DNA from: Phaeobacter gallaeciensis DSM 26640
GTDB lineage: Bacteria > Pseudomonadota > Alphaproteobacteria > Rhodobacterales > Rhodobacteraceae
Direction: 5' to 3'
Assembly (NCBI RefSeq): GCF_000511385.1
Contig: NC_023139.1
Coordinates: 45,816-109,815, forward strand
Length of the DNA stretch: 64,000 nucleotides
Position numbers and translations under genes: made by a program
Shown: positions 1-64,000 of the stretch, in pieces
Layout: every line of letters begins with the position of its first letter
How positions within the stretch are numbered: the first letter of the stretch is position 1
Notes under the pieces: generated by a model
Told to the model about the DNA's origin: nothing
Database searches by the model: none
Seen by the model: the letters and a program-made list of their open reading frames with translations, nothing else

Positions 1-1
1 T

Positions 2-538
2 ACCTTGGACGGGGAACTCGTAGGGGAAGACCACCGCCGACCTTACAATGAGCGCCACATCCATGGAGCAATTTACAAAGACCGTCCGGATGTAAACTCC
101 GTTGCCCACCACCACGCGCGCTCAATTATTCCATTCACAATGAATGATATTTCACTGCGACCGATCTTTCACATGTCGTCCGTCATTGGCAAAGAAGTCC
201 CGACCTGGGACAGCCAGGACGAATTCGGGGATACCAACATGCTGGTTGACAGCATGGAAATGGGCCACTCGCTTTCCCGGGCGCTGGAGCAGAACAGTGT
301 GGCACTGCTGCGCGGGCACGGTTGTATCTGTGTCGCTGCTAACGTCAGAGCCGTGTGCATGGTCGCCACAGGCCTCAAGGACAATGCCGCCTTGGTGCAG
401 CAATCTCTGCCTCTGGGCCCACTGACCCCCCTGACCGACGGCGAAATCGAGAAAACAAGCGCGATGCTTCTGGGGGACATGCCGCTGGCGCGGGCCTGGG
501 ACTACTGGGTGTCGCGGGCCGGGTACCCCGGTCTGTAA
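2..538 (+). CDS. Class II aldolase/adducin family protein, 5' truncated by window edge
   Basis: The reading frame is open from the first bases of the window to the TAA at 536-538, so the N-terminus lies outside. The remaining ~178 residues carry the class II aldolase hallmarks: a His-rich metal motif (HHHARS near residue 37) and the RGHG motif near residue 104 that supplies another metal ligand. Family members are divalent-metal enzymes that cleave or decarboxylate small hydroxy- or keto-acids. The gene reads into the gentisate operon about 100 bp downstream. A second, frameshifted class II aldolase lies at 7870-8569 and ends similarly (A-W-D-x-W-V-S), so the two are paralogues. Substrate not assignable from sequence. 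Confidence 0.85.
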   Translation, partial: TLDGELVGEDHRRPYNERHIHGAIYKDRPDVNSVAHHHARSIIPFTMNDISLRPIFHMSSVIGKEVPTWDSQDEFGDTNMLVDSMEMGHSLSRALEQNSVALLRGHGCICVAANVRAVCMVATGLKDNAALVQQSLPLGPLTPLTDGEIEKTSAMLLGDMPLARAWDYWVSRAGYPGL

Positions 539-640
539 CGCATCACAGATTAACCGCGTCCCGAGACCGCGGAATTGTGGCAGGGGCTCAACAAGAAAGT
601 TGCGATTGCGACCTTCGGCTTATGAAACATGGAGGCAAAG

Positions 641-1822
641 ATGCCATCACAGCCTATCTTGATCGCGGGCGCCGGAATTGGCGGCTTGGCCGCCGCTGTC
701 GGCTTGGCCCGGAAAGGGCTCCGCTCAATCGTTGTCGAGCAAGCACCCATCTTGGGGGAAATCGGCGCCGGAATTCAGATTGGTCCCAATGCGTTTCACG
801 CGTTCGACTACTTGGGTGTCGGCGATGAAGCGCGCTCCAAAGCCGTCTATGTCGACTCTCTCCGTCTGATGGATGCAAAAAGCGGCAACGACATCACCTC
901 CATTCCCTTGGGTGAGCAGTTCCGGAAGCGCATGGGTAACCCCTATGCAGTGGTTCACCGGGCTGACCTGCACTCTGTTCTTCTGGACTTTTGCGAAGCA
1001 AGCGACCTGATCGAGATCCGCACCAACACCCTGGTGAACGGTTACGATCAGGATGGAAAAACTGTTCGGCTGAACACGTCGCTTGGCGTCTTCGAAGGTT
1101 CCGCGCTGATTGGTGCCGAGGGTCTCCGGTCCCCGATCCGCGCGCAAATGGTGGGTGACGGCGAACCGCGCATCTCCGGCCATACGACTTACCGCAGTGT
1201 GATCCCGACCGAGCAAATGCCAGAAGATCTGCGCTGGAACGCAGCAACCCTGTGGGCCGGGCCCAAGTGCCACATTGTGCACTATCCGCTGAAAGGCGGG
1301 AAGGTATATAATCTGGTGGTTACATATCACCGCGACTTGCAGGAACCGATTGTCGGCCGCCCTGTCAGCCGCAAGGAAGTGATGCAAGGCTTTGAGCACA
1401 TCGCCCCCAGAGCCCGCCAGATCATCGAGCATGGGCAGGATTGGAAGCTGTGGGTTCTGTGCGACCGCGACCCGATTTCCAACTGGCGGGATGGCCGCGT
1501 GGCTTTGCTCGGCGATGCAGCACATCCAATGCTGCAGTACTTCGCCCAAGGTGCCTGTATGGCCCTGGAAGATGCCGTCTGCCTGTCCCATTGCATGGAA
1601 AACTACAGCGATAACATCGAAAATGCGCTGGAAACATATCAAACAATGCGCCGTGTCCGGACTGCGCGGGTTCAGATGAACTCGCGACTGATCGGTGACT
1701 ACATCTACCACCCGGATGACGCCCAGGCGGCGGTGCGCGATCACGTTATGTCGAACATGACCCCCGATGAATGGTGCGACCAGTTGCACTGGCTGTACGG
1801 CTCAAACGGTCTCGAGAACTAA
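641..1822 (+). CDS. FAD-dependent 3-hydroxybenzoate 6-hydroxylase-type monooxygenase
   Basis: 393-residue class A flavoprotein monooxygenase. The N-terminus has the dinucleotide motif GAGIGG; the FAD ribityl-binding GDAAHPMLQYFAQGA motif lies near residue 290, followed by the E-D-A helix. Length and these motifs match enzymes that para-hydroxylate 3-hydroxybenzoate to gentisate, and the next four genes complete gentisate breakdown, which supports that assignment over salicylate 1-hydroxylase. An upstream ATG at 629 exists, but the Shine-Dalgarno GGAGG at 631-635 falls inside that extension and is correctly spaced for the ATG at 641. Cytoplasmic, NAD(P)H-dependent. Salicylate or another hydroxybenzoate as substrate cannot be excluded. 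Confidence 0.85.
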   Translation: MPSQPILIAGAGIGGLAAAVGLARKGLRSIVVEQAPILGEIGAGIQIGPNAFHAFDYLGVGDEARSKAVYVDSLRLMDAKSGNDITSIPLGEQFRKRMGNPYAVVHRADLHSVLLDFCEASDLIEIRTNTLVNGYDQDGKTVRLNTSLGVFEGSALIGAEGLRSPIRAQMVGDGEPRISGHTTYRSVIPTEQMPEDLRWNAATLWAGPKCHIVHYPLKGGKVYNLVVTYHRDLQEPIVGRPVSRKEVMQGFEHIAPRARQIIEHGQDWKLWVLCDRDPISNWRDGRVALLGDAAHPMLQYFAQGACMALEDAVCLSHCMENYSDNIENALETYQTMRRVRTARVQMNSRLIGDYIYHPDDAQAAVRDHVMSNMTPDEWCDQLHWLYGSNGLEN

Positions 1823-1832
1823 AGGACAGAAA

Positions 1833-2528
1833 ATGGGCTACGTTTTTCCCCCGCAAGACCCTGTAACACTTCCCGTGGCCGGCAGCGATGAACGCTTGCC
1901 TGTCCGCCGCATCCTGTGTGTTGGCCGGAACTATGCCGCACATGCGCGCGAAATGGGCAAGGACCCGGACCGGGATCCGCCGTTCTTCTTCTCCAAGCCG
2001 GCAGACGCCATTGTGATGGATGGCGAAACTGTCGCCTATCCCGCTGAAACCAGCAACCTGCACTATGAAGCAGAGCTGGTTGTGGTGATTGGCAAAGAAG
2101 GCCGCAGAATCTCGCTGGAAAACAGCCTGGACCACGTCTGGGGCTATGCAGTCGGCAATGACCTGACCCGCCGGGATCTGCAGCTCAAAGCACGCGAGCA
2201 GGGGCGGCCCTGGGATATGGGTAAGTCGTTTGACCGCTCCGCACCAATCGGTCCCGTGCATCCGGCATCCGCTGTGGGCCACCCATCATCCGGGGAGATC
2301 AAGCTGACCGTCAATGGCGAAGTCAAACAACAGGCCGACCTGGCAGAACTCATCTGGTCGGTGCCTGAAATCGTTTCGATCCTGTCGAACTTCATCGACC
2401 TGAAGCCCGGCGACGTCATCATGACCGGAACTCCGGCAGGTGTTGGCGCCATGGTGCCCGGCGATGTCTGCGCCGTCAGCATTGAGGGACTGGGCGAGAT
2501 CACCACAACAATCGGTGCAGCGGAATGA
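1833..2528 (+). CDS. nagK: Fumarylpyruvate hydrolase (FAH family)
   Basis: 231-residue member of the fumarylacetoacetate hydrolase family. Visible signatures are the opening I-L-C-V-G-R-N-Y-x-x-H-A block, the metal-binding Y-E-A-E-L-V-V-V-I-G strand, G-N-D-L-T-R-R-D, and the terminal K-P-G-D-V-I-M-T-G-T-P-A-G-V-G block. In the gentisate route it would hydrolyse fumarylpyruvate to fumarate and pyruvate. The ATG at 1833 is preceded by AAAGGA (1821-1826) 10 bp after the hydroxylase stop, so an in-frame start inside the preceding gene is unlikely. Its stop overlaps the next start (ATGA). A second FAH-family gene in the window (13402-14259) is longer and belongs to another pathway. Confidence 0.88.
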   Translation: MGYVFPPQDPVTLPVAGSDERLPVRRILCVGRNYAAHAREMGKDPDRDPPFFFSKPADAIVMDGETVAYPAETSNLHYEAELVVVIGKEGRRISLENSLDHVWGYAVGNDLTRRDLQLKAREQGRPWDMGKSFDRSAPIGPVHPASAVGHPSSGEIKLTVNGEVKQQADLAELIWSVPEIVSILSNFIDLKPGDVIMTGTPAGVGAMVPGDVCAVSIEGLGEITTTIGAAE

Positions 2529-3172
2529 GCTTTCAGCTGCATAACTTCTTCAGGTCTTCAACATCGACCCGGTTGCGGGCGGTTTTGAACCTGAAGGGGC
2601 TGGATTATGACTACATCCCTTATGTTCTGCGTAAAGGTGAAACCCGGAGTCCGGAATACCTGGCGTTGAATCCCCAAGGGCTGGTCCCCTCGCTTGTCCG
2701 GGAGGATGGCACGGTCATGACACAGTCTCTTGCCATCATCGAGTGGCTGGATGAGGTTCATCCGGAGCCTGCACTTCTGCCCGCTGATCCGGATGCAAGG
2801 GCGCAGGACCGCGCGCTTGCCTACCTGATTGCTTGCGACATCCACCCGCTGAATAATCTGCGGGTTCTGCAATATCTCGGCAGCGAGTTCGGGGCCGATG
2901 AAGAAAAGCAAAAGACCTGGTTCACACATTGGGTGTCGATCACTCTTGACGCTTTTGAACAAACGCTGGCCTCAGCGGAACAGCAGGCGCGCTACTGTCT
3001 GTCCGACACCCCTGGATTGGCCGATGTCTGCCTCTATGCGCAGATTTGGAACAACAAGCGGTTTGGCATTCCAGTGGAGAACTGGCCGAACATTTCGCGC
3101 GTTTTCGCAGCACTCGACACTTTGCCTGCCTTCCAAAACGCCGCTCCTCCCAAACAGCCGGACGCGGCATAA
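2525..3172 (+). CDS. maiA: Maleylpyruvate/maleylacetoacetate isomerase, GST zeta-type
   Basis: 215-residue glutathione S-transferase fold protein. It opens with a thioredoxin-like domain carrying the zeta-class active-site block F-R-S-S-T-S-T-R near residues 9-16, then N-P-Q-G-L-V-P-S-L near 49-57 and Q-S-L-A-I-I-E-W-L-D; the all-alpha C-terminal domain holds the D-I-H-P-L-N-N-L-R-V segment typical of MaiA/NagL. It would isomerise maleylpyruvate to fumarylpyruvate with glutathione as cofactor, sitting exactly between ring cleavage and fumarylpyruvate hydrolysis. It overlaps the preceding gene by 4 bp, implying translational coupling. A second isomerase-like protein of an unrelated family follows the dioxygenase gene (4295-4837). 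Confidence 0.9.
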   Translation: MSFQLHNFFRSSTSTRLRAVLNLKGLDYDYIPYVLRKGETRSPEYLALNPQGLVPSLVREDGTVMTQSLAIIEWLDEVHPEPALLPADPDARAQDRALAYLIACDIHPLNNLRVLQYLGSEFGADEEKQKTWFTHWVSITLDAFEQTLASAEQQARYCLSDTPGLADVCLYAQIWNNKRFGIPVENWPNISRVFAALDTLPAFQNAAPPKQPDAA

Positions 3173-3194
3173 TCAAAGACAGTAGGAGATTGTT

Positions 3195-4298
3195 TTGAGT
3201 TCCGAGACCACACACGAGAACGTTGAGCATTCTATGCAGCCTGATGACAGCCCCGAGCTGCGCAGCTTGTACAAAAGCTTTGAAGACGAGCACATCATTC
3301 CGCTTTGGACGCAGCTTGGCGACCTGATGCCGATGCATCCCAAGCCCAAAGCCGTGCCTCACGTCTGGAAGTGGAAGTCCATCCTGCCGCTGGCGGAAGC
3401 CTCTGGAGATCTGGTACCCGTTGGCCGCGGCGGAGAGCGGCGGGCACTGGGGCTTGCCAATCCGGGGCTGGGCGGGAACGCGTATATCTCCCCCACTCTG
3501 TGGGCCGCAATCCAATATCTCGGCCCACGGGAAACCGCACCCGAGCATCGGCATTCACAGAATGCATTCCGTTTTGTTGTTGAAGGTGAAGGCGTCTGGA
3601 CAGTTGTCAACGGCGACCCCGTGCGGATGAGCCGCGGAGATCTCTTGCTGACACCAGGCTGGAACTTCCACGGCCACCACAACGACACCGACAATCCTAT
3701 GGCATGGATTGACGGTTTGGACATTCCGTTCAGCCAGCATAACGATGTCGGGTTCTTTGAATTCGGCTCCGACCGGGTGACCGACTATGCAACGCCGCAA
3801 TATTCTCAGGGGGAACGCCTGTGGTGCCACCCTGGACTAAGACCCTTGTCACAGCTGCAAAACACCGTCTCCTCTCCGATCGGAGCCTACCGGTGGGAGT
3901 ACACCAATCAGGCCTTGACCCAGCAGCTGCTGCTGGAGGATGAGGGCCACCCGGCGACAATTGCTCCGGGTCATGCGGCGGTCAGGTATGTGAACCCAAC
4001 CACCGGCGGCGATGTCATGTCCACCATACGCTGCGAATTCCATCGCCTGAGGGCAGGTGCGAGAACCCAGACCCGCCGTGACGTCGGCTCAACCGTGTTC
4101 CAGGTATTCGAGGGCAGCGGCGCCGTTGTGATTGATGGCAAGCGCCAATCGCTGGATATCGGCGATCTGTTTGTCATTCCTTCGTGGGTTTCCTGGTCGC
4201 TGGAAGCAGAGACCCAGTTTGATCTGTTCCGCTTCTCCGATGCGCCGATTATGGAGCGGCTCAACTTTGCCCGCAGCTATGTTGAGGGCAAAGAGTGA
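3195..4298 (+). CDS. gtdA: Gentisate 1,2-dioxygenase
   Basis: 367-residue bicupin. The N-terminal cupin carries the Fe(II) ligands in P-E-H-R-H-S (His118, His120) and a further His near residue 159-161 (F-H-G-H-H). The C-terminal cupin has lost the His pair, as in other gentisate dioxygenases. The enzyme opens gentisate between C1 and C2 to give maleylpyruvate. The start is a TTG at 3195 with a TAGGAG ribosome site at 3183-3188; an internal ATG at 3234 is possible but has no comparable site. The gene follows the isomerase by 22 bp and its end overlaps the next ORF, so it is part of the same operon. Confidence 0.9.
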   Translation: MSSETTHENVEHSMQPDDSPELRSLYKSFEDEHIIPLWTQLGDLMPMHPKPKAVPHVWKWKSILPLAEASGDLVPVGRGGERRALGLANPGLGGNAYISPTLWAAIQYLGPRETAPEHRHSQNAFRFVVEGEGVWTVVNGDPVRMSRGDLLLTPGWNFHGHHNDTDNPMAWIDGLDIPFSQHNDVGFFEFGSDRVTDYATPQYSQGERLWCHPGLRPLSQLQNTVSSPIGAYRWEYTNQALTQQLLLEDEGHPATIAPGHAAVRYVNPTTGGDVMSTIRCEFHRLRAGARTQTRRDVGSTVFQVFEGSGAVVIDGKRQSLDIGDLFVIPSWVSWSLEAETQFDLFRFSDAPIMERLNFARSYVEGKE

Positions 4299-4837
4299 GG
4301 GAAGCCGGTCAGCGAACGGGCAGGTTCCGGGCGGGTGACGGCGCCAGATCTGATTCAGACCTGGCGCCGTCCGGCGACCTCCTTCTGGCACGGCGCGGCA
4401 CTGCTTTTTTTGCTCGTTTGCTGAATGCTTTGCCGGATCCGGAATTGTACCAGGACAGCTGTGTACCGGGATGGCAGCGCTGTCATGTTGTTGCATCGGT
4501 TGGCCTGCATGCGCGCGAATTGGCCAATGAAATCGAAGCCATCCGGACCGGCACACCCGTCGTAAAATTGAGCGGTTCCGTGCTGCCTGAACTCCGCGAA
4601 TACGCGACAATTCCGGCCCGCGCGCTGCGTCATCTTTTTAGCCACTCTGCGGTGCATCTAAATGTTGTTTGGCGGGACCTTTCCGATGCAGAATGGAAAA
4701 TGTCCAATGCCGAAACGTTGATTTCGCACACCCCCCTGGAGAGGGGGAAAGTGATTTGGGAAGCAGCACTGAAAATAAACACGGGCGTCTCGGCATCAAT
4801 ATTTCCAGAAGACGTTAAAAGAGTCCTCCACAATTAA
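4295..4837 (+). CDS. Small protein resembling mycothiol-dependent maleylpyruvate isomerase/DinB-fold domain
   Basis: 180 residues from a GTG overlapping the gentisate dioxygenase stop, with GAGGG at 4284-4288 as ribosome site. The segment V-P-G-W-Q-R-C-H-V-V-A-S-V-G-L-H-A-R (about 57-74), followed by L-A-N-E-I-E-A-I-R-T-G, looks like the metal-binding helix region of the mycothiol-dependent maleylpyruvate isomerase family, and G-V-S-A-S-I-F-P-E-D near the C-terminus fits too. The second metal motif (E-x-x-x-H in the family) appears as K-V-I-W-E, so the metal site is probably incomplete. The protein is shorter than typical members (about 240 residues). Alphaproteobacteria are not known to make mycothiol, and a glutathione-type isomerase is already in the operon, so the role is uncertain. 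Confidence 0.6.
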   Translation: MREAGQRTGRFRAGDGARSDSDLAPSGDLLLARRGTAFFARLLNALPDPELYQDSCVPGWQRCHVVASVGLHARELANEIEAIRTGTPVVKLSGSVLPELREYATIPARALRHLFSHSAVHLNVVWRDLSDAEWKMSNAETLISHTPLERGKVIWEAALKINTGVSASIFPEDVKRVLHN

Positions 4838-5292
4838 TCTGATTGCAATAGTCACCAGATCTGCAAATTGAGAAGCGTTCCCTGCTCTGGAACAGTCAGG
4901 CTGAAAAGTCCAACGGCCCAGGGGGCCTATAGGTGACCACCAGACACATCTCTGAATTCGAACAATCAAATGGTGATTCCCAATTTCTTGAATCGACTGA
5001 AATTGAGTTTCTCGAATCAGCATTGATCAGCTGGAACTTTGGGACACTGAATCCGCCGGGATTGTCTGGGAATGGGAAGAAAGCCACGGTTATTGGGGCG
5101 GTCTGAGCTGAAGGTCAGGCGATTTCCCGAGCTGAAACTGCAGCATTCGCAACTCACACTTGCCTCATCATGCCTGGCTTCGCCAAATGGGATTTTGAAA
5201 TGTTTTGATGCATTGTTTTTCTTTGTTTTTGGGAAAAAGTATATATATAAACTTCCAAATAGCCATTTTATGGCATTTTACGGGAGGATACC
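4838..5292 (+). promoter_or_regulatory. Intergenic region with probable promoter of the outer-membrane protein gene
   Basis: 455 bp without a convincing gene. The last 90 bp turn AT-rich, with TTTTGGGAAAAAGTATAT at 5227-5244 and a TATATATATAA run, then a ribosome site GGGAGG at 5281-5286 before the ATG at 5293. The T-GGGAAAA core resembles motifs upstream of other operons in the window. No strong terminator for the gentisate operon was recognised in the first part. Confidence 0.4.
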
Positions 5293-6390
5293 ATGAACAT
5301 CAAAGTCACATCAGTCAGCGCCGCGCTTGCTGTTTTCGCGTCAGTTGCCTCTGCTCAGCAGCAGGGGTCGGCACAGAATGGGCAGCAGGGGAGCCTGCCC
5401 ACCGGGATCGCAGGTATATACAACCTTGGTGCATCCGGATTGCTGGAAAGCTATTTGTCGAATGAACCGTTCGGAATTGCGCAAACACGAATTGGCGTAG
5501 CCCGGGCTGTAACTGGGGTTGCACATGGCGGCGGGCCTACTTCCGGATATGACACATCCCCGGTTTCGGGAATTGGAGATTTCCATGCCTTGAAAGTGAT
5601 TTCGCCGGATTCCTTCATCCGATTCTCGACAGAATATGTCGATACGAGTGGCGGCGGCAGTATTGTGAAGGTGGATGCGCAAACTTATCGCTTTGATGCT
5701 CAGTACGTCAAATTTTTTGATCCGAGCACAATGGTTGCATTCGGTGCGTTTTATGAAAACACTGATATTAATAATATTGGTGTTGCCGAACTGTCTTATG
5801 GCGGCTGGGGTCTGCGTGCGGATGCATTGAAGCAGTTCAATCAGAATTGGGGTGTGTCAGGGCGTATCGAGTATATGTTCGGTGGAACCGATATCAATCT
5901 GCCGATCAGCCCCACTGCGGCGATCATTCAAAAACAGGATGATGACCGCCTGTACATCCAGTCCGAACTGGTCGGCCGGTTCGACAGCTCGGACTTGAAT
6001 TGGGTTCCAAACGGCTGGGTTTTGAACCCGATTTTTGGCGCTCTTTATCAGAAATCCTGGATCGAAGCGACGGCCGACAATTTCGGAAATGTCTCCTCCG
6101 GCGTCAACGGCCCTACAGAAGAGTACAGCACGATCTGGGCAAAGGCCCGGATTTCCAAGCAGCTGGCCCCGGGCACCTGGTCTCCGAAAGCAACACTTGG
6201 CTTCGAACATGAGCTGACCAACAGTCTGGATGAATATCTGGATGAACCGACTTACGGTGTTGTCGGCCTGGGGGTCACCTATCTGACCAAGTCCGGTGGA
6301 TACTTCGATGTAACATATTCAGGACGCCTTGGCCTGAACGGTATCCGCGAACAGAACGGCATCACGATTGCCTTCACGCAAACGTTCTAA
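5293..6390 (+). CDS. Outer-membrane beta-barrel protein, possible aromatic-compound porin
   Basis: 365 residues with a signal peptide: Met-Asn-Ile-Lys start, hydrophobic core and a V-A-S-A cleavage site near residue 21. The mature part is rich in alternating amphipathic strands, Gly and aromatic residues, and ends in Phe (T-Q-T-F), the usual C-terminal signature for BAM-assembled barrels. It is most like the beta-barrel domains of outer-membrane proteins found beside aromatic degradation genes. It is separated from the gentisate operon by 455 bp and has its own promoter-like region, so it may be expressed independently. A role in uptake of hydroxybenzoates is inferred only from position. Confidence 0.65.
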   Translation: MNIKVTSVSAALAVFASVASAQQQGSAQNGQQGSLPTGIAGIYNLGASGLLESYLSNEPFGIAQTRIGVARAVTGVAHGGGPTSGYDTSPVSGIGDFHALKVISPDSFIRFSTEYVDTSGGGSIVKVDAQTYRFDAQYVKFFDPSTMVAFGAFYENTDINNIGVAELSYGGWGLRADALKQFNQNWGVSGRIEYMFGGTDINLPISPTAAIIQKQDDDRLYIQSELVGRFDSSDLNWVPNGWVLNPIFGALYQKSWIEATADNFGNVSSGVNGPTEEYSTIWAKARISKQLAPGTWSPKATLGFEHELTNSLDEYLDEPTYGVVGLGVTYLTKSGGYFDVTYSGRLGLNGIREQNGITIAFTQTF

Positions 6391-6432
6391 CTTGAATCTG
6401 CGTTAAGGTCGAAATCAAACAGCCACCGCGCG

Positions 6433-6458
6433 GCAGAGCAGTGTGGAAACTGCTCTGC
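6433..6458 (+). terminator. Stem-loop between convergent genes
   Basis: Perfect 10-bp inverted repeat GCAGAGCAGT / ACTGCTCTGC with a 6-nt loop, 43 bp after the porin stop and before the oppositely oriented MarR pseudogene. There is no proper U-tract, so termination efficiency is uncertain. Confidence 0.5.
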
Positions 6459-6513
6459 TTGCGGCATTGCGAACCGCAACATGCCGGGCTGGGCGGCGCT
6501 TTCTATTCGCAAT

Positions 6514-7045
6514 CTATCGGCTTCGGGTCTCAATCGTTTTGATCGCCTTTGAGATCAGGAAGACCAGCTGTTGCTGTTGCTGCTCCCCCCTCCCCGCTCA
6601 CCCCCTCCAGTGCACGCCGGTTTTGCTCTTGTGCCTCGGCCAATGTGGGGTCCTTCAAGGCGCCCGCGCTCGGTCAGCCACGTTTGCCGGATACGGCCGT
6701 CCTTAACGTCCCGCGTACGTTTGATCAGGCCATCGCGTTCCATTCTTGACAGTGTGTCGGCGATCCTCGCTTGCTCAATCCCCACCCGTTCGACAAGTCT
6801 CTTCTGAGACAGGCCTTCTTGCTCCCAAAGATGAACCATGATCGGAAAGACACCAGTAGACTGGCCTAAGGGCTTTATCTGCTCCTGAAGGGCATTCGCA
6901 TTGATGCGATGAGCATGGCTTTCACACAGCGCACGCCCGACAGCGTCATTCATCACAGCGACCAGGGGTCGCAATACAGATCCGTCGCCATTTGCCTGCT
7001 CGCTTTCGCCTTTTCGGCTTCGATCAACGGAGTGCCTTGTGACAT
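6514..7045 (-). pseudogene. MarR-family regulator disrupted by three frameshifts
   Basis: The longest open frame (6555-6974) gives a central MarR winged-helix: L-S-Q-K-R-L-V-E-R-V-G-I-E-Q then L-S-R-M-E-R-D-G-L-I-K-R-T-R-D-V-K-D-G-R, ending in a low-complexity Gly/Ser tail. Reading other frames restores family-like ends. From ATG 7045 one gets M-S-Q-G-T-P-L-I-E-A-E-K-A-K, then a shift near 7000. After a C4 run (6647-6650) the next frame gives T-L-A-E-A-Q-E-Q-N-R-R-A-L-E-G-V. After a G6 run (6585-6590) a third frame gives E-Q-Q-Q-Q-Q-L-V-F-L-I-S-K-A-I to TAG at 6514. Two shifts are one-base homopolymer gains. Divergent from the dienelactone hydrolase operon, which it probably once repressed. 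Sequencing error is the alternative. Confidence 0.75.
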
Positions 7046-7162
7046 GATAGTTCCGAAAAAAGGTAATTGATGTGGTGTCAAATGCATGATAATACCGATA
7101 AATGATAAAAACGACAAAGTATCCAGTGTGGGCGTTGAGCTTTAACGGAGGAGAATGACATC

Positions 7163-7873
7163 ATGACGGATGCGAGCGTTTCTATTCCTGTGGATGGTGG
7201 GGATATGGGGGCCTATGTTTCCCGGCCCGAGCAGTCAAACGGCGGGGCTGTTGTCGTTTTGCAGGAGATTTTCGGGGTTAATGACACCATCCGAGGGTTT
7301 GCCGACAAGTTCTCTGCTGCTGGCTTTCTTGCCGTGGCACCTGACCTCTTTTGGCGTCAGGAGCGCGATGTTCAGATCAATCCCGGTGTGCCGGGGGGGT
7401 ATGAACGCGCGACGGGGCTGATGAAGGGGCTGGATCAGGGGCTGGCGCTGAAGGATGCACAGGCTTGCGTCAATTGGCTGGCCGCGCAGCCCGAAGTCAC
7501 AGGCAAGGTCGGCGTGGTCGGGTTTTGCCTGGGCGGTAAATTGGGCTTCCAGCTGGCGGGCGGCTCGCATGTCGACAGTATTGTGCCCTACTATGGCACG
7601 GGACTTCATACCGTTCTGGAGTCCGCCGCAGGCTTTGAGGGAGAGGCTCTGGTGCATGTGGCGGAAGCGGACCATCTTTGCCCGCCCGAAGCACAGGCGG
7701 CAATCGCGTCAACGTTTGCGGAAAATCCGCGTGTGACAGTGATGTCCTATCCCGGTGCAGGGCATGCCTTTGCGCGGGTCGGCGGTGATCACTACGACGA
7801 GGCCGCAGCCGAGCGCGCGAATGCCGCAACGCTGGATTTCCTGCACAGACGCCTTTCAGTAGAAAACACATGA
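7163..7873 (+). CDS. Dienelactone hydrolase family protein, copy 1
   Basis: 236-residue alpha/beta hydrolase. The nucleophile elbow G-F-C-L-G-G has Cys122, the acid is Asp170 in A-D-H-L-C-P-P-E and the base His201 in G-H-A-F-A-R, the Cys-Asp-His triad of dienelactone hydrolases. The family opens dienelactones to maleylacetate, but many members act on other lactones or esters. A strong site GGAGG precedes the ATG at 7163. The stop overlaps the start of the class II aldolase (ATGA), so it leads a five-gene run to 11711. A paralogue at 18293-19006 shares the same motifs (E-I-F-G-V-N-D, F-W-R-Q-E-R-D-V) and is likewise next to a TAXI-like gene. Confidence 0.88.
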   Translation: MTDASVSIPVDGGDMGAYVSRPEQSNGGAVVVLQEIFGVNDTIRGFADKFSAAGFLAVAPDLFWRQERDVQINPGVPGGYERATGLMKGLDQGLALKDAQACVNWLAAQPEVTGKVGVVGFCLGGKLGFQLAGGSHVDSIVPYYGTGLHTVLESAAGFEGEALVHVAEADHLCPPEAQAAIASTFAENPRVTVMSYPGAGHAFARVGGDHYDEAAAERANAATLDFLHRRLSVENT

Positions 7874-8569
7874 CGGAGGTCCAAAACGACATCGCTCTGG
7901 CGAGCCGGGTTCTCTATGCGCAGGGTGTTCTAGACGCCTTTGGTCACGTCAGCGTCCGTGCGTCCGAGGGCGGCTTTTGGATGTCGCGGAGCATGGCGCC
8001 CGGATTGGTGACAGCGCCCGACGTGTTTCTGCATGACGCGGACGGAGAGATTACCGGCAATGAAGTCCGCCCGTTTCTGGAGCGGTTCATTCATGCCGAG
8101 ATTTATCGCGCACGCCCTGATGTCATGGGGATCGTGCACAGCCATTCGCCTTCGGTGGTGCCGTTCAGCGTTCTACAGGATGTCCCGCTGCGCCCGATGT
8201 GTCATATGTGCGGCTTTCTGCATGGCAGCCCAGTACCGCATGATATTTCCGGCATTGCCGGGGATGCTTCTGATCTGTTGATACGAAGCCGCAGCATGGG
8301 CGAAGACCTTGCACGGCACATGGGGGACGCCAATGTCGTGCTGATGCGCGGCCACGGCTTTACGGTTGTGGGGCGCTCTTTGCGTGAGGCTGTGTTCCGG
8401 GCCGTCTGGACAGAGCGGGGCGCGCATTTGCAGCAATCTGCAATGGCCATGGGGACGCCCCAAGTATCTGACAGAAGGTGAGGCCTTGGCCTGTGACGAG
8501 ACGACCAGCGGACAGATTGGCCGTGCTTGGGACCTTTGGGTTTCAGAGATTGAGAGCGCATCGGCGTAA
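7870..8569 (+). pseudogene. Class II aldolase/adducin family protein with C-terminal frameshift
   Basis: From the ATG at 7870 the frame runs 203 residues to 8481 and shows class II aldolase features: G-H-V-S-V-R near the N-terminus, H-S-H-S-P-S-V-V-P-F with metal His residues, and R-G-H-G. The last seven residues are unlike the family. One base later in frame, from 8462, translation continues K-Y-L-T-E-G-E-A-L-A and ends R-A-W-D-L-W-V-S-E-I-E-S at 8569, matching the end of the aldolase at 2-538. The shift is at a C4 run (8458-8461) and amounts to one extra C. The product would lose about 35 residues of its C-terminal helices; activity is doubtful but not excluded. It may also be a sequencing error. 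Confidence 0.75.
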
Positions 8570-8605
8570 CGGCGGTACACGACACCGTAGGAGGAGGACA
8601 CGACC

Positions 8606-9568
8606 ATGATAAAAGAGATTTTTGACTCGCTGCCACTGCAAGGGCCCGAGTATGTTTTGGAGCGGAATGAGGATCTTCTTCTAACGCTCCCGCCCCACCC
8701 GTTCGGTGGAAAATGGGAGGCCGATGAAGCCTTGCCGGTATTCCATTTTGATCACCACTATGAGCCGCTGAAATTTGCGCCCCCCCGCGGTGTGTTCGAA
8801 GGGCCGAATTTGCGCCTGGAATGGCAAAACATGAACGGCCGTCAGCCGTTTTACCACCGCAACACAGATGCCGAAGAACTGTCTTTTCAGGTCTGCGGTG
8901 ATCGGACGTTGATGACAGAGCTTGGCACGGTTGAGTTGAGGCCGGGTGACTTTTCAAGCATCCCCGTCGGCGTTGCGCACGACAACTTTGGCCGTGAAGA
9001 CGTCCACCTGCTGATCTATCTGCACGGCCCGATGGAAACGACGATGGAACCGGCGTTTGTCAGCGAACATCTGGTGCCGCCCTTCGAGGGATGGAGCCCG
9101 GCGAATATGTCCGAGGCTACGACTTCTTGTTTGGGGGGGCCGCATTGTGATGTTTCGGTGTCGATGGCGCAGGAGGATCTGCTGCTTGACGCGGCAAAGA
9201 CGCGCAGTGAGAGACTAGAAGTTCTTAGACCCGATGGCGCTCCTGGTGAGACCGATTGGATTTACAAAACCAAGCGGATTTGGGTCGGCAGCACGAAGCT
9301 CGATTCAACGGCACCACGGTTTTACCGCCGACACCGTGTCGCAGACGAAATCCAGTGTCAGATCATCGGCACGCGGACGCTGGTCACGCAACGCGGCACC
9401 GTTACGCTCAATCCGGGTGACTACGTTTCGATCCCGTTTGGCTGTGCGTTCGGAAGTTTCTCGGACGCGCCGTCACAGCATATTTCTATTCTGACGCAAG
9501 AGGAGGCACCGCCTGCGGCCGAACCCGCACGCTTTGCAGAAATGAACTCAGGTATTCGTTTGGGATAG
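8606..9568 (+). CDS. Bicupin related to homogentisate 1,2-dioxygenase
   Basis: 320 residues with two cupin barrels. The first holds Y-H-R-N-T-D-A-E-E-L, i.e. His84-x5-Glu90, and V-A-H-D-N near residue 125: a His/Glu/His set like the Fe(II) ligands of homogentisate dioxygenase. In the second cupin the equivalent block is Y-R-R-H-R-V-A-D-E and the last His is replaced by C-A-F, so only the first domain looks able to bind iron. Lengths of homogentisate dioxygenases are nearer 430, so this is a shorter relative. The strong site GGAGGAGG precedes it. Between an aldolase and an alcohol dehydrogenase it probably cleaves a dihydroxylated ring, substrate unknown. Confidence 0.7.
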   Translation: MIKEIFDSLPLQGPEYVLERNEDLLLTLPPHPFGGKWEADEALPVFHFDHHYEPLKFAPPRGVFEGPNLRLEWQNMNGRQPFYHRNTDAEELSFQVCGDRTLMTELGTVELRPGDFSSIPVGVAHDNFGREDVHLLIYLHGPMETTMEPAFVSEHLVPPFEGWSPANMSEATTSCLGGPHCDVSVSMAQEDLLLDAAKTRSERLEVLRPDGAPGETDWIYKTKRIWVGSTKLDSTAPRFYRRHRVADEIQCQIIGTRTLVTQRGTVTLNPGDYVSIPFGCAFGSFSDAPSQHISILTQEEAPPAAEPARFAEMNSGIRLG

Positions 9569-9616
9569 GGCTCGCATCATTGGCCGTCAGGTCTGAATAT
9601 CAGGGAGGGAAGAAAA

Positions 9617-10711
9617 ATGGATATGCTAGCATATCGCGCGAACGGGGCGGATGTCCCTGCGGGATTGGAAACAGTGCCGGTGCCGGAGTGTGGACCCGGT
9701 GACGTCTTGATCAAGGTGAAATCGGCAGGGCTGGCACCCGGGGTTTTCACCCTTCTCAAGATGGGAATGCTGCATCAGGCACCGACAACCATTGGCCATG
9801 AAGGTGCCGGAATAGTAGAAGCAATCGGCGATCAGGTCCGCGACTTCAAGGTCGGGGATCGGGTCCGTATGCATCCGACGATGTCATGTGGCCGGTGCAA
9901 GCACTGTCTGACCGGGGTGGACCAAATGTGTGCCCAGGCAGCGATGGTTGGTTTCGTTGCTTTTGGACAAAACCCGGTTCCGGAATTTCGGGAATACCAT
10001 CCGGGTGCTCTGGCGGAATATGTCCGCTTGCCCGCCAGATATGTCGACCCGCTTCCTGACAATGTCAGCTTTGACGTTGGATCAAAGGTGCAAGACCTTG
10101 CAAATGCGGTGCGTTGTCTGAAAGCGGCCAGCCTTTTGCCAGATGCAACTGTCATGATTTTTGCTGCCACCGGAACAATGGGCACAGCCGCGATAAAGCT
10201 CGCCCCGTTTTTCGGGATTTCCCGGTTGGTTCTTGTGGGCCGATCGTCAGAACGGCTCGAAAAACTGCGGGCCATTACGGATTTGCCAGTCGATCTTGTT
10301 GCCACCGATGTTTTCGAAGGGGAAGAAGATCCCGCGGCGGACCTTTCCGGCAAAGTCATGTCATTGCTGCCGGGTGGGGCTGATGCCATTCTCGATTTTG
10401 CACCTCAGGGGGCAAATTTCTGGCCGGCCGTGGCGGGTTTGGGAACGAATGGGGCTTTTGTTCACATGGGTGGCGCCACACAGCCTTTCCCGGTGCCCTT
10501 GATCGGGATGCTGCGCAATTGCTGGCGAGTCATCGCCACCCGCAACAATTCGCGCGAAGATGCACGGATGGTGCTGGAGCTGCTGGGATCAGGCAGGCTT
10601 GAAGTGGATGAGCTGGTGACGCACCGGTATCCGCTCAAGGAAGCAGAGACAGCAATTGAAGCAATGACATCACGCTCTCAGGCAATGTGGTGGGCCGTCG
10701 TTAATCCATAA
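9617..10711 (+). CDS. Zinc-dependent alcohol dehydrogenase (MDR superfamily)
   Basis: 364 residues. The N-terminal GroES-like domain carries G-H-E-G-A-G (catalytic zinc His/Glu) and the structural-zinc loop C-G-R-C-K-H-C-L-T-G-V-D-Q-M-C at about residues 91-105 with its four Cys. The Rossmann part has A-A-T-G-T-M-G-T-A-A rather than the common GxGxxG. The usual catalytic Cys of the N-terminus is not obvious (A-G-L-A-P-G). Good ribosome site GGGAGGGAAG upstream; the next gene follows after 10 bp. Probably oxidises an alcohol or reduces an aldehyde intermediate made by the aldolase/bicupin steps; this is inferred from context only. Confidence 0.8.
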   Translation: MDMLAYRANGADVPAGLETVPVPECGPGDVLIKVKSAGLAPGVFTLLKMGMLHQAPTTIGHEGAGIVEAIGDQVRDFKVGDRVRMHPTMSCGRCKHCLTGVDQMCAQAAMVGFVAFGQNPVPEFREYHPGALAEYVRLPARYVDPLPDNVSFDVGSKVQDLANAVRCLKAASLLPDATVMIFAATGTMGTAAIKLAPFFGISRLVLVGRSSERLEKLRAITDLPVDLVATDVFEGEEDPAADLSGKVMSLLPGGADAILDFAPQGANFWPAVAGLGTNGAFVHMGGATQPFPVPLIGMLRNCWRVIATRNNSREDARMVLELLGSGRLEVDELVTHRYPLKEAETAIEAMTSRSQAMWWAVVNP

Positions 10712-10721
10712 GGAAACGAAT

Positions 10722-11711
10722 ATGACCAAGAACATGCACCCCGGCCCACGGATTGATAGAACCTACCGTCTGGATTTCATCGGCGATTGGGGTCAGGCAA
10801 ACTTCCACCGCATCATGTCGTGGCTGACTCAGGAGTTCTGCGATCGTGCGGGTCCGAGAAGCCGGACCCGGATATCCAGTGTTCTGGGAGGTGGTCTTGA
10901 AGCGCTGACCGAAGTTCATGAAGGGGCGGCGGATCTCTGTCTTGTCACGCCGCACCTTTTGATGGCGCAGGCTCTGACAGGAGAGGGCATCTTCGCCGAG
11001 TTGGGCGCGATGCCGAATCTCAGGGCCTTGGCGGTGTTGCCGCAGGTGGACCGAATGATGCTGGCCGTTGCTCCTGAATTCGGAATCGAGAGCTTTGAGG
11101 ATCTGCGCACCAAAAAGCCTGCACTGCGCTTTGTCACTTCTACAGATGCAGAAGGCAATTTCATTGGCTACGTGGCCACGCGCTTTTTGGCGGCGCATGG
11201 CATATCACGTGACATGATCACTGAATGGGGCGGTGAGATGATCACTGCGCACCGCCCTGATGAGTGCCTTGAACTGGTGCGTTTGGGCAAGGCGGATGCC
11301 GTTTTGCAAGAAGCGATCATGACACCCTGGTGGCGCAATCTGGTTGAAAGCGGCCAGATGCGCCCCGTTCCTGCAGAAGAGACCCCGCTTGAGGCTTTGA
11401 CTGGCGAACTTGGCATGCCAGCGGCCACCATCCCTGCGGGCTATTGGTCAGGGTATGATACGCCGGTGCCCGCGTTGGATTTCTCGGATTTCATCATCGT
11501 CGTACGCGATGACATGCCCGAAGAGGTGGCGCATCTTCTGACCTGGTGTCTGGTCGAAACCCGCGGCGCAATTGAACAGCAGTACGCGCATATTCCACCA
11601 GACCGCAGCCCGCTGAGCTATCCTCTGCAGCCAGAAAAAATGCCCCGGACCGCGTTGCCGCTGCATCCCGGCGCCCAGCGATTTTATGAGGAAGCCGGGC
11701 TGCTGTCTTAG
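10722..11711 (+). CDS. Signal-less TAXI/NMT1-type binding-fold protein, copy 1
   Basis: 329 residues. The fold looks like TAXI-family TRAP solute receptors: F-E-D-L-R-T-K-K-P block, E-W-G-G-E-M-I-T, A-D-A-V-L-Q-E-A, and the typical end L-H-P-G-A-Q-R-F-Y-E-E-A-G. There is no signal peptide: the N-terminus is polar and begins the conserved L-D-F-I-G-D-W-G-Q-A-N-F-H-R-I within 30 residues. No TRAP permease adjoins it. A close paralogue is at 17261-18250, also next to a dienelactone hydrolase. Known precedent: 4,5-dihydroxyphthalate decarboxylase is a cytoplasmic enzyme with a binding-protein fold. An enzymatic or ligand-sensing role in the cytoplasm is therefore proposed; the substrate is unknown. 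Confidence 0.7.
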   Translation: MTKNMHPGPRIDRTYRLDFIGDWGQANFHRIMSWLTQEFCDRAGPRSRTRISSVLGGGLEALTEVHEGAADLCLVTPHLLMAQALTGEGIFAELGAMPNLRALAVLPQVDRMMLAVAPEFGIESFEDLRTKKPALRFVTSTDAEGNFIGYVATRFLAAHGISRDMITEWGGEMITAHRPDECLELVRLGKADAVLQEAIMTPWWRNLVESGQMRPVPAEETPLEALTGELGMPAATIPAGYWSGYDTPVPALDFSDFIIVVRDDMPEEVAHLLTWCLVETRGAIEQQYAHIPPDRSPLSYPLQPEKMPRTALPLHPGAQRFYEEAGLLS

Positions 11712-11751
11712 GGTAAAGAGCGCAGACAACAATCCCGAGTAAGATAAACAA

Positions 11752-11780
11752 AAGGCGGCCCAGCAAGGGCCGTCTTTTTT
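11752..11780. terminator. Bidirectional rho-independent terminator
   Basis: Stem AAGGCGGCCC / GGGCCGTCTT (one G-U pair) with a 5-nt AGCAA loop at 11762-11766, followed by T6 on the plus strand and preceded by an A-rich run that serves the minus strand. It separates the TAXI-like gene from the convergent monooxygenase gene. Confidence 0.85.
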
Positions 11781-11798
11781 CACTTCTGGCGGGCCGGA

Positions 11799-13400
11799 TT
11801 ACTTTGGTGTCGCGCCCGCTGTCAGGCTTTGGATCACGGGCAACAGCCCTGCGATATTCCCAACCGGTTCAATCGCCGCGACGTAACGATCCCGGCGCAG
11901 CAACAGCGCATGCCCCAGACAGTCCCGGAACGGTTGCTGCGAGAAAAAGCGGCTGCGGTCGCGCAGGATCGGGAAGGCGGCGGTAACCGGATTGGTCCAT
12001 TCTGGTGTCAGGCCGATGACCTCTGCTCCGGCACTGCGCAACTGCTCAATCAGTGCGGCATCCACAGCCCTATCCGGCGCTTCGTCAAAGACCAGTACAA
12101 CAGGGCGATCCGGCAAACAGGCATCCAGCAGCCGTTCTTCACGCGACAGCGTGTTCACCAGGGGTTGCGGGATCATCCGGCCCACGGCACCTGCGCCAGC
12201 GCCGCTTGCAACCGGGCGGATCATACCGTCCGAGAACTTTGGCTTTGGCTTGTACTTCATCTGCGCAACATAGTCCCGCGCCGGGCCATAGAGGCCCAGC
12301 AGACGGAACCCGGTGCGGGTCATAAAACCGCGCAGCGCCGAATCCGGCATCATCACCTTGCCCATTTTCAACGCCAGTTCGATCATCGACCAGGCGTGGG
12401 GTTTGCGTTCTTTTTCATAACTGTCGAGCAGGGCTCCCGGATTAGCCATATCCAGAGCTTCAGCCAGCTTCCAAGCCAGGTTATGGGCATCCCGCAAGCC
12501 GCTGTTCATCCCCTGACCCGCGAAAGGTGGGGTCAGGTGTGCAGCGTCCCCAGCCAGAAAAACCCGCCCGACGCGCCATTTGCTGGCGATACGGGCGTGG
12601 AATGTATAGACCTTTTGACGCCGGATAGGCTCGTTTTCATCGGGGCCGGTCTCGGCCAGAAGTTTGCGGCCGAAAGCTTCTTCTTCGGCCTCTTCCACTG
12701 TTTCGCCGGGGTTGAGCTTGAACTCATAACGCCGAATGCCGCCGGGACCGGGCAGGGTAATGGCTGAACGCTTGGGCGCGCAGAAAACCTCGGTGTGAAA
12801 ACAGCGGTTCTTCGTGGTTTCCAGATCAACGATCAGCCAGGGCTCTTCGAAAGTGGAGCCTTCGAGTTGAATATCAAGCGCCTTGCGGGCCTGGGATCGC
12901 CCGCCGTCAGCGGCCACCATGTAACGGGCGGTCACTGCTTGCGGCCCATCTGGGCCTGTCACTTCGGCCGTAACGCGATCCTCGCCTTGCTCAAAGCCGT
13001 CAAGCGTTATGCCAAATCGTGCCTCAACAGAGGCATGACGCGCCAAAGCCTTGCGCATGAGGGCCTCGAACTCGGGTTGTTCAAAGGCGTTTCGCTTGTC
13101 GAATCCGTACTCTTTGACGAAGGGCTTCACCTCGGCAAATTGCCGCCCGGATGGCCCCCGATAAAGGGAGCCATAACCTTTTGCCGTGATGGTGGCCACC
13201 TCGTCAGACAGCCCTGCGGCTTGCAGCGCGCGCATGGATTCGTCATCGATGGACACTGCCCTGGGTTCTTGCACGGTCGTTTTGTTGCGCTCTATGAGGA
13301 TCGTTTTGATCCCCATAGAGCCCAGAAGATTGGTCAACAAAAGCCCCGTAGGTCCCGCCCCAATGACGAGAATATCAGTGTCCAGCGCTGTGCCCTGCAT
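11799..13400 (-). CDS. FAD-dependent aromatic hydroxylase, MhpA-like
   Basis: 533-residue class A flavoprotein monooxygenase. It has G-A-G-P-T-G-L-L-L near residue 15, the D-G-G-R-S-Q-A-R variant of the DG motif near 165, and G-D-A-A-H-L-T-P-P-F-A-G-Q-G-M-N-S-G-L-R-D-A-H-N-L near 290. A C-terminal thioredoxin-like region, common in MhpA, PheA and resorcinol hydroxylases, follows. The start overlaps the end of the upstream FAH gene. With the extradiol dioxygenase and FAH-type hydrolase on the same strand it forms a three-step module: hydroxylation, meta-cleavage and hydrolysis. The substrate is probably a monohydroxylated phenyl compound. Confidence 0.82.
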   Translation of the reverse strand: MQGTALDTDILVIGAGPTGLLLTNLLGSMGIKTILIERNKTTVQEPRAVSIDDESMRALQAAGLSDEVATITAKGYGSLYRGPSGRQFAEVKPFVKEYGFDKRNAFEQPEFEALMRKALARHASVEARFGITLDGFEQGEDRVTAEVTGPDGPQAVTARYMVAADGGRSQARKALDIQLEGSTFEEPWLIVDLETTKNRCFHTEVFCAPKRSAITLPGPGGIRRYEFKLNPGETVEEAEEEAFGRKLLAETGPDENEPIRRQKVYTFHARIASKWRVGRVFLAGDAAHLTPPFAGQGMNSGLRDAHNLAWKLAEALDMANPGALLDSYEKERKPHAWSMIELALKMGKVMMPDSALRGFMTRTGFRLLGLYGPARDYVAQMKYKPKPKFSDGMIRPVASGAGAGAVGRMIPQPLVNTLSREERLLDACLPDRPVVLVFDEAPDRAVDAALIEQLRSAGAEVIGLTPEWTNPVTAAFPILRDRSRFFSQQPFRDCLGHALLLRRDRYVAAIEPVGNIAGLLPVIQSLTAGATPK

Positions 13401-13401
13401 C

Positions 13402-14259
13402 TCAGGACGTGCTTTCTGCCATAATCGGATTGGTCAGCGTTCCAAGCATGCCAATCTCAACCTCAACCACGTCGCCGGGTTTCATATAGAGCGGCGGATC
13501 CCGCCGATCCCCGACCCCACCGGGGGTTCCGGTGACGATGACATCACCGGCGGAAAGCGGCGTGTAGGTGGAGATGTATGAAATCAACCGCTCAATCGGA
13601 AAAATGAGGTCTGAGAGGGTCGCATCCTGCATCACTTCGCCGTTCAGACGGGTCTGGATCGGCAGCTTGGTGTAATCGCCCACCTCATCGGCAGTGACCA
13701 TGCAGGGGCCAAAACCACCGGTGCCGGGAAAGGTCTTGCCGGGCCCGAACTGATGCGTGTGGCGCTGCCAATCCCGAATGGTGCCGTCGTTGTAACAGGC
13801 ATACCCCGCAACGTGGGACAGGGCCGTCTCTTCGGGGATGCAGCGGCCCCCGCGCCCGATGATGACGGCCAGTTCACCTTCGTAGTCGAGCTTGTCAGAG
13901 ATGGCGGGCATGATCATCGGTTGACCATGGGCAATCTGGCTGTCGGGATACCGTGCGAACATCGTTGGATGTTTCGCATCGGGCCGTTTGGTTTCTGCGC
14001 GATGGGTTTCGTAATTCAGACCTACACAGAGGATTTTCCCAGCATCCGGGATGACAGGCAAAAGCACTGCATCGGTCAGGGTAAAATCTGGCGACCGCCC
14101 TTCTGTATAACGGGCCGCAGCCTCCATGAGATCGGCGGCAATCAACGCCTTGAGGCTTGTGACGTCCGGTCTGAGCTTGCCGGTCAGATCGACGATGCCG
14201 CCAGGAACCAGAGCGCCGACACCGGCCGCGCCCAGGCGTGTGAAGCTGATGAGTTTCAT
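13402..14259 (-). CDS. FAH-family hydrolase of the meta-cleavage module
   Basis: 285 residues in the longer FAH subfamily with an N-terminal extension (M-K-L-I-S-F-T-R-L-G). Family blocks are I-L-C-V-G-L-N-Y-x-x-H, D-Y-E-G-E-L-A-V-I-I-G and A-G-D-V-I-V-T-G-T-P-G-G-V-G. The ATG at 14259 with GGAG upstream is preferred to an in-frame start at 14301 that lies within the upstream gene. Such proteins hydrolyse acylpyruvates, or act as 5-carboxymethyl-2-hydroxymuconate isomerase-type enzymes. It lies between the extradiol dioxygenase and the MhpA-like hydroxylase, so a ring-cleavage product is the likely substrate. Confidence 0.82.
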   Translation of the reverse strand: MKLISFTRLGAAGVGALVPGGIVDLTGKLRPDVTSLKALIAADLMEAAARYTEGRSPDFTLTDAVLLPVIPDAGKILCVGLNYETHRAETKRPDAKHPTMFARYPDSQIAHGQPMIMPAISDKLDYEGELAVIIGRGGRCIPEETALSHVAGYACYNDGTIRDWQRHTHQFGPGKTFPGTGGFGPCMVTADEVGDYTKLPIQTRLNGEVMQDATLSDLIFPIERLISYISTYTPLSAGDVIVTGTPGGVGDRRDPPLYMKPGDVVEVEIGMLGTLTNPIMAESTS

Positions 14260-14273
14260 GTCTATTTCTCCGA

Positions 14274-15125
14274 TTATGACCGCAAAACGGCGCGACCCCA
14301 TTTGTTGAGCGTGCGTGCGTCCTGGGGCCAGTCGATAACGTCGCGGTCGTAGATGGTTTCCAGTTCACCTGAAATCTCGATCCAGTTGCCGTCCGGGTCG
14401 GTGTAAAACACAAACAGGTTATTGCCAGGTCCATGGCGGCCAGGCCCCCAGGTCAAAAGCACATCATTGGCAGAGAACCGGTCGCAGAACTGTTTGATGT
14501 TGTCCATCGTGCCCGCCTCATAGGAATGATGGTCCACGCCAGTGCGATCGGATTTGAAGCACGCGATCGTGTGATGTTCGTGGTTCGTCGTCGTAAAGAT
14601 CGTGGCCGGTTCGCCATTTTCGTGCAGCACGCGATCGGACAGGAAAAAGCCAAGCTTATCGACGTAGAATTCTTTGAAACCTTCGATGTTCTGGGTCGCG
14701 AAGGTCAAATGCTGGGTTGGCGCATGGATGCCATCGCGTTCGGGCTTGTAAGAGACAGTGCGCGTTTTCGCCATCCCAAAGCAAATCAGATGTCCATCGT
14801 TGTCACGCACCGCAAAGGCCCCATCTTCGAAGTAGGGGGACACGTTATCGAGGATTTCCACCCCATTCGCCTCGGCCAGCGCACGCTGATCCGCAAGCAC
14901 CCCGGCATTGCGATAAGCCAGCCCTGCATAGGCAAGCTTCTGGTCTTCACCTTTCACCGCCACGAAACGGCGCAGCGGACCAGTGCAGCGAAATTCGGTG
15001 TCGGAAATCTTCTCGACATCCATGTCCATGTTAGCGGCATAGAAATTGGCGAGGCGCTCAGGGTCTGAACTCTCGAAAGCGACGTGGTGCAGATAGGCTC
15101 CTGCCTGGACAGTGCTATGTGGCAT
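14274..15125 (-). CDS. Type I extradiol (catechol 2,3-dioxygenase-like) ring-cleavage dioxygenase
   Basis: 283 residues in two VOC repeats. The C-terminal repeat carries the metal triad: His139 in Q-H-L-T-F, His199/200 in V-D-H-H-S-Y-E, and Glu250 in D-G-N-W-I-E-I-S-G-E. Tyr241 (F-Y-T-D-P-D-G) and His184/185 sit where catalytic residues of this class occur. It should cleave a catechol-type ring next to the hydroxyls. It is the first gene of a minus-strand operon with the FAH hydrolase and MhpA-like hydroxylase, divergent from an IclR regulator. Confidence 0.88.
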   Translation of the reverse strand: MPHSTVQAGAYLHHVAFESSDPERLANFYAANMDMDVEKISDTEFRCTGPLRRFVAVKGEDQKLAYAGLAYRNAGVLADQRALAEANGVEILDNVSPYFEDGAFAVRDNDGHLICFGMAKTRTVSYKPERDGIHAPTQHLTFATQNIEGFKEFYVDKLGFFLSDRVLHENGEPATIFTTTNHEHHTIACFKSDRTGVDHHSYEAGTMDNIKQFCDRFSANDVLLTWGPGRHGPGNNLFVFYTDPDGNWIEISGELETIYDRDVIDWPQDARTLNKWGRAVLRS

Positions 15126-15517
15126 CTCATTCCCCTCGTTGTATTATTATCGTATAATGGAAATAATGCACATAAGCAACAGTTGAAATGGCTTTAATAT
15201 GGTAAATGGTTCATCCAGCGCTGCGTGCGGCAAGCCACGCCTTCACAATTTCCAGGGTCAGGTGATAACGATCCTGAAGCGGCCTGGTCGCGATGAACCT
15301 CCGGACTGCCTGGATCACCTCTGGGTCAGCCTGTCAAAAGAACGGACAATCGTTGCAGGTGCGAACATCGATCCGCAGCTTTTCAAAAAACCCATCCAAA
15401 ACAAGGCAGCAGGTTTCGTTTTATTTTCCCCAGACCGGCATGGCTGGCCTGTTTTTCCCTGGATTTTACCGGTAAAAGGTAAAATCAGAATGTCATTCGA
15501 ATTAGGGATATGCTGAG
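15126..15517. promoter_or_regulatory. Divergent control region with an IclR-box-like motif
   Basis: 392 bp between the extradiol dioxygenase operon (leftward) and the IclR gene (rightward), without a credible gene. Near the leftward start it is AT-rich (15139-15172) and contains TGGAAATAATGCA at 15158-15170, one half of which resembles the enteric IclR consensus TGGAAATNATTTCCA. A second AT-rich patch at 15418-15470 precedes the IclR gene. Probable site of IclR control; not proven. Confidence 0.45.
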
Positions 15518-16270
15518 ATGGTTGGGATTATGCGGTACATGCGGATTCTCGCGTTGTTCGACCAGAGAAATTCGACTTGGACGGTGACAGAGATTTCTAA
15601 GGAGCTCGACACCTCGGCAAGCACGCTTTACCGACTGATACGCGAGATGCTGGCGGCTGGATTGCTGGAAAGCACGGTCGAGTCGCGATATCGTCTGGGG
15701 CCGGTCTTTATCGAATATTACCGTCGGATCAAACTGACGGATCCTCTGGTCTTGTCCGGTTCGGAATTCCTTCGCCCACTGTTGGCGCAGATCGCTCTTC
15801 CTTGCGCCACAATCCTGGCGCGTCTGTATGGTAAGACCGTCATGTGTGTCGCCGAGGAACGGGCATTTAATGCGACGTTCGAGACAAGTTACGAACTTGG
15901 GCGCCCGATGCCGATCTTGCGCGGGGCAACATCCAAAGCCGTGCTTTCCACCCTTCCGAAGCGTCAGATCATTTCGTTGATTTCCCAGGAAGAGCCCACG
16001 GTTGATGCAGAGGCCGCCTATGCGGATCTCGCGAATATCAGAAAGGTGGCCATCAGCGAAACACACGGCGAGGTGGACACTGGATTGGTTGGGATCGCAG
16101 CCCCGTTGCGAAGTGCCGATCTGGGGATAAACGCCTCTCTTTCCGTTATCGTGGAAAGTTCCAACCTCAATGAGACGACACGCCCTCAAATCTATTCGGT
16201 TTTGAGCTCCACGGCGCGCATCATCGAGAGCTTTATGCTGGAACAGCCGATACATGTAAAAAGCAAATAG
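15518..16270 (+). CDS. IclR-family transcriptional regulator
   Basis: 250 residues. The N-terminal winged helix covers about residues 1-65 (W-T-V-T-E-I-S-K-E-L-D-T-S-A-S-T-L-Y-R-L), followed by the IclR effector domain with R-G-A-T-S-K-A-V-L-S and the V-G-I-A-A-P-L motif near residue 190. The family senses aromatic or central acids and works as repressor or activator. It is divergent from the extradiol dioxygenase operon, so that is the probable target. A second IclR gene (23006) controls or accompanies the two-cupin operon. Confidence 0.88.
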   Translation: MVGIMRYMRILALFDQRNSTWTVTEISKELDTSASTLYRLIREMLAAGLLESTVESRYRLGPVFIEYYRRIKLTDPLVLSGSEFLRPLLAQIALPCATILARLYGKTVMCVAEERAFNATFETSYELGRPMPILRGATSKAVLSTLPKRQIISLISQEEPTVDAEAAYADLANIRKVAISETHGEVDTGLVGIAAPLRSADLGINASLSVIVESSNLNETTRPQIYSVLSSTARIIESFMLEQPIHVKSK

Positions 16271-16276
16271 GCACTA

Positions 16277-16475
16277 GGGTCAGGACCCATTAATCCTGCA
16301 CCTCTGGTTTGACTGGCTTTGCCTCTGACAAGGAACAGATCCACAGGAATAGTGGTTATATTTCAAGAAGATGTGACGCAGCTCAGAGGCAAAATCAGCC
16401 AAATCCCCCGGACGTGCGAACCACTGCTTTTTTGCCGTTCGCGCGCCAGCGATGCAGGATTATGGGTCCTGGCCC
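16277..16475. mobile_element. MITE-like element, 199 bp, with terminal inverted repeats and TA duplication
   Basis: The left end (16277-16300) GGGTCAGGACCCATTAATCC and the right end (ending 16475) are imperfect inverted repeats of about 24 bp; the right arm on the minus strand reads GGGCCAGGACCCATAATCCT. Both ends are flanked by TA (16275-16276 and 16476-16477), a likely target duplication. The interior has no transposase frame but holds a second inverted pair (TTTGCCTCTGA near 16319 and TCAGAGGCAAA near 16383). It lies 6 bp after the IclR stop. TA duplication would fit an IS5-like or IS630-like parent; the parent is not in this window. Confidence 0.7.
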
Positions 16476-16521
16476 TAAGGTTGTGAGACCGCAGGGCCAA
16501 GGCTTAGGCCTGTGCTATTCA

Positions 16522-16890
16522 TTAACCGACACAGAAACCCGGCACAGTCATCTTTGTAAAGAGGTGCGGGCGCACGACAGCGCTCTCCGGGTATTGGCCG
16601 ATACGGGCCTGAAACTCGGGATTGGTGAACGCATTGCGGAACGTCTCCACATTCTCCCAAATCGCATAGTTCATGTAGGTGGCGCTGCCTGCCAAGCCCT
16701 TGTGCATCTGCGTTGAAATGTAGCCGGGCTGCTCTTTCATAAAGCCAGCGTCATGCGCCCATGCCTTCACCAAAGCTTCTTCGTCTTTTGGATCGATCGA
16801 GAACACATTCACCAGAACAACAGGGCCTTCATTGCTCCCCAACTGGTCCGCCAGTGTTACAACTTCATCAAGTTCCACAAGTTTTGCCAT
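16522..16890 (-). CDS. Antibiotic-biosynthesis-monooxygenase (ABM) domain protein
   Basis: 122 residues with an ABM/dimeric ferredoxin-like fold: V-V-L-V-N-V-F-S-I-D-P, A-W-A-H-D-A-G-F-M-K-E-Q-P-G-Y-I-S-T-Q-M-H, and Y-M-N-Y-A-I-W-E-N-V-E-T-F-R-N-A-F. Such proteins act as small oxygenases without cofactor or as auxiliary proteins in polyketide and aromatic metabolism. It is a single gene on the minus strand, downstream (right) of the MITE-like element and facing away from the TAXI-like gene 370 bp to the right. Ribosome site GGAGG in the complement just upstream (AAATCGGAGGAAAAA). Confidence 0.78.
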   Translation of the reverse strand: MAKLVELDEVVTLADQLGSNEGPVVLVNVFSIDPKDEEALVKAWAHDAGFMKEQPGYISTQMHKGLAGSATYMNYAIWENVETFRNAFTNPEFQARIGQYPESAVVRPHLFTKMTVPGFCVG

Positions 16891-17260
16891 TTTTTCCTCC
16901 GATTTTAGTGGCTTTAGTAATTTTTGGGCTCGCAGGCAGGCCCCGCCTCTAGGCCCTTCGTGCTTTACGGCCTGCGGTAGGGGCAGCTCCAGAATCTGTT
17001 CGCGGCCACCCTATAACATAGTTTGCTATGTTTTTCACTTGAACTTTCTGCTCCTCTCAACCTGACCGTTTATGCGCAGGCTCCTATCAGGGGTGTGTAT
17101 TTGCCCGGCGGCACAAACAGTTAAGGTTCAAAACTGCCGCTTAGCCCAAGCGGTCAGCTTGCTGTGATTCTTCAATTTCTCAAATTACGGGAAAATTTTA
17201 TTGTGGCAAGTCCGTAAATCCTATAAGAAGACAATAATACATCAAAGGGTGGATTCCAAG
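16891..17260. promoter_or_regulatory. Divergent intergenic region with two candidate operators
   Basis: 370 bp between the ABM gene (leftward) and the second TAXI-like gene (rightward), with no credible gene. It contains a perfect 7-bp inverted repeat AACATAG-TTTG-CTATGTT at 17015-17032 and ACGGGAAAATTTTATTG at 17188-17204, the latter resembling motifs near 15158, 21219 and 28275. The rightward gene has GGTGGA at 17249-17254 as ribosome site. Confidence 0.4.
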
Positions 17261-18250
17261 ATGGCCAGCGCAACAGACCGGCAAGTTCAGCCGCAACTAG
17301 ATCGAAGTGTTCACCTGAACTTTACCGGCGACTGGGGGCAGGCGAACTTCCACCGTATCTGTTCCTGGCTCTGCCAGGAGGTTTGCGACCGTACGGCAAA
17401 GGGGTCTAGAGTCGGGATCTGGAACCTGATCGCCGGGGCAGATTCTCCCATCGCGGTGTCAAAGGGGGAGATGGACCTTTGCATCGCCACCCCTGTCCAG
17501 ATGCTGCCCGGCGCTCTGGCTGGAGAAGGCATCTTTGAGGGCAATCCTTTGCCCCGCCTCCGCACGCTTGCCATCCTGCCGCAAACAGACCGCATGGTTT
17601 TCGCGATTGATCCCAAATATGGAATCACAAGTTTCGAAGAGCTGCGGCAGAAAAAACCACCGATCACTTTGGCGACATCTGAAGATGATGGCGTCAATCT
17701 GATTGGCTATACAGCAGCCCGCTATCTAGAAGCGCATGGAATTGACCGGGCAACGCTTGAATCCTGGGGTGGTCATCTGGTTACCGACACCCGTCCGGAG
17801 CAATCGGTCTTCCGCATGCGGGACGGCGAAGTCGATGCGCTGCTGCAAGAGGCATACATGACCCCATGGTGGCGGGATGCCGTTGCCAGGCGGTCTCTGA
17901 CTTTCCTGCCTGCAGAAAGCGCCGCACTGACGAAGCTGGAAGAGCAATACGGCTGGCAACGGGCGACAATCCCTGCCAACTTCTGGGAAGGCCAAACAGA
18001 AGCGCTCGCTGCACTGAACTTCTCGGATTTCGCAGTGCTTGTGCGGGACGACATGCCCGAAGATCTCGCCCACCTCTTGACTTGGTGCCTGGTTGAAACG
18101 CGCGAGGTTATCGAACAGCAGTTCCGCCATATTCCGCCGGAGCACAGCCCTCTCAGCTATCCGCTGGAGCCGAAACGCATGGCGGCGTCCCCGATCCCGC
18201 TGCATCCAGGCGCTGCACGGTACTACAAAGAAGCGGGCGTCATCGGGTAA
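17261..18250 (+). CDS. Signal-less TAXI/NMT1-type binding-fold protein, copy 2
   Basis: 329 residues from the ATG at 17261 (an in-frame TTG at 17201 precedes the ribosome site). It parallels the protein at 10722-11711 throughout: L-N-F-T-G-D-W-G-Q-A-N-F-H-R-I near residue 19, F-E-E-L-R-Q-K-K-P-P, D-A-L-L-Q-E-A-Y-M-T-P-W-W-R, D-D-M-P-E-D-L-A-H-L-L-T-W-C-L-V-E-T-R and the end L-H-P-G-A-A-R-Y-Y-K-E-A-G. No signal peptide or lipobox is visible and no permease is adjacent, so it should be cytoplasmic. It is followed after 42 bp by a dienelactone hydrolase, the same pairing as copy 1. Function unknown; an enzyme with binding-protein fold is one option. Confidence 0.7.
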   Translation: MASATDRQVQPQLDRSVHLNFTGDWGQANFHRICSWLCQEVCDRTAKGSRVGIWNLIAGADSPIAVSKGEMDLCIATPVQMLPGALAGEGIFEGNPLPRLRTLAILPQTDRMVFAIDPKYGITSFEELRQKKPPITLATSEDDGVNLIGYTAARYLEAHGIDRATLESWGGHLVTDTRPEQSVFRMRDGEVDALLQEAYMTPWWRDAVARRSLTFLPAESAALTKLEEQYGWQRATIPANFWEGQTEALAALNFSDFAVLVRDDMPEDLAHLLTWCLVETREVIEQQFRHIPPEHSPLSYPLEPKRMAASPIPLHPGAARYYKEAGVIG

Positions 18251-18292
18251 CCCCTGCCCCAATTCCCCCAATGCCCAATACGGAGCACGACA

Positions 18293-19006
18293 ATGGCTAT
18301 TGATAGCAAGACAATCTCAATCACTGCGGCTGATGGCCAATCTTTCTCAGCCTATCGCAGCCGCCCTGCGTCAGGAGACGCCATTGGCGGAATCATCCTC
18401 GTTCAGGAAATCTTTGGCGTGAATGATAACATCCGGGCCGCGTCCGACTGGTTCGCAGCTCAGGGATATGATGTGATTGCGCCCGATATGTTCTGGCGCC
18501 AAGAGCGCGATGTAGAGTTGAACGCCGCATCAGAGGAAGACCGCAACAAGGCCATGGCCCTGATGCAGGGATTTGACCTTGAGGCAAGCCTGGGCGACAT
18601 GGATGCCGCTGCGAACCTTCTGCGCGAAGACGCCAATCTGGCCGGAAAAATCGGTGTGGTTGGATACTGTTTGGGTGGTCGGGTTGCGTTCCGGATGGCT
18701 GCCTCTGATGCAGCGGATGCGGTCGTGTGCTTCTACCCCGTGGCAATCAGTCAGGACCTTGCAACCAGCACCGGCCCGCAGGCCCCGCTTCTTATCCATC
18801 TGGGCGCCGAGGACCACCTGTGCCCGCCGGAAGCCCAGGCCGCCATCACTGAACATGTGCAAAAGTCCGATACGGGAACCGTAACCGTTCACGACGGTGT
18901 CGGCCACGCCTTTGCCCGCCTAGGCCGCAGCGGCCGCGCAGAAGAGGCAGCCGTTTCAGCGGAAGCAGCGACCTTGGACTTCTTCAAGAAACATTTGGGC
19001 GCGTGA
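18293..19006 (+). CDS. Dienelactone hydrolase family protein, copy 2
   Basis: 237 residues with the Cys-Asp-His triad: Cys126 in G-Y-C-L-G-G, Asp174 in A-E-D-H-L-C-P-P-E and His205 in G-H-A-F-A-R. Opening blocks V-Q-E-I-F-G-V-N-D-N-I-R and D-M-F-W-R-Q-E-R-D-V mirror copy 1. The ATG at 18293 follows a weak GGAGCACGAC site. It forms a two-gene unit with the TAXI-like gene upstream and is closed by the terminator at 19052. Probably opens a lactone formed in aromatic breakdown; the substrate is not determined. Confidence 0.87.
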   Translation: MAIDSKTISITAADGQSFSAYRSRPASGDAIGGIILVQEIFGVNDNIRAASDWFAAQGYDVIAPDMFWRQERDVELNAASEEDRNKAMALMQGFDLEASLGDMDAAANLLREDANLAGKIGVVGYCLGGRVAFRMAASDAADAVVCFYPVAISQDLATSTGPQAPLLIHLGAEDHLCPPEAQAAITEHVQKSDTGTVTVHDGVGHAFARLGRSGRAEEAAVSAEAATLDFFKKHLGA

Positions 19007-19051
19007 ACCCAAAACGCCAGGTACGAACAATGATGCCTGGCATGACAACTC

Positions 19052-19083
19052 AAGCACCGGTTTTCTTCCGGTGCTTCTCTTTT
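19052..19083 (+). terminator. Rho-independent terminator
   Basis: Perfect 9-bp stem AAGCACCGG / CCGGTGCTT with a 7-nt TTTTCTT loop, followed by CTCTTTTC. Lies 46 bp after the dienelactone hydrolase stop. Confidence 0.8.
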
Positions 19084-19280
19084 CGCCTTAGCAATACGCC
19101 TTTGCTTGCAAACGGCCGGCGCTAGGCAAAGTTTTTCCTTTTGGGGCAGCGGCCCTTTGGCGGCAAGCCTTTCAGCCCCTGCCCGGCCAAGGCTTAAGCC
19201 GCCTGAGGGCCTGGAGACTAAAGGGCAAAAGCACACAGATTCATCCAAAAGCCGAATATGCACTACCAAGGGAGGAAGGC

Positions 19281-19700
19281 ATGAGCACTTCAACGCAAAG
19301 ACTATTTTCAAAAGTTCCAAGAGCTGCACTGCTGCTTTGCGGGCTGATTATGTGCCTGGCCGGAGTGGCCGGCGCTCTTGATCCCAGCGTGATTAGCGGC
19401 ACCTCTGTTCTGGCGCCAGACGGAATAACCAGTATTCGCGTCGATTTTGGAGGCTTTCACCTGGGCCTAGGCCTTTTTGCGCTATATGGCGTGGCGTTCC
19501 CATCGTTTCTGAAGCCAGGTTTAACTGCGGTCTGCACGACGCTCTCACTTGTCGTTCTGACAAGATTGGCTGGTATGGGGCTGGATGGTGTAAACGACGC
19601 TCAGACAACCATCCTCTCCAGAGAGCTGGTGCCCTTTGTCCTTTCCTGGATCGGGTTGTTGTGCCTTGTGCGACAGCCAAAACCCGCGATCCCTGCGTAA
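19281..19700 (+). CDS. Small membrane protein, DUF4345-like
   Basis: 139 residues with four predicted hydrophobic segments (about 14-33, 57-77, 80-98 and 115-130), and the sequence F-G-G-F-H-L-G-L-G-L-F-A-L-Y-G in the second, as in DUF4345-type membrane proteins. A strong site GGGAGGAAGG precedes the ATG at 19281. It is a single gene preceded by 274 bp without a gene, the first part of which holds the terminator of the previous unit. Function unknown; such proteins often sit beside catabolic genes without clear role. Confidence 0.65.
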   Translation: MSTSTQRLFSKVPRAALLLCGLIMCLAGVAGALDPSVISGTSVLAPDGITSIRVDFGGFHLGLGLFALYGVAFPSFLKPGLTAVCTTLSLVVLTRLAGMGLDGVNDAQTTILSRELVPFVLSWIGLLCLVRQPKPAIPA

Positions 19701-19752
19701 CGCCCCGGCGCTCTATCAAGACGCGGCGCCTACTGTATTGAGGCACTCGAAA

Positions 19753-19783
19753 CTGAAAAGGGCGGAATATTTCTATTCCGCCC
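19753..19783 (-). terminator. Rho-independent terminator for the ferredoxin reductase gene
   Basis: 10-bp stem GGGCGGAATA / TATTCCGCCC with a 4-nt loop (19760-19783). On the minus strand it is followed by TTTTCAGTTT, which fits termination of the gene ending at 19830. Confidence 0.75.
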
Positions 19784-19829
19784 CCTATGTCATTTCAGGT
19801 TTCGCTTCGCGCTAAGCTATACCAGTCAA

Positions 19830-21050
19830 TCAGCGGCGGGCCGCCTTCATTATTTTGCGAAGGGGTACATCGCTATCAGCGAACGTGGCTTCGTCGCCGA
19901 AAAACTCCGGATCGGCAATCATTCTGCGCAGCAGCGGCATATCCCGAGCCTGATTGAGTGTCACAGCGCCCGTGATCTTGTTGCCGGTCAGCTGGACAAG
20001 CGTCACACCGCCATCCTCACTGATGCGTTCTACGGCCGGTCTGTCCGCATCCAGCATGCCGAGGATCTGGATATTGAGGTCGCCCTGATCGGACCAGAAC
20101 CAGGGAGTGGTCGAAACCTCCGTAAGCTGTCCTGCTGCGGACCGCCCGGCGGCGTCGCCTTGAACATTGGCATTTTCCCAGGACTCCAGGCGCATATGTC
20201 GGCCATAGGCTGGGTTCATCTGGTTCACCGCATCCCCGATGGCAAAAACATCCGGGTCCGAGGTCCGTCCGAAACTGTCAGTTTTTATCCCGTTTTCAAT
20301 GCTTAAGCCTGCTGCTTCTGCCAACGACGTTTCAGGGTCGACTCCAATGCCGACCAGTATCATATCCGTCGGCAAGACTGTGCCGTCAGACAATTGCAGG
20401 CCACCATCCTTGAACGCGCTTGCCTGAACGCCGAACAGGAACTGCACACCGCTATCAGAATGATATTTCTGTACACGTGCACTGACTGCTGGCGACCCGA
20501 TCCGCGGCAGCAGTGTTTCGCCCGCCTCGACGATTGTAACAGCACAGCCAAGTTTCTGCGCAGTGGCCGCGACTTCCAATCCGATGAAGCCACCGCCAAT
20601 AACCGCCAGGCGCCTGCCCGGGTTCAACTGCTCTCTCAGCTTGATGCAATCCCCCATGCTGCGCAGATAGTGAACCGCACTCTCATCTGCGCCCTCCAAG
20701 GAGATTCGCCTCAGCTTGCTGCCGGTGGCAAGAATCAGGCTGTCATAGGCAAGGTCACCGCCCTGCTCGAGACTGGCAATCTTCGCGGCCCGGTTAATGT
20801 GCGTGACAGTCTCTCCCAGCCGCAGCTGGATACCTTGCTCCCGCGCAGCGGCCTCATCGAAAACATAGGGCACCTTCGTCTCTGCATCCAGCAGCATCGC
20901 CTTAGACAGAATCGGCCTCTCATAGGGGGCAAATGCCTCTTTGGCGACCACAGTAATATCAGCAGATGGATCAGTTGAGCGTGCAGCCAGAGCCGCACGG
21001 CCCCCAGCTTGCCCCCCGCCAACGATCACGATTTTCCGTCTATTAGACAA
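19830..21050 (-). CDS. NAD(P)H:ferredoxin/rubredoxin-type FAD oxidoreductase
   Basis: About 406 residues. It has an FAD motif V-G-G-G-Q-A-G-G-R-A near the N-terminus, a second Rossmann motif V-I-G-G-G-F-I-G-L-E-V-A near residue 155, and the FAD-terminal F-A-I-G-D-A-V-N motif near 275. This is the layout of ferredoxin reductase subunits of Rieske oxygenases and P450s. The TTG at 21050 gives the standard N-terminus, but GGTGGAG ends only 2 nt before it, so the start is uncertain; a longer in-frame version begins at 21158. It is divergent from the SCP2/cupin operon and could feed electrons to the CxxC-bearing cupins or to the flavodoxin encoded there. Confidence 0.82.
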   Translation of the reverse strand: MSNRRKIVIVGGGQAGGRAALAARSTDPSADITVVAKEAFAPYERPILSKAMLLDAETKVPYVFDEAAAREQGIQLRLGETVTHINRAAKIASLEQGGDLAYDSLILATGSKLRRISLEGADESAVHYLRSMGDCIKLREQLNPGRRLAVIGGGFIGLEVAATAQKLGCAVTIVEAGETLLPRIGSPAVSARVQKYHSDSGVQFLFGVQASAFKDGGLQLSDGTVLPTDMILVGIGVDPETSLAEAAGLSIENGIKTDSFGRTSDPDVFAIGDAVNQMNPAYGRHMRLESWENANVQGDAAGRSAAGQLTEVSTTPWFWSDQGDLNIQILGMLDADRPAVERISEDGGVTLVQLTGNKITGAVTLNQARDMPLLRRMIADPEFFGDEATFADSDVPLRKIMKAARR

Positions 21051-21310
21051 TGCTCCACCCTTTCCGTCGTGAACCAGGATTCGAAGAACCCCTCTCTGCG
21101 GCCATCGCTTCCAGAGCCGGTTACTGTGATGGTCTGGGCAGGCCGAGCATGATGACAATCAGCTGCTCTATTATGTCAGTATTTTTCGCGCTAAACAATA
21201 AATTTAGACTTCATGTTTGACAATTTTCCCATAATATGCGATTTGTGATCATACAGAGGGGCGATAGGAGCACCAATCTGGGAGATGGCTTCAATGGGAG
21301 GAGAAATCAA
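21051..21310. promoter_or_regulatory. Divergent promoter region of reductase and two-cupin operon
   Basis: The AT-rich stretch 21175-21240 holds GACAATTTTCCCATAAT at 21219-21235, whose complement ATTATGGGAAAATTGTC matches the GGGAAAA-type motifs near 15158, 17188 and 28275. GGGAGGAG before 21311 is the ribosome site of the SCP2 gene. Confidence 0.4.
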
Positions 21311-21631
21311 ATGACCAAACCCACACTCGAAGAGATGACTGCTGAAATGCGCAAGCGCGTTGGTGAAGACAGCGGCTTCGGACATACTGTGAAATTCAAC
21401 TTTGGCGACGATGGCGTAATTTTCATTGACGCCAAGAATGTTCCTCATGTCGTGTCGAACGAAGACAACGACGCAGAAACAATCGTGAATATTAAGTTCG
21501 GAGACTTCTGCAAGATTTCCGATGGCAGCAAGGACCCAACGGAAGCATTCATGGCCGGCCGGATGACGATCGACGGCAACGTTGATGCGGGCTGGAAGCT
21601 TGGCTCCATCATCGGGCCTGACCGGGCTTGA
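21311..21631 (+). CDS. SCP2 sterol-carrier-domain protein
   Basis: 106 residues forming a stand-alone SCP2-like domain: V-K-F-N-F-G-D-D-G-V-I-F-I-D, then D-A-E-T-I-V-N-I-K-F-G-D-F, F-M-A-G-R-M-T-I-D-G-N-V-D-A-G-W-K-L. SCP2 domains bind acyl chains or hydrophobic ligands. The ATG at 21311 has a strong GGGAGGAG site; an in-frame ATG at 21236 is rejected because it precedes that site. First gene of an operon with two cupins. A role in presenting a hydrophobic substrate to the cupins is inferred only. Confidence 0.8.
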   Translation: MTKPTLEEMTAEMRKRVGEDSGFGHTVKFNFGDDGVIFIDAKNVPHVVSNEDNDAETIVNIKFGDFCKISDGSKDPTEAFMAGRMTIDGNVDAGWKLGSIIGPDRA

Positions 21632-21669
21632 TGCCGGCGTTTCTGACACCCAACAGGAGACGATAGCCA

Positions 21670-22362
21670 ATGAGCACTGACAGCAAGCAATTGACCATTG
21701 CGCCGCCCGATCCGGACCGGCCTCCACTGGCCTCTAACGCATTCCACGCTGCACGGACTGCAAACACAACACTGACAACCCCCTTCCCCTATGTCACTGA
21801 AGAATGTCTTGTCCCGGGCATCGCCCTGTTTCAGGGCGACTTGGGCGACGCGGGCATGGGGCACTTCCACCACACGAACTCGGTAGATGAAACCTTCCTC
21901 TGCCTGGCTTCGAAAGGATCCGCAGTGCGTACCGGGACCTTGATGGTGGGTCCGCGCAGCCATCATGTCGGCTCTTTCTTTGAAAATGAACGCGACCCGG
22001 AGAATGTGATGCTGATGATCGTTGTTCAGCGTCAATCGGCCAAAGGTGTGCGGCAGCACGAAGGTCTGACCTTCCACTGCCACAAGTGCCAGAACGTCAT
22101 GCTGGATCACGAGTTCGACGTCGAGAACTACAACGAAATCCGCGGCCCGGTCCCCGGATACTTTGCCCCGCTGGAAACGCTTCTCAAGAGTTTTGAGTTC
22201 GGCAAGGAATACAACGACAGCGTTGACGTACGGACCTGCTCAAAATGCGGGCACGTGCACGACAAGTTCCCGATGCATGTTTGGGGCTGGACCAATTACC
22301 ACACCAACTACGAAGCCAGTGAGCATTGCCGTGATTTGCTCATTGAAGCAACGTCAGCTTGA
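21670..22362 (+). CDS. Cupin dioxygenase-like protein with CxxC pairs, related to 3-hydroxyanthranilate 3,4-dioxygenase
   Basis: 230 residues. The cupin core has H-F-H-H-T-N-S-V-D-E-T with His68 followed six residues later by Glu74, and His98/His99 in P-R-S-H-H-V, so a His/Glu/His iron site like that of 3-hydroxyanthranilate dioxygenase is present. Two CxxC pairs (C137/C140, C190/C193) resemble the rubredoxin-like second iron site of the bacterial enzymes, though they are further apart here. It lies between an SCP2 gene and a second cupin with the same CxxC layout. Ring cleavage of an aminophenol- or hydroxy-aromatic acid is likely; true kynurenine-pathway activity is doubtful as no kynurenine genes are nearby. 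Confidence 0.68.
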   Translation: MSTDSKQLTIAPPDPDRPPLASNAFHAARTANTTLTTPFPYVTEECLVPGIALFQGDLGDAGMGHFHHTNSVDETFLCLASKGSAVRTGTLMVGPRSHHVGSFFENERDPENVMLMIVVQRQSAKGVRQHEGLTFHCHKCQNVMLDHEFDVENYNEIRGPVPGYFAPLETLLKSFEFGKEYNDSVDVRTCSKCGHVHDKFPMHVWGWTNYHTNYEASEHCRDLLIEATSA

Positions 22363-22383
22363 TCTCAGCGAGGAGAAAGAAAG

Positions 22384-22953
22384 ATGCCACGCAGGCGATT
22401 TCACCAAACATACCAACTCGCTCAGCAGATCGGCTGCTTTGACGAATACCCGGCGATCTCGGAAGGTGTCGACCCACAGGTCAACATCAGCCGCAGTGAC
22501 CGCGTTCAGCCGTTTCATCTGATCTGCGAGAAAGACACAATGATCGTGCTGATGTCCGGCGCGGCCAAAGTCGAGTTCCGCCAGAGCAGTGTGAATTATG
22601 TGAATGGCACTCCGGGCGAGATGATTTACGTTCCCGCCCGCATTCCGCACCGCGTCGTGCCTTCGGAAGAAACCATTCTGTACCGCTACAAGGCAGAACA
22701 TGCCGGGCTGGAAGCTGTGGCATGGTATTGCGAGGGCTGTGCCTCGGAGGTTGCCCGCGTAACATGGGACACCGCCGAAGAACTGCCGCAAGAAGGGTAT
22801 CTGCGGGCGACCGCTGCCTTTAACAGCGATCAGGCCATGCGGACCTGTGACACCTGCGGCAAGGAGCATCCACCAGTGGATACAACCGGCAACCGCTGGC
22901 AAGAAATCATCGACGAGCTGACAGCAGAAGCAGACGAAGATGACGACTGGTAG
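22384..22953 (+). CDS. 3-hydroxyanthranilate 3,4-dioxygenase-like cupin, variant metal site
   Basis: 189 residues, the length of bacterial 3-hydroxyanthranilate dioxygenases, with the matching end A-W-Y-C-E-G-C (C116/C119) and R-T-C-D-T-C-G-K (C155/C158) that binds a structural iron in that family. In the cupin core His45 and His89 (A-R-I-P-H-R) are kept, but the Glu expected six residues after the first His is Asp51 or lost. Catalysis is therefore uncertain. The product may pair with the cupin at 21670, which keeps the full triad. Acidic tail D-E-D-D-D-W. Start ATG 22384 with GAGGAG upstream. Confidence 0.7.
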   Translation: MPRRRFHQTYQLAQQIGCFDEYPAISEGVDPQVNISRSDRVQPFHLICEKDTMIVLMSGAAKVEFRQSSVNYVNGTPGEMIYVPARIPHRVVPSEETILYRYKAEHAGLEAVAWYCEGCASEVARVTWDTAEELPQEGYLRATAAFNSDQAMRTCDTCGKEHPPVDTTGNRWQEIIDELTAEADEDDDW

Positions 22954-23005
22954 GCTGTGCTGCGTTTAACTATTCCTTTCACTCAGCAATCCGGAGAATC
23001 GCTTT

Positions 23006-23794
23006 ATGGCTACAGCAGATAAACTTCTATCAGTCATGAAGCTTTTCACCATGGATGAACCTGAATGGACGGTAGAAGAGGCGACCAAACGCCTGGAACT
23101 GTCCAGCAGCTCAACCTACCGCTACTTCAACAGCCTAAGTGCTTTAGGCTTTGTAGAGGCGCTGAACCCCGGTGTTTATACGCTGGGTCCTGCAATCATC
23201 GAATTCGACAGGATGATCAGGCGGCAGGATCAGCTCGTCAAAACCGCAACGCCGATCATGCGGCGGCTGGTGGACTTAACCGACGATGCCGGTTCCGTTC
23301 TGTTGTGCCGGAAATTCCGCCATCAGGTAATGTGTGTGCACAGTGAGGGGTTTGTCGATCCGGATAAGTCTCTTTCCTATGAAAGAGGCCGCCCTTTGGG
23401 CCTGTTCCTGGGCGCAGCGTCGCGTGTCGTGCTCGCCTATATTCCGGGGCGCAATCTCAAGGTGATCTATGCTGAAAATGAAAAGGAAATAGCAACCTCC
23501 GGCCTGGGTGCCACCTGGGAGGAATTCCGGCGCAGCTTGAAGCGCATTCGCAATGACGCGATCGTAGTCGCTTACGGGCAGCTCGACGCAGGGAAAGTCG
23601 GCATTGCAGCACCGATCTTTGCTGCCAACAAGTCAATCATCGGCAGTATCACGCTTGTCCTCAACGAACACGAGGTCAACACACAGATGGTGGAGCGGCT
23701 GTCGATCTACGTCCAGGCAGCGGCTCAGGAGGTTACTCTAGGGCTCTCGGCAGCTTTCAATGACAAACACCCCGGCGCGTCCGGATCTGAATGA
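23006..23794 (+). CDS. IclR-family transcriptional regulator
   Basis: 262 residues. The helix-turn-helix region W-T-V-E-E-A-T-K-R-L-E-L-S-S-S-S-T-Y-R-Y-F lies at residues 21-41 and the effector domain contains R-P-L-G-L-F-L-G-A-A-S-R-V-V-L-A and K-V-G-I-A-A-P-I-F-A. It is on the same strand 52 bp after the second cupin and 37 bp before the flavodoxin, so probably co-transcribed with its target operon. Good site GGAGAATC before ATG 23006. Confidence 0.87.
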   Translation: MATADKLLSVMKLFTMDEPEWTVEEATKRLELSSSSTYRYFNSLSALGFVEALNPGVYTLGPAIIEFDRMIRRQDQLVKTATPIMRRLVDLTDDAGSVLLCRKFRHQVMCVHSEGFVDPDKSLSYERGRPLGLFLGAASRVVLAYIPGRNLKVIYAENEKEIATSGLGATWEEFRRSLKRIRNDAIVVAYGQLDAGKVGIAAPIFAANKSIIGSITLVLNEHEVNTQMVERLSIYVQAAAQEVTLGLSAAFNDKHPGASGSE

Positions 23795-23831
23795 GCTGAC
23801 TCCAATTAGTGGAATCGGCGGGAGAAAGAAA

Positions 23832-24302
23832 ATGAGCGAACATCCTATTGTTGTTCTTGTTGCTTCCATGAGCGGTGTTGCCGAAATGGTCGCAGACGAA
23901 GTGGCAGATAAGCTTAACGAGCTTGGCCACAAGGCACGTGTCGTCCGCATGGAAAAAGCATCGCAAAAAATGCTGGATGCGCGAGACACCTAAGTGATTT
24001 GCAGCTCCACATACGGAACGGGCGAAGTTCCGGACAACGGCAAGCCATTTCATGAATTCCTCACCAAAGAGCGCCCCAACTTGTCCCATGTGCGTTATGG
24101 CGTAATCGCTTTGGGAAGCCAGGACTATCCACAGACATTCTGTGGCGGCGGCAAGGCATTTGATGCGACCTTCGCCGATTTGGGCGCGAAACGCCTAGTC
24201 GACCGGATGGAGCATGACGCAAAATCCGGCGTCTACCCGGAAGAAGCCGCGCTTGAATGGCTGGACGGCTGGGCAACTGCTTTGTCCGCAGAACTGGCCT
24301 GA
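23832..24302 (+). pseudogene. Flavodoxin-domain gene interrupted by an in-frame TAA
   Basis: From ATG 23832 (site GGGAGAAAG) the frame reads 53 codons: I-V-V-L-V-A-S-M-S-G-V-A-E-M-V-A-D-E-V, a MioC/flavodoxin FMN-phosphate loop. It then meets TAA at 23991-23993. The same frame continues at once with V-I-C-S-S-T-Y-G-T-G-E-V-P-D-N, the second FMN loop, through L-G-S-Q-D-Y-P-Q-T-F-C-G-G-G to TGA at 24302. Without the stop it would be a normal ~156-residue flavodoxin. GTG follows the TAA directly, so a separate C-terminal peptide could be made. Nonsense mutation is the simplest reading. Its likely partner is the reductase at 19830. Confidence 0.8.
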
Positions 24303-24444
24303 AAACTACCCCCGTTTTTCAGGCCTTCCGGTTGCCTCTTCGGAACAAGGCGGCAACCGGTTCGAAATATCCGCAGAACTTGCTGTCTGCCGCTAGCCCG
24401 CACGAGACTTTTGCGGCGAGCTGAAAAGCGGCGGGCAGGACCGC

Positions 24445-25209
24445 TCAAGCGCCGAACATTCTGATGGAAACACCTGCATCGATCAGGTTGCTTCGGATCT
24501 TCGAACCCATTGCCAATGCACCACTGGTGTCTCCGTGCAAACAGACCGTATCCACGCGGCACGGCAGGCGTTTTCCAGATTTTGTAATGACAGCCTGATC
24601 TTTTAGCATCTTCAAGATCCGCTCGGCCGCATAGTCAGCATCCTCAATCACAGCGCCCGGCTTTTTGCGGTCCACCAGGGTCCCGTCTTCTTCATACTCA
24701 CGATCAGCATAAATCTCCCCGACCCAGGTGCAGTCCAATTCCTTGGCAGCTTGCTCCATGGCGGTCGACGCAATGGCCATCAGAATGATGTCCGGCTGGA
24801 CCGCCAGGGCCGCCTGGAAACAGGCCCGTGCAACACTGATGTCTTCCGATGCGATGTTGCCCAAAGCGCCATGCAGCTTCAGATGCCGGACCGAACCGTC
24901 GGCAAGCCGCGCCATCGCCTGGGCAGCACCCAGCTGATAGCCAATCATATTGCTCAGCTCTTCAGCAGAAAAGTTCATCCTGCGCCGTCCGAAGCCTGCC
25001 AGGTCCGGAAAGCCCGGATGCGCCCCGATTCCGGTCCCCTTTCGAACCGCAATCTCCATTGTACGCGCCATGATATTCTGATCACCGGCATGAAACCCGC
25101 AGGCAATATTCGCCGAGGACACAATGTCCATCAGGGCGGCGTCATCACCCATTTTCCAGGCCCCGAACCCCTCACCGAGGTCCGAATTGAGGTCAACCGT
25201 ATTTGCCAT
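24445..25209 (-). CDS. pxpA: LamB/YcsF family protein, 5-oxoprolinase subunit A-like
   Basis: 254 residues with the full family pattern: V-D-L-N-S-D-L-G-E-G-F-G at the N-terminus, N-I-A-C-G-F-H-A-G-D near residue 34, G-A-H-P-G-F-P-D near 62, H-L-K-L-H-G-A-L near 107 and V-C-L-H-G-D near 224. PxpA normally works with PxpB and PxpC in ATP-dependent 5-oxoproline opening; neither partner is nearby. Here it ends a minus-strand run after a TAXI-TRAP importer, a neighbour pairing that suggests a carbohydrate- or lactam-type substrate brought in by that transporter. The 24303-24444 stretch downstream holds no gene; a weak CCTGAAAA/TTTTTCAGG hairpin overlaps the flavodoxin stop. Confidence 0.82.
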   Translation of the reverse strand: MANTVDLNSDLGEGFGAWKMGDDAALMDIVSSANIACGFHAGDQNIMARTMEIAVRKGTGIGAHPGFPDLAGFGRRRMNFSAEELSNMIGYQLGAAQAMARLADGSVRHLKLHGALGNIASEDISVARACFQAALAVQPDIILMAIASTAMEQAAKELDCTWVGEIYADREYEEDGTLVDRKKPGAVIEDADYAAERILKMLKDQAVITKSGKRLPCRVDTVCLHGDTSGALAMGSKIRSNLIDAGVSIRMFGA

Positions 25210-25239
25210 GTCAGATTTTCCTTCGCTTCCCGGATCTTG

Positions 25240-27150
25240 TCATTCAGTCTTTTGCGCAGCGCCGTGCGGGCTCTGTTTTGCACTTACAACAAACAGCGCC
25301 AGCAGACACAGGCCGGCAGCATCACTCCAGACAGCTGCCGGATGCAGGCCCGATGGAATAAGGCACAGGGCACCGCCTATCCCCAAGATGACACGGAACA
25401 TGCCGCTTCTTTTCCCGAAGAAATACCCCACGAAACTGGCGGTTACCATGAAGATCCCGACCAATGCCGTTGCAATCGCCCACAGCGCCGACAGCAGGTC
25501 ACCTTCCAGTATCAAACCCGGAGCAAACAAAAACAAAAACGGCACCAAATAGGCAGGCCAGGCCAGTTTCATCGCTTCTTTGCTGGTCGCCCAGGCAGAC
25601 GCGTCGGCAATATTCGCCGCCGCAAAAGACGCTAGCGCCACAGGCGGTGTGATCATCGACATTAAGCCGAAATAGAATACAAAGAGATGCGCTGAAATCA
25701 CCGGCACCCCGTATTCGATCAGCGCCGGAGCAACCAACGTTGCCAGCAGGATATAGACCCCAACAGTCGGCATCCCCATACCCAGCACAATCGATATCAC
25801 CGCCGTGATAAGCGCAAGAACCAACAGGCTGCCGCCACTTGCCGTAATGATGTGCAACGTCAGGTTAAATGCCAGACCGGTTATGTTTAGAATGCCAATG
25901 ATCAGGCCCGCCGCAGCGCATACAAGGATCAATCCGATGGCTGCCTTACCGGCCGCTGCAACAGATTCCAGGATCTGGGAAGGGCGAATTCTCCTGCCCT
26001 TATAGCCAAAAACAAAGCTTCCCGCCAAAAGCACCAGGGTGGAAATCACCGCTGACCGCTCCGGGCGCATGTTCAGGGCGAACAGGGTGTAGATCAGCAC
26101 CGCAAATGGCAGGATGAAATGCCACCCCTGACGCAAAGCCTCGCGACTGCTTGGGATTTCAGCCTCGTCAACCTTGGCAACGCCGCGTTTCGCAGCGGTC
26201 AGATCTACATTGATGAAGATCGCGCAGTAATACAGCAGCGCAGACGGCAAGGCTGCCAGCATGACAGCCGAATAATCAACGCCAATAAAGTCCGCCATGA
26301 TAAATGCAGCGGCCCCCATGACAGGCGGTACCAGCTGGCCCCCGGTCGACGCGACCGCCTCGACAGCTGCTGCATATTTGCTTTGAAACCCGGATTTTTT
26401 CATCATCGGGATTGTCACAACACCTGTCCCGACGACATTACCAACGGCAGATCCGGAAATTGAGCCGAACAGGGCTGAGGCTGACACCGCAACCTTGGCA
26501 GGACCGCCACGGAAACGGCCCATCCCTGACAACGCCAGGTCATTGAAAAAATCTGCCGCACCGCAGGCGGTCAAAAACTGTCCGAATAGAAGATATGGGA
26601 CAACAATGACGACCGCCACCTTCAGCGCCGACCCGAGAATGCCGTTTGCATCCAGACTGAGGTAGATAACCAGCTCATCCCAGTACGTCGGGCGGCTCTG
26701 GAGGTCGCCGGGGAAAAGATGCCCCCAGAGCCCGTAGGCTAAAAATATTAGCACTACGATGAGAATCCCGGTCCCCGCCGCCCGCCGCAAAAGCACAAGC
26801 AGCGCACCCAGCAGAACACAGCCAATAACTACCAGCCGTGGCGGCACAAACGGAGCATCCATTGACAACTGAACAAAATACACCGCGACGAACCCGCCGG
26901 TAGCAAGGCAGGCAGCAGCGATGGAAGCGCAGCCCAGCCTGACCGCGTTGGTAGTGGCGGTCTGAGCCATGCTCAAAAAGCCAGATGCCAGCCCAAGAGC
27001 AAAGACTGCCACCAGCAGCTGGGCGTCGTAAACGGACAGGCCCGCATAGCGGTGCAGGTTAGCTGCGTAGCTAACTGAGAGGGCTACAATCAGCCCTCTC
27101 AGAATCTGGTTACCCCATGCCAGCGCAGCGGTTTCAGAAGGTTCAGTCAT
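25240..27150 (-). CDS. TRAP transporter fused permease (TAXI-type 4TM-12TM)
   Basis: About 636 residues of almost continuous hydrophobic segments. The N-terminal third corresponds to the DctQ-like small subunit and the remainder to the DctM-like large subunit, with the conserved G-S-I-S-G-S-A-V-G-N-V-V-G-T-G motif near residue 210 and G-M-G-M-P-T-V-G-V-Y near 455. The final segments lack similarity and may be an extension. ATG 27150 is preferred over the GTG three bases upstream. The solute receptor gene follows upstream on the same strand, only 20 bp away, making a complete TAXI-TRAP system driven by an ion gradient. Confidence 0.9.
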   Translation of the reverse strand: MTEPSETAALAWGNQILRGLIVALSVSYAANLHRYAGLSVYDAQLLVAVFALGLASGFLSMAQTATTNAVRLGCASIAAACLATGGFVAVYFVQLSMDAPFVPPRLVVIGCVLLGALLVLLRRAAGTGILIVVLIFLAYGLWGHLFPGDLQSRPTYWDELVIYLSLDANGILGSALKVAVVIVVPYLLFGQFLTACGAADFFNDLALSGMGRFRGGPAKVAVSASALFGSISGSAVGNVVGTGVVTIPMMKKSGFQSKYAAAVEAVASTGGQLVPPVMGAAAFIMADFIGVDYSAVMLAALPSALLYYCAIFINVDLTAAKRGVAKVDEAEIPSSREALRQGWHFILPFAVLIYTLFALNMRPERSAVISTLVLLAGSFVFGYKGRRIRPSQILESVAAAGKAAIGLILVCAAAGLIIGILNITGLAFNLTLHIITASGGSLLVLALITAVISIVLGMGMPTVGVYILLATLVAPALIEYGVPVISAHLFVFYFGLMSMITPPVALASFAAANIADASAWATSKEAMKLAWPAYLVPFLFLFAPGLILEGDLLSALWAIATALVGIFMVTASFVGYFFGKRSGMFRVILGIGGALCLIPSGLHPAAVWSDAAGLCLLALFVVSAKQSPHGAAQKTE

Positions 27151-27170
27151 CACCCCAGACCCCGCAGCGC

Positions 27171-28127
27171 TTAATGCGACATCCCTGCCTGTTGATAATA
27201 CTGGGCCGCAGCCGGGTGGTACGCGAGGCCGCCCATGTCGGGTGCCATTTTACTGGGGTCAAACCGGGCAAAGGTTTTGAAGATGCTGCGAACCTTCTCA
27301 GGATTGTCGTGGATAAAGGCCACGATGGGGGCGATCGTCTCATCCGAAACATGAGCGCCAGCCAGCAGCACATAGTCGTAGAACATCATGTTCGTATCGG
27401 TCTCGACTCCGGGGGCAGATCCAGCCGGGACGTTATCGATGTAAGCCGTTGGGACAAACTCTCTGACACCGGCCAGCGCTTCCGGTGTGTTCTCCAAACC
27501 CAGCCAGCGGATTCCAATGGCTGCATCTGCCTCGCGGGTTTTGCCGCCGGCCAGCGCAAAGAACGCCACCTCAGCCGTCCCGGAAATCAAGTCATCCACG
27601 CCATTCGGAACCGATGGCACATTATCAAGCTGCATCTCATCAATGCTCAGGCCGCCGCCGGCAAGAATGGCATCGACCTGAGGCCGCAAAGTTGGTTGCG
27701 CCGTGTATCCGTAGGTTATCGATTTGCCCTTGGCGTCGGCGACCATGGTCATACTGCTGGCCTTGTTGACCATGAACCCATAAGCCGAGCCGCCCATTGC
27801 CGCCACAAGACGAAGATTGCCCAGTTGCCGCCCCTCAAACGCACCCGTCCCGCCTGCAGCGGCGGAAAAATCTGGGCTAGGCGCCAGCAACAGATCCAGT
27901 CGGGAATTATCCACCAGCGGCATCGTCTGACCCGAGCCGCCAAACGACTGAACACGCACGTCATAGCCGAGTTCTTCTGACAGAAGCTTTGCAAATCCTG
28001 CATTCGCTGCATAGTTTTGCGATCCTTGTTTGCTGGCCCCGATGCCGATGCTCTGGGCCTCTGCCGTGGCTGCAATGGCCAAAGAACCCAAAAAGCACAT
28101 CGCCAGTTTCTTGATGTTACCGAACAT
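27171..28127 (-). CDS. TAXI-family TRAP solute-binding protein, exported
   Basis: 318 residues with a signal peptide (M-F-G-N-I-K-K then hydrophobic core and A-T-A-E-A cleavage near residue 24). The mature protein opens S-I-G-I-G-A-S-K-Q-G-S-Q-N-Y-A, and ends L-A-Y-H-P-A-A-A-Q-Y-Y-Q-Q-A-G, the usual TAXI end. The ATG at 28127 follows GGGAGGGA; an earlier in-frame ATG at 28157 is before that site. It serves the adjacent fused permease. Having a signal peptide sets it apart from the two cytoplasmic TAXI-like proteins elsewhere in the window. Confidence 0.88.
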   Translation of the reverse strand: MFGNIKKLAMCFLGSLAIAATAEAQSIGIGASKQGSQNYAANAGFAKLLSEELGYDVRVQSFGGSGQTMPLVDNSRLDLLLAPSPDFSAAAGGTGAFEGRQLGNLRLVAAMGGSAYGFMVNKASSMTMVADAKGKSITYGYTAQPTLRPQVDAILAGGGLSIDEMQLDNVPSVPNGVDDLISGTAEVAFFALAGGKTREADAAIGIRWLGLENTPEALAGVREFVPTAYIDNVPAGSAPGVETDTNMMFYDYVLLAGAHVSDETIAPIVAFIHDNPEKVRSIFKTFARFDPSKMAPDMGGLAYHPAAAQYYQQAGMSH

Positions 28128-28417
28128 AGATATCCCTCCCGTGTCGGGTTGGCTCATGTTTCTTGGAAAAGCTCGATGGCTCCCTGCACGCTATCTGCGC
28201 CATGGAGCACGGGCAAACTATGCCAACCCTTATGATGGAGGAAAGCTTGGCCCAGTTTCATATACAATAATAATACAATAATTTCCCAAAAACATATCAT
28301 ATAATGTATGATTTAGCTGTCCTGCATTAAGTGCTGCCCCTGGCTTGCCTGCACGATACGGACGGCCGCCCCCGCCAGTTTTCTGGCAAGGGCGCGGCCG
28401 GAATTGCAGCTTGCCTG
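28128..28417 (-). promoter_or_regulatory. Probable promoter region of the TAXI-TRAP operon
   Basis: 290 bp without a gene. An AT-rich core (28256-28315) holds ACAATAATTTCCCAAAA at 28275-28291, whose complement TTTTGGGAAATTATTGT resembles the GGGAAAA-type motifs at 15158, 17188 and 21219, plus the short inverted repeat CATAT-CATATAATGTATG. Candidate site for one of the IclR regulators. Confidence 0.4.
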
Positions 28418-29257
28418 CTACGCGCCAGGAACCGGAAGGCCCAGAAGCGACCGGGCTTCCATCCAGGTTGCCACCGGACGGCAGTATCGATGGCAAACCT
28501 CAGCGGTTCGTGCAACCAACGCCGCATTTGACGGCGCAAGCGTTTCCCGGTCCAAACGAATATTGTCTTCCAGACCGGTACGGGCGTGTCCACCTGCCGC
28601 AACAGACCATTCATTCAGCTCCAGTTGATGGCGGCCGATACCTGCGGCACACCATTCAGATTCCGGCGCGAGCCGTTCCATCGTCTTCACATAGTAATTG
28701 AACACATTCTTGTCCGCCGGCATCGAATTCCGGACCCCCATGACAAACTGAACATACAGTTTTCCAGGAAGCTTGTTCGCCTTGCTCATCGCAACCGCTT
28801 GGTGAATGTGGCTCAGGTCAAAAGCCTCGATCTCGGCGGTGACAGAGTATTTCTTCATCTCATCCGCCAGCCATTCGACCAAATCCGGCGGATTGTCATA
28901 GGTCCGGTTGGGGAAGTTGGTGGACCCGACCGACAAAGATGCCATATCGGGCCGAAGCGGAAGACTGCCGCCGCGTTCACGCCCTGCCCCCGACCGGCCG
29001 CCGGTAGAGAACTGAACAATCATACCCGGGCAATGTTCATTCAGCCCTTCCAGCAGACGGCCGAACCTTTCCGGATCGGATGTCGGCGTGCCGTCATCAT
29101 TGCGAACATGGCAATGGGCAATCGACGCACCGGCCTCGAAGGCGGCCTGTGTGCTTTCAATCTGTTCCGAAACTGTGATCGGCACAGCCGGGTTGTCTGA
29201 TTTCTGCGGCAAGGAGCCGGTGATCGCCACACAGATGATGCAAGGTTTTTGCGTCAT
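28418..29257 (-). CDS. Beta-keto acid cleavage enzyme (BKACE/Kce family)
   Basis: 279 residues with the family's zinc-binding H-C-H (His48, His50) in A-G-A-S-I-A-H-C-H-V-R, the S-T-G-G-R-S-G-A-G block and V-G-S-T-N-F, plus E-I-E-A-F-D near residue 142. BKACE enzymes condense a beta-keto acid with acetyl-CoA and split it into acetoacetate and a new acyl-CoA. It starts 4 bp after the hydroxyquinol dioxygenase stop, so it is in the same operon. Since that pathway yields 3-oxoadipate, a beta-keto acid, conversion to succinyl-CoA plus acetoacetate is a plausible job. Conserved family is clear; the substrate is inferred. Confidence 0.85.
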   Translation of the reverse strand: MTQKPCIICVAITGSLPQKSDNPAVPITVSEQIESTQAAFEAGASIAHCHVRNDDGTPTSDPERFGRLLEGLNEHCPGMIVQFSTGGRSGAGRERGGSLPLRPDMASLSVGSTNFPNRTYDNPPDLVEWLADEMKKYSVTAEIEAFDLSHIHQAVAMSKANKLPGKLYVQFVMGVRNSMPADKNVFNYYVKTMERLAPESEWCAAGIGRHQLELNEWSVAAGGHARTGLEDNIRLDRETLAPSNAALVARTAEVCHRYCRPVATWMEARSLLGLPVPGA

Positions 29258-29261
29258 TGCC

Positions 29262-30137
29262 TCACCCCTCCGACTTTTCCGGCACCATCACAAAATCAAA
29301 CGGCGATCGCCACTTGGTATCTCCCCCTTCATTTTCGACAAACGGCGCCACCAGCGTCGATTTCACACCAAAGACCGCATCGGATTTCAGATATTCGTCC
29401 TCCCCCGCAAAGGTATGAGTCACAATTTTTTCATACCCCGGCGCCGTGACCATGTAGTGCATATGCGCCGGTCGATAGGGATGCCGGTCAAGCTGGATAA
29501 GCAGTTTACCCACTGGCCCGTCGTGGGGAATTGGATAGGAGACCGGTTTCACACCTTTGAAGTGGTACGCACCGTCCGTCCCTGTGGTGAAGACACCGCG
29601 ATTGTTCCACCTCGGCTGAATCCCGGGCTGCTGCACATCATAAAAGCCATCCTCATTGTCACACCAGACATCAATCCGCGCGCCTTCGACAGGGTTTCCG
29701 TCCAGATCAACAACGCGGCCTTCAAACAGGCAGGACTGCCCTTTGCCATCCAGGGAAATATTGGCTCCCATCTCGTATTCAGGTGCGTTTTCAACGTGGA
29801 ACGGGCCAAGAACCGTATTCTCGGTCGCGCCTTCCGGGCGGCGGTTGTTGATGGCATCTGTCAGCATGGAAAAGCCCATGACATCGCTCAGCAGAATGAA
29901 TTCCTGCCGGTTTTCATCGCAGATCTGCCCCGTCGAAGTCAGAAAATCGATTGCGACATCCCATTCGTCCTGGCGCAGTTCAACGTCTTTGGCGAACTGG
30001 TGGAGATGCTGTATCAGCGACGCCCAGATCTGGGCCAGCCGGGCATCCGCCTTTGATCCGTTGCGCCCCAGCACAGCTTCAACAGATGACTCTTCAGTGA
30101 AGTAGTCAATTTTGGAAAGATCAACCAAATTGGACAT
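29262..30137 (-). CDS. Hydroxyquinol 1,2-dioxygenase-type intradiol dioxygenase
   Basis: 291 residues with an N-terminal helical dimerisation domain (about 1-100) and a beta-sandwich catalytic domain. The Fe(III) ligands are Tyr166 (D-G-F-Y-D-V-Q-Q), Tyr201 (V-S-Y-P-I-P-H-D-G-P), His225 and His227 (R-P-A-H-M-H-Y). The P-I-P-H-D-G-P segment and length are typical for hydroxyquinol rather than catechol 1,2-dioxygenases. It would open 1,2,4-trihydroxybenzene to maleylacetate. Maleylacetate reductase and a phenol hydroxylase are encoded upstream in the same direction, which supports the call. Confidence 0.9.
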   Translation of the reverse strand: MSNLVDLSKIDYFTEESSVEAVLGRNGSKADARLAQIWASLIQHLHQFAKDVELRQDEWDVAIDFLTSTGQICDENRQEFILLSDVMGFSMLTDAINNRRPEGATENTVLGPFHVENAPEYEMGANISLDGKGQSCLFEGRVVDLDGNPVEGARIDVWCDNEDGFYDVQQPGIQPRWNNRGVFTTGTDGAYHFKGVKPVSYPIPHDGPVGKLLIQLDRHPYRPAHMHYMVTAPGYEKIVTHTFAGEDEYLKSDAVFGVKSTLVAPFVENEGGDTKWRSPFDFVMVPEKSEG

Positions 30138-30162
30138 GGGTTATACCTCTATTTGATGTATG

Positions 30163-31197
30163 TCAGCGCGCGTGGATTTTCTCGGGTGGCAGCTGCCGCA
30201 GAGACAACAGCTCAATCCCGGTTTTTTCCGTAAACAATCCCCATAGGCCACGCCGCGCGAACAGCATGACCGCAATCCCAAGACAGCCCAAAACGATCAG
30301 GTAGACCGTGCCGTAATCAGCCAGCGTGCGTTGCAGGAAATAGAAAACGATCACTCCGACGATTGGTCCCGGCAGCGTACCGATCCCGCCAATCACCGTT
30401 ATGAAGATGACGAACGCCGTCCAGTCCACGACCGAAAAGGCGGCCTCGGGGGTGACGCGTGTGATCTGAATGAAAAGAAGTGCACCGCACAAACCGGCTC
30501 CAAATGCTGTAAGCATGAAGACCCAGGCCTTCAGACGGATCGGATTCACCCCGACAGAGCGCGCGGCTTCCTCATTGTCGCGCAACGCCTGCAACCCAAG
30601 ACCCATCCGGGATTTCAGGAACCAATATGCTGCTGCGAGCGTTGCAAGCGCGAGGCTCAGAGCAAGCCAATAAGTCAAGGCATCAGACGCCGCAGAAGAG
30701 CTGCCGCCGAGCCAGGCCTTGATTTCAGGCACCCCTGTCATAGCCTTGGTGGTGCCTTTGGGCAGCGAGGTCCCGGTCCCGCCTCCAAGGGCTTTCCATT
30801 GGGCGAGGCAGAGACGGGTGACCTCCGCGACGACCCATGTGCCGATCGCAAAATAGGCACCAGCCAGTCGGAACGAAAAGAATGCCATCGGGATTGCCAG
30901 CAGCATGGCGGCAATGCCGCCGACCACAATCCCGACCAAAGGGTCCATTCCCAGCAGGATAACGCAGGCAAACATGGCATATGCCCCGACACCGACAAAC
31001 GCCTGCTGTCCAACGGACACCAGCCCGGCAAAACCTGCCAGCAAATTCCAATTTTGCGCCAGGATCAAAAGTGTCAGCACCCCGAACAGATCCTGAACCA
31101 GTGCACGCGATCCGATGACCGGCACCAGAAACAACAGAACGACCCCGGCCAAACCAGCCAGCTGCAGAACACGGGTAATATTCCTAGGATTGGACAT
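30163..31197 (-). CDS. Branched-chain-amino-acid-type ABC transporter permease (LivM-like)
   Basis: 344 residues, hydrophobic, with the EAA-type region (N-E-E-A-A-R-S-V-G-V-N-P-I-R-L-K) near residue 238 and G-G-I-G-T-L-P-G-P-I-V-G near 285 as in LivM. ATG 31197 has GAGGTGG upstream; the ORF extends in frame to 31326 but that part overlaps the LivH gene. Second permease of a five-gene importer of the HAAT family, which commonly imports aromatic acids as well as amino acids. Its position between the hydroxyquinol dioxygenase and reductase suggests uptake of the pathway's substrate. Confidence 0.88.
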   Translation of the reverse strand: MSNPRNITRVLQLAGLAGVVLLFLVPVIGSRALVQDLFGVLTLLILAQNWNLLAGFAGLVSVGQQAFVGVGAYAMFACVILLGMDPLVGIVVGGIAAMLLAIPMAFFSFRLAGAYFAIGTWVVAEVTRLCLAQWKALGGGTGTSLPKGTTKAMTGVPEIKAWLGGSSSAASDALTYWLALSLALATLAAAYWFLKSRMGLGLQALRDNEEAARSVGVNPIRLKAWVFMLTAFGAGLCGALLFIQITRVTPEAAFSVVDWTAFVIFITVIGGIGTLPGPIVGVIVFYFLQRTLADYGTVYLIVLGCLGIAVMLFARRGLWGLFTEKTGIELLSLRQLPPEKIHAR

Positions 31198-31207
31198 TGC
31201 AGCCACC

Positions 31208-32071
31208 TCAGTCATTTGCACGGGGGAACAGTCCGCGCGGGCGAACAAGAAGGACGGCAATAAAGGCGATATGCCCGGACAGGATTTGCCATTCGGGATT
31301 GATCGCTGCGCCCAGGGCCTGGGCAACGCCGATAATCACCCCGCCAGCCAGCGTGCCCCACAGCGACCCAAGACCGCCGATAATGACCGCCTCAAAGGCA
31401 TAGAGCAGGCGGGCCGGTCCAATGCTCGGGTCGAAATTGGCACGGATACCAAGGTAAAGGGCGGCGATTGTTGCAACCACCATTGCAATGCCTGTGGCCA
31501 CCGCAAACACGTTGTTCGGGCGTATGCCCATCAGGCCAACCGTTTCACGATCATCCGAAGTTGCGCGGAAGGCGCGGCCCAATTTGGTCCGGTAAAAGAT
31601 CTGGTTGAGCGCAAAGATCACGGCGACAGCGGACACAAACGTCAGAAGCGGCATCACCCCGACTGTTACCGGGCCTAGGCTCACGGATTGCGCCTCGATC
31701 GCCCCGGCGGTCAACTTTTGACTGTCAGCAGAGAACAGCTCCAACAATCCATTCTGGATCACCACAGAGAGACCGAACGTCACCAGCAAGGGCGGCAGGA
31801 TATCTTCTCCCAGCACCCGATTCAGCAGATAGGTCTGCAATCCCCATCCCACCGCAAACATCACTGGACAGGCAAGAAGCAAAGCAACAAAGGGGCTGAG
31901 GTTCAACGCAGTTGCGATGGACAGAATGACAAAGGCAGCAAGGACGATCAGATCGCCATGCGCCAGATTCACAAGCCGCATGACACCAAAAACCAGACTT
32001 AGACCAGCCGCAAATAGCGCATACAGGCCCCCGAGCAGAACGCCTTGGACAATTGTATCGATGACAATCAT
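31208..32071 (-). CDS. Branched-chain-amino-acid-type ABC transporter permease (LivH-like)
   Basis: 287 residues with the LivH start (Q-G-V-L-L-G-G-L-Y-A-L-F-A-A-G-L-S-L-V-F-G-V-M), an R-A-T-S-D-D-R-E-T-V-G-L-M-G-I loop that contacts the ATPase, and G-G-L-G-S-L-W-G-T-L-A-G-G near residue 240. Start overlaps the stop of the preceding ATPase gene (ATGA), indicating translational coupling. Inner membrane. Confidence 0.9.
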   Translation of the reverse strand: MIVIDTIVQGVLLGGLYALFAAGLSLVFGVMRLVNLAHGDLIVLAAFVILSIATALNLSPFVALLLACPVMFAVGWGLQTYLLNRVLGEDILPPLLVTFGLSVVIQNGLLELFSADSQKLTAGAIEAQSVSLGPVTVGVMPLLTFVSAVAVIFALNQIFYRTKLGRAFRATSDDRETVGLMGIRPNNVFAVATGIAMVVATIAALYLGIRANFDPSIGPARLLYAFEAVIIGGLGSLWGTLAGGVIIGVAQALGAAINPEWQILSGHIAFIAVLLVRPRGLFPRAND

Positions 32072-32781
32072 GCGCTCACTCCAAAATATGCGTTATGGAT
32101 CTCGTCGCGGGACAGCTCATCTGGGCGCCCCTGCAAGGTGACCCTGCCTTCCATCATGCAGTACACACGGTCGGCGACCTTCATCGCCTGACCGATGTCC
32201 TGTTCGACAACCACCACAGAGGCCCCGCGTTCTTTGATTTTCGGAAAGGAGGCGTAGATCTCCTTGATCACCACCGGTGCCAGACCCAGGCTCAATTCGT
32301 CACACAACAGAACCTCGGGGTTCGACATCAGCGCCCGCCCGATCGCCACCATCTGCTGCTGCCCGCCCGACAGCGCTGTGCCCGGATGGTTTCGACGGTC
32401 TTTGAGGGCTGGTACGATATCGTAAACAGTCTCCAGATTCCAAACCCCGTTGCCTGTGCGGGTATGCGCGCCGATCAGCAGGTTTTCCTCTACGGTCAGC
32501 GAGGGAAACAACCTGCGGCCCTCAGGTACCATGGAAATACCCCTGCCCAACACTTCAGGCGCGGACAAGCCCCCGATGCTTTCACCCTGCAACCTGATCG
32601 CATCCGGGGCGGTCTTCAAAAGCCCGGTTATCGCGCGCATCAACGTGGACTTCCCGGCCCCGTTGGCTCCGATAATGGCGATAGTTTCACCCTGTTTGAC
32701 GTCGATATCGACGCCAAACAGGGCTTGGAAATCACCGTAATGCGCCGTGAGTCCGTGAGTGGATAAAATCGGCTCCATCAT
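32068..32781 (-). CDS. ABC transporter ATP-binding protein (LivF-like)
   Basis: 237 residues. Walker A G-A-N-G-A-G-K-S-T near residue 39, signature L-S-G-G-Q-Q-Q near 139, Walker B V-L-L-C-D-E-L-S near 160. The Q-G-E-S-I-G-G-L region and I-S-M-V-P-E-G-R-R-L-F-P-S-L-T mark it as LivF. It overlaps LivG-like and LivH-like genes at both ends, so the four cytoplasmic and membrane components are tightly coupled. Confidence 0.9.
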   Translation of the reverse strand: MMEPILSTHGLTAHYGDFQALFGVDIDVKQGETIAIIGANGAGKSTLMRAITGLLKTAPDAIRLQGESIGGLSAPEVLGRGISMVPEGRRLFPSLTVEENLLIGAHTRTGNGVWNLETVYDIVPALKDRRNHPGTALSGGQQQMVAIGRALMSNPEVLLCDELSLGLAPVVIKEIYASFPKIKERGASVVVVEQDIGQAMKVADRVYCMMEGRVTLQGRPDELSRDEIHNAYFGVSA

Positions 32782-33497
32782 ACTTCGAGTCCCAAATAGA
32801 TTTCCCGGACAGCCGGGGCGTTCATCACTTCGTAAATGCCGCCAACCATGATATTTTCGCCAAAGTTCAGCACCATCAGCCGGTCCACCACCGACGTCAG
32901 CGCGTGCAGCACATGTTCAATCCAGATAATGGACGTGCCCTGGCTATGGATGTCCTTGATGGTCTTGATCAGGTCGCCGCATTCGCCATCTGTCAGCCCT
33001 CCAGCGATTTCATCCAGCAGGATCAGCTTTGGCGATGTTGCCATCGCCCGGGCCAGCTCCAGGCGCTTGCGCTGAAGCAGCGATAGCCCGCCAGCCATGT
33101 CCCGCGCACTAGGCGCAAGTCCGGTTTTTTCCAGGATCGACATGCAGAACTCACTGGCCTCGCTGCCGCGGTGCGCTCCGCCGAACTGAGCCGCGACCAT
33201 AAGGTTCTCGAACACGCTCAGATGATTGAACGGCTGGGGGATCTGAAAAGAGCGTCCAACTCCTGCCTGCACCCGCTCCATCGGCGACCAATGCGAAACG
33301 TCCGTCCCATCCAGAAGAATCTGCCCCTCATCCGGTTTGATGTTGCCGGCAATCAGGTTGAACAGTGTCGATTTTCCGGCGCCGTTGGGACCGATAATGC
33401 CCAGGGCTTCCCCGGTTTGAACCTCCAGGGACACGCCGTCCGTGACTTTCAGCGCGCCAAAGGATTTGGAAACAGATTTTAGCGTCAGGATCGACAT
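32778..33497 (-). CDS. ABC transporter ATP-binding protein (LivG-like)
   Basis: 239 residues. Walker A G-P-N-G-A-G-K-S-T near residue 37, the LivG-typical G-V-G-R-S-F-Q-I-P-Q-P-F Q-loop near 80, Walker B L-I-L-L-D-E-I-A-G-G near 160, and I-W-I-E-H-V-L-H-A-L with the switch His. The signature A-G-G-L-S-L-L-Q-R-K differs from LSGGQ: the last positions are L-S-L-L. Partner of the LivF-like subunit. Separated from the binding-protein gene by a hairpin at 33521-33547. Confidence 0.88.
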   Translation of the reverse strand: MSILTLKSVSKSFGALKVTDGVSLEVQTGEALGIIGPNGAGKSTLFNLIAGNIKPDEGQILLDGTDVSHWSPMERVQAGVGRSFQIPQPFNHLSVFENLMVAAQFGGAHRGSEASEFCMSILEKTGLAPSARDMAGGLSLLQRKRLELARAMATSPKLILLDEIAGGLTDGECGDLIKTIKDIHSQGTSIIWIEHVLHALTSVVDRLMVLNFGENIMVGGIYEVMNAPAVREIYLGLEV

Positions 33498-33520
33498 GCA
33501 CGCCTCCGAACATGAGAATG

Positions 33521-33547
33521 GGCACCGGTGCGGTTTGCTCCGGTGCC
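33521..33547 (-). other. Intercistronic hairpin between binding-protein and LivG-like genes
   Basis: GGCACCGG / CCGGTGCC, 8-bp perfect stem with an 11-nt loop and no T-run. Placed directly after the binding-protein gene on the minus strand, it may stabilise that transcript end so that the receptor is made in excess over the membrane parts. Confidence 0.5.
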
Positions 33548-33554
33548 ACCGGCC

Positions 33555-34820
33555 TTAGGTGAGCGTTTCCAGCGTGCCATCCAGCGGGATTTCAGGCGCA
33601 TTGCCGTTCTCGACAATCAGCAGCTCAAAATCACCGCTGTCCTTGCGGCGCCACTGACCGCCCACCAGCGGCGTCTTGGCCACGTTCTTCTGTGCAAAGG
33701 GCGGCAGGTTGTCCTTGCCCCAGCCGATATGGCCAACCACCGTGTTCAGGTCAGTCGACGCAATCGCTTCAGCCAGCGCATCCCCGTCCGTGGGATCCTC
33801 TGTGCGCTGGATGGCATTGGCTGCCACTTCGAACAACGCATGCGTAAAGCCGACAGGCTGGGTCCACTGGCGCTTTGCCGCCGCCTCAAATCCAGCGGCC
33901 AAATCAGCGCTGCTTTCGCCTGTCAGCGAGGATGTGAACGGGAAGGATGGGGTCCAATAGACTTCGCAAGTCAGGTTGTTCCCAAGATCCCCAAGCTGCT
34001 GAACACTTTCAGGGAACAGAAGCGCCTTGGCAATCGAGGCCAGCTTTGGATTGTACCCCTGCTGTTTTGCTTGGGTCCAGAACGTGGTGAAATCAGGAGG
34101 GATCGGGATCCCAGTAAAGATATCCGCCCCTGCGTTCTTGTAAGCGTTGATCTGCGCGCTGAAATCGTCGGTCAGGTTCTGATAGCGGCCCGGATCAATC
34201 AGCTGGTAGCCAGCGCTCTCAGCGGCCGGCGGCATGCCGACCCCGCTCGCCCAGGCATTTCCATCACCGTCATTGGGCCACAGTGCGCCAAGCACCTTGT
34301 TGCTTTCGATGCTGTTCCACATGTTGAGAAACACCGAAACATTGTCCTCCAGCCCCCAAAAGAAGTGGTAGACATAGTCGAATTCCTGCCAGCTGGACGG
34401 ATCGCCGGGATTGCCCTGCTGGCCAATAAACCAGGGTTGCCACGGGGCCACCGACGAGATGACCGGGATTTCCTCGGCTTCGGCAATTGTGCAGACCGGG
34501 TTGGTCGTTTCAGGTGTCGATGCCACGCAGATCAGATTGACCTCGTCCCGAACGATCAGCTCCCGTGCGACCTCGGCAGCACGGTTGGGGTTGGACTGGC
34601 TGTCCTTGACAATCACCTCCACATTCAACCCATTAGCCGCGCTGGTCTTTTTGAACTGCTCGATGACATAGGCGTCAGCTTCAGAAAACGCGCTAAGCGG
34701 CCCCGATTGCGGGCTGACATAGCCGATTTTGACTGTGCCGCCCTTGGCAAGTGCTGGCATTGCTAATGCCGTCGCCCCGGCAGCAGCGCCTGTCTTCAAG
34801 AGTGTGCGTCGTGTCAGCAT
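33555..34820 (-). CDS. ABC transporter substrate-binding protein (LivJ-type), Tat-like signal
   Basis: 421 residues. The N-terminus M-L-T-R-R-T-L-L-K-T-G with a hydrophobic stretch ending A-M-P-A-L-A is a twin-arginine-like signal. The mature part (G-T-V-K-I-G-Y-V-S-P-Q-S-G-P-L-S) is a periplasmic binding protein type 1 of the Leu/Ile/Val family, whose aromatic-acid-binding relatives are common in soil and marine bacteria. Several Trp residues in the ligand region (A-P-W-Q-P-W, Q-E-F-D-Y-V-Y-H-F-F-W) suggest an aromatic or cyclic ligand. Strong site GGGAGGAAA upstream. Confidence 0.88.
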   Translation of the reverse strand: MLTRRTLLKTGAAAGATALAMPALAKGGTVKIGYVSPQSGPLSAFSEADAYVIEQFKKTSAANGLNVEVIVKDSQSNPNRAAEVARELIVRDEVNLICVASTPETTNPVCTIAEAEEIPVISSVAPWQPWFIGQQGNPGDPSSWQEFDYVYHFFWGLEDNVSVFLNMWNSIESNKVLGALWPNDGDGNAWASGVGMPPAAESAGYQLIDPGRYQNLTDDFSAQINAYKNAGADIFTGIPIPPDFTTFWTQAKQQGYNPKLASIAKALLFPESVQQLGDLGNNLTCEVYWTPSFPFTSSLTGESSADLAAGFEAAAKRQWTQPVGFTHALFEVAANAIQRTEDPTDGDALAEAIASTDLNTVVGHIGWGKDNLPPFAQKNVAKTPLVGGQWRRKDSGDFELLIVENGNAPEIPLDGTLETLT

Positions 34821-34861
34821 TTTGGTTTCCTCCCTGATGCGTATGACGGTTTGTCAGGCTG

Positions 34862-35920
34862 TTACTCGGGCCGGCTCCCCTCAAAGGCCCGCTGCAACAA
34901 TTCCCGGATGGCCTGGCGTTCAATCGGACGGGGGTTCCAATATGGATTCTGGGTTGCGATATCAGCCGCCCGGTCCAAATCAGCTTCCTGAACCTGCAGA
35001 TCACGCAGCGCCAGCGGCGCGTTCAGGGATTTTGCAAAGTCCCACATTCCGCCGCCGATGGAGCCTCCAAACAGGTCCGCAAGCGGTTGCATTTCGCGGG
35101 CTGCCGCCGGCGCGTTATAGGCCGCCGAATGCGGCAGCATGATTGCGTGGGTTTCAGCGTGCGGCAGATCAAACGTGCCGCCAAGCGTGTGGCAGATCTT
35201 GTGATGCAGGGCCATTCCGACGGTACCAAGCACGGTACCGCACAACCACGCCCCATAGAGTGCCTCACTGCGCGCTTCGATGTTCGACGGATCTGCAACG
35301 ATCCCCGGCAAGGCATCTCGCAGCGCGCGCACCCCCTCGACCGCCATCAGCGTTGTCACAGGATTACGGTTTTCTGCATAGACAGCCTCAACCGCATGCG
35401 CCATGGCGTTCAAGCCGGATGTGACGCTCATTGGAACAGGCAGCCCAACCGTAAGATTGGGGTCGTAGATTACAACTTCCGGCAGGATTTTGGCGTCCCG
35501 GACCGTGGTCTTCAAACCATTTTCGGTCTGCCCCAAAATCGGCGTGACTTCGGAACCGGCATAGGTCGTGGCAATCACCACCTGCGGCGCATCATTCCGG
35601 TACGCAATGGCCTTGCCCAGGCCAATCGTTGATCCTCCGCCCAATGCAATCACGCAGTCGGCACCTGCGGCCTCAAAGGCTGCCATTGCCTTCTCTGTGA
35701 CATCCACAGGCGTATGCATTGCCGCCTCAGAAAAGACGCCAACGGCCATTGCACCAAGGTCGGCAGCCAACTTTCCGGCATCTTCGGCCTGAAACGGCGT
35801 CGACAGAACCAGAGCACGGCTGCACCCCAGTCCGCTGACCTCTGCCGCAACATTGGCTGAGGCGCCCAGCCCGAAAACTATCCGGGCCGGGTTTGCGTTG
35901 AATGTAAAGGCAGACCTCAT
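34862..35920 (-). CDS. Maleylacetate reductase
   Basis: 352 residues of the iron-alcohol-dehydrogenase fold. N-terminal nucleotide region A-L-G-G-G-S-T-I-G-L-G-K-A-I-A near residue 95 and metal/active-site segment M-A-L-H-H-K-I-C-H-T-L-G-G-T-F-D-L-P-H-A near 240, both typical of maleylacetate reductases. It reduces maleylacetate to 3-oxoadipate with NAD(P)H. ATG 35920 with AGGCAGAG upstream is preferred to a GTG at 35935 that overlaps the preceding stop. Second gene of the hydroxyquinol operon, directly after the hydroxylase. Confidence 0.9.
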   Translation of the reverse strand: MRSAFTFNANPARIVFGLGASANVAAEVSGLGCSRALVLSTPFQAEDAGKLAADLGAMAVGVFSEAAMHTPVDVTEKAMAAFEAAGADCVIALGGGSTIGLGKAIAYRNDAPQVVIATTYAGSEVTPILGQTENGLKTTVRDAKILPEVVIYDPNLTVGLPVPMSVTSGLNAMAHAVEAVYAENRNPVTTLMAVEGVRALRDALPGIVADPSNIEARSEALYGAWLCGTVLGTVGMALHHKICHTLGGTFDLPHAETHAIMLPHSAAYNAPAAAREMQPLADLFGGSIGGGMWDFAKSLNAPLALRDLQVQEADLDRAADIATQNPYWNPRPIERQAIRELLQRAFEGSRPE

Positions 35921-35931
35921 TTTGCTCTGCC

Positions 35932-37578
35932 TCACTCAGCGGCCACGGCAGCTGCCGTATCCAGATGCAGGGCCGCCATCATCTTGTCAAAACGCGACTG
36001 CAGGTTCTCAGGCGTGTTGGCGGTGAGCGCCACATAGAAGTCCGGGCGCACCAGAACGTACTTGGCGTCGATATCATCCAGCCAAGCCTTATAGGTTCCC
36101 TCAGTATCGATCACGTCATGCGCGCCGCCAGGGGCATCGACCTGCACACCAAACCCGTCCAGCTTGCTCAACTGGGCGAGCTGCGCCCTGGTCAGTGCGG
36201 CAAGCGGATCTGACTTATAGCCGATCAAAACCCAGCCCTGGCCAACGACCTGATCGAACCGGCCTTTGAGGCCTTTGTGCTCAACCACACCCTGCACAGA
36301 CAGCTCGCCAGCATGTGCACTTTCATCACACCAGGCCCCCTGCCCCAGATGGCAGATATCGGTCGGTACCGGCTTGTTGTCGCGCGCCGCAAGATCGGCA
36401 ATCATATGCGCGTCGCGGTCGGCGGCTTCCTTCTCGTCACTGATGCAGATGATGCTGCCCAGTTCCTGACTGAAGTTGATATAGTGCTTAGCGTGCTCGA
36501 TCCGCTCGGTCGAGTAGCTTTCCAGCACCTCCAGACCGGTCTTGCCTTCCAGGATCGCATTCAGGCGCCAGCTCATGGCCACTGCGTCGCGCAAACCCGC
36601 ACACATGCCTTCACCGGCAAACGGCGGCATCAGGTGGGCCGCGTCGCCGCCGATCAGGCACCGGCCCCGGCGCCATGTTTTGGCCCAACGCGCCTGAAAC
36701 CGGTAAACAGCCGCCCGCTCCAGTTCAGAGTTCTCGGGCGTCAGCCCCCAGGGCTGCAACAGCTTCCATGCGTTTTCTTCTTTCTGCACATCTTCTACAG
36801 ACTCGCCCGGCAAGACCATGAATTCCCAGCGGCGGCGGTCTGGGCCGCCTTCGACCGGCCCCGGACCACCCGGCACGATTGTTGTCGGGCGGGCCGGGTC
36901 GCACAGCTGCCACTGCGCCGGATCATTCGGGCGCGACGCGCAATAATCAAAGCCCGGCAGCATATCCAGGATGAGCCAGTCAAAGAAATAGCCCTTATCC
37001 TCGTTCTCGATCCCCAGGCTTTCCCGGACAAAGCTGTTTGCACCATCGGTGCCGACAACAAATTTGGCCCGGATTTCCTTCCGCTCGCCATCCGGCCCGA
37101 ATTCCTCCGGGTTCTGCTTCAGAGAAAGAGAGACGCCGTCATCGTCCTGCTCCAGCGCTATTCCGTCCCAGCCGCGCAAGATTGTGATTGCGGGAATGTC
37201 GCCAGCAATTTTCAAAAGACGCTTTTCCAGCAGGGGCTGGTTGAACCAGTAGCGCACCCGCCAACCGCTGGCCGATTGGCTCTGCCAGTCAACAATTTGC
37301 AGGTCTTTGCCGTCACGGTTGCGCCAGTAGTACAGCTCGTCATGGCAATTGATCGCCGGGTCGGTCTCGGAGTCGATCCCCAGTGACGCCAGAATACGCG
37401 CAATTTCGTGATCGTAGGTCACCGCACGCGGCAGGCCATAGTGCGTCGTCCAACGTTCGACCAGCGTGACCTTCTTGCCTTTTTGGCCCAGCAGAATTGC
37501 GAGCATGGTTCCAACCGGACCTGCTCCAACAATTGCAACATCAGCATCGCACTCAGTGCTGGCCACGGGATGTGCCAT
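35932..37578 (-). CDS. FAD-dependent phenol/resorcinol-type hydroxylase
   Basis: 548 residues from the ATG at 37578, which has GGGAGGAG at proper distance; the ATG six bases upstream is too close. Motifs: V-G-A-G-P-V-G-T-M-L-A-I near residue 17, a G-T-D-G-A-N-S-F-V-R DG motif near 175, G-G-D-A-A-H-L-M-P-P-F-A-G-E-G-M-C-A-G-L-R-D near 300, and a C-terminal thioredoxin-like domain. This is the group of chlorophenol, resorcinol and 3-(3-hydroxyphenyl)propionate hydroxylases. With maleylacetate reductase and hydroxyquinol dioxygenase downstream, it most likely makes hydroxyquinol from a resorcinol- or hydroquinone-type phenol. Confidence 0.87.
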   Translation of the reverse strand: MAHPVASTECDADVAIVGAGPVGTMLAILLGQKGKKVTLVERWTTHYGLPRAVTYDHEIARILASLGIDSETDPAINCHDELYYWRNRDGKDLQIVDWQSQSASGWRVRYWFNQPLLEKRLLKIAGDIPAITILRGWDGIALEQDDDGVSLSLKQNPEEFGPDGERKEIRAKFVVGTDGANSFVRESLGIENEDKGYFFDWLILDMLPGFDYCASRPNDPAQWQLCDPARPTTIVPGGPGPVEGGPDRRRWEFMVLPGESVEDVQKEENAWKLLQPWGLTPENSELERAAVYRFQARWAKTWRRGRCLIGGDAAHLMPPFAGEGMCAGLRDAVAMSWRLNAILEGKTGLEVLESYSTERIEHAKHYINFSQELGSIICISDEKEAADRDAHMIADLAARDNKPVPTDICHLGQGAWCDESAHAGELSVQGVVEHKGLKGRFDQVVGQGWVLIGYKSDPLAALTRAQLAQLSKLDGFGVQVDAPGGAHDVIDTEGTYKAWLDDIDAKYVLVRPDFYVALTANTPENLQSRFDKMMAALHLDTAAAVAAE

Positions 37579-37907
37579 CTTCATCTCCTCCCAATTCCCT
37601 TTGCTGATCAACCACCCTGAACACCACCTCAGGCACGGTTAATCGCTCCTCAACATGACGGTAGGTCGAAAATGAATACCAGTCAAGTTTGAACATTGAC
37701 CGATAAAGAGCCAGGATCACACATTGTCTTTTTTGTTTATGAACAGGTGTTTATGAGAATTTCGTCACGTCCAACGCTCTTGCACGCCACTTTTTCATGG
37801 ACCAATGAAGCAACTTTTCAGCTTCACCTCATCGCGTTTTTTTGGAAAAAGTTGCCCTGGGATTCAAACATGAATATGATTCGAGAAGCAGCAGGCGGAT
37901 GTCAAAA
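37579..37907. promoter_or_regulatory. Divergent control region between hydroxyquinol operon and TetR gene
   Basis: 329 bp with no credible gene. Near the TetR gene the sequence TTTTTTTGGAAAAAGTTG (around 37835-37852) forms an imperfect A/T-rich palindrome that could be an operator. Nothing else recognised. Confidence 0.35.
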
Positions 37908-38552
37908 ATGAGCGAAACAGCCCCAGCAAAAGAAGGCAGGGTTGCCAAGCGCCAGCGCCGGAACAAGCAGGCACTGATCGAGGCCGCGCGCGACATCATG
38001 TCAACCCGGGGCGTGGATGCTGCAACAATGTCCGAGATTGCCCACAAGGCAGATGTCGGTGCCGGCACCGTCTACAGCTATTTCAAATCCAAAGACGAAC
38101 TGGCAATTGCAGTACTCGAAACTCTGATGCACGATCTTGCGCTTCGAATCGAAAAAGTCACCGACACGTTTGAAGATCCTGCGCAGGTCTACGCATTCGG
38201 CATCAGAACCGTTCTGGATACGGCGACCGGCGACCCCCGCTGGCAACAGCTGCTGCATCGCTCCGAAGTCATTTCGGACACGATGTTCAGAAAGATGGGC
38301 CCCTTTGCCATCAGGGACCTGCGCCGCGCGTCCCAGGCTGGCCGTTTTCAGGTATCAGACGCTGAACTGGTCTGGAGACTGACAACACATGCGCTGATTG
38401 GCGCCGCCCTTGCAATCACAAACGGCCATGTTCTTGCCAGCAGTAAAAACCAGATCGTTACGCAGCTTCTGTGCATGACCGGCATCGGCAAGAATGCTGC
38501 AGTAGAACTTGCCTCCCGGCTGCGACCGGACATTCAACAGCAAAGCAGCTGA
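37908..38552 (+). CDS. TetR-family transcriptional regulator
   Basis: 214 residues. The N-terminal helix-turn-helix spans about residues 12-58: A-L-I-E-A-A-R-D-I-M-S-T-R-G-V-D-A-A-T-M-S then E-I-A, V-G-A-G-T-V-Y-S-Y-F-K-S-K-D-E-L. ATG 37908 with GGCGGA 8 nt upstream is chosen; ATG 37899 and further upstream frames lack a site. The gene is divergent from the FAD hydroxylase, so a role in induction of the hydroxyquinol operon is likely. The ligand domain is unlike well-known members and gives no hint of the effector. Confidence 0.87.
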   Translation: MSETAPAKEGRVAKRQRRNKQALIEAARDIMSTRGVDAATMSEIAHKADVGAGTVYSYFKSKDELAIAVLETLMHDLALRIEKVTDTFEDPAQVYAFGIRTVLDTATGDPRWQQLLHRSEVISDTMFRKMGPFAIRDLRRASQAGRFQVSDAELVWRLTTHALIGAALAITNGHVLASSKNQIVTQLLCMTGIGKNAAVELASRLRPDIQQQSS

Positions 38553-38605
38553 AGGGCATTGCCAACTTATCTGCACCCGGCTGAATGCGGCCTGATCCGC
38601 GCCCG

Positions 38606-39310
38606 TCAGGCGGTCATCTCGAGTGCGTAGCCGTTCCAAAGATCAAAGGCATCGTCTCCGGCGTGGCAATAGGATTTAGCGGTAAGACGATAGCGGCGCG
38701 GACGGAAAATCGTGTTGATCTGGTCATGCGCGGCCAGAAAGCTCTGCGCCTGTCCGGGTGACTTGAACCGCCCCATGAGTTTCTCTCGCTTTCGTATCGG
38801 CCCATGGGATGCTCCGATACGGTTGTTCAAGCCCTTATGCGCCCGATGATCAGCATTCGCCGCAAGGTTGCGGAGCGGCCTTATGTAATTGCGCAGCTTG
38901 TCGGTGATCACGACTCGCGACGTGCCAAACCGGTCGATCAGCCGCTTCAGGAACTGGCTAGCGGCCTTTGCATTACGTTGCTTTTGAACGAGCAATGTCG
39001 AGCACATTCCCATTCGCGTGGACTGCCCGCCAGAGCCAGAACTTCACGCCATTGATCGGAACAACGACTTAACCCAAATGCCATTTATCACTGGCGCCCG
39101 GCCTGTCGCGCTTGATGCAATCGGCGAAATGGCGGCCAAACCAGTTCACCCAGTTCCGGACGGTTTCCCGGCTGACCACCACGCAGCGTTCGGCAAGAAG
39201 ATCCTCGACATCCGCCGTGCTGAGCGCAAAACGATGATACGCCCAGACCGCATAGGCGACGATCCCGCGAGGAAAACGTTAGCCTTTCAGGCCAGGCATC
39301 GTGGAAGGAA
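38606..39310 (-). pseudogene. IS6-family transposase remnant
   Basis: The C-terminal open part (38606-39013) reads L-V-Q-K-Q-R-N-A-K-A-A-S-Q-F-L-K-R-L, V-V-I-T-D-K-L-R-N-Y and K-G-L-N-N-R-I, standard IS6 family. Upstream on the minus strand other frames give A-Y-A-V-W-A-Y-H-R-F-A-L-S-T-A-D-V-E-D-L and S-R-E-T-V-R-N-W-V-N-W-F-G-R-H-F-A, but a TAA at 39069-39071 (after W-H-L-G) and a frameshift near 39000 break the gene. The catalytic Glu region usually R-I-E-G-S-H reads R-I-G-A-S-H, so the DDE triad is lost too. Inactive relic. Confidence 0.8.
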
Positions 39311-39626
39311 TTTTCATCCCGGTTGCCTATGCGAAAGCCAACGGGCAAACAAGTTGGCAATGCCCAACGAAGAAAAGCCTCAATCTGAACCAGTTGGTGT
39401 TCGATCTGGACCATCCTCTTGTATCTGGGTTGAGAGGCTACGGAGCATCATCTCCGTGCGCCCGTCAGACTAATTGAAGTTCCCACTATCGAAAATGCCA
39501 TTTTGTAGTTTTCTACAAAAATCAAATTATTCGATTAGGCCATCAACCAAACCCCAAGGTCTCTCCGCCAGCTGGAGGAAACTTGCGGCTCATGTCTGCT
39601 GATCTTCGACGAAGAGGAGATCAGAG

Positions 39627-39920
39627 ATGTCGAAACGGAAGAACCATTCGCCCGAGTTCAAAGCAAAAATCGCGCCTGAGGCTTTGAAGGGTGAGCGGAC
39701 TATTGCTGAGCTGGCGAGCCAGTTTGGCGTTCACCCAACGATGATCCACAGCTGGAAGCGGGCTCTTCTGAAGGGCACGTCCGGCGTGTTCGAACACGGT
39801 GGCAGGAAGTCCCAGGAGATTGACGAAGAACAGGTCAAAGAGCTGCACGCTACGATTGGGGAGCTGGCCGTTGCCAACGGTTTTTTGTCTCGAAAGCTCA
39901 GATCGTGGACCGGCAAGTGA
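39627..39920 (+). CDS. IS3-family transposase OrfA
   Basis: 97 residues: M-S-K-R-K-N-H-S-P-E-F-K-A-K-I-A, E-L-A-S-Q-F-G-V-H-P-T-M-I-H-S-W-K-R, the helix-turn-helix start protein of IS3 family elements. It is complete and overlaps the start of the broken orfB, so the element is non-functional as a whole. The 39321-39626 stretch upstream contains no gene; element ends were not recognised with confidence. Confidence 0.8.
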   Translation: MSKRKNHSPEFKAKIAPEALKGERTIAELASQFGVHPTMIHSWKRALLKGTSGVFEHGGRKSQEIDEEQVKELHATIGELAVANGFLSRKLRSWTGK

Positions 39921-40859
39921 GGCGCAAGATGATCGAGCCTGCCAATGCCAATCTGCCCATTGGCAAGCAGTGCAAGCTGTTGTCGATCTCGCGGTCATCG
40001 TTTTACTACACGCCCAAGGGTGAAACAGCGATGAACCTGATGCTGATGCGGCAGATCGACGAGCAGCTTCTGGAAACACCGTTCTTTGGCGTCCGGCAAA
40101 TGACTTGGCACCTGCGAAACGACGGCCATCCCCTGCCCAGCAGGGCATTGCGCAGCAATGTCCCGAGAGGGTGGTGAACGAGAAGCGCATCCGGCGCTTG
40201 ATGCGGCTGATGGGTTTGATGCCAATCTATCAGAAACCAAACACCCGCTGCCCGGCAGCACATGCAAAGCAAGTGCGAGAGGGGGCAAAGCGGCGAAAGA
40301 GCACAAGGCCTATCCCTATCTGCTGCATGGCCTACGGGTGGAGCGCCCCAAGCAGGTCTGGTGTGCTGACATAACGTATTTGCCAATGCGCAGGGGCTTT
40401 CTATATCTGGTCGCCATCATGGACTGGCACACACGCAAAGTGCTGGCCTAGCGCATCTCGAACACGCTGGAGGCGGGCTTCTGCGTGGATGCGCTGAACG
40501 AGGCTATCGCCAGGTTCGGACCGCCCGAGATCATGAACACCTATCAGGGCAGCCAGTTCACGTCGTTCGCTTGGACGGATCGCTTGCGCCGATCCGGCCT
40601 GCGGATATCGATGGATGGCAAGGGAGGGTTCCTCGATAACATCTTCATCGAGCGGCTCTGGCGGAGCCTGAAATACGAGTGGGTATACCTGCACGCCTGG
40701 GAGACTGGATCAGAGGCGAAGGCGGGCGTCGGAAAATGGATCGACTTCTATAACCGCAAACGCCCCCATTCCGCACTTGGCGGCAGACCGCCAACCGTGG
40801 TCTATTGGCTGCGAAAAGAAGAAAACCAACCCGATCAGCAGGAGCAGAGAATAGCTTAA
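39905..40859 (+). pseudogene. IS3-family transposase OrfB, multiply disrupted
   Basis: Pieces in three frames rebuild an IS3-type integrase. 39905-40130 gives Q-C-K-L-L-S-I-S-R-S-S-F-Y-Y; a second frame gives N-E-K-R-I-R-R-L-M-R-L-M-G-L-M-P-I-Y (about 40170-40225); the third gives V-W-C-A-D-I-T-Y-L-P-M and D-N-I-F-I-E-R-L-W-R-S-L-K-Y-E. A TAG at 40449-40451 (after K-V-L-A, likely Trp to stop) splits the last frame. The second catalytic Asp, normally in N-T-D-Q-G-S-Q-F-T, is Tyr (N-T-Y-Q-G-S). Two frameshifts, one stop and a lost catalytic residue show long decay. Confidence 0.82.
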
Positions 40860-40971
40860 ATTACGCCAGATCCTGTCCAAAGATTAGGGAGTAGCTCAAA
40901 ACCATCGATTGATCTTTTGTATCTTGAGCTTGTATCAACAACAGATGATCTCATGAATACGGGTTAATATC

Positions 40972-42234
40972 TTGAAGCCGGAACCACATGGAAACCTGTT
41001 GTTCTTGCTGACTGCAATTTTTGCCGTCGCACATATGGACCGCCATATTTTGAGCATCTCGCTGGACGCTATTGGCCAAGAATTTACTCTGTCCGATACG
41101 CAGCTTGGTCTCCTTTCTGGGATGGTTTTCGCGGCAATGTTTCTGCTTGCTGGATTCCCAATTGCGCGATTGGCTGCCCGAGGAAACAAGCGAAACATCG
41201 TTGCAACTTCAGCCATTGTCTGGAGCCTCCTAACTCTGACGATGTCGGTAGCACAGAATTTTACGCATCTTGTTCTTGCGCGATTGGGTGTTGGGTTAGG
41301 TGAAGCAGGTGCGGTGGCACCGGCCCATGCGATGATTTCAGATCGGTTCCCGCATGAGACACGTACATCGGCTCTGGCATTTTTCGCGACTGGGGCGAAT
41401 GTTGGAGTTTTGTTGGCGTTCCTCGTTGGAGGCATCGTCGGACAGTTGTTCGGTTGGCGGTGGGCCTTCGTCTTGGCAGGCTTTCCCGGTCTAATCCTGG
41501 CTCTGCTTCTGAGATACACGACCCCAGATGTTCGCAAATCTCAGTCGGAGCAGAAAGCTACCGCAGATCCAGCCGTTTTTCGCAGAACGTGTTACCTCAT
41601 ATGGAATGACCGAGGTCTCTTTCATGCATTCTGCGGTCTGGCATTGATCGGCATCGTGACCTTTGGCGTTTTAACCTGGTTGCCAACGTTCATCATCCGA
41701 ACCCACGGAATGACCCCGGCGCAAACCGGTATCTATCTGGCCTTGACCACAGGGATCATCGGTGGATTTGGCACATGGTATTCTGGTCAGCTGGCAGATA
41801 TATGGGGGACGAGAAATCCACGATGGCGCATAGGAATAATCATCCTTGCCGTCCTGCTATCTAAGCCACTGATATGGATATTCTTTCTGATTAGCTCGAC
41901 ACCATTAGCCTTGATCAGTTTCGCCTTCGCAGCAACCGTGAGTGCTGTATATTGGGGACCCACCTTCGCTTATCTGCACGACCGTTTGCCGGAAGAACTG
42001 CGCCCTATGGGAACAGCGATATTTCTGTTTGGCTTCAACTGCGTTGGCGTTGGCATTGGCCCAACGGTAATTGGTCTGGCCAGTGAGACCTTGTTCGCCA
42101 GCCACGGCCAGAACGGCTTAAGATACTCATTATCCACCATTCAGATCATGGGCATTTGGGGTCTCTACCACTATTGGCGTGCTATGCGCGAGATTGATCA
42201 CGTCAAACCCCCGATGCCTTCGTTTTCTCGATAA
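40972..42234 (+). CDS. MFS transporter
   Basis: 420 residues, 12 predicted membrane segments. The loop-2/3 motif appears as G-F-P-I-A-R-L-A-A-R-G-N-K-R-N near residue 62, and R-L-G-V-G-L-G-E-A-G-A in segment 4, as in the hexuronate/aromatic-acid or spinster-like MFS groups. The start is a TTG at 40972 with no clear ribosome site, and an in-frame TGA lies 18 bp upstream, so the original N-terminus may have been altered by the adjacent insertion element. It is less GC-rich than its neighbours and stands alone among IS remnants, suggesting recent transfer. Substrate unknown. Confidence 0.75.
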   Translation: MKPEPHGNLLFLLTAIFAVAHMDRHILSISLDAIGQEFTLSDTQLGLLSGMVFAAMFLLAGFPIARLAARGNKRNIVATSAIVWSLLTLTMSVAQNFTHLVLARLGVGLGEAGAVAPAHAMISDRFPHETRTSALAFFATGANVGVLLAFLVGGIVGQLFGWRWAFVLAGFPGLILALLLRYTTPDVRKSQSEQKATADPAVFRRTCYLIWNDRGLFHAFCGLALIGIVTFGVLTWLPTFIIRTHGMTPAQTGIYLALTTGIIGGFGTWYSGQLADIWGTRNPRWRIGIIILAVLLSKPLIWIFFLISSTPLALISFAFAATVSAVYWGPTFAYLHDRLPEELRPMGTAIFLFGFNCVGVGIGPTVIGLASETLFASHGQNGLRYSLSTIQIMGIWGLYHYWRAMREIDHVKPPMPSFSR

Positions 42235-42475
42235 AAATCAAAGCTCTGCACACTCAAACAACATGGCCAGAGTCAGTTCCTGTTTCTTTCACATCCGTTA
42301 GATAGTTCGCTCGGGAAATTCGACCGATGTCAGCAGCGAAACATCTATCATGGCCGAAGCGACCAGAGGCTGGCTTTCCACGCGGTTTAACTCGCGCTCA
42401 CGCATCATCTCCCATCCCATATCCGCAACCCCGTCCCCTGTTTCAATCTTGAGCGGCTTTGATGATCGGAAAGGT

Positions 42476-42715
42476 TCATCTCGCGGTGTTTGCCTGCGTT
42501 GATGTAGTCAAAATCCCTATACTCTTAGCGAACTTCGTGCGCTTCTCGCCCTCGCCTGGCTTTTGCCGATCAACCTGCTGACCGCTACCTATGTGCGGGT
42601 CATGGCGACGATTTACTCCGTGAATGACACGCCGATAGGCAAACGCTTCGTCAGTCACGATAGTCACGGGATAGCGTAGGCGAACGGGTTCTACTGCCGT
42701 TTTCAGAAAACCTCT
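42476..42715 (-). pseudogene. IS6-family transposase fragment
   Basis: The minus strand reads V-R-L-R-Y-P-V-T-I-V-T-D-E-A-F-A-Y-R-R-V-I-H and H-D-P-H-I-G, a part of an IS6-type transposase catalytic domain around the second Asp; both ends of the protein are missing. It lies just downstream of the gbcB terminator. 42235-42475 holds nothing recognisable. Confidence 0.6.
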
Positions 42716-42743
42716 GCAGCATTCTAAGCCTCTTTCAATGGAG

Positions 42744-42771
42744 AGGGCGACCCATCCGATCGCCCTTTTCG
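42744..42771. terminator. Hairpin terminator after gbcB
   Basis: Stem AGGGCGA / TCGCCCT with a 9-nt loop, followed by TTTTCG on the plus strand; on the minus strand it lies 7 bp after the gbcB stop at 42773. Confidence 0.6.
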
Positions 42772-42772
42772 T

Positions 42773-43852
42773 TCAGATCTCGACCGCAACTTTGCCGAGT
42801 GGGTTCGAACAACAGGCAAGAATGTAGCCAGCCTCGATATCCTCCTCCGAGATGCCGCCATTGTGGACCATATGGACCTCGCCTTCAGTTTTCTTAACCT
42901 TGCAGGTGCCGCAAACACCAAAAGTACAACCTGACGGAATGTTCAGCCCGGCCGCCTTTGCGGCGGCCAGCACCGTGTCCGTTTCCGTACATTTGTGGAT
43001 TACGTCCGAGGTGGTAAAATGCAGCTCGGCGGCGGTGGCGCCGTCAGGGACTACATCGTCCAGCTCGGGTGCTTCTTCCTTGGTCTCGACTGGGGCGCCA
43101 AAGCTCTCCTGATGGTAGTTGTCCATGTCAAAGCCAAGCCCCACAAGCGCCTCGCGTACTGCTTGCATGAAGGGTTCAGGGCCACAGCAGTAAACTTCGC
43201 GATCCAGATAATCCGGCGCCATCAGGCCGAGCATCAGCTGATTAAACTGCCCCATATAGCCAGCCCATGGGCGATAACGGTCCGCTTCCTCGACGACGAA
43301 TTTCAGGTCCAGACTATCGGTGCGACTGGCCATCTGCTCAAGGCGTTGGCGGAAGATGATTTCAGACGGGCGCTTGGCGCAGTTGATGAAAACGATGTCC
43401 AGATCACGGCCTTCGTCCCACATGCAAGTTGTCATCGACATCATCGGTGTGATGCCCGACCCAGCAGAAATGAATAGGAACTTCTTCGCCGTGCTCCGCG
43501 CATTGGTGAACAGGCCGGCCGGACCAATGGCTTTCAACATCATACCGGGCTTCAGGTTGGCCAGCATCCAACGCGTGCCGATACTGTCGGGCTGCGCCTT
43601 GGCCGTGATAGTGATCAGGCGGGGACGCGAGGGCGAGGACGAAATCGTGTAGGTGCGGTGCACCACGCCACCGGGTTCGTTGGGCGCTGGAATTTCCAGC
43701 GTTAGGAACTGGCCTGCCTCATAGGCGAACAGTGCGCCCGACGGGGCGCGAAACGAAAAACTGGCGGTGTTGGGCATCTCAGGGACCACCGAGACACATT
43801 CGAGAAGCTCGCTGTCCGACCAAAGTGCCGCGCTAGGAGTCATATCGTTCAT
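42773..43852 (-). CDS. gbcB: Ferredoxin-NAD(P)H reductase subunit of glycine-betaine-type demethylase
   Basis: 359 residues in three domains: FAD-binding (R-T-Y-T-I-S-S-S-P near residue 66), NAD-binding (S-A-G-S-G-I-T-P-M-M-S-M near 129; C-C-G-P-E-P-F-M near 222) and a C-terminal plant-type [2Fe-2S] ferredoxin with Cys309, Cys314, Cys317 and Cys347. This order matches GbcB and related reductases. It passes electrons to the Rieske oxygenase encoded 5 bp upstream on the same strand. Dimethylglycine, stachydrine or carnitine demethylases share the architecture, so the exact betaine is unproven. Confidence 0.87.
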   Translation of the reverse strand: MNDMTPSAALWSDSELLECVSVVPEMPNTASFSFRAPSGALFAYEAGQFLTLEIPAPNEPGGVVHRTYTISSSPSRPRLITITAKAQPDSIGTRWMLANLKPGMMLKAIGPAGLFTNARSTAKKFLFISAGSGITPMMSMTTCMWDEGRDLDIVFINCAKRPSEIIFRQRLEQMASRTDSLDLKFVVEEADRYRPWAGYMGQFNQLMLGLMAPDYLDREVYCCGPEPFMQAVREALVGLGFDMDNYHQESFGAPVETKEEAPELDDVVPDGATAAELHFTTSDVIHKCTETDTVLAAAKAAGLNIPSGCTFGVCGTCKVKKTEGEVHMVHNGGISEEDIEAGYILACCSNPLGKVAVEI

Positions 43853-43857
43853 GCGCC

Positions 43858-45398
<1,541 letters not shown>

Positions 45399-45620
45399 CG
45401 ATCGAACCTACCGGGATGCTGCAGAGTGTCTGAAATACATGCGACACCTGACAGCCAAACCCGACTACATCTGATTTGCCCCGCGCCCAGCCTGCTCGGA
45501 AAGAATGTGCTCTAGCCGCTCTGGCAATATTGGCGAAAATAAAATTTACCATCTGGAATCATACCGTTTATGCAAATAATTGTATTGATTTTTTTCGCTT
45601 TTATTTGGATAGTTCGAAGA

Positions 45621-46526
45621 ATGGCCTTTGATCTGAAATCACTAGAGCTTTTCATCCGGGTAGCCGCCCTTGGAGCGCTTGGGCGGGCGGGCGAAGAGTT
45701 CCGACTATCGCCAACAGCGACGACCCAGCGGATCCAGATACTCGAAGCGGATCTTGGAACCAAGCTTCTCAACCGGACAACCCGCGCAGTATCGCTTACC
45801 CCGGACGGAGAGCTATTTCTGGAGCATGCGCAAAGGGTTCTCGATAGCGTCGAAGAAGCAAGAGCAGCGGTTTCCACGGTCAAAGGACAGGTTGCAGGCG
45901 AACTGCGCGTGACCACGTCGGCGTCTTTCGGGCGCTCACAGATTGTCCCTCATATCGGCGAATTCCTTAAGCAATATCCAGATGTCACGCTAAAGCTCGA
46001 CCTTAGTGATTCCATCATCGACATCGTTGAGCAGGGGTATGATCTGGCAATCCGGGTTGGGATGCTGAACTCATCAACGCTGTTGGCCCGCAAACTTGCG
46101 CCTAATCCACGGCTGCTTGTCGCATCGCCGGACTATCTGGAGAAGTTCGGCGTCCCACAGCAGCCTTCCGACCTGAAATCACACCGCTGCATCGTGCTTG
46201 GCGAAACGCGAAACTGGGCACTCAAAGATGAGGCCGGAAATATAACCGAAGTACGTGTCGGCGGAAACTTCACCACAAACTTTGGCGAGGCTGTGACCGA
46301 TACCACGCTTCAGGGGATGGGGATCGGGCTCAAATCCATCTGGGACATATCAGACCACTTAAGTACCAAGCAGTTGATACGTGTCTTGCCCAGTCATACC
46401 GTTTCACCGGAATGGCAAGTATGGGCAGTCCGCCCTACCAGCCGAACCACTCCACCGAGGGTTCAGGCATTTACCAGCTTTCTTGAGGAGCGGTTTCGCA
46501 AAACCGGCCTTGGAAAGACTGTTTGA
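45621..46526 (+). CDS. LysR-family transcriptional regulator
   Basis: 301 residues. N-terminal winged helix (L-K-S-L-E-L-F-I-R-V-A-A-L-G-A-L-G-R-A, S-P-T-A-T-T-Q-R-I-Q-I-L-E) and a type-2 periplasmic-binding-like effector domain with I-R-V-G and F-T-T-N-F-G-E-A-V. ATG 45621 gives the usual LysR start; the ORF extends 17 codons upstream through a hydrophobic stretch that is unlikely to be translated. Divergent from the riboswitch-gbcA leader and 87 bp before the quinone-reductase-like gene, so either could be a target. Confidence 0.85.
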   Translation: MAFDLKSLELFIRVAALGALGRAGEEFRLSPTATTQRIQILEADLGTKLLNRTTRAVSLTPDGELFLEHAQRVLDSVEEARAAVSTVKGQVAGELRVTTSASFGRSQIVPHIGEFLKQYPDVTLKLDLSDSIIDIVEQGYDLAIRVGMLNSSTLLARKLAPNPRLLVASPDYLEKFGVPQQPSDLKSHRCIVLGETRNWALKDEAGNITEVRVGGNFTTNFGEAVTDTTLQGMGIGLKSIWDISDHLSTKQLIRVLPSHTVSPEWQVWAVRPTSRTTPPRVQAFTSFLEERFRKTGLGKTV

Positions 46527-46613
46527 TATATCCAAAATCTGACTTGGGTTCCTCCGAGATTATCCTGCGCTGAACGTTGCCTACATCCAAAACAGCAACG
46601 AAGAGGACACCAA

Positions 46614-47621
46614 ATGAAAGCCGTTGGATTTACCCGCTCTCACCCCATCGATCACCCCGATTCCCTGAAAGAGTACCAAGTACCCAAGCCCAAACCACTT
46701 GAACACGATTTGATCGTGCGGATTGATGCCGTTTCCGTGAACCCCGCGGATGCTAAAATCCGCATTCGGTCTGCGCAGGATCAAGATAGGGAAACCCCAC
46801 GGATCCTCGGATATGACGCAGTAGGAACCATCGCAGCAATAGGTTCGTCGGTAACAGGGTTTGCGCTTGGGGATCGCGTGTTTTATGCAGGCGATGTAAC
46901 CCGCGATGGCTCTTATGCAGAGTATCAGGCAGTGGATGCCAGGATTGCCGCAAAAGCTCCGCAAGCCCTAACAAATGCAGAAGCCGCAGCCCTGCCTCTG
47001 GTCTCCTTGACGGCTTATGAAGCGCTGTTTGATCGCATGAAACTGTCCAAGGGCCAGAGCGGCACGCTGCTCATTATCGGCGGAGCAGGTGGTGTCGGCT
47101 CAACCATGATCCAGCTCGCAAAAGCCCTGACAAACATGACAGTCATCGCAACTGCGTCACGGCGAGCAACCCGCGACTGGGTTCAGCATCTGGGCGCGGA
47201 TCATGTGGCTGATCACCGCGATCTAGTGTCATCCGTGCGCGACCTTGGTTTTGAGAATGTCGATGGTATTTTCAACGCAGCAGACACCAAAGGGCATTGG
47301 GAGGCTATGGCGGACCTCATTGCTCCCCAGGGTACAATCGGTGCCATTGTTGAGTTTGATGGAGGTGTTGATCTCTCAAAACTTCAGGGCAAGTCGGTAA
47401 CTTTCGTTTGGGAGCTTATGTTCACGCGATCATTGTTCGGCACAACTGATCTGCCGCGGCAGGGAGAGATCCTCTCTCAGATTACAGACCTCGCTGAAAC
47501 AGGCCAACTGCGCCCAACCGTTACACAGGAGTTCTCAGGGCTGAGCGCCGCATCTTTCAAGGCGGCTCATCAATCCATCGAAACCGGCGCTACAATCGGC
47601 AAGATCTCCGTGACCTACTAA
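46614..47621 (+). CDS. Zinc-less MDR-family quinone oxidoreductase/alcohol dehydrogenase-like protein
   Basis: 335 residues. N-terminal GroES domain (I-D-A-V-S-V-N-P-A-D-A-K, I-L-G-Y-D-A-V-G-T) without the structural-zinc Cys cluster, and a Rossmann domain with I-I-G-G-A-G-G-V-G-S-T-M near residue 158. It resembles NADPH quinone reductases of the YhdH/zinc-type-ADH-like group. Downstream of the LysR gene in the same direction, a pairing often seen where LysR controls a stress or quinone reductase. Weak hairpin GGAGG/CCTCC at 47637-47652 after the stop. Confidence 0.82.
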   Translation: MKAVGFTRSHPIDHPDSLKEYQVPKPKPLEHDLIVRIDAVSVNPADAKIRIRSAQDQDRETPRILGYDAVGTIAAIGSSVTGFALGDRVFYAGDVTRDGSYAEYQAVDARIAAKAPQALTNAEAAALPLVSLTAYEALFDRMKLSKGQSGTLLIIGGAGGVGSTMIQLAKALTNMTVIATASRRATRDWVQHLGADHVADHRDLVSSVRDLGFENVDGIFNAADTKGHWEAMADLIAPQGTIGAIVEFDGGVDLSKLQGKSVTFVWELMFTRSLFGTTDLPRQGEILSQITDLAETGQLRPTVTQEFSGLSAASFKAAHQSIETGATIGKISVTY

Positions 47622-47750
47622 AATCTTGAGATTGGGGGAGGCGCTCACCTCCTCCATTCTTCAAATCCGACAAATTGTGATTTCCGAACTGAACGATTGT
47701 TTTGATCTCTTCCTGTTGGCACTCACATCAACAACAATAGGGAGGAAACT

Positions 47751-48248
47751 ATGTCTCTTGAAAAGGGAACCCAGCCCGCAGGAAAAGAAACACCGGAACA
47801 ACGCCTTGCGGATATGGGGTTGACGCTACCACCAGTCCCTAGCGCCGTTGGTGCGTATGAACCTTGGGTGCGTGTTGGCAATATCATCTACACTTCGGGG
47901 CAACTGCCTTGGATTGATGGCGATCTAAAATACATCGGAAAAATGGGAGCAGAGTTGAGCCTTCAGGATGGGTATGAGGCATTTCGCCTGTCGGCACTCA
48001 ACGGGATCGCACAACTGAAATCTGCAGTTGGGGAACTGAACCGAATTAAGCGGATCGTACGCGTGGAAGGCACGGCCCACACCACAGGTGACTTCACCGA
48101 ACAGCCCGCAGCTTTGAATGGTGCCTCTGATCTGATCAATGCGGTTTTTGGGGCCAATGGTCGTCATACGCGCATGATTTACTCCGATCCCGCAATGTGC
48201 CTGAACTGCGCCACTCTCGTGGTCCTTTGGGCGGAAGTCGCGGATTGA
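47751..48248 (+). CDS. RidA-family protein
   Basis: 165 residues, a longer RidA (YjgF) subgroup. Blocks: V-R-V-G-N-I-I-Y-T-S-G-Q-L-P near residue 40, R-L-S-A-L-N-G-I-A-Q-L-K, the R-I-V-R-V-E-G-T strand and T-R-M-I-Y-S-D-P-A-M-C-L-N near 143. The catalytic Arg common in deaminating RidA (x-x-R-x-x-x-G-V at the end) is absent or replaced, so imine hydrolysis is uncertain. Site AGGGAGGAAAC before ATG 47751. It heads a run with a signal-less binding-type protein and a five-gene ABC importer; a role in clearing reactive imines of an amine substrate would fit. Confidence 0.82.
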   Translation: MSLEKGTQPAGKETPEQRLADMGLTLPPVPSAVGAYEPWVRVGNIIYTSGQLPWIDGDLKYIGKMGAELSLQDGYEAFRLSALNGIAQLKSAVGELNRIKRIVRVEGTAHTTGDFTEQPAALNGASDLINAVFGANGRHTRMIYSDPAMCLNCATLVVLWAEVAD

Positions 48249-48264
48249 CCAGAGGGCAGGACAA

Positions 48265-49089
48265 ATGAGCAAACCTTTGGTTGTCGGGCAGATTGCCCTG
48301 AGCTTTCACAAGGCGGCAGCGGCCGTTCTCTGTGAACTTCTAACCAGAACCGGCCATGTAATAGAAGTAAAGGAAGCCCCGCACGAAGACATGTACGCCA
48401 TGCAAAAAGCAGGTGACGTCGATCTTGTCGTATCCGCTTGGCTTCCTGCCAGTCATGGAACTTACATCGAACCATATGCAGACGAACTACAGAAACTGTC
48501 TGTCATGTATCACCCTTATTGTATCTGGGGGATTTCAGACCGCGCCCCAGAGACCATTCGCTCAGTTTCTGATCTTGCAAAACCACAGGTTGCCGCACTT
48601 TTCCGCAAACGCATTCAGGGCATTGGTTCCGGAGCAGGCATCAGCCGGTTTTCGCGGCGAATGGTTCGGGACTATCAACTTGATGCGCAAGGGTTCCACT
48701 TTGAAAACGGTACGCTGGAGGACTGCACCTCAGCGTATTTGGAGACCGAAACGGAGGGTGATCTGGCGATCGTGCCCCTCTGGCACCCGCAATGGCTGAA
48801 CAGCCAGAGCAACCTGCGCGAACTGGAAGATCCATTGGGCCTTCTAGGCGGGCAAGACGAGGCCACGCTTGTGCTGCGGCGGGATGCTGCTCACAAACTG
48901 AACTCGCAGGGCAGAGCCTTGCTGGAACGCATCCAGCTTGGCAACGACCTCGTTTCACAATTGGATCGCGAGATTTGTTGTAATGGGAAGACCCCGCGCG
49001 AAGCTGCGCTTGCGTGGATCGATGCCAATCATGCCCAGTGGAAAGCTTGGTCCACCCCTGACATCCAGACTACACTTCAAAAATCCTGA
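48265..49089 (+). CDS. OpuAC/ProX-like binding-fold protein without signal peptide
   Basis: 274 residues resembling the glycine-betaine/proline-betaine binding domain of OpuA-type importers: V-V-G-Q-I-A-L-S-F-H-K-A-A-A-A-V at the start, D-L-V-V-S-A-W-L-P-A-S-H near residue 53, S-G-A-G-I-S-R near 120 and D-L-A-I-V-P-L-W-H-P-Q-W near 166. Several Trp residues that could box a quaternary amine are kept. The N-terminus has no signal or lipobox and no OpuA permease adjoins, so it may be cytoplasmic. Located 16 bp after RidA. Possible sensor or carrier of a betaine; unproven. Confidence 0.7.
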   Translation: MSKPLVVGQIALSFHKAAAAVLCELLTRTGHVIEVKEAPHEDMYAMQKAGDVDLVVSAWLPASHGTYIEPYADELQKLSVMYHPYCIWGISDRAPETIRSVSDLAKPQVAALFRKRIQGIGSGAGISRFSRRMVRDYQLDAQGFHFENGTLEDCTSAYLETETEGDLAIVPLWHPQWLNSQSNLRELEDPLGLLGGQDEATLVLRRDAAHKLNSQGRALLERIQLGNDLVSQLDREICCNGKTPREAALAWIDANHAQWKAWSTPDIQTTLQKS

Positions 49090-49169
49090 ACAATCTTTTA
49101 AGAAAGTTGTGAATTAATCTAAAAAATTAAAATTGTAGCGTTGCCTCCACGACTAGGGAGGAACGTCAA

Positions 49170-50705
49170 ATGAATAACACCAGACAATCTATAGATAGAA
49201 ACCAGGGCCGTCGCAGTTTCCTGAAAGGCACCGCGGCGGCCCTGACGGGGGCAGCACTGCCCGGAGTGCTGCATGTCGATACGGCCTTTGCGAATACCGA
49301 TACATTCCATCAAATCGCCAACCGGGCAGCCAAGGGAGCTTCTGCTCTGGCCGGGGGCGCGGCCAAAGAATCCATATCCATCCTCATTCCGGGCGGCTCC
49401 GGCGGCAACCTGACGCCTTTTCTGGAGGAATGGAAATCTCTAACCGGGCTGGCGGTTGAATTGATCGAGGTCCCAAATACCGAGCTCTACTCAAAAGCTA
49501 TGCAGGAAGCCGTGGCCAAGACCGGCCAGTATGATCTGATCATTGGACCGGTCTTTGCCTTGCCTGATTTCGCCGAGGCGGGGCTTGCTAAGGATCTTGA
49601 TACCTATGTAGAAAAATACCAGCCCGAGCTGGACTACGGCGCCTACCGCATCCCCTATCCTTTCTCTGAGTTTGGCTGCAAATATGATGGCGGCTACCGC
49701 GCGCTCTATGCCGATGCCGACAATTGGGCGCTCTATATGCGCAAGGATTGGATGGAAGATCCCGTCGAGCAGGCCGCGTTCAAGTCAAGATATGGGCGCG
49801 ACCTTACAGCACCTGACACTTGGGAAGACTATGATCAACTGATCGAATTCTTCACCCGCCCCGAAAAAGGTCAATATGGGTCGCTGGAATACCGCGCGCC
49901 CTTTTACACCAAGTGGCAATGGATGCAGCGCTTCTGCTCGAAGGGCATGCTCTACTTTGACAAAGACATGACTCCCCTGTGCAATAGCCCCGAGGGCATT
50001 GCAGCGCTGGAAGAACTGATTGCCAGTGAGGCCTATTTGCCCAAAGAGGCCTTCACCAACGGCTGGTCTGAAAATTACAATCAGTATGGCATCGGCAATG
50101 TCTTCAGCACCTTCAGCTGGCCCTCTTTCTTCCGCTATAACAATGATCCCGCCATCTCCGAAGCCGTTGCCGGTAATCTCCTGTCCGCCCCGGTGCCGGG
50201 CACCCGCGTAGACGGAGAACTGATCCGCGCCTCGGTCAATGCCTTTGGCTGGCTCTATGTGGTGAATGATCATTCCTCGATCCCGGAACTGGCCTATCTC
50301 TTTGCCCAGTGGCATACGGCACCGGATGTGTCGGATCGGGCCATTCCGATGAATGGCGGCTATTTCGACCCGACGCGAACCAATCACTTCAAATCGCCTG
50401 GTGCGGCGATGAAGGAGAAATACACCCAGGCCTGGCTGGATGCCGCTTGGGATCAGATCGGGGATGTAATCCCCGATTTCGTGATCCGCGGGACATTTGA
50501 ATATTCCGAGGCTCTAGACAGAAACTGCGTCGAAGCAGTGCTGGGCAAGAAAAGCGCAGAAGAAGCGATGAATGACGCCGCCACAGAGATGGCGCGGATC
50601 ACCCGCCGCATGGGCAAAGAGCGTCAGATTCAATCCTGGCATTCGCTGGCGCGGACTTTCCCGGAAAAGATCAAGGCGCGTCATGGCGTCCACTCTTGGG
50701 CCTGA
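49170..50705 (+). CDS. Extracellular solute-binding protein (CUT1-like) with Tat signal
   Basis: 511 residues. The N-terminus carries G-R-R-S-F-L-K-G followed by a hydrophobic run and L-H-V-D-T-A-F-A, a twin-arginine signal. The mature part is a large family 1 extracellular binding protein (P-G-G-S-G-G-N-L-T-P-F, Y-D-L-I-I-G-P-V-F-A-L). It is longer than average sugar receptors (about 420). First of five genes encoding a complete importer with two permeases and two ATPases, an arrangement like the GlpSTPQV-type importers of rhizobia. Substrate unknown. Confidence 0.85.
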   Translation: MNNTRQSIDRNQGRRSFLKGTAAALTGAALPGVLHVDTAFANTDTFHQIANRAAKGASALAGGAAKESISILIPGGSGGNLTPFLEEWKSLTGLAVELIEVPNTELYSKAMQEAVAKTGQYDLIIGPVFALPDFAEAGLAKDLDTYVEKYQPELDYGAYRIPYPFSEFGCKYDGGYRALYADADNWALYMRKDWMEDPVEQAAFKSRYGRDLTAPDTWEDYDQLIEFFTRPEKGQYGSLEYRAPFYTKWQWMQRFCSKGMLYFDKDMTPLCNSPEGIAALEELIASEAYLPKEAFTNGWSENYNQYGIGNVFSTFSWPSFFRYNNDPAISEAVAGNLLSAPVPGTRVDGELIRASVNAFGWLYVVNDHSSIPELAYLFAQWHTAPDVSDRAIPMNGGYFDPTRTNHFKSPGAAMKEKYTQAWLDAAWDQIGDVIPDFVIRGTFEYSEALDRNCVEAVLGKKSAEEAMNDAATEMARITRRMGKERQIQSWHSLARTFPEKIKARHGVHSWA

Positions 50706-50721
50706 GTGGGAGACAGACCAA

Positions 50722-51684
50722 ATGACCGAGACAACAACACAAGAGGTGCCGGATAGGGCACCTCCCTCCCCCGGCTTGTTCAGGCGCGACCCTAATGATC
50801 CCAAGACCCTCCCACTTCTTCTGATCATCCCATCACAAATCCTGCTGATGGGCATGATGGTCTTTCCCTTCCTGCTGGAACTCTGGATCAGCCTGACCAA
50901 TTGGCAGCCGACCTTCGGATCCCTCTGGGAGGCCGAATTTGCCAGCTATTTCAACTACGAGGAGCTCGTCCTCTATGAACCGCGCTTTCTGAGAGCCTTG
51001 GGACGTACATTGCTTTTTGCGGTGATCTGCCTGTCGCTGGAATTCCTGCTTGGGCTCGGGTTGGCTATCCTGTTCCTCAAAGCCATTCCGGCTCGGAAAC
51101 TCCTGTTTTCCTTGTTGCTCAGCCCAATGATGATCATGCCGGTTGTGGTTGGCTACACCTGGTTCATGCTGTTTCAGACAAATGGGCCAGTCAATCAGAT
51201 CATCGGCTGGGTTTTCCTGCAGAGCGATCTGCCACAAATCGAATGGTTCCGGCATGATGCCACCGCCTTTGCCTCCATCGTGGTCGCCGAGGTCTGGCAT
51301 TGGACTCCGCTGTTCTTTTTGGTGCTTCTGTCGGGTCTGAACGCCGTTCCGCAAAATCCGATTCGGGCTGCGCTGATGTTGGGGGCGGGGCCGTTGCGGA
51401 TTTTTTGGTCGGTTGTGCTGCCAAATATACTGCCGGTTATCATCATCGCATTTGTCATTCGGACGATGGAAATCCTCAAGATCTTTGACGAGATTTTTTT
51501 GATGACGCGGGGTGGACCTGGAACCGCCACCGAGATGGTTAGCCAGTATCTTTACAAACTCGCGTTTCAGGATTTCCGCCTCGCCTATGCCGCCGCTGCT
51601 GCCTTCATTGTGCTGCTGCTCACAGTCCTCGGCGTCAACCTGATGTTGCGCCCGGTCACCCGGCAAATCCTGAGAGAGGAGTAA
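50722..51684 (+). CDS. ABC transporter permease, first subunit
   Basis: 320 residues, six predicted membrane segments, with the binding-protein-dependent EAA loop near residue 215 (A-A-L-M-L-G-A-G-P-L-R-I-F-W-S-V-V-L-P). ATG 50722 starts 17 bp after the binding-protein stop and has GGGAGACAG upstream; the longer frame from 50572 overlaps that gene. MalF/UgpA-like member of the CUT1 family. Confidence 0.87.
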   Translation: MTETTTQEVPDRAPPSPGLFRRDPNDPKTLPLLLIIPSQILLMGMMVFPFLLELWISLTNWQPTFGSLWEAEFASYFNYEELVLYEPRFLRALGRTLLFAVICLSLEFLLGLGLAILFLKAIPARKLLFSLLLSPMMIMPVVVGYTWFMLFQTNGPVNQIIGWVFLQSDLPQIEWFRHDATAFASIVVAEVWHWTPLFFLVLLSGLNAVPQNPIRAALMLGAGPLRIFWSVVLPNILPVIIIAFVIRTMEILKIFDEIFLMTRGGPGTATEMVSQYLYKLAFQDFRLAYAAAAAFIVLLLTVLGVNLMLRPVTRQILREE

Positions 51685-51686
51685 CA

Positions 51687-52553
51687 ATGTTTGTCAGCAA
51701 GAAAATGACATGGTGGGCCTGGGTTGGCTTGGCTTTAGCCCTGTTCTTCGCGGTTTTTCCAATTTTTTGGATCGTCTCGACAGCCTTCAAACCCTCAACA
51801 GAATGGGTTGCGATCCCTCCGGTCTGGATATCCGAACAACCGACGCTGGATAACTTCAACGCAGTATTCATCTCGCAAGCCCGGGCTGCGGAGACTGCGG
51901 CAACTTCGGTCAGCGAAACTGGATGGCGTGCCATCATCGGTTCAATCATCATAAGTAGCTGCGCAACGGCTTTGTCGATTTCGGTCGGGCTGGCCGCCTC
52001 CCTAGCGATTTCACGCTATCGCTTTGGCGGAAATTCAACACCGTTGATGATCCTCAGTGGACGCATGTTTCCACCCATAGCCATTGCGATCCCGTTTCTC
52101 GTGATGTTCAACTCGATTGGTCTAATCGACACCTACCTTGGCCTTATCCTGTGCTACGCTGCGTTCACGCTGCCTTTTTCTGTCTGGATGATCAAAAGCT
52201 TCATCGACGACCTCCCGAAAGAGATTGAAGAGGCCGCAATGCTAGATGGGCTTAGCCGCATCCAAGCGCATGTCCGGTTCACCATTCCATTAATTCGCGG
52301 CGGGCTGATCTCCACCTCCTTATTCATCTTCATCCTGAACTGGAGTGAATTCTTATTTGGCCTTGTGCTCACCGCGAAGGATGTGGTGACCATCCCAGTT
52401 CAGCTCTCCAAATACTTCGCTGCCACGGCTGGTCAGCTTTACGGCGTACAGGCAGCGCTGGCCGTTGTTGCCGTGCTGCCGCTGGTGGTGATTGGTTACT
52501 TCATCCAAACCCATCTGGTGCGAGGTTTAACTTTCGGCGCGGTGAAAAGGTGA
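51687..52553 (+). CDS. ABC transporter permease, second subunit
   Basis: 288 residues, MalG/UgpE-like. The EAA loop is E-E-A-A-M-L-D-G-L-S-R-I-Q-A-H-V-R-F-T-I-P-L near residue 178. It follows the first permease after 2 bp (site AGAGAGGAG), and ends 13 bp before the ATPase gene. The large loop between the first two membrane segments contains several Ala/Ser residues and is longer than in MalG. Confidence 0.87.
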   Translation: MFVSKKMTWWAWVGLALALFFAVFPIFWIVSTAFKPSTEWVAIPPVWISEQPTLDNFNAVFISQARAAETAATSVSETGWRAIIGSIIISSCATALSISVGLAASLAISRYRFGGNSTPLMILSGRMFPPIAIAIPFLVMFNSIGLIDTYLGLILCYAAFTLPFSVWMIKSFIDDLPKEIEEAAMLDGLSRIQAHVRFTIPLIRGGLISTSLFIFILNWSEFLFGLVLTAKDVVTIPVQLSKYFAATAGQLYGVQAALAVVAVLPLVVIGYFIQTHLVRGLTFGAVKR

Positions 52554-52566
52554 TCCCATAACAAAA

Positions 52567-53670
52567 TTGCAAATCAAAAACTTGCGCAAAACCTATGGCG
52601 CCTTCACAGCGGTTGAGGGTTTGGACCTGTCCATCGAACAGGGTGAGACCGTCGCACTGCTCGGCCCGTCCGGCTGCGGTAAATCCACTACGCTCAACAT
52701 GATCGTTGGGCTCACCGAACCAAGCGCTGGCGACATCCGTATTGATGGGCGCTCGATGCTTGGCGTTCAACCGGGTAAGCGCGGGATTGGGCTGGTGTTC
52801 CAAGATTACGCCGTGTTCGGCAACATGACAGTGCGCGAAAACCTGAGTTTTGGTCTGAAGGTCCGGCGCATGCCCAAACGCGACATCGCCAAGGAAGTCG
52901 AAAAAACCGCCGATCTTATGGGACTGAGCAATAGTCTGGACAGCTCAACCGCCGACATGGGCGGGTCTCAACTGCAGCGCGTTGCTCTAGGGCGAACGCT
53001 GATCACCAACCCTTCGATCCTTCTGCTAGACGAACCTTTGTCCAACCTCGAAGCTGCGATGCGGAATGAAATGCGCCAGGAACTTCGACGGATCCAGAAG
53101 CAGACGGGCCAAACCGTGATCTATGTGACCCACGATCAGATAGAGGCCCTATCCCTCGCACATCGCATTGCCGTCATGGATCAGGGCAGGCTTGTTCATT
53201 ATGGCCCCACGCATGAGGTCTATCACTTCCCAAAAGAAACTTTTGTTGGTGGTTTTCTCGGAGACCCGCCAATGAACTTTCTGCCCGGCACCATCCAGGC
53301 AAGCCAGACAGGACATCGCGTCGACATCGGTTGTGCCACGATTGCCATCGAAGCAACACCGCCGAGTCTTTCACTGCCGAGCGGTCGCAAAGTGACCCTG
53401 GGCGTACGACCGGAGTCCATAGACCTTCAAGCCGAAGGAGACTCTGACTTATGCGCCGAGATCTTGCTGATCGAACAATTGGGTGCCGATACCATTGTCA
53501 CGCTTCTTCTAGGCACACACGAGCTGAAAATCCGCTCAACACGGGATGTCAGCCATCGTACCGGAGACAGATGCAGCCTACGCTTTCATCACGGCATGGT
53601 CAGCCTGTTTGACGCAGAAACCGGGGTCAAACTTATGGCCTCCCCTGCCAGCAAGGAGATAGCAGCATGA
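52567..53670 (+). CDS. ABC transporter ATP-binding protein A, non-canonical start
   Basis: 367 residues in the MalK/UgpC size class. Walker A G-P-S-G-C-G-K-S-T (33-41), Q-loop Gln79, Walker B L-L-L-D-E-P and switch His189 are intact, but the signature is M-G-G-S-Q (131-135) instead of LSGGQ. The C-terminal TOBE-like regulatory domain is present. No ATG fits: AAGG at 52547-52550 points to an ATA at 52558, giving the family-like Ile/Met-T-K-L-Q-I-K-N-L; the first usual alternative codon is TTG at 52567. Translation efficiency is unclear. Partner of the ATPase at 53667. Confidence 0.83.
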   Translation: MQIKNLRKTYGAFTAVEGLDLSIEQGETVALLGPSGCGKSTTLNMIVGLTEPSAGDIRIDGRSMLGVQPGKRGIGLVFQDYAVFGNMTVRENLSFGLKVRRMPKRDIAKEVEKTADLMGLSNSLDSSTADMGGSQLQRVALGRTLITNPSILLLDEPLSNLEAAMRNEMRQELRRIQKQTGQTVIYVTHDQIEALSLAHRIAVMDQGRLVHYGPTHEVYHFPKETFVGGFLGDPPMNFLPGTIQASQTGHRVDIGCATIAIEATPPSLSLPSGRKVTLGVRPESIDLQAEGDSDLCAEILLIEQLGADTIVTLLLGTHELKIRSTRDVSHRTGDRCSLRFHHGMVSLFDAETGVKLMASPASKEIAA

Positions 53671-54749
53671 ATGCTCTAGAAATCCGGAACCTCAGTAAGC
53701 GGTTTGGTAAGACCACGGCACTTGACGATGTCAGCTTGATTGTCCCCAAGGGGGATCTGGTGGTTTTGCTGGGACCAACCGGTGCTGGCAAGACCACGCT
53801 GCAAAGGCTGGTCGCCGGGTTAGAGACCCCGGATACAGGCCAAATCCTGATCAACGGCGAGGAGGTGACAGGATTGCAGCCCAATCAAAGGCCCGTTTCC
53901 ATGGTGTTTGAGAGCCTCGCACTCTATCCCAACCTTACCGCCTATGAAAACATCGCGCATCCTATGCGCATTCAGGGGCTGGCCGCACAGGACATAGACG
54001 CAAAGGTAACCGGACTCGCTGACATTCTTCGTGTCAGCCACATCCTTGACCGTAAGCCCGCATCGTTCAGCGGCGGCGAAAAACAACGTATCGCCATCGG
54101 CCGCACCCTGGCAAAACCTGCGGGCATCTACCTTTTAGATGAACCGCTTTCCAGTCTGGACGCTGTGTTGCGCAGCCAGTTGCGGTCTGAATTGAAACGT
54201 CTGCTCTCTGCAACCGGCCACAGCATCATCTTCGCGACTCCAGACTACACGGAAGCCCTGGCTCTGGGGGATAATGTCAATGTGATGATGAACGGGCGCA
54301 TCGTGCAGTCTGGGAGCGCAAATGAGCTCTACTCCATGCCAACAACTACAGAGATTGCCCAGTTCGTCGGCAATCCACCGATCAGTCTGGTACCCGGTCA
54401 GATCCTGCCCGCACCGGGCGGCGGGATAGAAACGGACCTGGCCGGCCTAAGGCTTGGGTTGCCACAAATTACTGCAGCCTCCTGTGATGGCAATGTCTTG
54501 ATGGGTATTCGCCCTGAAGACATAAGGGTTCACAAGGCCGAGAGCGCCGAACCAGGGACACAAACCGCGCGTGTCATTGACATGGAGCCACTGGGAAACA
54601 GAACCACGCTGATACTAGACATCAATGGAACCCAATTGACCGCGTCAGTTGAAACCGAGGAGAATCTGGACGCGCTCAGGACAGTGACAATAAATTTGGA
54701 GCCAAGCCGGTTGCACCTGTTCTCAAATGCAGGCCGCCGCCTGAGCTAG
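53667..54749 (+). CDS. ABC transporter ATP-binding protein B with degenerate Q-loop and switch
   Basis: 360 residues. Walker A G-P-T-G-A-G-K-T-T and signature F-S-G-G-E (134-138) are good, and Walker B L-L-D-E-P is kept. The Q-loop reads M-V-F-E-S (Glu82 for Gln) and the switch His is replaced: F-A-T-P-D-Y-T-E-A-L with Pro192. These losses pair with the altered signature in protein A, as expected if the two form a heterodimer with one working ATP site. Start overlaps the stop of A by 4 bp, supporting co-production. Confidence 0.87.
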   Translation: MNALEIRNLSKRFGKTTALDDVSLIVPKGDLVVLLGPTGAGKTTLQRLVAGLETPDTGQILINGEEVTGLQPNQRPVSMVFESLALYPNLTAYENIAHPMRIQGLAAQDIDAKVTGLADILRVSHILDRKPASFSGGEKQRIAIGRTLAKPAGIYLLDEPLSSLDAVLRSQLRSELKRLLSATGHSIIFATPDYTEALALGDNVNVMMNGRIVQSGSANELYSMPTTTEIAQFVGNPPISLVPGQILPAPGGGIETDLAGLRLGLPQITAASCDGNVLMGIRPEDIRVHKAESAEPGTQTARVIDMEPLGNRTTLILDINGTQLTASVETEENLDALRTVTINLEPSRLHLFSNAGRRLS

Positions 54750-54761
54750 ATGTAAGTGTGT

Positions 54762-55721
54762 TCAGCTTTGGCTGCTTGCTTCCTTGTTCAGATAGTGCGG
54801 TGCCAGGCTGATAGTTTCGAGGCACTTGTCGAGGATTTTCAATTCCCGGACCAAGTGATCCGCCAGCCGACGTACCTTTGTCGGCTGGCGCGCCAGCGGC
54901 GGGAAAACAAGCTGCAGATCCACGTTGGGCGGGCAATAGCTAATCAGTAAGGGCACCAGGCGGCCGTAGTTGATATCTTCAGCCACATCCCAAGCCGATT
55001 TTAGAGCAATGCCTTTACCCTCCAATGCCCATCTGCGCAGCACTTCTCCGTCATTGGTCGCCCGAGATCCGGTCACACGCTGGGTCAACGCCTTGGAATT
55101 TTCGACAAAGGTCCATGAGTCATTTTTATCGCCAAGAGAGGATAGAAGCATGCAGTCATGCACGGCCAGATCCTTTGGATGCTCCGGCATCCCCATGCGC
55201 TCGATGTAGCCGGGGGCCGCAACCGGAATGCGCTTGTTGGAAGAAATCCGGCGGATGCGCAGGCTGCTATCCATTAACGCTCCGTAGCGCACCGCGATGT
55301 CGATGCCGCGTTCGGTCAGATCCGCAACCCGGTCCGTGCAAACCAAATCCACCGAAATGCCCGGATTGCCTTCCACAAAGCGATCCAGCGACGGTGCAAT
55401 ATAGTTCCGTCCCAAATCGACAGGCGCAGTGACCTTGATTACCCCGGACAATTCCCGCTTCTCACGTGAGATATGCTCATCAAAAGCGGCCAGGTCGTTC
55501 AGCACATTAGAGGCAAGCTCAAGAAACTCCTCTCCGGCTGGGGTCAAATGCATCTGACGTGTTGTTCTGCGAAACAGGGTCGCGCCTATTGAACGCTCCA
55601 TAGCTGCCAGCCGCAGGGATGCGGAACCAGGCGAAATCCCCATATCACCCGCAGCGGCACTGAGAGAACCCAGTTCCACGATCCGCTTGAAAAGCCTCAG
55701 GTCAGATACCTTCTCGATCAT
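54762..55721 (-). CDS. LysR-family transcriptional regulator
   Basis: 319 residues. Winged helix D-L-R-L-F-K-R-I-V-E-L-G-S-L-S-A-A-A, with S-P-G-S-A-S-L-R-L-A-A-M-E-R recognition helix, then the effector domain (V-K-V-T-A-P-V-D-L-G-R, I-A-V-R-Y-G). It belongs with the CrgA-like subgroup. It is convergent with the ABC operon (12 bp gap) and divergent from the old-yellow-enzyme gene 129 bp away, whose expression it probably controls. Confidence 0.87.
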   Translation of the reverse strand: MIEKVSDLRLFKRIVELGSLSAAAGDMGISPGSASLRLAAMERSIGATLFRRTTRQMHLTPAGEEFLELASNVLNDLAAFDEHISREKRELSGVIKVTAPVDLGRNYIAPSLDRFVEGNPGISVDLVCTDRVADLTERGIDIAVRYGALMDSSLRIRRISSNKRIPVAAPGYIERMGMPEHPKDLAVHDCMLLSSLGDKNDSWTFVENSKALTQRVTGSRATNDGEVLRRWALEGKGIALKSAWDVAEDINYGRLVPLLISYCPPNVDLQLVFPPLARQPTKVRRLADHLVRELKILDKCLETISLAPHYLNKEASSQS

Positions 55722-55850
55722 ATTATTTTAGAATCCTAAAAGGTTTTGTACATTTGGTGTTATTAACAAAAATTGCTAAAAAAGCGAAGGTCCAATCGAG
55801 CAGGCAGAAAAACCCCTGCCTGAAATAAGTGACATTCGAAAGGACCATAC

Positions 55851-56963
55851 ATGAGCGACACTCTGTTCAAACCGCTAGAACTCGGTAACCTCAAACTGCC
55901 AAACCGTATTGCCCTTGCGCCCATGACGCGGGCGCGCACGACCCAGCCGGGCGATGTTCCCAATGCCATGATGGCCGCGTACTACGCTCAGCGCTCAACC
56001 GCAGGGTTGATCATTTCCGAAGCCACACAGATTTCCAGCCAAGGCAAAGGCTATTCATTCACCCCGGGCATCTTCACCGAGGATCAGATCGAAGGCTGGA
56101 AGCTGGTGACGGACGCGGTGCACAAGGCTGGTGGGCATATCTTTTTGCAACTCTGGCATGTTGGACGAATGAGCCATCAGAGCTTTCATGCCGACGGCAA
56201 ACCTGTGGCGCCTTCCGCACTCTCACCCGATGCTCAGGTTTGGATCGTAGACCCGGAAACCGGCGAAGGGGGAATGGTCGATTGCCCGGTTCCGCGCGCG
56301 CTCAGCGAGGCTGAAATCAAAGAGGTCATTCAGGATTTCCGCAAGGGTGCAGCCAATGCCATCGCCGCCGGTTTCGATGGCGTCGAAATCCACGGTGCCA
56401 ATGGCTACTTGATCGACGAGTTTCTTCGCCGCTCCTCGAACCAGCGCACTGATGCCTACGGCGGATCGCAAGAAAACCGTATCCGCTTCCTGCGTGAGGT
56501 CACGGAGGCCGTTGCCGATGAAATCGGGGCCGAGAAGACCGGCATCCGACTGTCCCCCTATATCACCCAGCGCAACATGGCGGATGATGAAATCATCGAA
56601 GTGATCCTGAAGGCCGCGACTGCAATGAACGACATCGGAATTGCCTATATTCACCTCTCCGAAGCGGATTGGGACGATGCTCCGATCGTGCCCGATCATT
56701 TCCGTCACGACCTGCGCAAGGCCTATTCAGGCGCCATTATCGTCGCAGGAAAATACACTCAAGAGCGCGGAGAGAAGATCGTAGCCGATGGGCTGGCCGA
56801 CATTGTTGCCTATGGCCGCCCCTTCATCGCCAACCCCGACCTGCCCCGCCGCTTTGCGGAAGGTCGGCCCTTGGCGGATTTCGACCCGGCAACCTTGTTC
56901 GGCGGAACAGAGGCTGGCTATTCCGATTATCCCGCCGCCGCCCCTGCCCCGGAAACCGTATAA
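55851..56963 (+). CDS. nemA: Old-yellow-enzyme family alkene reductase
   Basis: 370 residues, FMN-containing TIM barrel of the NemA/OYE group: N-R-I-A-L-A-P-M-T-R-A-R near residue 18, Q-L-W-H-V-G-R near 101, H-G-A-N-G-Y-L-I-D-E-F near 184 with the His/Asn substrate pair, R-F-L-R-E-V-T-E-A-V, and Y-G-R-P-F-I-A-N-P-D-L near the end. It reduces activated C=C bonds, nitro compounds or quinone-like electrophiles with NADPH. Site AAAGGA before ATG. A terminator lies downstream (57019). Confidence 0.9.
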   Translation: MSDTLFKPLELGNLKLPNRIALAPMTRARTTQPGDVPNAMMAAYYAQRSTAGLIISEATQISSQGKGYSFTPGIFTEDQIEGWKLVTDAVHKAGGHIFLQLWHVGRMSHQSFHADGKPVAPSALSPDAQVWIVDPETGEGGMVDCPVPRALSEAEIKEVIQDFRKGAANAIAAGFDGVEIHGANGYLIDEFLRRSSNQRTDAYGGSQENRIRFLREVTEAVADEIGAEKTGIRLSPYITQRNMADDEIIEVILKAATAMNDIGIAYIHLSEADWDDAPIVPDHFRHDLRKAYSGAIIVAGKYTQERGEKIVADGLADIVAYGRPFIANPDLPRRFAEGRPLADFDPATLFGGTEAGYSDYPAAAPAPETV

Positions 56964-57018
56964 CTAAAAAGTTGTCAAAGGAGGTGGCAGCTGGCTGGCA
57001 GCAACCTAACCAAGCAGA

Positions 57019-57050
57019 GAAAGAGCCTACTCTCAGGCTCTTTCTTTCTA
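57019..57050 (+). terminator. Rho-independent terminator
   Basis: 10-bp stem GAAAGAGCCT / AGGCTCTTTC with a 6-nt loop, followed by TTTCTA. It is 56 bp after the alkene reductase stop and lies before a convergent gene. Confidence 0.8.
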
Positions 57051-57090
57051 GCCCCTAACACGGGCCCCAAGATAAAACCCTTGGAGCGGG

Positions 57091-58023
57091 CTATTTGCCA
57101 GATACTACACCCCAAAGAAGCGCCAAGAGCATTATTACCGCACCCGACACCAGTATGAGGTTCAGGGGATCTTCCAGGAAGACGGCAGAACTCAGGAAGC
57201 CAATCACAGGTGACAAGGTGCTGATCAGTGCAATTTGCGCAACTGGAAGCAGCCGACCCACCGCCACCATCAGCCCAAAGCCAAGCCCTGTTGCCACTGG
57301 ACAAACAAACACGAGAAGCGCCAGCCCCCTTGCTGAGAGCGGACCGAGCTCCAACCCTCCTTCCACGGCCAAGGCGATGGGTAGAGAAACCAGCCCGGCG
57401 ATCAGGAATTGCCAAAACAGTGCATCTAGGACCTCGCCTGACCAAACATGCGATGCAATAAGCCGCATTGAGCAGGACCAGCACAGGGCAGCGGCCAGTA
57501 TCAACAAAAGCGGCGCGGCGTCACCAACGTGACCAGCGCCAAATAGGAACAACAAACAGCCCGCCGCAGAAAGCAGCGTTGGCCACAATCGGCTGGCAGA
57601 AACAGGTTGCCCGAAGATGATCCCATCGAGCAGAAGCAGCCAAACCGGCGTGGTGTAAATCAGAATACTTGCGGTACCCGCCGCCACCCATTGCAGCGCG
57701 AATGTCACCAACCCCATCTGGATCACAAATTGCAAGAACGCCACGCCAAGAATGACGCGCAAATCCCGCCTTTCGAACCGAGGCAGCCGATTCTTCAGAA
57801 CCAGAATGAAGGCAGCAATAACCGGCACGCTGAAGCAATAGCGTAGGGTCACCATCCAAAAAGGCGTCACATGGTGCAAAGCCAGTTTCATCACCGGCCA
57901 GTTAAGCCCAAGGATGATGACCGAAAGCCACAGCAGAAAATAGGGCCCGCGCAAATGCACGCACGGGCCGCTCAGTACATCGCGATTTGACCTAGGCAAC
58001 CAATGCTCCGCCTTCGATATCAA
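57091..58023 (-). CDS. EamA/DMT-family transporter
   Basis: 310 residues with ten predicted membrane segments in two EamA repeats: S-V-I-I-L-G-L-N-W-P-V-M-K near residue 34 and S-P-V-I-G-F-L-S-S-A-V-F-L near the end. Drug/metabolite exporters of this type release small organic compounds. The chosen start overlaps the SDR gene by 32 bp; starts at V/L codons some 15-25 residues in would remove the overlap and the non-hydrophobic leader. Confidence 0.82.
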   Translation of the reverse strand: MISKAEHWLPRSNRDVLSGPCVHLRGPYFLLWLSVIILGLNWPVMKLALHHVTPFWMVTLRYCFSVPVIAAFILVLKNRLPRFERRDLRVILGVAFLQFVIQMGLVTFALQWVAAGTASILIYTTPVWLLLLDGIIFGQPVSASRLWPTLLSAAGCLLFLFGAGHVGDAAPLLLILAAALCWSCSMRLIASHVWSGEVLDALFWQFLIAGLVSLPIALAVEGGLELGPLSARGLALLVFVCPVATGLGFGLMVAVGRLLPVAQIALISTLSPVIGFLSSAVFLEDPLNLILVSGAVIMLLALLWGVVSGK

Positions 58024-58663
58024 TCACAGTGCCGGTGACTGATGGCGTATCAATGGCAAAAAGATATCCGGCGGCCAGATCCTGGGCCTCCGCAACCCGG
58101 CCGGCTGGCAGATTTCCCGCTGCGTTCTGGTACATCTGCGCCCGTGCCTCAGTCGTCATCCCCGCATAGGCTTCTGTCTTGGTCAAACCGGGGCTGACCG
58201 CATTGACCCGCAGCGGCGCGAGTTCGCGCGCCAAGATTTTGACCGTTGCTTCAAGTGCGGCATTCATTGTCGTTTTTACAAAGGTTCCCGGCACTGTCCG
58301 GCGGGCAAGAAACCCCGTCGTCAATGTGATTGTACCGCCGGGGCGGATATGGGGCACTGCCGCCTGCACCGCCGCGACCGTACCCCAGAACTTTGTCTCG
58401 AATGCCGCCTTGGCTACAGTCAGATCCAACTCCGAGAGATTGCCCCCCGGCGCCTGTGATCCAGCTGTAATGACGAGATGATCAAAGCCCCCATGCTGCT
58501 CAAAAAACGCCTTGACCATTACCGGATCCGAAATGTCGAACCCGGTTGTACGACTCGCAGCGACAACTTCGCCAGGCCGCTCCTGCAGGGCCTCCACGAC
58601 GGCGCGACCAATTCCGGATGTGCCACCCACCACAAGGGTTCTCATTCTATCGTCAAAGCCCAT
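57992..58663 (-). CDS. Short-chain dehydrogenase/reductase family protein
   Basis: 223 residues. It has G-G-T-S-G-I-G-R-A-V near residue 13 for NAD(P) binding and F-V-K-T-T-M-N-A-A-L near 127, but the usual Y-x-x-x-K catalytic pair is not clear at this position, a feature of some atypical SDRs. ATG 58663 with GAGGA upstream. Overlaps the transporter gene and follows the VOC gene by 14 bp on the same strand, so the three form an operon. Confidence 0.78.
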   Translation of the reverse strand: MGFDDRMRTLVVGGTSGIGRAVVEALQERPGEVVAASRTTGFDISDPVMVKAFFEQHGGFDHLVITAGSQAPGGNLSELDLTVAKAAFETKFWGTVAAVQAAVPHIRPGGTITLTTGFLARRTVPGTFVKTTMNAALEATVKILARELAPLRVNAVSPGLTKTEAYAGMTTEARAQMYQNAAGNLPAGRVAEAQDLAAGYLFAIDTPSVTGTVIDIEGGALVA

Positions 58664-58677
58664 TTCACATATCCTCT

Positions 58678-59055
58678 TTAGTTCTGTGTATCGCGAAACA
58701 CCGCCTCGATCAGCGGGCCACCTGGTGTTCGGAAAAACAGTCTGCGTTCGCAGAGTTCCGGCAGTTCCATTGGCGCGTAGGCAATCTTCAGCCGCTCAAG
58801 CCTGTCTCGAAACCCGGCAAAGTCATCTAGCCTGAAACCGATGTGATCCCACGCCTCGCCACCATGAGCTAGCTGCCCTCCGAAAGAGCCGATCAGATGG
58901 ACAATCGGTTCCTCCCCGGAATAGAGCCAGTGACCCGGAATCCTTTCTATCGCTTTGGGACGCGGGCGTTCTTCCAAGTCTGGAAAGACCTCCAGAAAGA
59001 AGGCCCGCGCTCTGGGCAGGTCGGATGTGCGGATGGTGATGTGATCAAGCTGCAT
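58678..59055 (-). CDS. VOC-family (glyoxalase-like) protein
   Basis: 125 residues with one beta-alpha-beta-beta-beta pair: M-Q-L-D-H-I-T-I-R-T-S-D-L-P-R-A at the start and W-D-H-I-G-F-R near residue 75; His5, His77 and a C-terminal Glu (L-I-E-A-V-F-R) could bind a metal. ATG 59055 has GGGAG upstream; the longer frame to 59151 has no site. First gene of a minus-strand set with the SDR and EamA genes. Substrate unknown. Confidence 0.8.
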   Translation of the reverse strand: MQLDHITIRTSDLPRARAFFLEVFPDLEERPRPKAIERIPGHWLYSGEEPIVHLIGSFGGQLAHGGEAWDHIGFRLDDFAGFRDRLERLKIAYAPMELPELCERRLFFRTPGGPLIEAVFRDTQN

Positions 59056-59192
59056 GTCAGCTCCCTGTCTTTCCGGTCTGCAAGATGCGCCCAAAAGTGA
59101 CAGCGGAGTAGAGCACCAAAGCGAAAATGAGAGTTTGGCCAGGCTAAACAATCCGCATCACAGCGCCCCATCAATGACGTTGAATGCAAGGC

Positions 59193-59567
59193 TCAGCGTT
59201 TGAATTCGACGGTCACAAATACCAGCGGTGTGCTGCCGATGTTTTCTAGATCGTGGACAAAGAACTGACCGTCACAAATGTCATAGTGCCGGGTGTCGCC
59301 GGGCTGGTAATCCGTGTGCCGGATAGCGCCATCATGATAGTGAGAGCGCGATTTACCTTCCCCGATCACAGTCCAGAAGTAGCTTTCCTCATGACGATGA
59401 AAGGGTGCACGCTCTCCTGGCTGAAGCTCCAGATGCCAGATCCGCAGGCTATCTGTCTCGGACACAATCCGTGACCCAACCTGTCGGTTGTTCCAGTTCT
59501 CAACGATCTCCTGCCTCATCTCGGCTGGCCAGTCAGAAAAGTTCTCCAGACGGGGCTCTTCAAGCAT
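59193..59567 (-). CDS. Small cupin-domain protein
   Basis: 124 residues. Cupin block P-F-H-R-H-E-E-S-Y-F-W-T-V-I-G-E-G with His/His/Glu, and a later His in H-Y-D-I-C-D-G-Q-F-F-V-H-D. ATG 59567 with GGAGAG is preferred over upstream ATGs at 59579 and 59630. It is divergent from the TRAP operon at 59705, so it may handle the same compound; function unknown. Confidence 0.78.
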   Translation of the reverse strand: MLEEPRLENFSDWPAEMRQEIVENWNNRQVGSRIVSETDSLRIWHLELQPGERAPFHRHEESYFWTVIGEGKSRSHYHDGAIRHTDYQPGDTRHYDICDGQFFVHDLENIGSTPLVFVTVEFKR

Positions 59568-59704
59568 ATCACTCTCCATAAAGTTCGATTGATTGATATA
59601 TGAAGAGCATTTTTGGCAGAAAAACGTCAAGTAATTTCTTATTGACGATTCTTAATTGTATTTTTATTGATCATACGATCACTTATTCCATGGGAGGAAC
59701 CGCT

Positions 59705-60787
59705 ATGAGTACAAATCTGACCCGTCGCAGGTTTTTGAACGCAACATCGCTGGCCGCCGGCACTGCTGCACTTGCCACCCCTGCCCTTGCTCAGGGCGGG
59801 ACAGAGCTAAAGATGCTGACCTGCTGGCCTAAGAACTTCCCAGGGCTTGGCACCAGCGCAGAGCGTTTTGCACAGCGCGTTGCTGCCGCCAGCGAAGGCA
59901 AACTGCGCATCAAGGTCTTTGGCGCAGGTGAGGTTGTGGCCCCGTTTGAGGTCTTGGATGCCGTCGCCGCAGGCGCAGGCGATCTGACCCATGACACCCC
60001 ATACTACTGGTTCGGTAAGGACCCGGCCTTTGTCTATTTTGCGGTGGTCCCGTTCGGATTGACGGCGGACGAGCATTTCACTTGGCTGAAGTTTGGCGGC
60101 GGACAAGTGCTATGGGATGAGCTGGGCGCCGCCCATGGCGTAAAACCACTCGCCAACCTGAATACCGGTGCGCAGATGGGAGGTTGGTTCAAAGAACCGA
60201 TCAATAGCGCTGCAGATCTTCAGGGCCTGCGTATTCGCTATCCCGGGCTTGGCGGGCAGATGCTGGCCCGCCTTGGCGCGACACCGGTAAACATTCCAGG
60301 AGGAGAGCTGTTCACAGCACTACAATCTGGCACCATTGACGGGCTCGAATGGATTGCTCCATGGAACGACCTGGCCTTTGGCTTTCACCGCGCCGCGAAA
60401 CACTACTATTACCCCGGTTTCCACGAAATGGGACATACGATCTCTTCCCATGTGAATGCCGATGTCTGGGCCGGGCTCAGCGACAGCGAACAGGCCATCA
60501 TGCAAAGCGCCGCAGATGCGGAGTATGTGACCTCGCTTGCCGAGTACAATGCACGAAACCTCGACGCGTTGAACACGCTGGTGAGCAAGCATGATGTAGA
60601 GCTTCATGAATGGCCCTCAGAGATCGTCGCAGAGATGCAGCGTATTGCACCTGAGGTGCTGGCAGAAAGCGCCGCCAGAAGCGAAATGGCGACAAAGGTT
60701 CACCAAAGCTGGACCGCATTTCGCGACGCCCAACGTCAGTGGGGTGAAATTGGAGATTACGCCAACGCCCGCCTGAAACAGCGCTAA
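59705..60787 (+). CDS. TRAP transporter solute-binding protein (DctP-type), Tat signal
   Basis: 360 residues. The N-terminus T-R-R-R-F-L-N-A-T with a hydrophobic stretch and A-T-P-A-L-A-Q is a twin-arginine signal. The mature protein carries T-C-W-P-K-N-F-P-G-L-G-T, a block found in TRAP receptors for 2-oxo acids and similar acids, R-I-R-Y-P-G-L-G near residue 177 with the substrate-binding Arg, and G-L-E-W-I-A-P-W. ATG 59705 with GGGAGGAACC is clear; the 35-codon extension is upstream of it. Serves the DctQ/DctM proteins that follow. Confidence 0.88.
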   Translation: MSTNLTRRRFLNATSLAAGTAALATPALAQGGTELKMLTCWPKNFPGLGTSAERFAQRVAAASEGKLRIKVFGAGEVVAPFEVLDAVAAGAGDLTHDTPYYWFGKDPAFVYFAVVPFGLTADEHFTWLKFGGGQVLWDELGAAHGVKPLANLNTGAQMGGWFKEPINSAADLQGLRIRYPGLGGQMLARLGATPVNIPGGELFTALQSGTIDGLEWIAPWNDLAFGFHRAAKHYYYPGFHEMGHTISSHVNADVWAGLSDSEQAIMQSAADAEYVTSLAEYNARNLDALNTLVSKHDVELHEWPSEIVAEMQRIAPEVLAESAARSEMATKVHQSWTAFRDAQRQWGEIGDYANARLKQR

Positions 60788-60831
60788 TACTGCTTCGTCA
60801 TAGCTGGTCCTTGTCCACCCTTGCGGCCAGC

Positions 60832-60875
60832 TGATCCGATCCGGGAACCTAACCTCTTTCTCCCGGATCGGATCA
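60832..60875 (+). other. Long intercistronic hairpin between TRAP receptor and permease genes
   Basis: Perfect 14-bp inverted repeat TGATCCGATCCGGG / CCCGGATCGGATCA with a 16-nt pyrimidine-rich loop, 44 bp after the receptor stop and 61 bp before the DctQ start. There is no U-tract directly after the stem. Likely partial terminator or RNA stabiliser that raises receptor level over permease. Confidence 0.7.
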
Positions 60876-60936
60876 CCCTTTCCCAACACTCCAGCCAACG
60901 GATCTGCGCCTCTGCGCCGAAGACCGGGAAAAACAC

Positions 60937-61458
60937 ATGGAACAAAGAGAAACACATATGTCCCACTCCGGAGCTTTGGGGCAGGTTATTGCCTGGACCG
61001 GAGCTTTCAGCAGTTGGCTGGCCATCGCCATGGTCCTGCTCCAGTTTTGCGTGGTTGTCGCACGGTATCTATTCGATGCCGGATCTGTAATGGCTCAAGA
61101 GGCCATTCTCTATCTCTTTGGCACCATGTTCATGTTTGCCATGGCTGATGCCCTTGCCTCGGACCGGCATGTACGCGTCGATATGCTATACCACAGTTAT
61201 AGCGCGCGGCGGCGGCGTCTTATCGATGCGATTGGGATCCTGGTGTTCCTGTTGCCCCTCTGCGGCTTTATGCTTTGGACATCAAAGGACTACGTTCTCA
61301 ACAGCTGGGCCGCTCTGGAAGGCTCACGAGAGGCTGCTGGCCTGCCCGGCGTTTTTCTGTTTAAGACTGTCATTCCCGTTGCTCTCCTGCTGCTCATCCT
61401 GCAGGCCCTGTCGATCCTGAAGCGTTGTGTCGCGGTGAAAGGGGCCGACAATGGGTGA
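60937..61458 (+). CDS. dctQ: TRAP transporter small permease (DctQ-type)
   Basis: 173 residues with four membrane segments (about 17-38, 57-76, 95-117 and 142-162) and the typical Q-E-A-I-L-Y-L-F motif in segment 2 region. Starts at ATG 60937 or ATG 60958 are equally supported by weak upstream sites. It overlaps the DctM gene by 8 bp. Confidence 0.85.
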   Translation: MEQRETHMSHSGALGQVIAWTGAFSSWLAIAMVLLQFCVVVARYLFDAGSVMAQEAILYLFGTMFMFAMADALASDRHVRVDMLYHSYSARRRRLIDAIGILVFLLPLCGFMLWTSKDYVLNSWAALEGSREAAGLPGVFLFKTVIPVALLLLILQALSILKRCVAVKGADNG

Positions 61459-63001
61459 TATTCACACAGTTTATCTGGCTGCGCTTTTTGTAGGCCTGCT
61501 CCTTTGTCTGATGTCCGGCTTTCCGGTCGCCTTCGTTCTGGGAGGTGTGTCACTGCTCTTGGCTGGCGTTGGAATTCTCTTCCAACACTTTGACGCCTCA
61601 TTTCTTGCCGCCATGCCGCAGCGCATTTACGCGGCCATGACCAATGATGTTTTGCTGGCAGTGCCGCTCTTTGTTTTCATGGGAGCGATGCTTGAGCGAA
61701 GTGGTATCGCATCTGAACTCTTAGATGGCATCGGCCGGTTGTTTGGAAAACGGCGCGGGGGGCTTGGTTTTGCTATCACACTGGTAGGTGCTTTGCTTGC
61801 GGCTTCCACCGGAATCGTTGGTGCCACAGTGACAACGATGGCGCTGCTCTCCCTGCCGGTGATGTTGAAATGGGGCTACTCCCCGCGCCTAGCCGCCGGA
61901 TCAATCTGTGCTGCTGGGACACTCGGCCAGATCATTCCCCCTTCTCTGGTGCTGGTGCTATTGGCCGACACGATTTCCTCGGCCTATCAAAAAGCACAAT
62001 TAGCCCAGGGCAATTTCTCGCCAGATACAGTGTCGATCTCGGATCTCTTTGCAGGCGCAATTGTCCCAGGGATACTGATGGTAGTCGTGTTTCTGGTCTA
62101 CCAGGTCATGCTGACCTTTTTCAGGCCAGAGAGCTGCCCTCCGCCGCCGGAAACCGAGGCGGCTGAAATGACAATCTCACTGCGGGTCCTGTTAATCAGA
62201 CTGGTGCCTCCATTGGCATTGATCCTTGGTGTTCTCGGCTCAATACTTGGCGGGGTCGCAACGCCGACAGAATCCGCGTCTATCGGGGCCGCCGGTGCCA
62301 TTTTGCTGGCCGGGTTTGGATCAGAGCACCGAAAACACGCCAACATCGCACTTTTATTCCTCGCTTTGGCCGTCATTTCCAAGCAGGTCATCTTCAGCAC
62401 ATTTGACGTGCCGATCCTCGCGGAGCGCTTCATCCTTGCCGTACCGGTTCTGGTTTTCTTTGGGTATTTCGCCATCGCTCTGCTGCGTTGTGTCAAAATG
62501 GGAGCGATAGCCAGCTCCACGACCGAAACCGTTCGATTGAGTTCAATGGTCTTTATGATCCTAATTGGTGCCGCCATGCTATCACTGGTCTTTCGCGGTT
62601 TTGGCGGTGATGAGGCTGTGCAGCAGCTGATCTCAAAGGTTCCGGGCGGCCCCTATGCGGCGCTGGCGGCTGTTCTTGCCGTCATGTTCCTTCTGGGCTT
62701 CATTCTCGACTTCATCGAAATAATCTTTGTCATCGTGCCAACGATCGCCCCAGTCTTACTGATGTCTGGAATTGACCCGATCTGGCTTGCCATCCTGATA
62801 TCGCTCAACCTGCAAACCTCGTTCCTCACCCCACCCTTTGGGTTTGCGCTGTTCTATTTCCGCTCCGCTGCGCCTCCGGAAATTTCGACACGGTCAATTT
62901 ATCTTGGTGTCATGCCTTTTATCGGGCTGCAGCTCCTGGTCTTGATCCTTGTAGCCTTCATGCCGAGCATTTCCACATGGCTTCCCTATACACTAAGGTG
63001 A
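61451..63001 (+). CDS. dctM: TRAP transporter large permease (DctM-type)
   Basis: 516 residues, about twelve or more membrane segments. The first half has M-G-A-M-L-E-R-S-G-I-A near residue 75 and A-S-T-G-I-V-G-A-T-V near 118; the second has G-G-V-A-T-P-T-E-S-A-S-I-G-A near 270. It is longer than average DctM (about 430), with an insertion after residue 280 as seen in TRAP systems for 2-oxo acids and lactate. Completes the DctPQM set with the receptor at 59705. Confidence 0.9.
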   Translation: MGDIHTVYLAALFVGLLLCLMSGFPVAFVLGGVSLLLAGVGILFQHFDASFLAAMPQRIYAAMTNDVLLAVPLFVFMGAMLERSGIASELLDGIGRLFGKRRGGLGFAITLVGALLAASTGIVGATVTTMALLSLPVMLKWGYSPRLAAGSICAAGTLGQIIPPSLVLVLLADTISSAYQKAQLAQGNFSPDTVSISDLFAGAIVPGILMVVVFLVYQVMLTFFRPESCPPPPETEAAEMTISLRVLLIRLVPPLALILGVLGSILGGVATPTESASIGAAGAILLAGFGSEHRKHANIALLFLALAVISKQVIFSTFDVPILAERFILAVPVLVFFGYFAIALLRCVKMGAIASSTTETVRLSSMVFMILIGAAMLSLVFRGFGGDEAVQQLISKVPGGPYAALAAVLAVMFLLGFILDFIEIIFVIVPTIAPVLLMSGIDPIWLAILISLNLQTSFLTPPFGFALFYFRSAAPPEISTRSIYLGVMPFIGLQLLVLILVAFMPSISTWLPYTLR

Positions 63002-63044
63002 GCGAAGCGCCCTGGCCCGATTCCGGGCGGGTCGCTTTGGTGCA

Positions 63045-63788
63045 ATGGCAGAACGAGCAGACCGAGAAAAACCCATGCAAGAGCCTGACATTCAAACGGC
63101 AGCCAAGAAAAAGCGAACACGCCTTTCTCCGCAAGACAGGGAGCACCTGATCCTGACAGGGGCAATCGAATTTGTGGCGGATCGCGGGTTTGCCTTCTCA
63201 ACTCGCGAATTGGCCCGGCATCTCAACGTCAGCCAGAGTCTGCTGTATCGGTATTTTGCAACCAGAGAAGAGATTATCGAGAAGATCTATGAAAGGGTCT
63301 ATGTCGGACGCTGGAATCCGGAATGGGATGAAATCCTACGAGACCGGAAGCTGAGCGTTCAGCAGCGGTTGGAATGCTACCTTTTGGACTACGCCAAGGT
63401 GGTGCTTCAGAAGGACTGGGTGCGCATTTTTCTGCTCTCTGCCTTCGAAGACCCCGTCATTTCTCAGCGATATGTTTCGATGCTGCGGCGGCGGATTTTT
63501 GAGCCATTGCTGGAAGAACAGCTCGTCAGCATGGGTCTAGAAGCGATTTCGAACCCCGAAGACCGCGAACTTGCATTGGAGCTAATCTGGGGCTACCACT
63601 CAAGCATCTTCTACCTCGGGGTGCGGCAGTGGGTCTACAAGACCCCAACACAGGTGAACATCGAAACTCTGGTTCGCAGCAGAACACGCAGTTTCCTTGT
63701 TGGGTTCGAGGCATTTTTGAGCGATCTCAACCACCCTGAAATCGCAACAGCGCCTCCCTCGGACATTATTGGACAAGCCGGGGTTTGA
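63045..63788 (+). CDS. TetR-family transcriptional regulator
   Basis: 247 residues. Helix-turn-helix at about residues 32-78: L-I-L-T-G-A-I-E-F-V-A-D-R-G-F-A-F-S-T-R-E-L-A-R, then N-V-S-Q-S-L-L-Y-R-Y-F-A-T-R-E-E-I. A basic K-K-K-R-T-R stretch precedes it. ATG 63045 or 63075 are both possible. Same strand as the TRAP operon, 43 bp after DctM, so probably its regulator. Confidence 0.85.
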   Translation: MAERADREKPMQEPDIQTAAKKKRTRLSPQDREHLILTGAIEFVADRGFAFSTRELARHLNVSQSLLYRYFATREEIIEKIYERVYVGRWNPEWDEILRDRKLSVQQRLECYLLDYAKVVLQKDWVRIFLLSAFEDPVISQRYVSMLRRRIFEPLLEEQLVSMGLEAISNPEDRELALELIWGYHSSIFYLGVRQWVYKTPTQVNIETLVRSRTRSFLVGFEAFLSDLNHPEIATAPPSDIIGQAGV

Positions 63789-63928
63789 ACGCATTTCCCC
63801 TCTCCCCTGCTCCGTTATCCTGCAGCTTCTGCAGCAAGTATGCCAAGAGCGGTGTGGCGGTTTAAGATGGCGACACGAACCAAGGTTTGCGCAGCAAAGC
63901 CGCGCAGCATGAAGAAGAGCCCCCTGCC

Positions 63929-64000
63929 CTACAAATACAGATCAAAGTCCCAGTTTAGGCTCTGATTCCGGATCTGCGACATTTCCAGTTGTGGCCCTGA
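63929..64000 (-). CDS. C-terminal end of an unidentified protein, cut by window edge
   Basis: On the minus strand an open frame runs from the window edge to TAG at 63929-63931 and ends E-M-S-Q-I-R-N-Q-S-L-N-W-D-F-D-L-Y-L. Composition is protein-like but only about 23 residues are visible, so no family can be named. The 140 bp between it and the TetR stop hold no gene. Confidence 0.3.
   Translation of the reverse strand, partial: SGPQLEMSQIRNQSLNWDFDLYL

Follow-up and report, generated by a model that had tools for sequence, protein, structure and literature searches.

Gene content of the Phaeobacter locus

The window, that is, the whole 64,000-nucleotide stretch of DNA analyzed here, sits on a 109.8-kb plasmid of Phaeobacter gallaeciensis. 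It contains two neighboring genes for cupin proteins that resemble 3-hydroxyanthranilate dioxygenases (3HAOs), designated cupinA and cupinB (Table 1). A previous sequence-only reading had noted these two cupins, each with two CxxC pairs, and residues and profiles both bore this out. The SCP2-domain protein, IclR regulator, flavodoxin and divergent ferredoxin reductase that it had placed around them were all found, while a stop codon in the flavodoxin gene had been missed. From the SCP2 gene to the flavodoxin gene, the five genes of the cupin operon follow each other on the same strand with gaps of 38, 21, 52 and 37 nt, and the reductase gene is divergent from them. This reductase, whose start follows the RefSeq gene model of strain P11, reached 345.7 bits against the HcaD model, under the cut-off of 450.

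Table 1. Genes of the cupin locus, with positions in the window
Feature	Positions	Strand	Comments
TAXI-like NMT1_3 protein without evident signal peptide	17261-18250	+	PF16868; N-termini read
Dienelactone hydrolase family protein	18293-19006	+	PF01738; recurs in the module
FAD-dependent ferredoxin/flavodoxin reductase, BphA4/HcaD type	19830-21050	-	PF07992 (Pyr_redox_2) and PF14759 (Reductase_C)
SCP2-domain protein	21311-21631	+	PF02036, 39.1 bits; lineage-specific; heads the operon
CupinA, 230 aa, proposed catalytic subunit	21670-22362	+	3HAO-like cupin; H68/E74/H98; Cys4 site C137, C140, C190, C193
CupinB, 189 aa, proposed partner subunit	22384-22953	+	3HAO-like cupin; H45/D51/H89; C116/C119/C155/C158
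IclR-type regulator, probably the local regulator	23006-23794	+	Nearest NCBIfam model PcaR/PobR, under cut-off
Flavodoxin, MioC-like, interrupted	23832-24302	+	In-frame TAA at 23991-23993

The stop breaks the flavodoxin frame at codon 54 of 157. The same TAA was present in four P. gallaeciensis plasmid records (P11, P75, P73 and P63, one of which may be that of the window strain), and the flavodoxin genes of the sister strains P128 and P129 and of the Pseudovibrio homologue were free of it. Since the broken copy is also the only Flavodoxin_1 gene found in the genome of the window, either the electron chain has decayed there or another carrier serves it.

Relationship of the two cupins to 3-hydroxyanthranilate dioxygenases

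The three candidate iron ligands of cupinA, already named in the sequence-only reading, and its four cysteines were invariant in 35/35 aligned rows, so that this residue pattern reflects more than chance. His98 would be the third ligand according to its invariance and to secondary structure, the profile alignment being shifted at this place. That the Glu ligand is replaced in the second cupin was equally confirmed, with an Asp in all 35 rows of cupinB. The first His position of cupinB is occupied by Tyr or Phe in 24/35 rows and by His in the 11 others, which include the window protein; the His-Asp-His combination was seen in 11/35, and the cupinB of the window could form such a site, so it may not be inactive. 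The Cys4 site of cupinB was found in 32/35 rows, the exceptions being one row that ends at a contig edge and the cupinB halves of two fused chains (see below), from which it has been lost.

Neither window protein had a match in Pfam. 3HAO was the top fold match for both cupins, and the best 22 structural matches of cupinA in one listing, as well as the best 20 in another, were 3HAOs. Profile-profile comparisons with bacterial 3HAO gave 96.3% for cupinA (E = 1.6e-9) and 98.5% for cupinB (E = 1.7e-15). The family cut-offs were missed by far, cupinA reaching 27.4 bits for a cut-off of 220 (PRK13264) and cupinB 33.3 bits for 145.95 (TIGR03037) and 42.3 bits for 220 (PRK13264).

The likeness to bacterial 3HAO (NbaC, TIGR03037/PRK13264) lies in the predicted cupin fold, the H-x5-E motif of cupinA and the C-terminal Cys4 site. 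Judged by residues, the 2-His-1-Glu iron site of 3HAO is present in cupinA in 35/35 rows, with His98 partly inferred, and its two-CxxC (rubredoxin-like) site in both cupins, where it aligns with the 3HAO cysteines. The differences are that two distinct subunits are found here instead of one and that redox partners are near in part of the loci. Because the CxxC pairs are shared with 3HAO, they say nothing for a redox function, and we rejected them as redox evidence.

Three residues near the iron of 3HAO, Arg50, Arg102 and Glu113, which we take to be substrate-binding, were invariant in the seven aligned 3HAOs (out of 10 genes that passed the cut-off in a 3HAO search of 16 of the 31 genomes). 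At cupinA positions 61-65, which correspond to Arg50, there is no conserved Arg (Arg at 61 in 8/35 rows); neither is there one at residue 102, the Arg102 position (Ser in 19/35, Asn in 6/35), and position 120, which corresponds to Glu113, is Gln in 35/35. Since a true 3HAO has its own gene on the plasmid and since cupinA lacks the two invariant arginines, these sequences make a kynurenine-type substrate unlikely for the cupin pair. With its scores below the family cut-offs, we therefore rejected the pair as a kynurenine-pathway enzyme.

Conservation of the cupin pair

CupinA adjoins cupinB in 34/35 loci examined (counted without L037, a partial match with no cupinB frame, without L003, L038 and L062-L065, which are other plasmid copies, and without L055-L061, which are re-fetched or second copies). 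The pair is kept together across bacteria of six phyla, and it forms a single fused chain in two loci (L014 and L019). The sequence-only reading had regarded cupins standing apart in relatives as evidence against its proposal; this arrangement was seen at one locus of 35, in a genome that has cupinA on another contig. Among the genomes picked for cupinB, cupinA was present in 31/31, and a plasmid search with cupinA returned precisely the seven records that were found with cupinB. The cupinB alignment (A1) consisted of the window protein and 30 of 112 listed homologues. Distances within the two families mirrored each other in a mirror-tree analysis (r = 0.80 for 33 pairs, 0/1000 permutations; L034, which has a truncated cupinB, and P0002 excluded). 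Altogether, the adjacency, the two fusions and the mirrored family distances strongly support the earlier proposal of a heteromeric protein, in which cupinA and cupinB would form a complex.

Electron carriers and reductases near the pair

Flavodoxin_1 genes were found within 4 kb of cupinA in 7/31 genomes versus 0.088 expected, and Reductase_C genes (BphA4-type reductases) in 5/31 versus 0.087 expected; within 12.5 kb, the count was 8/31 for each versus 0.27 expected for each. These expected counts were calculated with genomes that are not independent (the cupinA proteins of the window and of Pseudovibrio are 93% identical), many of them drafts, with rounded genome sizes, positions transcribed by hand, cut-offs of 4 to 12.5 kb picked after inspection, and some matches on cupinA-less contigs that entered only the expected counts. 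They cover flavodoxin and Reductase_C, Rieske ferredoxins being common in some of these genomes.

Taking all carrier and reductase types together, 14/34 pairs had one within about 4 kb. With the profiles and motifs used, no carrier or reductase was seen within this distance in the other 20 (19 if L006, at ~10 kb, is counted), so that a near electron chain is not universal. A flavodoxin or Rieske ferredoxin lay within 4 kb of 10/34 pairs, including the interrupted copy of the window, and a PDR reductase near one. In L014 and L019, the gene directly 3' of the fused cupin gene encodes a Rieske ferredoxin; L007 has one too, in divergent orientation next to cupinA, and a PDR/Fer2 reductase, which has a ferredoxin domain, directly follows the pair in L002. 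Reductase and carrier occur together in the cupin clusters of the window (carrier interrupted), L004, L005, L006, L013 (a Colwellia draft, with a flavodoxin), L025 and L029. On the cupinA tree (drawn without P0002), pairs with a near chain fell into clusters, and no fewer than four changes of the trait were forced. As a control, 0/10 true 3HAO genes, from 9 of the 16 genomes searched, had a flavodoxin or Reductase_C gene within 12.5 kb, which is a weak control since, at the rate seen for cupinA, a sample of 10 genes would come out empty about 1 time in 20 and since some of these genomes are without any such gene.

The recurrence of flavodoxin and reductase genes, and of other carriers at the same place, supports a redox link of the cupin pair. 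The redox-reactivated iron center suggested in the sequence-only reading gains from this recurrence and substitution, whereas the pairs without a near carrier speak against it as a general rule.

Other neighboring genes

The set that recurs comprises cupinA, cupinB, the TAXI-like protein without evident signal peptide, the dienelactone hydrolase, the flavodoxin and the reductase. TAXI-like orthologues are the commonest partner of the pair (within 12 kb of cupinA in 17/31 genomes). SCP2 profile matches were confined to three of the scanned loci, namely the window, L004 (its near-copy in Pseudovibrio) and L038 (a sister plasmid), and we rejected the SCP2 and IclR proteins as core parts: they are local and stand outside the general system. 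For this reason, the five families that the sequence-only reading had grouped did not emerge as a conserved set from our co-occurrence scan of loci.

Flavin hydroxylase, VOC and fumarylacetoacetate (FAA) hydrolase profiles matched at the window, L005, L013, L030 and L031. We also searched 9 of the 31 genomes and the plasmid of Sphingobium AntQ-1 for Rieske and P450 genes. Most genomes with a near chain have such genes elsewhere, as possible clients for the electrons: among the matches listed, Rieske domains numbered at least 6 in P. guariconensis, at least 27 in Sphingobium AP50 and at least 56 in Rhizobiales 62-17, and Nonomuraea had 57 P450 matches.

Discussion

A conserved cupin pair that lies beside electron carriers in some bacteria suggests a two-subunit oxygenase, so far undescribed, that would need electrons for its activity or for maintaining it. 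The reading that we favor, tentatively and at slightly less than even chances, is that the two cupins make up a heteromeric non-heme iron oxygenase within the 3HAO superfamily, with a dedicated electron chain to reduce its iron. CupinA would hold the 2-His-1-Glu iron and carry out the chemistry, and cupinB, with its site lost or altered, would be a partner and scaffold like one subunit of the two-subunit hydroquinone 1,2-dioxygenases (HQDOs). Electrons would pass from NAD(P)H to the BphA4-type reductase, then to the flavodoxin and the cupin pair; in other bacteria, the flavodoxin step may be taken over by a Rieske ferredoxin or by a reductase that has a ferredoxin domain of its own. Their most likely role would be to bring iron that was oxidized off-pathway back to Fe(II), a task that small ferredoxins perform for some extradiol dioxygenases. 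As to the reaction, a hydroxylated aromatic compound is likely to be oxygenated or to have its ring cleaved, in a pathway that at several loci would also involve a flavin hydroxylase, a VOC dioxygenase and hydrolases of the fumarylacetoacetate and dienelactone types.

Parts of this scheme have precedents. Like the cupin pair, Type II HQDOs (PnpCD, HqdAB) are encoded by two different adjoining cupin genes, one for a metal-binding subunit, which is deduced from residues in our case and with the caveat that some cupinB proteins could bind metal too. A system of two cupin subunits with metal in only one is described in an earlier study (PMC10306065). The sizes differ, HQDO giving bands of 38 and 19 kDa in another report (PMC3222310), compared with 230 and 189 aa here. 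A profile search of the PDB returned no HQDO chain for cupinA (E up to 1) or cupinB (E up to 0.1). XylT-type reactivation offers the likeness of a small electron carrier gene beside a gene for a ring-cleavage dioxygenase. In XylT systems, the dioxygenase is an extradiol enzyme of the VOC fold and the carrier a plant-type ferredoxin, whereas here the candidate client is a cupin pair, accompanied by a reductase and a flavodoxin or Rieske ferredoxin. Reactivation of an extradiol dioxygenase by a ferredoxin is mentioned in the HQDO report (PMC3222310); a XylT query of open PMC papers gave no match.

Clusters for flavonoid and isoflavone A-ring degradation (fde, ifc) combine a cupin with a flavin hydroxylase and a VOC dioxygenase, according to the ifc paper (PMC11069340), as do the five loci with these profiles described above. 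The two ifc cupins differ from an A-B pair in being 65% identical, redundant copies, and the main text of that paper mentions neither flavodoxin nor ferredoxin. The main text of a Herbaspirillum naringenin paper (PMC4440368) contains none of the terms fde, cupin and monooxygenase. A substrate assignment through the anthraquinone degrader Sphingobium AntQ-1 gave no result: the pair lies outside the region highlighted in its paper (68,745-106,725 bp), and the word cupin is absent from the main text. Among the matches listed for open PMC papers, a body of literature to which most subscription journals do not belong, this cupin pair with redox partners was undescribed.

Electrons might instead be spent at every turnover, by a multicomponent cupin mono- or dioxygenase similar to Rieske and P450 systems, where the cupinA iron would receive electrons by way of NADH, the reductase, the carrier and perhaps the Cys4 iron. 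We consider this somewhat unlikely. The presence at seven loci of a reductase plus a carrier, rather than a lone small ferredoxin, would fit such an enzyme, as would the different carrier types at the same place and the invariant Cys4 of cupinA, but the Cys4 site is common to 3HAO and gone from the fused cupinB halves, and 20/34 pairs have no visible near chain. Moreover, the nearest relatives of the pair, the 3HAOs, need no electrons to our knowledge. The likeness to multicomponent Rieske oxygenases extends to the BphA4/HcaD reductase and to the Rieske ferredoxins at three loci; the difference is that the recurring set includes no Rieske oxygenase and that the candidate acceptor is the cupin pair, in neither member of which a domain profile search found a Rieske domain. 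It is unlikely that a 3HAO-derived heteromeric cupin is the cupin equivalent of multicomponent Rieske and P450 oxygenases, drawing NADH electrons per turnover through an interchangeable flavodoxin, Rieske ferredoxin or PDR reductase, perhaps via the Cys4 iron; if it were, a ring-cleaving scaffold would have been turned into a reductant-dependent oxygenase.

Alternatively, the reductase and flavodoxin may serve another enzyme of an aromatic pathway, such as a Rieske oxygenase, a P450 or a VOC dioxygenase, and lie near the cupins through shared regulation only. This appears unlikely to us, even if Rieske or P450 genes exist somewhere in most of these genomes, a VOC dioxygenase is near in the window, L005, L013, L025, L030 and L031, and the chain of Pseudomaricurvus (L055; flavodoxin, hydrolase and reductase) is grouped with the TAXI-like gene ~10 kb off the cupin pair. 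Indeed, L029, L026, L032, L033, L002, L014 and L019 have a carrier or reductase directly by the pair and no VOC match in the searched stretch. In strain P11, the (incomplete) gene table for 40.7 kb around the pair contains neither Rieske nor P450 genes, and in the Colwellia draft genome the matches listed comprise no P450 and a single weak Rieske domain. Finally, it is highly unlikely that the pair works on the product of a ring cleavage, as a metal-dependent lyase, isomerase or hydratase with structural zinc ribbons at Cys4: cupins are functionally diverse, the cupin hydratase LumY works in another aromatic pathway (PMC12746152) and some cupinB members have weak zinc-ribbon matches, but the 3HAO H-x5-E pair and the later His are invariant, the best-ranked structural matches of cupinA are 3HAOs and the recurring redox partners would be hard to explain.

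Ring-cleaving dioxygenases of the cupin type are commonly said to require just Fe(II) and O2. If our favored reading of an iron oxygenase with a dedicated reducing chain is correct, this picture would be broadened by a widespread cupin oxygenase that almost always comes as a pair and has an electron supply of its own. Such an enzyme would also provide a compact system for asking what role a Cys4 iron plays in the 3HAO family, give a function to two protein families that have no Pfam match, and offer a lead to a step in the degradation of aromatic compounds by bacteria of the sea and the soil.

Conservation of the cupin pair

We scanned one genome per species (~85,000 species) with an alignment of 31 cupinB proteins, which yielded 34 loci; a partial match (L037) was dropped, and adding the window and the AntQ-1 plasmid of Sphingobium to the remaining 33 gives the 35 loci counted here, among which L012/L034, L014/L029 and L032/L033 share genomes. 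CupinA directly adjoins cupinB in 34 of these 35 loci and was present in all 31 genomes searched. Separation of the two genes was found at a single locus, that of Enhygromyxa SWB007 (L017), where cupinA sits on a different contig. The pair occurs in Pseudomonadota, Myxococcota, Actinomycetota, Chloroflexota, Dormiibacterota and Vulcanimicrobiota (titled Eremiobacterota). At L014 and L019, a single open frame encodes both cupins, cupinB first; this B-A order also occurs at L035, L058 and L059. CupinA and cupinB distances mirror each other (r 0.80 over 33 pairs, 0/1000 permutations as high), a correlation to which shared species history contributes. The loci were gathered through cupinB, and the frequency of cupinA without cupinB is covered by the plasmid collection alone, in which cupinA and cupinB searches returned the identical seven records. 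Comparative genomics supports well the heteromeric cupins proposed by the sequence-only reading. The observation made there is confirmed, and it extends further than sequence alone could show.

Hydroquinone 1,2-dioxygenases are two-subunit cupins with only one functional metal site (PMC10306065; PMC3222310), thus a precedent for a two-subunit cupin dioxygenase, and a ferredoxin reactivates an extradiol dioxygenase (PMC3222310). Every single element therefore has a precedent, but a description of the combination of a cupin pair with redox partners was not found among the titles and passages of open PMC papers searched.

The plasmid locus and its interrupted flavodoxin

The window corresponds to positions 45816-109815 of contig C3 of the source genome. 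Its SCP2, cupinA, cupinB, IclR and flavodoxin genes lie in tandem on the + strand, separated by 38, 21, 52 and 37 nt, and, given this arrangement, likely form one operon, from which the reductase gene is divergent. Around the pair lies an aromatics catabolic island with gentisate-type genes, flavin hydroxylases, VOC and intradiol dioxygenases, dienelactone hydrolases, maleylacetate reductase and TRAP/ABC transporters. Flavin hydroxylase and VOC enzymes, both encoded among the three consecutive genes of the table, also begin the fde (flavonoid) and ifc (isoflavone) A-ring routes, and the BKACE region perhaps represents a hydroxyquinol route ending in BKACE.

The P. gallaeciensis strains P11, P75, P73 and P63 carry these cupin proteins in unchanged gene order on plasmids of 109,815 bases, as do P128 and P129 on versions of 109,883 bases, their cupinB being 99.4% identical. 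CupinA is rare among kin of the window's genome, being found in 1/101 genomes of a set of relatives and 1/198 of a family set, both times in the window's genome itself. Neither window cupin matched a Pfam family at E <= 0.001, and their NCBIfam matches were limited to 3HAO (3-hydroxyanthranilate dioxygenase), weak and far below cut-offs.

The flavodoxin that had been counted in a five-family set is present but interrupted in the window strain. All four plasmid records of 109,815 bases, of which one may come from the window strain itself, have the same stop codon, which is absent from P128 and P129, two Pacific isolates, and from the Pseudovibrio homologue. Since this TAA is in frame and the gene is the sole Flavodoxin_1 match found in the window genome, the strain's electron carrier has probably been lost or replaced; the stop is a strain-level decay of this carrier.

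Coordinates of features in the window and at other cupin-pair loci (L handles)
Feature	Location	Observation
CupinA	window 21670-22362 (+)	230 aa
CupinB	window 22384-22953 (+)	189 aa
Flavodoxin stop	window 23991-23993	TAA, codon 54 of 157
Gene named homogentisate 1,2-dioxygenase by RefSeq in P11 copy	window 8606-9568	no Pfam family at E <= 0.001; adjoins alcohol dehydrogenase and second TAXI-like gene
TAXI-like NMT1_3 protein	window 10722-11711	paralogous to the next
TAXI-like NMT1_3 protein	window 17261-18250	conserved GDWGxAN-HR stretch, shared with relatives; signal peptide not evident
Flavin hydroxylase, FAA hydrolase, VOC dioxygenase	window 11799-15125	consecutive
BKACE enzyme	window 28418-29257	475.4 bits vs cut-off 350 for 3-oxoadipate:acetyl-CoA acetyltransferase; adjoins intradiol dioxygenase; maleylacetate reductase close in P11 copy
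True 3HAO gene	G000:C3:24116-24607	same plasmid, beyond window; 218.2 bits, above cut-off
Second cupinB-like gene	L026:11063-11662	opposite strand, beside A-B-flavodoxin genes; contig end
Third cupin family, cupinA-related (H-x5-E, two CxxC pairs)	L007:1048-1674	adjoins Rieske ferredoxin
Third cupin family	L008:16170-16823	adjoins Fer2-type ferredoxin
Third cupin family	L009:16145-16798	adjoins Fer2-type ferredoxin (by motif only)

Redox genes and other partners near the pair

CupinA, Reductase_C and Flavodoxin_1 genes were located in 31 genomes, and expectations were calculated from the size of each genome and its number of such genes. A flavodoxin was found at most 4 kb from cupinA in 7/31 genomes (0.088 expected) and a reductase in 5/31 (0.087 expected); within 12.5 kb, each occurred in 8/31 (0.27 expected). 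Neither family was found within 12.5 kb of any of the 10 3HAO genes that score above the family cut-off and so count as true 3HAOs (from 9 of 16 genomes searched), a small control in which some genomes are without any such gene.

A reductase and flavodoxin module accompanies the pair in the window (flavodoxin interrupted), Pseudovibrio L004, Sphingobium AP50 (L005/L056, reductase 11.6 kb away), Pseudomaricurvus (L006/L055, both 10-11 kb away), Colwellia L013, Pseudomonas guariconensis L025 and Rhizobiales 62-17 (L029/L057). L026 has a flavodoxin and no near reductase, and two Nonomuraea loci (L032 and L033) a reductase and no near flavodoxin. Other loci carry a Rieske ferredoxin gene, which follows the fused cupin gene immediately (L014, L019) or is divergent and adjoins cupinA (L007), a PDR-type reductase with Fer2 domain immediately after the pair (L002) or a 4Fe-4S ferredoxin 3.8 kb away (L021).

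A carrier or reductase lies within ~4 kb of 14/34 pairs (15/34 counting L006), and the profiles and motifs used detected none near the remaining 19, some of which are on short contigs. In the cupinA tree, one clade with weak support (36/77) has a near redox gene in 9/9 members, and well-supported branches force at least four changes of this trait. Rieske and P450 enzymes could also be clients of such a chain, and nine of these genomes plus the AntQ-1 plasmid were searched for their genes: the Colwellia draft gave one weak Rieske match and no P450, and the rest several to many such genes.

The proposed redox link draws support from the gene neighbourhoods, in which flavodoxin, reductase or other carriers recur, although no near chain was detected for 19/34 pairs. 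Of the five-family set, cupins, flavodoxin and reductase recur, whereas SCP2 is restricted, among loci scanned, to the window, L004 and the sister plasmid L038.

TAXI-like NMT1_3 orthologues lie within 12 kb of cupinA in 17/31 genomes, Streptomyces and Mycobacterium included; the partner protein begins straight at the mature domain, and these proteins are possibly cytosolic ligand binders or enzymes, not transporter parts. Dienelactone hydrolase profiles matched in the window, L013, L021, L025, L030, L055 and L056, and flavin hydroxylase, VOC and FAA hydrolase genes co-occur in the window, L005, L013, L030 and L031.

Possible use of electrons by the cupin pair

That reductase and carrier occur together, and that differing carriers fill one place beside the pair, would favour electrons being used regularly, in each turnover. 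The large number of loci where no chain lies near, and descent from 3HAO, an electron-independent enzyme, would instead favour electrons keeping the cupin iron ferrous, the reactivation envisaged from the sequence. The fused cupinB halves have lost the two CxxC pairs (Cys4), which argues against cupinB being an obligate electron relay. In cupinA the Cys4 is invariant and is a candidate for this role. The simplest account of the pair is a two-subunit, 3HAO-derived cupin oxygenase.
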